Assembly: GCA_001824455.1 (NCBI GenBank)
Contig: MHXL01000071.1
Coordinates: 2,159-19,741, forward strand
From: Desulfuromonadaceae bacterium GWB2_53_15
Lineage (GTDB): Bacteria; Desulfobacterota; Desulfuromonadia; Geobacterales; Pseudopelobacteraceae
Direction: 5' to 3'
Length of the DNA: 17,583 bases
Under the pieces are notes generated by a model, which was given only the letters and a program-made list of their open reading frames with translations, was not told the DNA's origin and ran no database searches. How positions within the stretch are numbered: position 1 is the first letter of the stretch; every line of letters starts with the position of its first letter. Positions 1 through 17,583 of this stretch are shown in pieces. The translations under genes were made by a program, and so were the position numbers.

Positions 1-2609
1 TTGATGCGCTCGAGGTTGAAATTGAGGTCATAACGGCTTCCTTGAATGCCATTGGACGCAATTCTTCCTTTGGCCGACACCCGTCCGCCGAACAGGGCGG
101 CCTCGAAGCCTTGGAGATAGATTACACCGTTTTCCCTGGATATATTGGCATTTAGTTTCGAAAATTTAAACTTGCCATGTTTTCCGGCCTCGACGGCCAA
201 TTTGAGTTTCAGGTTCAGATTCGGACCGTTCTGTCCGTCCGTCCCATTTCCGCTCTGCTCCCCCAGTTTTCCAAGCAGCAGGAGATCATCGATGTCAAGG
301 TTGGTGGAGGTAACGATCAGATTTGCCTCGGGTGTCCTGTCGTTAATGTAACTGCCGCTGATGTTGAAACTGGATGAGTTGAGCAGTCCTGAAAAGCTCT
401 GGATGGTATATTGATTGTCCTGCATGATGATTGCGGCATTCATGCGGCGAATGCTTGTATCCGTCTTGGGGGGGGCAAGTTTTGCGTCCCGAAGGAAAAA
501 CTGCGGTGATGACAGGGTGATCTCTGCCTCTCGGTTTTTGAAGTTCTTGATCTTGCCCCTGGCATTGATCAGTGAACTGCCGTAGAGCACGCTGATACTG
601 GATGTCTCCAGGCTGCTTCCTTTGAAGGTTATGCTGCCGTTGATATTGCTGACCTGCTTCAGGTTTTCGCCGGGTTGCACAGAAAATGAGGCTAGGGTGA
701 TCGCACCGTTGTAGTCCATGGCGGCGAAATCCTCGGGATTGCCGTTGCCTGTGATGTGGACCTGAACACGTCCCTTGGGATGATACTGCTGCCAGATGGA
801 GAGAATGGGGAGTGCTTCGCTCAGCAGGAACTGATTGGTTTGAAGCTCAAAGCCAAGCTGGGGGCGGCTTTCATACTTGAGTGTTGCGGTGGCAGATAGC
901 GCTAGTGGCGCAAGGGTATACGTCAGGCTGGTCAGTTTAGTCTCTCCAGCTCCGATGATACTGCTGAATGTCAGCTGGTTGGGAGTGCCAATCTGCTTGC
1001 GGATGGCTCCGGGAAATGCATAGGCGGCTTGTCGCAGCTCCCATGTCCCGCCCAGGCGATAGGCCGAGATCAGCCCGCTGCCGGTGAGGGTGAGGGAAGA
1101 ATTGCCGCTGAATTCCAGTTTTGATGCACCGACGATTTTTGACAGCCAGGCCACCTCCGTCGGGCGAGGTACGATCTGCATCTGGAAAGGGTACTGGCAG
1201 GGGGTGTCGAGCGGGTAATCGGTTATCTTCCCTTCCATCGTAAACGGAGAATCTCCAAAATTGGCGCTGACACGGCTCAGGATGAAGTCTTTGCCTAACA
1301 TCTCCAGGCCGCCTTTGATATTGTTGAAGGCCGGCGCATTTTTGCCGTAGCTGACGATTCCTTTTTCAACGCTACCCTTTATGTGCAGGACATTGTAATT
1401 AGAACCCTTTTCCATATGGGTTATCTGGCTGACCCGACCATCCAGCGTACCGGTTTCAAGCTTGAAGAGCCCGCCGGTTATGTGTTCCTCAATATAGTCT
1501 GCAACATCTTTGGCGATGATGCCGTAGGGAATCCATTGGCGCAGTTCCTCGAGCTTGAAGGTCTCAGTGGTTGCCTTGGCTGTTATGCGCATATCCGGAG
1601 AGGTGATGTCCTGGAGTTGGCAGTTTCCCTTGGTCTTGAAGCCGTCTGCGGAAAACTGTAGGGCGGGCATGTCTATGCTGTTCTTGTTAAGCCTTAATTC
1701 GTAGTCCAGTTGCGCAGTGCGTGGGTTGACCGTGTGGTGAAAAACGGTCGGCCAGTTTATGGCTACACCGTTCAGGCGTAATTTCCCTTTGGCGTTGAAT
1801 TCCCGCAGTTTACCCTTAAAGCTGCTAGCCATATCCAGCTGTCCACTTGGGTTGCCAAAAGGGATAAACCTGCCGTAGTATGGCCAGAAATAGCCTAGAT
1901 CAGCATGTTTTACGTCAGCGCTGGCGTTAAGTTCAGTTTCCAGAAGTGATGTGTCACCTGTCGGGAGCTTTGCCGAGCCGGTCAGCGAGAGTTGAGTCGC
2001 AGTGCCGGTCGGCGTAGACAGTTCACATGAAATTTTGAAGTTCCCTTTATGGCCGCGGTGTAGTTTGTTCAGACTCAGGTTGATATTTTTTATGGCAGCA
2101 GTGAAACCCTCCTTCCGGATGGCCATATCACGCCACTGTAGCGTACCGTTTTTGATCTGGACCTTTTTGAAAGATACCTCTACTGATTCGGGACGGGGCT
2201 TGAGCAGGTCGTCGATGTTCAATTTCCTGTCGTTGCCACGTATGAGGTGTACTTCAGCCCCTTCCAGGATGAGATCCGACAATACAATTTTCTTTTCCAG
2301 CAGAGGGAGCAAGGCCAGATGTATGGTGATGCGTTCGGCTGTAATAAAGTCCTTGCTGCCATCCGGTTCTTTGACCGCGACGGTATTAAATACAAATGAG
2401 GGGCCGAACTGCATGGAAAACTCACCGTTGACAAATGTCACCTTGCGGTTGAGGTCTCTCTGCAGGGTTGTCATGATGTCGTCGCGGTAGGCATTGATGT
2501 CGATCAGCCGGGGAAGAAAGATTGCCAGGCCAATCAAGGCGGCTGTCAAAAACAGGAAAAACAGGCCGGTAAGCTTGATATAGGTACGTTTTTTCCTGGG
2601 AAGTTTCAT
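1..2609 (-). CDS. AsmA-family envelope protein, C-terminus beyond the window
   Basis: A minus-strand reading frame starts at ATG 2609 and shows no stop where I followed it down to base 1, so at least 869 codons are present and the C-terminus is missing. The product begins with a basic N-terminus ([10 protein letters not shown]) and one membrane segment at about residues 12-32. A typical AsmA opening follows, with PRLIDINAYRDDI and then LNRKVTFVNGEF. The rest is long alternating beta-strand sequence with recurring short motifs such as NINLSLNKL, SFSGLLNSSSFNISG and KGRIASNGIQGSRYDLNFNL, the last typical of the AsmA C-terminal region. AsmA-like proteins are inner-membrane-anchored periplasmic proteins linked to outer membrane biogenesis and lipid transport; this role is inferred from the family. 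The start codon overlaps the stop of the upstream CBS-domain gene (ATGA), implying co-translation. Confident in family, not in specific function. Confidence 0.85.
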   Translation of the reverse strand, partial: MKLPRKKRTYIKLTGLFFLFLTAALIGLAIFLPRLIDINAYRDDIMTTLQRDLNRKVTFVNGEFSMQFGPSFVFNTVAVKEPDGSKDFITAERITIHLALLPLLEKKIVLSDLILEGAEVHLIRGNDRKLNIDDLLKPRPESVEVSFKKVQIKNGTLQWRDMAIRKEGFTAAIKNINLSLNKLHRGHKGNFKISCELSTPTGTATQLSLTGSAKLPTGDTSLLETELNASADVKHADLGYFWPYYGRFIPFGNPSGQLDMASSFKGKLREFNAKGKLRLNGVAINWPTVFHHTVNPRTAQLDYELRLNKNSIDMPALQFSADGFKTKGNCQLQDITSPDMRITAKATTETFKLEELRQWIPYGIIAKDVADYIEEHITGGLFKLETGTLDGRVSQITHMEKGSNYNVLHIKGSVEKGIVSYGKNAPAFNNIKGGLEMLGKDFILSRVSANFGDSPFTMEGKITDYPLDTPCQYPFQMQIVPRPTEVAWLSKIVGASKLEFSGNSSLTLTGSGLISAYRLGGTWELRQAAYAFPGAIRKQIGTPNQLTFSSIIGAGETKLTSLTYTLAPLALSATATLKYESRPQLGFELQTNQFLLSEALPILSIWQQYHPKGRVQVHITGNGNPEDFAAMDYNGAITLASFSVQPGENLKQVSNINGSITFKGSSLETSSISVLYGSSLINARGKIKNFKNREAEITLSSPQFFLRDAKLAPPKTDTSIRRMNAAIIMQDNQYTIQSFSGLLNSSSFNISGSYINDRTPEANLIVTSTNLDIDDLLLLGKLGEQSGNGTDGQNGPNLNLKLKLAVEAGKHGKFKFSKLNANISRENGVIYLQGFEAALFGGRVSAKGRIASNGIQGSRYDLNFNLERI

Positions 2610-3907
2610 GTGCTCTCCGGGGTAATGCGTACCCTGAGAATAGCGGTGCGCGTGACCTCGTCACAGATGATGCGGTAACCATGCCATTGGATGCTCTCTC
2701 CGCGGGTCGGAAAACGCCCCAATTCGTGCAGAATCAGTCCTGCTACCGTGTCGTAGGGAAGATCGTCTTCCAACTTGACCTCAATGACCTCGGCCATGTC
2801 GAAGACAGACAAAAATCCATCCACCAGCAGTGCACCGTCAGGCAGGCGTTGAAACGCTCCGGTTTCACCGGTATCGTGTTCATCCTCTATTTCACCGACC
2901 AACTCCTCAATCAGGTCTTCGGTGGTTACCAGTCCGCTCAAGCCGCCGTACTCGTCAACCACCAGGGCCATCTGATTGCGGCTACGCTGCATCTCTTTCA
3001 GGAGATCATTGACTTTTTTGCCTTCTGGAACGAAGACCGGCGGGAGCATGATAGCGGTAAGGTCGAGGGTTTCACCGGCCACCAAGCGTCCCAGAAGATC
3101 CTTGCCATGCACAACGCCGGCAATATCCTCAATACTGCCGCGGTAGACCGGGTATCTGGAATACATGTTTTCCAGCACCATGCTGATGACAACCTCACTA
3201 GGTGCATCCAAATCGAGCCCTACAATGCGGGTGCGCGGCACCATTACCTCGCGAACACAGGTATGGGTGAATTCGAAGACATTGCGAATGTATTCCTTCT
3301 CGGACTCGCTGACACCGCCGCTCTCATGCCCCTCGGCAACGATATGTTGGACGTCCTCGCGTGTAATAAATGCATCCCGGTCTCCGCTGATCCCCAGCAT
3401 TTTCATCACCGCTTTGCTGGAAATGGTCAATATGCTTACCGCGAAGGCGCCGATTCGGGAGAGGAAGTTGATCGGCCATGCGACCCGCAGAGCGATGGTA
3501 TCAGCATATTGCAGACCGATTGCCTTGGGAACCAGCTCACCGATAATCAGGGTGGTATAGGATACCAGAGTGATTACCGTGATGGCGGAGAGCGGTTCCG
3601 CCACTCGCTGAATCATGGGCCAGGGAAGTTCGGAGAAGAACGGGCGCAGGTGTTCGATGGCGATGATGCCGCCGACAGTGGAGGCAGCCGAGCCGGCTAC
3701 TGTTACGCCGATCTGTACCAATGCCAGCAGGCGGTGAGGGTCCTTTTGAAAATCATCGATGATCTGTGCCCGTTTGTCTCCTTCGGCTACCAGACGTGCA
3801 ATCCGGCTTTTGCGTACCGAGATCACAGCAAATTCGGAACAGGAAAAAAAACCATTCAATACAATCATTAATCCAATGACGAGTAATTCAATTACAGTGT
3901 TGTCCAC
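2606..3907 (-). CDS. CNNM/CorC-type (HlyC/CorC family) CBS-domain membrane protein
   Basis: A 433-residue protein. Residues 1 to about 185 form a DUF21/CNNM membrane domain with several hydrophobic segments and the signature GELVPKAIG at about 123-131. Two CBS domains follow: one begins near [11 protein letters not shown] (about 219) and the second contains [21 protein letters not shown] (about 318-338). A CorC_HlyC domain ([20 protein letters not shown]) ends the protein. Family members are membrane proteins linked to Mg2+/Co2+ homeostasis or efflux, with CBS domains that bind adenine nucleotides; older annotations call them hemolysins, for which nothing here argues. I chose GTG 3907 because CCTCC at 3915-3919 reads as GGAGG seven bases upstream, and because the in-frame ATG at 3958 falls inside the predicted -35 box. 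The stop overlaps the start of the AsmA-like gene. Confidence 0.9.
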
Positions 3908-3929
3908 AAAAAAACCTCCACAAAAAATC

Positions 3930-3958
3930 ATTTTCTCCCCTGAACCGATGATTGTCAA
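3930..3958 (-). promoter_or_regulatory. sigma70-like promoter of the CorC-like/AsmA-like pair
   Basis: On the minus strand a perfect TTGACA (complement of 3953-3958) is followed after exactly 17 bases by GAAAAT (complement of 3930-3935), a 4/6 match to the -10 consensus. The predicted transcript would start near 3923, just ahead of the GGAGG at 3915-3919, leaving a leader of about 15 bases. This supports the GTG start at 3907. Confidence 0.5.
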
Positions 3959-4446
3959 CTGTCAGATGATGTTGAGATCATTTTTGTTGCATTCGATAAA
4001 TTAGTTCTGTATAAGAATCAAATTTTAAAAAATACAAATTAAACATGTCTAATAAAAAAGCATGAAAGTACGATTTTAAAACTTATAAGTCAGCACTACT
4101 GTTTGTTGCCTGTACTCCGGCAAATCCTTCTAGCCCACCACCCAGATGTATTCGCAAATTCAGTGTTGCCATCCCCGATTTGATTGCTTGGTGATCATTG
4201 ATATTACGGTGATACGCTGTTTTTAGTTGGAGCTGCAGATGGTATGAAGCGTGATTTATTGCCTATTGCAGTTTATCTAAGTTTGAACCATTGCCGCAGT
4301 GTACTTGCACATATTGCGGTAACTGGGAAAAGAAGGACTGGAGTTGTTGATAATTCATGATGGAGGAGGTGATGGGAGAGAAAGAACTGTGATTTTCAAT
4401 TATGTGATCTAGATCGGACAATTATCTTTAGAAAGGAGCAACACGG
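3959..4446. other. divergent intergenic region upstream of the omcZ-like gene
   Basis: This stretch has no confident gene. 3960-4080 is AT-rich and featureless apart from A/T tracts. 4083-4358 can be read on the minus strand as one frame broken by a single amber codon (separate entry). 4294-4319 contains an imperfect dyad with arms CCGCA and TGCGG. A tiny plus-strand frame encoding MGEKEL (4372-4392) has a GGAGG five bases upstream. A perfect palindrome GATCTAGATC lies at 4406-4415, 31 bases before the cytochrome start. I found no convincing -35/-10 pair, no sigma54 -24/-12 element with correct spacing, and no match to the conserved core of GEMM riboswitches as I remember it, so the cytochrome promoter is not located. 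Confidence 0.45.
4083..4358 (-). pseudogene. possible decayed small gene with one in-frame amber codon
   Basis: Read on the minus strand from ATG 4358 to TAA 4085-4083, the frame is 92 codons long with one internal stop, a TAG at 4265-4263 (codon 32). The part before it starts MNYQQLQSFFSQLPQY; the part after reads AINHASYHLQLQLK and ends FAGVQATNSSADL. The TAG sits after a CAA codon and one transition would convert it to CAG. I recognise no family. No Shine-Dalgarno sequence precedes the ATG. A frame this long with so few stops can arise by chance, so this is tentative. Confidence 0.25.
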
Positions 4447-5838
4447 ATGAAAAACAAGATCATACGTAGCGTTTTGGCAACGGTGGTACTCGTTCTCGGC
4501 GCTGCAGCGGTAATCTGGGCCAATACCCCTCCACCCCCAGCCAATCAGTTTCTGGGGCTTTATGACACCAAGTTCAGTGCTCTTACCACCAGAGAGGACT
4601 GTTTGGTGTGTCATGTGAGCGATGAGGTTCTTGTCCCACGTCACCACGCACTTATCAACACCCAGGGTATGATGTGTCTCGACTGCCACACGATGATTCC
4701 TGATGGCGCAGGCGGGTTTGTGTTTGATGATTTCAGAACCTGCTCCAAATGCCACAGCACAACACCGCACCATGTGACGACCAAAGCGGCCGCTCAGGAT
4801 TGTGTTTCGTGTCATGGCAATTTTATTGACAATCCTTTGGATGGCCACTATGTCCCATCATATCCGGCAAGCAGCGTAACACCTATGCCTGTAGGACGTC
4901 AGGTTGTTGCTCCTGATGGAAGTTCGGCAATTGTCCAAGGTTGCGCGGCTTGCCATCAGGGTGATCCAACCGCCATTGATCCGAAAACCAATACCGTTCG
5001 TAGAATTTATTCCAACAATGATACCCATCACGGGACAGGTATTGGCGCCCCTGGTGGAATCGGTAATTGCACATGGTGTCATGATACAGAAGGTGGCGTG
5101 TCCAGTATGCGTCGTTGTGAATCCTGCCATGGCGTAAAATCTCTCCACAACATACAGAAAAAATCCGCTGCTACTGCGACCATTACCCCTGGCGCCGAGG
5201 CACTGGGTTATGGTCATATCGGTAACAACTGGGATTGCCAGGGATGTCACTGGTCCTGGTATGGAAATGCCTCAGGCAGTCCAACAACCGCAATCGTTCC
5301 GGCACTTAACGGCCAGAGCAGCTATACCCTGACTGCCGGCAGAACAACCACACTGACGCTGACCGGCGCAGCCTTCACGAATGTTGATGGCAATGGCATG
5401 GTGTATAATCCGACCGTTACCATTTCCAATGCAACAACCAGCATTTCCCTGACACCCTCCCAGTTTACCGACAGCGAAATTCAGGTCTCCATCCCGGCTC
5501 TTCAGGCAGGGCTCTACGACCTTCGTGTTGCCAAACAGGGTGTGGTGAGTAACCTTGCCAATCTGACTGTTGCACCAGAACTGGCGATCAAGGCTGTGAT
5601 CGGTTCCAAGGCAACTGCTACTATCACCGGAACCGGTTTTGGATCAGCACCGCCAGCCGACTATAAATCCGGACTTGGCGTTTTCCTTGGCGAAACCCAA
5701 ATCAAGGTCAGGTCGTGGAGTAACACGAAGATTGTCGCTGTTGACAATAATCTCGTTAACGGTGCCATGGTAACGGTTAAGACTCTTAACGGCGCAATAT
5801 CCAAGGCTGTCACGGCGGCACCTAAAAAAACCCGCTGA
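4447..5838 (+). CDS. omcZ: octaheme c-type cytochrome, OmcZ-like nanowire precursor
   Basis: A 463-residue exported protein. A signal peptide covers about residues 1-25 (basic start, hydrophobic core, WA before the likely cleavage). Eight CXXCH haem c motifs start at C52, C77, C99, C119, C166, C208, C224 and C264. The haem region has nine further His residues (66, 67, 108, 109, 134, 194, 195, 234, 257), enough for bis-His ligation of every haem. After H268 there is no Cys or His; residues about 284-376 and 377-455 look like two Ig-like IPT/TIG domains. Size, haem number, the C-terminal tail and the adjacent subtilase match Geobacter OmcZ, an outer-surface cytochrome processed from about 50 to about 30 kDa that forms conductive filaments. 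A cut in the 272-290 linker would give such a product; that is inference. AGGAG lies eight bases before the ATG. Confidence 0.88.
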   Translation: MKNKIIRSVLATVVLVLGAAAVIWANTPPPPANQFLGLYDTKFSALTTREDCLVCHVSDEVLVPRHHALINTQGMMCLDCHTMIPDGAGGFVFDDFRTCSKCHSTTPHHVTTKAAAQDCVSCHGNFIDNPLDGHYVPSYPASSVTPMPVGRQVVAPDGSSAIVQGCAACHQGDPTAIDPKTNTVRRIYSNNDTHHGTGIGAPGGIGNCTWCHDTEGGVSSMRRCESCHGVKSLHNIQKKSAATATITPGAEALGYGHIGNNWDCQGCHWSWYGNASGSPTTAIVPALNGQSSYTLTAGRTTTLTLTGAAFTNVDGNGMVYNPTVTISNATTSISLTPSQFTDSEIQVSIPALQAGLYDLRVAKQGVVSNLANLTVAPELAIKAVIGSKATATITGTGFGSAPPADYKSGLGVFLGETQIKVRSWSNTKIVAVDNNLVNGAMVTVKTLNGAISKAVTAAPKKTR

Positions 5839-5866
5839 TTGCAATAGAAAATCAGACGTATTGAAT

Positions 5867-5905
5867 AAATAGATCATGGGGAGTTTTGCTCCCCGTGATC
5901 TATTT
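5867..5905 (+). terminator. strong hairpin between the omcZ-like and ozpA-like genes
   Basis: AAATAGATCATGGGGAG (5867-5883) pairs with CTCCCCGTGATCTATTT (5889-5905) across a five-base TTTTG loop: 17 bp with one G-U wobble. The 3' side ends in TATTTT, a short U-rich tail. It lies 28 bases after the cytochrome stop and 32 before the protease start. It could end a monocistronic omcZ transcript, act as a partial terminator that lowers ozpA expression, or protect the 3' end of the cytochrome mRNA. Confidence 0.7.
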
Positions 5906-5937
5906 TCATAAAATCAATGTTTAATAAGGAAATTGTC

Positions 5938-7443
5938 ATGAATCATTTAGTGGTATTCGTCATGCTGGCAGTCTTTTTGGGAATGACCTCGTTGGTGGAT
6001 GCTGCTGATAAGAAAGTTATTATTGGATTCAAAAAAGGGGCCGTTGCCTCTGAAGAAGACAGGCATCACAAGTTTAGCCGTGCTGGTGGACGCGTCAAGC
6101 GATCCCACAGGATTATCAATGCCATATCCGGCCAACTGTCGGAGGAAGAAATTGAGAAACTGAAAAACGACCCGGATGTCGCCTATATCGAGGAAGACTC
6201 CGTGGTCGGCATTACAGAACCAACATTGCTGTCTACCCCACTCACCCAGGAATATGCAGAATCGTGGGGGGTAGCTCGGATAGGTGGCAACGCAGCCGCT
6301 GCTGGAGGGATTACCGGTGCAGGCATCAAGGTTGCCGTGCTCGATTCCGGCATTGACTATAATCACCCCGAACTCAAGGGCAACTACAAGGGTGGATACA
6401 ACTTCGCATACGACAACAACGACCCGTTCGATGACGGATATATAAGCCATGGAACACATATTGCCGGGATCATCGGCGCAAGAAACAACGGAACAGGTGT
6501 GGTGGGTGTTGCCCCGGAAGTTTCCCTGTATGCGGTCAAGGTGCTGGGCGGCATGGTAATGGGGGATCTTAGCGACATTCTGGCGGGCATGGAATGGGCG
6601 ATCACCAATAATATGAACATAATAAACATGAGCATCGGTGCACCCATTGACTCAAACGCATTCAAAGATGTATGCGACAGGGCATACCAGGCCGGCATCA
6701 TTGTTGTGGCCGCGGCAGGCAATACAAACAGCAACACTATAGAATTTCCGGCTGCATATGATTCTGTAATCGCCGTGGGAGCAACTGATCAGGTCGATGC
6801 TCATCCCACCTTCTCCAACTATGGGCAGAAGCTGGAGTTGGCTGCTCCGGGTGTGACCATCAACTCAACCATGCGGGGCGGCAGTTATGGCATCCTGAAA
6901 GGTACCTCCCAGGCAACCGCCCATGTTTCAGGTGCGGCTGCCATCTTGCTGGCAAAAGGGATTGCAGACGCCAATGGCGACGGTCGAGTCGCCGATGATG
7001 TTCGCGCCCTGCTTGGTTCAAGTGCTGCTGATCTGGGCGATATTGGACGTGACCCTTACTTTGGTTTTGGCCTTGTTGATCTCTCAAAGGCTCTGACACC
7101 ACAACCTGTGACATATCATTACACCGTTGCAAGAACCATTGGATCCAGAAAAGACAATGATCTTACCGTCGCCCTGAAACCGGGTGTTTACACGGTTGAA
7201 ATCACAAATCACGGAAATATTGATCTTAAGATTCATGCTGTTGATGCCAATTGTTTCAAAGAGATTGGGCACAATAAACTCAATAAAAGACATGAAAAAC
7301 ACCCGCATAACTATAATTACCAGAGCCATGACGCCACGATATCACTCCAAGTCGCCATCGGCGATTCTGGTTCAATATCGTTCATACCCACAGGCAGCCC
7401 TGGTTCCTCTGCCGACATAGTTATTACCTCCAAAATCCTTTGA
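5938..7443 (+). CDS. ozpA: secreted subtilisin-like serine protease, OzpA-like
   Basis: A 501-residue family S8 protease. Residues 1 to about 22 are a signal peptide (LVVFVMLAVFLGMTSLVDA), followed by an I9-type propeptide (about 25-90, KKVIIGFKKG to DPDVAYIEEDSVV). The catalytic triad is D136 (VLDSGID), H171 (SHGTHIAG) and S324 (GTSQATAHVSGA), with oxyanion Asn N262 (AAAGN). DANGDGRVADD at 344-354 resembles a calcium-binding loop. Residues about 393-501 form a beta-rich C-terminal domain with a His-rich segment (445-464). I chose ATG 5938 because AAGGA lies seven bases upstream; the in-frame ATG at 5917 has no ribosome binding site. OzpA in G. sulfurreducens processes OmcZ, and direct adjacency to an OmcZ-like gene makes the same substrate likely here. 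That assignment is inference; the S8 family is certain. Confidence 0.88.
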   Translation: MNHLVVFVMLAVFLGMTSLVDAADKKVIIGFKKGAVASEEDRHHKFSRAGGRVKRSHRIINAISGQLSEEEIEKLKNDPDVAYIEEDSVVGITEPTLLSTPLTQEYAESWGVARIGGNAAAAGGITGAGIKVAVLDSGIDYNHPELKGNYKGGYNFAYDNNDPFDDGYISHGTHIAGIIGARNNGTGVVGVAPEVSLYAVKVLGGMVMGDLSDILAGMEWAITNNMNIINMSIGAPIDSNAFKDVCDRAYQAGIIVVAAAGNTNSNTIEFPAAYDSVIAVGATDQVDAHPTFSNYGQKLELAAPGVTINSTMRGGSYGILKGTSQATAHVSGAAAILLAKGIADANGDGRVADDVRALLGSSAADLGDIGRDPYFGFGLVDLSKALTPQPVTYHYTVARTIGSRKDNDLTVALKPGVYTVEITNHGNIDLKIHAVDANCFKEIGHNKLNKRHEKHPHNYNYQSHDATISLQVAIGDSGSISFIPTGSPGSSADIVITSKIL

Positions 7444-7559
7444 TATTCACTGTGTTTTTTAAGGAATCATTCTCCAATTTACTCGCAGAGACGTTAGCTA
7501 CAGGCATCCTGGTACGCGTTTTTCTACAGATAGTTCCTATAACATGAAAAGTTGAGATA

Positions 7560-8543
7560 ATGCAGATGATTGCGAAGCAGATACGGAAAAGCGGGAAAAA
7601 GTTGGGCTTTGTCATCGTGCTGGTTTTGATGGCTTCCCTTGCAGTTGCGGCTGATAGTCCTGTTGCGGATAAACAGGTGGTGGCTCGTGTTAATGGAGTA
7701 GCAATACTAGATGAAGAACTTTCCCCACTGGTGGAGAAGCGTTTTCTGGAGTATCGGAAACTTGGTGCCAAGTCCAAACCGGATGAGTTTAAACAACGTC
7801 TTCAACATGAGGTGCTGGATAGGTTGATAAATCAGGAGCTTCTTGCACAGGCTGGTGCTGCGTTGAAGTTAAATGACATTGAGCAGCGGATCCAGAAGAT
7901 TCTCGATGTTTCAGCAGTCAGTAGTGATAAAAAGATCATTCCTGAAAAGGATCTTGATACATCGCTTAGAACAAAAATCCGCAGGGATGTCTTGATAGAT
8001 GCATATCTGGATCAAAAAGGGATATCCACTCTACAGATACCTGAAAAGGAACTGCGCCTGTTTTACGATAAAAATCAAAAAAACTTTGTTGAACAGCAAA
8101 CAATCAAGGTCAGGCATATTCTTGTGCAGATCCCACGGCAGGCGTCTCATGAGAAGGAACGTGAAGCGTACATCAAGGCAAATCTGATTCTTGAGGAAGT
8201 GAAAAAAGGCAGGGATTTTGCCGAGACTGCTCGCCAGTATTCTGACTGTACAAGCAAGGAAAAAGGGGGTGATCTTGGTGCTATTGCTCCCGGTTTCATG
8301 CCCAAAGAATTCGATGCAGTTGCCTTTTTGCTAAAAGTTGGCGAAACAAGCCGCATAGTCAAAACTCGTCATGGCCTGCATATCATTCATGTCGAGGGAA
8401 AAAAGCCTGAAAAAATCAAGAAATTCTCCGAAGTAAAGACATTCATTGCCGGGTATCTTCAGAAGGATTATCAACGAAAAAAAGTTGATGAGGTTGTAAA
8501 AGAACTTAGGAAATCGGCAAAGGTGAATGTCCTCATTAATTAG
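7560..8543 (+). CDS. periplasmic parvulin-type peptidyl-prolyl cis-trans isomerase (PpiC/SurA-like)
   Basis: A 327-residue protein with a signal peptide ending near residue 30 (LVLMASLAVA, then ADSP). Residues about 36-165 form a helical SurA_N-like chaperone region (VVARVNGVAILDEEL, then QHEVLDRLINQELLAQAG). A parvulin domain spans about 183-280: VRHILVQ (184-190), FAETARQYSDC (220-230), GGDLG (236-240) and TRHGLHIIHVEG (269-280). It is expected to catalyse prolyl isomerisation and assist folding of exported proteins. It lies 116 bases after the protease, with no terminator between, so co-transcription is possible. A TATAAC at 7538-7543 resembles a -10 box, but no matching -35 was seen. The ribosome binding site before ATG 7560 is weak. 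It is not assigned to a named gene; a role in cytochrome or protease folding is inference from position. Confidence 0.85.
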   Translation: MQMIAKQIRKSGKKLGFVIVLVLMASLAVAADSPVADKQVVARVNGVAILDEELSPLVEKRFLEYRKLGAKSKPDEFKQRLQHEVLDRLINQELLAQAGAALKLNDIEQRIQKILDVSAVSSDKKIIPEKDLDTSLRTKIRRDVLIDAYLDQKGISTLQIPEKELRLFYDKNQKNFVEQQTIKVRHILVQIPRQASHEKEREAYIKANLILEEVKKGRDFAETARQYSDCTSKEKGGDLGAIAPGFMPKEFDAVAFLLKVGETSRIVKTRHGLHIIHVEGKKPEKIKKFSEVKTFIAGYLQKDYQRKKVDEVVKELRKSAKVNVLIN

Positions 8544-8619
8544 TAGTTTGCTTGTATAGGGTGGGTGTTTTTTAAAAGTTATACGTTGAGGAACGGTCCA
8601 GATTACAAGGAGTTGAATT

Positions 8620-11600
8620 ATGAGAAACGGAAAAATGGTAGTATCAACCTTTCTTCAGGTGTTGCTCGTGGTATGTATGTTGGCTTCTGTTGGTGAGGCT
8701 GCTACGTGGTCATTGAAAAATTCCACAGTCAACAGCACTACCAGTGCAACAATTGATGATGCGACACCATATACCGGATTGTACTCACTAAAAGTAGACG
8801 GGGCGGAACGGATGTGGCAACAGTGGTTCTGGTACCGACTTGGCCCGGACGGTTTTGAGTCAGCGCTGGACACTCTCACAAAAACAAGCGCATCCAAACC
8901 GACAGCAACGAGTCTTTCTCTTACGTATACCCTCGCAAGTCAGTTTGATATAACTATCCTCTATGAACTTACCCCCTATTCCCTAGGTTTGGGCAAGGCA
9001 AATATAAAGAAAACGGTTACCATAAAAAATATCTCTTCTACCGAACTTGATTACCATCTCTTTGAATATGCAGACTTCGACCTCACCGATCTGGCAACCC
9101 AGGATGACAACGTAGAAATTGTCAAAAACAGATTTTATCAGAATGGTACACAGAGTGACGGGAGTGGGGTGACACTGGTTCATGAATCCTCGCTTGCTCC
9201 AAATCAATATGATCTTGACAGTGCGCAGGCATATATATCTCCGGAATTGAAGGACGATACAACCACCAATTTTGGATTGTCGGTTCTTGAGACCCCTTAC
9301 AGGTATGGGGACGATATGCAGTTTGGCAGTCAATGGGATCTCAAGATCCCGGTGGGACAGTCGCTAACTTTTACCATTACCGACAATATTTATCCGACCT
9401 TGCCTGTTCCTGTCACACAGACCGTGAATGGTGGACAATGCGTGAGTTACGGTGGTCAGGCGGATATCAGTGTTAGTTTAACGGGAACGGCCGATAATCT
9501 CACCAATCTGAATATCGTCAATATACTTCCCAAAGACACACTGTTCTTATCGGCAACGGATGGCGGCATCCTCGACAGTGCTAGCAACAGCGTATCCTGG
9601 ACCCTGCCATCGCTATCAGCTGGCACCGGGGCATTGACACGCCAGGCCTCAATAACGGTGAATTCTACTACAGATATAGTCAATAAAGTTCTGGTAGTAA
9701 GCGATCAGGCCTTTCCGACCCGTCTGCCGGATCCTCTTCTAGAAGCCATACCTGTGTTCCCGCTTTGCAATCACCCTCCATCAATAACATCCGCTGCCAT
9801 TACCTCGGTCAATATTGAAAGTCCCTATGTCTATGCGGTGAAAGGGGCGGATGTTGATGCCGGGACAACGTTGAGTTATGTGCTGGATGTGGCTCCTGCA
9901 GGCATGGCAATCAATCCGTCAACTGGTTTCATTACCTGGAATCCATCCAAGGACAATGCCGGGTCATACCCGGTAACCGTCAGGGTAAGTGACGGTTCGT
10001 TATCAGGTACTCAGAGTTTTGTGCTGAAGGTGGTAAGTGTGCCGCTTTTTACATCAGCGCCGGTAATCTACGCAACGCTAAATCAGTCCTATACCTACGC
10101 GGTTGTTGCACTAAACCCCATTCCCAACGGAACGGTTTACTACAGTCTGGCATCAGGACCACCTGACCTGTCGGTTGGTTATGCGACTGGCATCATTACC
10201 TGGACTCCCACCGTGGCGGGGGTATACCCTATTTCAATCAAGGCAAAAGATGGTTCTGGTGAAAACTATCAGATATTTTCTATAAACATCACACTTACAC
10301 CGAACGCCTCCCCAGTTTTTACGAGTACTCCAGCCACCATCGCAACAGTGGGGTCTGTTTATACCTATAATGTTATAGCAACTGATGCGGATAATGATCC
10401 ATTGTCGTACAGCTTGACAACGTTTCCTTCAGGAATGCTTATCAGTGCCGGCGTCGTTACGTGGACACCGACTACAACCCAGTCTGCCAGTATGCAGAAT
10501 GTAACAGTGCAGGTGAGTGACAGTAAGGGTGGTATTGCTACCCAGAGTTTTGGCATAACGGTAGGAGCCGCGGCCAAACTGCCCCAAAGCATTGGTACAA
10601 TCAGCTTTATGCCTGCTACTTTGCCGGTGAACGGCATCACTACAGCCATCGCCACTGCAACATCAGGCCTTGCGTTGACTTTTAAAACACTGACACCTGC
10701 TATATGTACTGTCAGCGGCGCTACTGTCTCAGGTATAACCGCCGGCACATGCACTATCGCTGCTAACCAGGCTGGTAATACTGCCTATGAAGCTGCTGTT
10801 CAGGTAACACAGAACATCACCGTTACCAAGGCCGCAGCAACAGTCATCCTGAGCAACCTGAGCCAGATCTATGACGGAACAGGCAAAGTAGCTACGGCAA
10901 CCACCAATCCTGCTGGCCTAGCAGTAGCGATCACCTACGCAGGCAGTGCCACCGCACCGAGCGCAGTTGGAACCTACGCCGTAGTTGCCACCATCAATGA
11001 TACCAACTACAGCGGCAGCGCCACCGGCACAATGACCATCGCAAACGCCAATGCAACTGTCACCCTGTCCGGCCTGAACCAGACCTATGATGGAACAGCC
11101 AAGGCAACTACTGCAACCACCAACCCGACCGGCCTGGCAGTTAGCATCGCCTATGCCGGCAGCACGACAGCACCCACCGCCGCAGGTTCATATGCGGTGG
11201 TTGCAACTATCAATGATGCCAACTACTCGGGCAGCGCAACCGGAACCCTGGTGATTGCCAAGGCTTCCGCCACAGTTACCCTCGGAGTGCTGAGCCAGAG
11301 CTATGATGGAACAGCCAAGGCAGCAAGCGCCACCACCAACCCGACCGGCAAGACCGTTACCTTTACCTACAACGGCAGCACAACAACACCGACCGCGGCT
11401 GGCAGCTACACCGTAGTCGGCACCATCAACGACACCAACTTCAGCGGCAGCGCAACCGGCACCCTGACCATCGCCAAGGCCACCCCAGCCATCAGCTGGT
11501 CAACACCAACCGCGGTCTACGTCGGCGCGATCCTATCTTCAAGCCAACTCAACGCCACTGCCAGCACCCCTGGCTCCTTCATCTATAACCCGGCCGTCGG

Positions 11601-14600
11601 CACCGTGATGGACATTGCCGGCAACCAGACTCTGTCAACCGTCTTCACCCCGACTGATGTGGCCAACTACAACGGTGCCACAGCAAGCGTAACCCTGGCT
11701 GTCAATAACAAGCAGAATCCGACGCTCACCTGGAACAACCCGGTAGCAATTACCTACGGCACTGCTCTCTCGGCCACACAGTTAAATGCAACCGTAAGCG
11801 GCGTCATTGCAGGAACCTACACCTACACACCGGTTCTGGGTACAAAGCTTGACGCAGGCGATCAGACCCTGTCGGTTACTTTCACACCGAGCGATACAAC
11901 TACTTACAACACCGTAACCAAAACAGTTTCACTGACCGTGAACAAGGCGGCTACAACGGTTAACCTTTCCGGTCTCAGCGCTACCTATGACGGTACGGCC
12001 AAGGCTGCTACCGCCGCTACCAACCCGGCCGGACTGGCAGTTGCCATTGCCATCACCTACGCAGGAAGCATAACCGCTCCGACAGCGGCAGGCTCTTACG
12101 CCGTTGTCGCTACCGTCTCCGATAGCAACTACACAGGCAGCGCAACAGGAACACTGGTTATCTCCAAAGCTACACCTGCCATCACATGGGCAACCCCGGC
12201 TCCGGTCTACGTTGGGACGGCTCTTTCGGCAACGCAGCTTAACGCTATTGTCAGCACAGCCGGTTCTTTCGTCTACATACCGGCCGACGGTACGACCATC
12301 AACAGCGCCGGCCCACAGAATCTGTCGGTGGCCTTCACCCCGACCGATACCATCAACTACAACAATGCAAGCGCATCAGTCATCCTAACGGTCAACAGCA
12401 AAATTACACCGAGCGTTATCTGGGCCGCACCAGCGGCAATCAGCTACGGGACTGTCCTTGGCAGCAACCAGTTGAACGCCAGCGCCGGCAGCATAGCCGG
12501 CAGCTTCAGCTACAGCCCGCCCGCAGGCACGACACTGAATGCTGGCAGCCAGATCCTGACCGCAACCTTCACCCCGAGCGATACAAACACCTACAACATC
12601 GCCACCAAAACAGTAACCTTGACCGTCAACAAGGATTCTGCAGGCGTAAGTCTGAGCGGTCTTAGTGCCACCTACGACGGCTCGCCCAAAGCGGCCAGCG
12701 CCACAACCATCCCGAGCGGCCTGAGCGTAGAGCTCACTTACGACGGCAGCAGCTCCGCGCCGACGTCCGCCGGAACTTATGCTGTTGCGGCCACCATAAC
12801 CGACGCCAACTACACAGGCAGCGCAAACGGCAGTCTGACCATCACCAAGGCAACGCCGGCCATTACTTGGTCAACCCCCTCTGCGGTCTACGTCGGCACG
12901 GTTCTATCATCGACTCAGATGAATGCTAGCGCCTCCGTTGCCGGCTCGTTTACCTACACGCCTGCATCCGGCACGACCCTGAACACTGCCGGTAGCCAGA
13001 CCCTCTCGGCATCCTTCATCCCGAGTGATACGGCCAACTACAACGGTGCAACAGCAACCGTTACCCTGGCCGTCAACAGTAAGCAGAACCCAACGATCAC
13101 CTGGAATAATCCGATAGCGATCACCTACGGTACGCTTCTCTCGGCAACACAATTGAATGCAACCGTAAGCGGCGGCATTGCAGGAACCTACACCTACACA
13201 CCAATTCTGGGTACAAAGCTTAACGCAGGCAATCAGACCCTGTCGGTTACCTTCACCCCGACTGATGTGGTCACTTACAATACGACCACCAAGAGCGTAA
13301 CCCTGGCGGTTACCAAGGCAAGCGCGACAGTAGCGTTGAGCAATCTCAGCCAGACCTATAACGGTAGCGCCAGATCGGCCACGGTAAGCACCACCCCTGC
13401 TGGTCTGAGCACCATCACCACCTACGCCGGCAGCACAACCGCCCCGACGGCCTCCGGTATTTATGCCGTTGTGGCCACGATCAGCGACAGCAACTACTCA
13501 GGCAGCGCCAGCGGTAGCCTGACCATCGCCAAGGCCACCCCGGCCATTACTTGGTCAACACCCTCTGCGGTATATATCGGCACAGCTCTTTCCAGTAGCC
13601 AGCTTGACGCCACTGCCAGCACAGCCGGTTCATTCGTCTACAGCCCGGCTAGCGGCACGACCCTGACCAGCGCCGGTGCCCAGACGCTGTCGGCAGCCTT
13701 CACCCCGAGTGATACGGCCAACTACAATATTGCAACAGCAACAGTTACCCTGACAGTCAATGACAATAGCACCACCAATCAGCCACCTGTCATTACCTCT
13801 TCTCCGGTAACGGTTGCTTATGAAAAAGGATATTTTTACTATCAGGTTGCAGCTTCCGATCCTAATGGGGAAGTCGTCAAGTTCTCATTATCAATAAAAC
13901 CATCGGGGATGAACATAAATTCTAAAACTGGTGTTATTTCGTGGCGGCCATCAGACAGCGGAACCTACTCGGTCATCGTGAAGGCAAGCGATCCAGCCGG
14001 TCTATATTCAACTCAGAGTTTCAAGGTGACGGTTTTAAATCATATTCCAAACAATCCACCGAAAATTGCCTCTGAGCCTGTTCTGTCTGTAACAGCGGGA
14101 ATGCTCTATACATATGATGTAAATGCCACGGATCCTGATGGCGATGCTTTGTTCTATCGGCTTATAACTGCTCCGGCGGGTATGTCAATTGATGATTCTA
14201 CTGGGTTGATCACCTGGATTCCATTTTCATCTCAGGCCGGGGTAAAAAAGGTTGTTGTTGAGGCAGTGGACATTAAGGGTGGGAAAGTAGCACAAAGTTT
14301 CAATATCTCTGTTTTGATTGCTACAGTTCCAATGAACAATCCACCGACCATAATCACGACTCCGGTAGCCAGCGCAATTAAGGGGAGTGTTTATTCATAT
14401 GACCTACAAGCAAGTGATCCTGATGGAGATGCCATCGTGTATTCACTCGTTTCAAAGCCTTATGGCATGACAATTAACTCTTCAACGGGTAATATCACAT
14501 GGAAACCATCAACTACAGGTAGTTATAAGGTTTCTGTAAATGCAACCGATAATAAAGGTGCATATACAACTCAGAGTTATACCCTTACGGTTGGCTCTGC

Positions 14601-14646
14601 CTTTAGTGGCTCCAATGCCTGGGAAAAGGGTGCTTTTCGTAATTGA
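8620..14646 (+). CDS. giant secreted Ig-like/cadherin-like repeat protein (2008 aa)
   Basis: A signal peptide (about 1-27, ending VGEA) opens the protein. Residues 28 to about 258 are a region I cannot assign (TWSLKNSTVN onward, Trp-rich at 66-72). About 262-380 is DUF11-like (VSLTGTADNLTNLNIVNILP). Three cadherin-like/He_PIG domains follow (about 385-473, 475-562, 565-650), then an Ig-like domain with a Cys pair (C696, C711), then thirteen MBG/Ig-like repeats (738-1715), then three more He_PIG domains (about 1721-1806, 1809-1898, 1906-1992) and a short tail ending EKGAFRN. C274 and C383 bracket the DUF11-like domain. No catalytic motif, LPXTG, PEP-CTERM or membrane anchor was seen. AAGGAG at 8607-8612 lies seven bases before the ATG. 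A surface or matrix scaffold or adhesin role is inferred from architecture and from the upstream cytochrome maturation genes. Confidence 0.88.
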   Translation: MRNGKMVVSTFLQVLLVVCMLASVGEAATWSLKNSTVNSTTSATIDDATPYTGLYSLKVDGAERMWQQWFWYRLGPDGFESALDTLTKTSASKPTATSLSLTYTLASQFDITILYELTPYSLGLGKANIKKTVTIKNISSTELDYHLFEYADFDLTDLATQDDNVEIVKNRFYQNGTQSDGSGVTLVHESSLAPNQYDLDSAQAYISPELKDDTTTNFGLSVLETPYRYGDDMQFGSQWDLKIPVGQSLTFTITDNIYPTLPVPVTQTVNGGQCVSYGGQADISVSLTGTADNLTNLNIVNILPKDTLFLSATDGGILDSASNSVSWTLPSLSAGTGALTRQASITVNSTTDIVNKVLVVSDQAFPTRLPDPLLEAIPVFPLCNHPPSITSAAITSVNIESPYVYAVKGADVDAGTTLSYVLDVAPAGMAINPSTGFITWNPSKDNAGSYPVTVRVSDGSLSGTQSFVLKVVSVPLFTSAPVIYATLNQSYTYAVVALNPIPNGTVYYSLASGPPDLSVGYATGIITWTPTVAGVYPISIKAKDGSGENYQIFSINITLTPNASPVFTSTPATIATVGSVYTYNVIATDADNDPLSYSLTTFPSGMLISAGVVTWTPTTTQSASMQNVTVQVSDSKGGIATQSFGITVGAAAKLPQSIGTISFMPATLPVNGITTAIATATSGLALTFKTLTPAICTVSGATVSGITAGTCTIAANQAGNTAYEAAVQVTQNITVTKAAATVILSNLSQIYDGTGKVATATTNPAGLAVAITYAGSATAPSAVGTYAVVATINDTNYSGSATGTMTIANANATVTLSGLNQTYDGTAKATTATTNPTGLAVSIAYAGSTTAPTAAGSYAVVATINDANYSGSATGTLVIAKASATVTLGVLSQSYDGTAKAASATTNPTGKTVTFTYNGSTTTPTAAGSYTVVGTINDTNFSGSATGTLTIAKATPAISWSTPTAVYVGAILSSSQLNATASTPGSFIYNPAVGTVMDIAGNQTLSTVFTPTDVANYNGATASVTLAVNNKQNPTLTWNNPVAITYGTALSATQLNATVSGVIAGTYTYTPVLGTKLDAGDQTLSVTFTPSDTTTYNTVTKTVSLTVNKAATTVNLSGLSATYDGTAKAATAATNPAGLAVAIAITYAGSITAPTAAGSYAVVATVSDSNYTGSATGTLVISKATPAITWATPAPVYVGTALSATQLNAIVSTAGSFVYIPADGTTINSAGPQNLSVAFTPTDTINYNNASASVILTVNSKITPSVIWAAPAAISYGTVLGSNQLNASAGSIAGSFSYSPPAGTTLNAGSQILTATFTPSDTNTYNIATKTVTLTVNKDSAGVSLSGLSATYDGSPKAASATTIPSGLSVELTYDGSSSAPTSAGTYAVAATITDANYTGSANGSLTITKATPAITWSTPSAVYVGTVLSSTQMNASASVAGSFTYTPASGTTLNTAGSQTLSASFIPSDTANYNGATATVTLAVNSKQNPTITWNNPIAITYGTLLSATQLNATVSGGIAGTYTYTPILGTKLNAGNQTLSVTFTPTDVVTYNTTTKSVTLAVTKASATVALSNLSQTYNGSARSATVSTTPAGLSTITTYAGSTTAPTASGIYAVVATISDSNYSGSASGSLTIAKATPAITWSTPSAVYIGTALSSSQLDATASTAGSFVYSPASGTTLTSAGAQTLSAAFTPSDTANYNIATATVTLTVNDNSTTNQPPVITSSPVTVAYEKGYFYYQVAASDPNGEVVKFSLSIKPSGMNINSKTGVISWRPSDSGTYSVIVKASDPAGLYSTQSFKVTVLNHIPNNPPKIASEPVLSVTAGMLYTYDVNATDPDGDALFYRLITAPAGMSIDDSTGLITWIPFSSQAGVKKVVVEAVDIKGGKVAQSFNISVLIATVPMNNPPTIITTPVASAIKGSVYSYDLQASDPDGDAIVYSLVSKPYGMTINSSTGNITWKPSTTGSYKVSVNATDNKGAYTTQSYTLTVGSAFSGSNAWEKGAFRN
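9772..10569 (+). repeat. N-terminal trio of cadherin-like/He_PIG domains
   Basis: Three diverged domains of about 85-90 codons. Each has the pattern P-x-I/F-TS, then Y-x-Y-x-V, then SxxT/A-G-x-I/V-T-W-x-P, then a V-x-V/A-x-D/S-G strand. Examples are STGFITWNPS, ATGIITWTPT and SAGVVTWTPT. They diverge at the DNA level, so they are old duplications. Confidence 0.8.
10831..13764 (+). repeat. nested tandem repeat array of two Ig-like modules, order AAABBABBABBAB
   Basis: Module A (72 codons, 74 in A4) carries Y-D/N-G-T/S-x-K/R and ends near NYSGSATGTLTIAK; it matches MBG/YDG-type domains. Module B (77-78 codons) opens ATPAITWSTP or QNPTITWNNP, carries Y-V/G-GT-LS-x-QLNA and FTPSDTxxYN, and ends in LTVNK. 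Starts: A1 10831, A2 11047, A3 11263, B1 11479, B2 11713, A4 11947, B3 12169, B4 12403, A5 12634, B5 12850, B6 13084, A6 13318, B7 13534. From A3 the unit is A-B-B with a period of 684-687 bases; the last copy has one B. All length changes keep the frame. Confidence 0.9.
13780..14595 (+). repeat. C-terminal trio of cadherin-like/He_PIG domains
   Basis: Three domains, each opening N-x-PP-x-I and carrying Y-x-Y-x-V/L-x-A-x-DP-D/N-G followed by G-M-x-I-(N/D) and G-x-I-(S/T)-W. DPDGDA occurs in the second and third, resembling calcium-binding cadherin-like motifs. They mirror the N-terminal trio, so the A/B array is inserted between two similar sets. Confidence 0.8.
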
Positions 14647-14647
14647 T

Positions 14648-14761
14648 ATGGCATGCCCGAAATCCGAAACCACTCTTAAACAAATTACTTTACAGGCAAT
14701 CAGTAGAGATGAGATAACTAAACGCTTTTTAGCGATGTCGCCTCAAGTAATTTTAAAATAA
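14648..14761 (+). CDS. doubtful 37-residue open frame between the giant gene and the glycosyltransferase
   Basis: The frame runs from ATG 14648 to TAA 14761, starting [15 protein letters not shown]. It begins two bases after the giant gene's stop, which would suit translational coupling, and ends 11 bases before the glycosyltransferase start. No ribosome binding site or recognisable motif is present, so it may be untranslated spacer. Confidence 0.15.
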
Positions 14762-14772
14762 ATGGATGGTCA

Positions 14773-15510
14773 ATGCTTAACGGAAAGAAAATAATCGTAA
14801 TCCTGCCGGCCTATAACGCTGCAAAAACCTTGGAGACGACCTGGAAAGAAATTCCCTTCGATTTTGTTGATGATGTGGTGCTTGTAGATGATGCTTCACG
14901 GGATAACACCGTGGAAGAAGCTGAACGGCTGGGGATCAAAACCATCGTTCATGTGGCCAACAGAGGCTATGGAGGTAATCAGAAAACCTGTTATCGTGCT
15001 GCGCTTGAGCTGGGGGCCGACATTGTGGTGATGCTGCACCCGGATTATCAGTATACTCCGCGCTTGATCACAGCGATGGCGGCCATGATCGCCTGGGAAG
15101 AGTTTGACGCCGTGCTGGCTTCCCGAATTTTGGGACGGGGAGCGCTCAAGGGCGGAATGCCTTTATATAAGTATGTATCCAACCGTTTTCTGACCCTTGC
15201 CGAGAATCTGTTGCTCGGGCAGAAACTCTCCGAATATCACACAGGTTATCGAGCCTTTTCCCGTGAGGTGTTGAAGCGCCTGCCGCTGGAGCAGAATTCG
15301 GATGATTTCGTATTTGATAACCAGATGTTGGCCCAGATTGCCTGGTTTGGTTTCCGTATTGGTGAGGTGAGTTGCCCAACCCGTTATTTTCCCGAGGCAT
15401 CATCAATCAACTTCCGCAGAAGCGTGATCTATGGGGTGGGTGTTCTCAGGACGGCCCTGCAGTACCGGCTTGCTCGGATGGGCCTGATCAAACCAAGTTT
15501 ATATCAGTAA
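14773..15510 (+). CDS. family 2 glycosyltransferase (DPM1-like)
   Basis: A 245-residue GT-A fold glycosyltransferase. Seen motifs are [13 protein letters not shown] (11-23), the nucleotide-binding [11 protein letters not shown] (36-46), [11 protein letters not shown] (63-73), and the metal/donor region [12 protein letters not shown] (85-96), followed by the [17 protein letters not shown] acceptor-side region. No transmembrane helix follows the catalytic domain, unlike GtrB-type enzymes, so it is probably soluble or peripheral. Family members move a sugar from a nucleotide donor to a polyprenyl phosphate or a glycan; the donor and acceptor cannot be told here. It sits 126 bases after the giant gene with no clear terminator between, and is followed by a strong bidirectional terminator. 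A role in surface polysaccharide or in glycosylation of the upstream secreted proteins is possible but unsupported. Confidence 0.88.
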
Positions 15511-15525
15511 GAGAAAGAACGCTGA

Positions 15526-15569
15526 AAACAAAAGAGCCTGCCGCAATAACGCGGCAGGCTCTTTTGTTT
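15526..15569. terminator. bidirectional rho-independent terminator between convergent genes
   Basis: AAACAAAAGAGCCTGCCGC (15526-15544) and its perfect complement (15551-15569) form a 19-bp stem with a six-base AATAAC loop. The core is GC-rich, and A-rich and T-rich flanks give a U-tract in both directions. It ends the glycosyltransferase transcript on the plus strand and the rplI operon on the minus strand. Confidence 0.93.
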
Positions 15570-15588
15570 ATAGGCATCTACAGCTGAA

Positions 15589-16032
15589 CTAGATGGCCTT
15601 GACAGTCACCTTGAGGTTTGCTGTTACTTCAGGGTGGATCTTGACGGGGACAGTGTACTCGCCAAGTTGTTTGATCGGCTCGACCAGCACGATATTCTTG
15701 CGGTCGATGTCAAAACCTTTGTCCTTAAGGTAGGCTGCGATTTCCATGTTGGTAACCGAACCGAACAGCTTACCGGCCTCACCAGCTTGATGCACAAGTT
15801 CGATGGACAGCTCTTCAAGCTTGGCCAACAGGTTTTTGGCCGATTCCATAACCTTGTCTTTCTTGTAGGCCATTTGGCGCTTAACGTGCTCAAGTGCCTT
15901 GGCGTTTTTCTCGGTAGCCGCTACGGCAAGCCCTTTGGGTAGCAGATAGTTGCGCGCATAGCCGGGTGCTACCTTGACGACGTCGCCGATGTGGCCGAGG
16001 GTCTCAATGTTTTCCTTCAGGATGACCTTCAT
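15589..16032 (-). CDS. rplI: 50S ribosomal protein L9
   Basis: A 147-residue protein of the normal bacterial L9 length. The N-terminal rRNA-binding domain is intact (MKVILKENIETLGHIGDVV, GYARNYLLPKGLAVAAT), followed by the long connecting helix (about 45-75) and a C-terminal domain starting near KLFGSVTNMEIAAYL. L9 binds 23S rRNA at the base of the L1 stalk. I chose ATG 16032 because AAGGAG lies about five bases upstream; the in-frame ATG at 16047 would add a non-homologous MKGEN. It is the last gene of the ribosomal operon, 23 bases after the DUF2232 gene, and ends ahead of the bidirectional terminator. Confidence 0.97.
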   Translation of the reverse strand: MKVILKENIETLGHIGDVVKVAPGYARNYLLPKGLAVAATEKNAKALEHVKRQMAYKKDKVMESAKNLLAKLEELSIELVHQAGEAGKLFGSVTNMEIAAYLKDKGFDIDRKNIVLVEPIKQLGEYTVPVKIHPEVTANLKVTVKAI

Positions 16033-16055
16033 GTTCTCTCCTTTCAAGCCTGATT

Positions 16056-17015
16056 TTACAGGTTTTCCTGTTTTCTGGGGGTGCGGAAGTCACCCCACAG
16101 GTCGAATATGCCAAATGCCGCTATCAATGCTGCCAGATAGGGCTGAAACAACAGCATGAGATACAGCATAACCCTCATTACTCCAGCGAAAGGCTGCCGG
16201 GAGATGATGGCGGAGATAGCCGCCAATCCCTGTATGAAATAAAGCATCGTGATAATCACGAGTACATTCAGGGCAGGGATGGTAATGATTGGTGTGGCTG
16301 CCAGTTGGGCGAAACCGGCTGCTATCAGCAGCCAGATCAGAAGTTCATGGTTTTTAAACTCGTTAAAATTGCCAAGCTTCAGATCAGTGCCCAATTTGAC
16401 AGAAAAGCGTTTGATCAGGGCCAGATTGCAACCTGCCATGGCCATCAACAGGAATGTTGTCAGGGCAGGGTAGATTCTCGCGATCTGCTTGGCAGCCATT
16501 GTCATGGACTGTTTCAGCAAGTCAAGTTCATCCCCCTTGACTCCGGCCTTCTCGTAGATTGCAACGGCTTGGGCGATGCTTGAGTTGATCTCATTGACTG
16601 CCAACTGATGCAGGTTCTGACCGCTGATTAAGCTGAATACCCAAGCCGCGAGTGCAAAAATAGTCAGATTGACTGCGGTTGTCCATGCAATAGTCCGTGA
16701 TGCGTTATACCCTCTGATAAGGAGTTCCGGCATCATCAGCGCAATCATCCCATTTTGCAGCAGATAGAGTGCGCCAGCTTGCGGACCGAGTATCCCAGCC
16801 AGCAGGGTGGCGGTTCCCAAGGTGATGATAACTGCCGTAGCTCTACCATCTCGGAAACGAAAATAAATCGCAGGAAATGGTGCCAGCAGGCCCGATAAAA
16901 AACCTGCTGGCGGGATAATCATGTAAGCGGCAAACAGGATGAATGAGCCGATCGTTCCGATAAAGGCTGCAATGAGCCGTGCAGTAACGACGCTGACCTG
17001 CGGTTTAACGCTCAT
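16056..17015 (-). CDS. DUF2232 (YybS-like) polytopic membrane protein
   Basis: A 319-residue, highly hydrophobic protein with about eight predicted membrane segments, including LIAAFIGTIGSFILFAAYMI and AIIITLGTATLL-type stretches near the start and VMLYLMLLFQPYLAALIAAF near the end. Position between rpsR and rplI, length and hydrophobic pattern fit the DUF2232/YybS family commonly found in this operon in deltaproteobacteria. The function is unknown; the fold family has been compared with membrane components of transport systems. I chose ATG 17015, ten bases after the rpsR stop. The alternative upstream ATG at 17144 would overlap rpsR extensively and add a non-membrane sequence. No clear Shine-Dalgarno precedes 17015, so translational coupling to rpsR is likely. 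Confidence 0.82.
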   Translation of the reverse strand: MSVKPQVSVVTARLIAAFIGTIGSFILFAAYMIIPPAGFLSGLLAPFPAIYFRFRDGRATAVIITLGTATLLAGILGPQAGALYLLQNGMIALMMPELLIRGYNASRTIAWTTAVNLTIFALAAWVFSLISGQNLHQLAVNEINSSIAQAVAIYEKAGVKGDELDLLKQSMTMAAKQIARIYPALTTFLLMAMAGCNLALIKRFSVKLGTDLKLGNFNEFKNHELLIWLLIAAGFAQLAATPIITIPALNVLVIITMLYFIQGLAAISAIISRQPFAGVMRVMLYLMLLFQPYLAALIAAFGIFDLWGDFRTPRKQENL

Positions 17016-17025
17016 GCAACCGATG

Positions 17026-17319
17026 TCAAGGTAGTGCGTGATTCGAGGCAATGGGCAGCAACGCCAGATTGCGGGCGCGCTTAATGGCCTCGGTAATCTC
17101 TCTCTGGTGCTTGGAGCAGTTACCGGAGATGCGACGGGGAACAATCTTGCCGCGCTCGGAAATGAAGTAGCGAAGTGTGCGAGGCTCTTTGTAATCGATA
17201 GTCAGATTTTTCTCGGCGCAGAAGCGGCAAACCTTCCTGCGTTGGAAGGGACGTTTCTTGCGTGGGCCACCTGGGCCGCTTGAGGGTCTCTGATGGGTGG
17301 TAGGTCTTTCGTCAGCCAT
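17026..17319 (-). CDS. rpsR: 30S ribosomal protein S18, zinc-binding type
   Basis: A 97-residue S18 with a Pro/Gly/Arg-rich N-terminal extension (about 1-25) and the conserved core: [21 protein letters not shown], then RRISGNC and [21 protein letters not shown]31-x2-C34 and C68-x2-H71 form a likely zinc site, so this is the Cys-containing form. S18 pairs with S6 on the 30S platform, and rpsF lies directly upstream. I chose ATG 17319 because GGAGG lies nine bases upstream; the longer frame to 17418 runs into rpsF in another phase. Confidence 0.97.
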
Positions 17320-17338
17320 GGTTGTTATCCTCCAGGAA

Positions 17339-17583
17339 TTATTCGTTAGTCGCTTCAGCGGGAGTAGCGGCAGCTTCGGTGGCCTCAACCGGCTCAATGC
17401 CTTCGGGCTCAACCACAAGCTCCTTCTTCTCGGCTATGGGTTTCTCGGGCTGGTCGGTGATGTTGACGGTCTGGTACCGGAGCACCTTTTCGTCAAGTCT
17501 GAGACGCCGCTCCAACTCGGCGATCAGTTCCCGGCCGCCGTTGTAACGCAGATACAGATAGCGTCCCCTGGCGAATTTCCTGA
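17339..17583 (-). CDS. rpsF: 30S ribosomal protein S6, N-terminus beyond the window
   Basis: The last 80 codons of S6 are present, reading [15 protein letters not shown], then [18 protein letters not shown], the conserved end of the S6 fold. A longer acidic, Ala/Glu/Pro-rich tail ([12 protein letters not shown] to AEATNE) follows, about 35 residues. The stop at 17341-17339 lies 19 bases before the rpsR start. Gene order rpsF-rpsR-membrane protein-rplI is the usual ribosomal operon with one inserted gene. Confidence 0.95.

Follow-up and report, generated by a model that had tools for sequence, protein, structure and literature searches.

In Geobacter sulfurreducens the OmcZ cluster consists of three adjoining genes, omcZ (GSU2076), ozpA (GSU2075) and a prolyl isomerase gene (PPIase or ppi; GSU2074), and the cluster has also been described in Methanoperedens and Borgs (PMC5585712, PMC9473688, PMC11208441). 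The spacing of the haem 2 motif differs among OmcZ homologues (PMC11208441). In a Tn-seq study omcZ insertions themselves gave no defect, so this particular data set tells little about omcZ partners. A full-text search found no mention of GSU2073 or GSU2072 in the papers it covered.

We analysed a stretch of 17,583 nucleotides (the window) from Desulfuromonadaceae bacterium GWB2_53_15, whose 1.83-Mb assembly in 189 contigs is 52% complete. The initial annotation had described a co-directional block encoding an octahaem cytochrome with an Ig tail, an S8 protease, a prolyl isomerase and a 2008-residue giant protein. The ORFs, their common strand and their gaps (78, 116 and 76 bp in order, the last two following the protease) were all verified, and ORF and Pfam results match the four identities. 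The features are as follows, with their basis in brackets.

4447..5838, plus strand: omcZ (463 aa), precursor of the octahaem filament cytochrome, with a TIG/Ig tail (ORF, Pfam, PDB match to 8d9m, motifs)
5869..5903, plus strand: hairpin between omcZ and ozpA, 30 nt past the omcZ stop codon, with -25.8 kcal/mol (folding, comparison across loci)
5917..7443, plus strand: ozpA-type subtilase (508 aa), I9 propeptide and S8 domain (Pfam, position directly downstream of omcZ)
7560..8543, plus strand: periplasmic SurA/PpiC-type prolyl isomerase (327 aa), counterpart of the third gene in the published cluster (Pfam, linkage, PMC11208441)
8620..14646, plus strand: the block's fourth gene, for a giant secreted protein of 2008 aa (ORF, Pfam, linkage)
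8698..9402, plus strand: giant head domain, residues 27-261, predicted galactose-mutarotase-like supersandwich (predicted structure, fold comparison)
9403..9729, plus strand: giant second domain, residues 262-370, DUF11/InlJ_IG-like (Pfam matches in family members)
9772..10539, plus strand: three He_PIG-type Ig domains of the giant, approximate limits (Pfam)
10822..13734, plus strand: MBG_3-rich Ig array of the giant, approximate limits, G+C about 55-59% (Pfam, composition)
13762..14595, plus strand: three C-terminal He_PIG domains of the giant, then a short tail (Pfam, tail inspection)

Residues 2-462 of gene 1 aligned with the 473-aa chain of PDB entry 8d9m (E 1e-168), which we take to be full-length OmcZ, and a second match was to 7lq5 (E 4e-103); both entries carry just 'Cytochrome c' as PDB label. 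As 7lq5 is OmcZ (PMC11208441), the two matches identify gene 1 as an OmcZ orthologue, full-length and including the Ig tail as in G. sulfurreducens. Eight CXXCH motifs (at 52, 77, 99, 119, 166, 208, 224 and 264) precede a C-terminal TIG domain (residues 294-372 by Pfam), and YGNAS replaces FGNSS at the cleavage region after the haem domain. In contrast to the G. sulfurreducens protein, haem 2 has a canonical CXXCH (C77-H81), the CX14CH loop being absent. Among 15 aligned sequences this site is CXXCH in the window protein and six relatives and a longer CXnCH in the other eight; because its spacing varies among homologues, CX14CH is not required for OmcZ membership. By full length, eight haem sites and Ig tail gene 1 is an OmcZ filament cytochrome, which presumably polymerises.

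Gene 2 contains Inhibitor_I9 and Peptidase_S8 domains (Pfam), and its DSG (at 143), HGTH (178) and GTSQ (329) motifs presumably represent the subtilase catalytic triad; the enzyme is presumed to cut the OmcZ precursor. Gene 3 carries SurA_N and Rotamase domains. The suggestion that this isomerase belongs to the same module stands, but it is not a new member, since it is already a component of the published OmcZ cluster (PMC11208441, PMC5585712). The contiguity of omcZ, ozpA and prolyl isomerase genes that defines an OmcZ nanowire assembly cluster is thus seen in the window. Genes 1-3 are the cluster already published and gene 4 is the new part: unlike the G. sulfurreducens cluster, the window has a fourth, giant gene, of which no published mention or description was found in a literature where Gu et al. 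2023 and Kai et al. 2021 were represented just through papers citing them.

That the giant belongs with OmcZ hinges on conserved linkage in other genomes, and such linkage was found. Full-length omcZ occurs patchily, in 15 of 141 Geobacterales genomes and 7 of 29 genera. The giant N-terminus was detected in 14 of the 141, every one an omcZ carrier, and in none of the 126 Geobacterales genomes without full-length omcZ. The giant lies within the omcZ block at 14 of the 15 Geobacterales omcZ loci with readable downstream sequence, and this linkage persists despite changed flanking genes. It follows ozpA and ppi at short distance at 12 loci, the gaps in this run being mostly short. G074 has three multihaem ORFs downstream of ozpA and carries its giant on a contig separate from that of omcZ, and in G022 (70% complete) omcZ reaches the contig end and the giant was not found. 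One contig scan supplied 16 named omcZ loci, G. sulfurreducens not among them; giant-bearing loci include those of Pelotalea chapellei, Geomobilimonas luticola and Geobacter sp. AOG1. Protein-database searches scored the candidates with most shared words and similar length, and their short match lists are no census.

The recurrence of the same four genes at these readable loci makes the block more than a chance arrangement. Because the giant recurs beside omcZ in almost every readable related genome having that gene, it is probably a dedicated, uncharacterised partner of the OmcZ wire. The window block is the OmcZ nanowire assembly cluster plus a fourth gene typical of Geobacterales, and we hold with moderate confidence that this gene is dedicated to OmcZ. 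Neutral hitch-hiking by descent of a functionally unrelated gene would accommodate the lost linkage in G074, and the distances of omcZ and giant are correlated, which may reflect shared descent. However, with 14 of 15 loci linked and a co-occurrence of 14 versus 0 across genera where omcZ is patchy, hitch-hiking is very unlikely.

Seven omcZ genomes outside Geobacterales have the three core genes and lack the giant, so that assembling the filament does not in itself require it. The clusters of other Desulfobacterota orders (G508, G490, G282 and G434) likewise combine omcZ, ozpA and ppi with a hairpin after omcZ, but place a tetrahaem cytochrome (158-165 aa) after ppi instead of a giant. A dockerin-bearing gene beside omcZ in G282 was considered as a divergent giant head and rejected (hhalign probability 0.4%, no profile similarity). 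The core-only genomes also bear on the idea that the giant is an OzpA/PPIase client in maturation, such as a periplasmic protease decoy or inhibitor or an OmcZ export factor. Its short distance after ozpA-ppi at 12 loci and the Ig-type beta-sandwich theme common to the giant and the OmcZ tail would suit such a role, yet seven genomes manage the core genes without it, and arrays of varying domains (six complete copies, 1119-3245 aa) better suit an extracellular spacer than a processing factor. We consider a maturation factor improbable.

The window giant has a signal peptide as judged by eye, and Pfam assigned six He_PIG and six MBG_3 stretches. With an E-value limit of 0.01, no Pfam family matched its N-terminal ~370 residues. 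When the limit was relaxed to 10, the second domain of the family was matched by DUF11 in 6 of 12 members and by InlJ_IG in 8 of 12, the window copy having neither. The C-terminus of this copy showed no anchor and no sorting signal of the PEP-CTERM, LPXTG or dockerin kind, either in the Pfam scan or when the tail was inspected. The giant resembles MBG/He_PIG cadherin-like giant surface proteins and adhesins in its tandem Ig-like arrays of variable length, but differs in its distinctive conserved head, its omcZ linkage and the lack of a recognised C-terminal anchor.

For residues 27-260 of the head AlphaFold predicts a supersandwich of the galactose-mutarotase-like type, which is known from sugar-handling enzymes. 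Sequence identity to mutarotase-like structures is 8-14%, a profile search with the head returned no mutarotase-like PDB chain, and neither Aldose_epim nor a GH94/GH15 N-domain family was among the Pfam matches listed for 12 giant members at E up to 10. Unlike known galactose mutarotase-like domains (GH94, GH15 and GH65 N-domains, aldose epimerases), the head is fused to an Ig array. It is predicted to belong with the galactose mutarotase-like superfamily by fold, while lacking the sequence-family signature, and the shared fold by itself shows no function. Adaptor mu-homology and integrin chains, which appeared with high rmsd as further fold matches of the two-domain model, were set aside. A scaffold or adhesin role, as the initial annotation had proposed, fits the architecture and the predicted sugar-handling fold of the head.

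The giant family can also stand elsewhere, as copies on omcZ-less contigs occur in five genomes (G101, G087, G021, G120 and G082, the last with fragments alone), and the sole copy in G074 is unlinked. These paralogues nest among linked copies. One ancient unlinked family landing once beside omcZ is not favoured, because in three genomes the unlinked copies and the linked one group together as sisters. By eye, dockerin-like C-termini were seen in the unlinked paralogues L065, L067 and L069, none of which Pfam called, and in the ORF after the head ORF in the omcZ block of G021. All 14 giant-bearing genomes have cohesin domains, a count that covers those genomes alone and was not used as evidence.

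Ig arrays like that of the giant are common in adhesins, and the neighbours of the unlinked paralogues, close kin of the linked copies, are unrelated genes (Lcl_C, P-type ATPase, LPG_synthase_C). Both points would be expected of an adhesin or matrix protein that serves the biofilm in general, is expressed together with omcZ for surface-attached growth and makes no physical contact with OmcZ. Against this, the 126 omcZ-less Geobacterales genomes should need adhesins too and have no giant N-terminus, and linkage to omcZ survives changes of flanking genes; a general adhesin thus seems rather unlikely. We favour the reading that the giant serves OmcZ filaments specifically, as a scaffold or tether in the matrix, and assign it a probability of about one half. 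Weighing against it are the separate giant of G074, the other unlinked copies, the core-only genomes and the absence from the window giant of a motif modelled on the OzpA site.

A strong hairpin lies 3' of omcZ in all 15 Geobacterales loci inspected, farther downstream in G101, and its stem covaries, by a count that took in 13 of these loci, all but G101 and G021. Its core pattern occurs once in the searched half of its own genome, and no known RNA family was found in the window at gathering threshold. With so strong a hairpin between omcZ and ozpA, read-through across the whole block is uncertain, and the structure may decouple the omcZ mRNA from the genes that follow. The hairpin could also be an ordinary terminator, the downstream genes having their own promoter. 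Consistent with termination, at least five T in eight bases around the stem end accompany 6 of the 15 hairpins, and a T run follows the hairpin after omcZ at an archaeal locus (L085). Of 33 other co-directional gaps, 9 likewise contain local folds at least as strong as -21 kcal/mol, among them the ozpA-giant gap of G070; in this comparison the omcZ-gap energies are approximate, because those gaps were folded on the contig plus strand regardless of gene direction. On the other hand, 9 of the 15 hairpins have no such T tract, omcZ and GSU2075 of G. sulfurreducens belong to one operon (PMC2680965), and sigma-70 promoter-like sites were no more frequent than expected by shuffling (14 versus 13.4). 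A terminator scan gave 9 sites versus 11.6 expected, the omcZ hairpin not being among those listed. An ordinary terminator is a real possibility, if somewhat short of an even one. In the Rhodobacter puf operon, according to PMC6238624, a stem-loop likewise separates segments for components needed in unequal amounts; an mRNA-stabilising role of the omcZ hairpin is only an analogy.

Under the dedicated scaffold or tether that we favour, the OmcZ precursor would be exported and loaded with haem, the PPIase would assist folding of the beta-rich partners, and removal of the Ig tail by OzpA would let OmcZ polymerise. The giant, exported alongside OmcZ, OzpA and PPIase, would act as a long extracellular tether of variable length, its mutarotase-like head binding polysaccharide and its Ig array retaining OmcZ filaments within the matrix or close to the cell. 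The conserved hairpin would keep filament-subunit mRNA above that for protease, isomerase and giant. The complete picture, a substoichiometric giant (through the hairpin) whose polysaccharide-binding head fastens conductive filaments to the EPS matrix, is tentative.

These results bear on the open question of how cytochrome nanowires stay in the biofilm and connect to cells and matrix. The giant is a conserved, omcZ-restricted candidate gene that shares a block with the wire subunit and its protease, and its presence in named strains opens it to deletion and testing. A separate testable idea, on how the amounts of subunit and protease are set, comes from the hairpin. We know of no accessory scaffold described for an extracellular cytochrome filament; if the giant does serve OmcZ in this way, it would be the first.

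The initial annotation had placed an OmcZ-like cytochrome, a subtilase, a prolyl isomerase and a very large secreted Ig-repeat protein in one co-directional row, and ORF calling reproduced their strand, lengths and gaps. The first gene product is an OmcZ orthologue along its entire length (8d9m, E 1e-168), with eight CXXCH motifs and a TIG tail.

4447-5838, + strand: omcZ
5869-5903: hairpin between omcZ and ozpA, -25.8 kcal/mol
5917-7443, + strand: ozpA-type subtilase, I9 and S8 domains
7560-8543, + strand: ppi, prolyl isomerase of the SurA/PpiC type
8620-14646, + strand: giant, 2008 aa, six MBG_3 and six He_PIG stretches
14773-15510, + strand: family 2 glycosyltransferase, 126 bp downstream of the giant

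Opposite-strand genes follow the glycosyltransferase, including a DUF2232 gene and one that we take to be rplI. The other omcZ loci, where the sequence in several cases stops within the giant, showed no match to the glycosyltransferase. The source assembly comprises 1.83 Mb and is 52% complete. Another of its contigs (C52) encodes a 324-aa decahaem protein (L041:13561-14535) that matches the OmcZ haem domain and lacks the Ig tail; similar proteins occur in genomes G070, G074, G101 and G100.

The first three genes make up what has been termed the OmcZ nanowire assembly cluster (PMC11208441), and in G. sulfurreducens one operon holds omcZ and the ozpA gene GSU2075 (PMC2680965). In a transposon study, insertions in the isomerase gene GSU2074 caused strong defects on electrodes and those in most omcZ-operon genes were harmful; omcZ itself was not picked up in that study (PMC5585712). 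The isomerase is therefore not a new member of the OmcZ module. No mention of the giant as a fourth protein of the cluster was found in the partial literature covered.

We searched 141 genomes of the window's order, Geobacterales, with OmcZ, with the first 370 residues of the giant and then with a 12-row profile of those residues. OmcZ matched in 16 genomes, 15 of which have a full-length omcZ; the remaining one (G100) contains a short decahaem paralogue only. The giant N-terminus was present in 14 genomes, all among the 15 full-length carriers, and in 0 of the 126 order genomes without full-length omcZ (Fisher's test 2e-18, kinship ignored). Among the rows listed, which include only a minority of those without a match, omcZ and the giant were jointly present or jointly absent in genera g1, g2 and g3.

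The 15 carriers hold 16 omcZ loci (two in G082), of which 15 are readable downstream; that of G022 reaches a contig end. A comparison of these neighbourhoods, proposed with the initial annotation, located the giant in the block at 14 of the 15 readable loci, and 12 of the 14 have the order omcZ-ozpA-ppi-giant. In the other two, a six-haem ORF precedes the giant (G021) or ppi and giant are swapped (G070). At the exception, G074, three multihaem ORFs follow ozpA, and the giant, its only copy, lies beside an Lcl_C gene on a different contig. With mechanically assigned start codons, ozpA, ppi and giant are spaced by a 4-bp overlap to 123 bp at the twelve standard loci, and the corresponding gaps in G070 measure 111 and 163 bp. 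Flanking genes are common to subsets of loci only, so no single conserved neighbourhood carries the block with it. Together this is strong evidence for counting the giant as part of the OmcZ system within the order.

Five loci have, upstream of omcZ, a gene for a large cytochrome in which the CXXCH motif occurs 23 times (L026:15676-19926, L027:3725-8077, L028:7052-12436, L029:8454-12680 and L037:14836-17895), accompanied by an NHL-repeat protein at L028 and L037; it does not adjoin omcZ in the window.

A 395-genome sample of the phylum yielded seven further omcZ genomes, each with one omcZ locus that has ozpA and the isomerase close by. The order omcZ-ozpA-ppi recurs in G508, G490, G282 (with one additional gene between omcZ and ozpA) and G434; in G458 and G476 ppi precedes omcZ, and in G427 the trio sits within a larger haem-protein cluster. 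Two further omcZ copies in G458 lack both ozpA and ppi within the 20 kb examined. The N-terminal head of the giant (residues 27-261) is absent from the omcZ loci of all seven genomes, none of which is among the 17 genomes matching the head profile. In the four with the standard order, the slot after ppi is occupied by a small tetrahaem cytochrome gene (L134:7610-8092, L135:10740-11237, L137:8541-9017 and L139:11335-11829). The G282 locus also encodes a secreted Dockerin_1 protein flanked by omcZ and ozpA (L137:12618-14201), and G508 and G490 carry shorter relatives on the upstream side of omcZ. Three archaeal Methanoperedens-type loci showed no giant within sequence that stops inside ozpA at L085 and 3.4 kb past it at L087. 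At L087:1939-11329 (Methanoperedenaceae), four OmcZ-like octahaem genes precede ozpA, and the locus also carries a 24-haem and a 22-haem ORF. In one distant genome (G212) the head stands alone, in a 261-aa protein that ends in PEP-CTERM.

Each of the 15 order loci inspected has a hairpin after omcZ, with energies of -20 to -33 kcal/mol; its distance from the stop codon is 13-40 nt at 14 loci and 148 nt at G082b. When 13 of the 15 were aligned, 98.8% of cells paired, 13 of 17 pairs had changed on both sides, 0 of 500 shuffles reached the covariation score and slid controls collapsed. Local folds of the omcZ-ozpA gap ranged from -22 to -38 at 14 loci versus -2 to -30 in 33 other co-directional gaps (p 2e-6); nine of the 33, including the G070 ozpA-giant gap, folded at -21 or stronger. 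The ozpA-ppi and ppi-giant gaps of loci other than G070 held no hairpin beyond -13.5. The exact core pattern occurred once in the own-genome sequence searched (control, 0). Among 11 relatives, a looser pattern was confined to omcZ in G070, G076, G082, G087 and G119, matched there and elsewhere in G074 and G101, matched only away from omcZ in G024, G031 and G120, and was not found in G067; the reversed control also matched in G070, G074, G024 and G031. Structure and position are thus better conserved than sequence. Visual inspection also showed strong stems downstream of omcZ, or of an omcZ-like gene, in archaeal L085 and in seven bacterial loci from outside the order, and none in the short gaps of L087 (14 bp) and L086 (18 bp). 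Since 6 of the 15 hairpins carry a T-rich tail, termination and 3'-end protection are both possible. RNA-seq of a regulator mutant of G. sulfurreducens showed increased ozpA expression, and omcZ was not differentially expressed (PMC10599522), which fits uncoupling at the hairpin site.

At haem 2 (residues 77-81 of the omcZ product) the window and six relatives have a canonical CXXCH, and these sequences form one clade in a quick tree (SH-aLRT 96); eight other homologues carry longer CXnCH insertions. Within this family the loop has probably been lost a single time. The window OmcZ lacks the CX14CH loop, which has been associated with soluble-acceptor reduction (PMC11208441), and it may therefore favour insoluble acceptors.

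Six giants are complete in the sequence available, with mechanically called ORFs of 1119, 1493, 1546, 2008, 2385 and 3245 aa; the remaining linked ones are interrupted by contig ends or N runs. Five genomes (G101, G087, G021, G120 and, as two fragments, G082) have extra head copies on contigs without omcZ. In a tree of 19 heads, unlinked copies pair as sisters with the linked copy in three genomes (G120, G101 and G087; support starred in each), and the simplest reading is that the omcZ block has repeatedly given rise to duplicates elsewhere. Several unlinked copies appear by eye to end in dockerin-like repeats (L065:8299-11448, L067:3401-5038 and L069:9334-11937), for which Pfam made no call; in the G021 omcZ block, the ORF next downstream of the head ORF (L034:13655-17080) has a similar end by eye. 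Every giant-bearing genome (14 of 14) contains cohesin domains, a count made among omcZ carriers. Two giants used as protein database queries returned 13 and 6 matches among those listed, query included, named as MBG- or Ig-like domain proteins or hypothetical.

The long, variable Ig array, the putative signal peptide, the predicted sugar-type head and the lack of a visible anchor bear on function, as does the published role of EPS, which is reported to anchor cytochromes to the matrix into which OmcZS is released (PMC4974642). A general adhesin co-expressed with the OmcZ system is our second choice of reading. We place first a role for the giant as a tether, which would link OmcZ filaments to the matrix.
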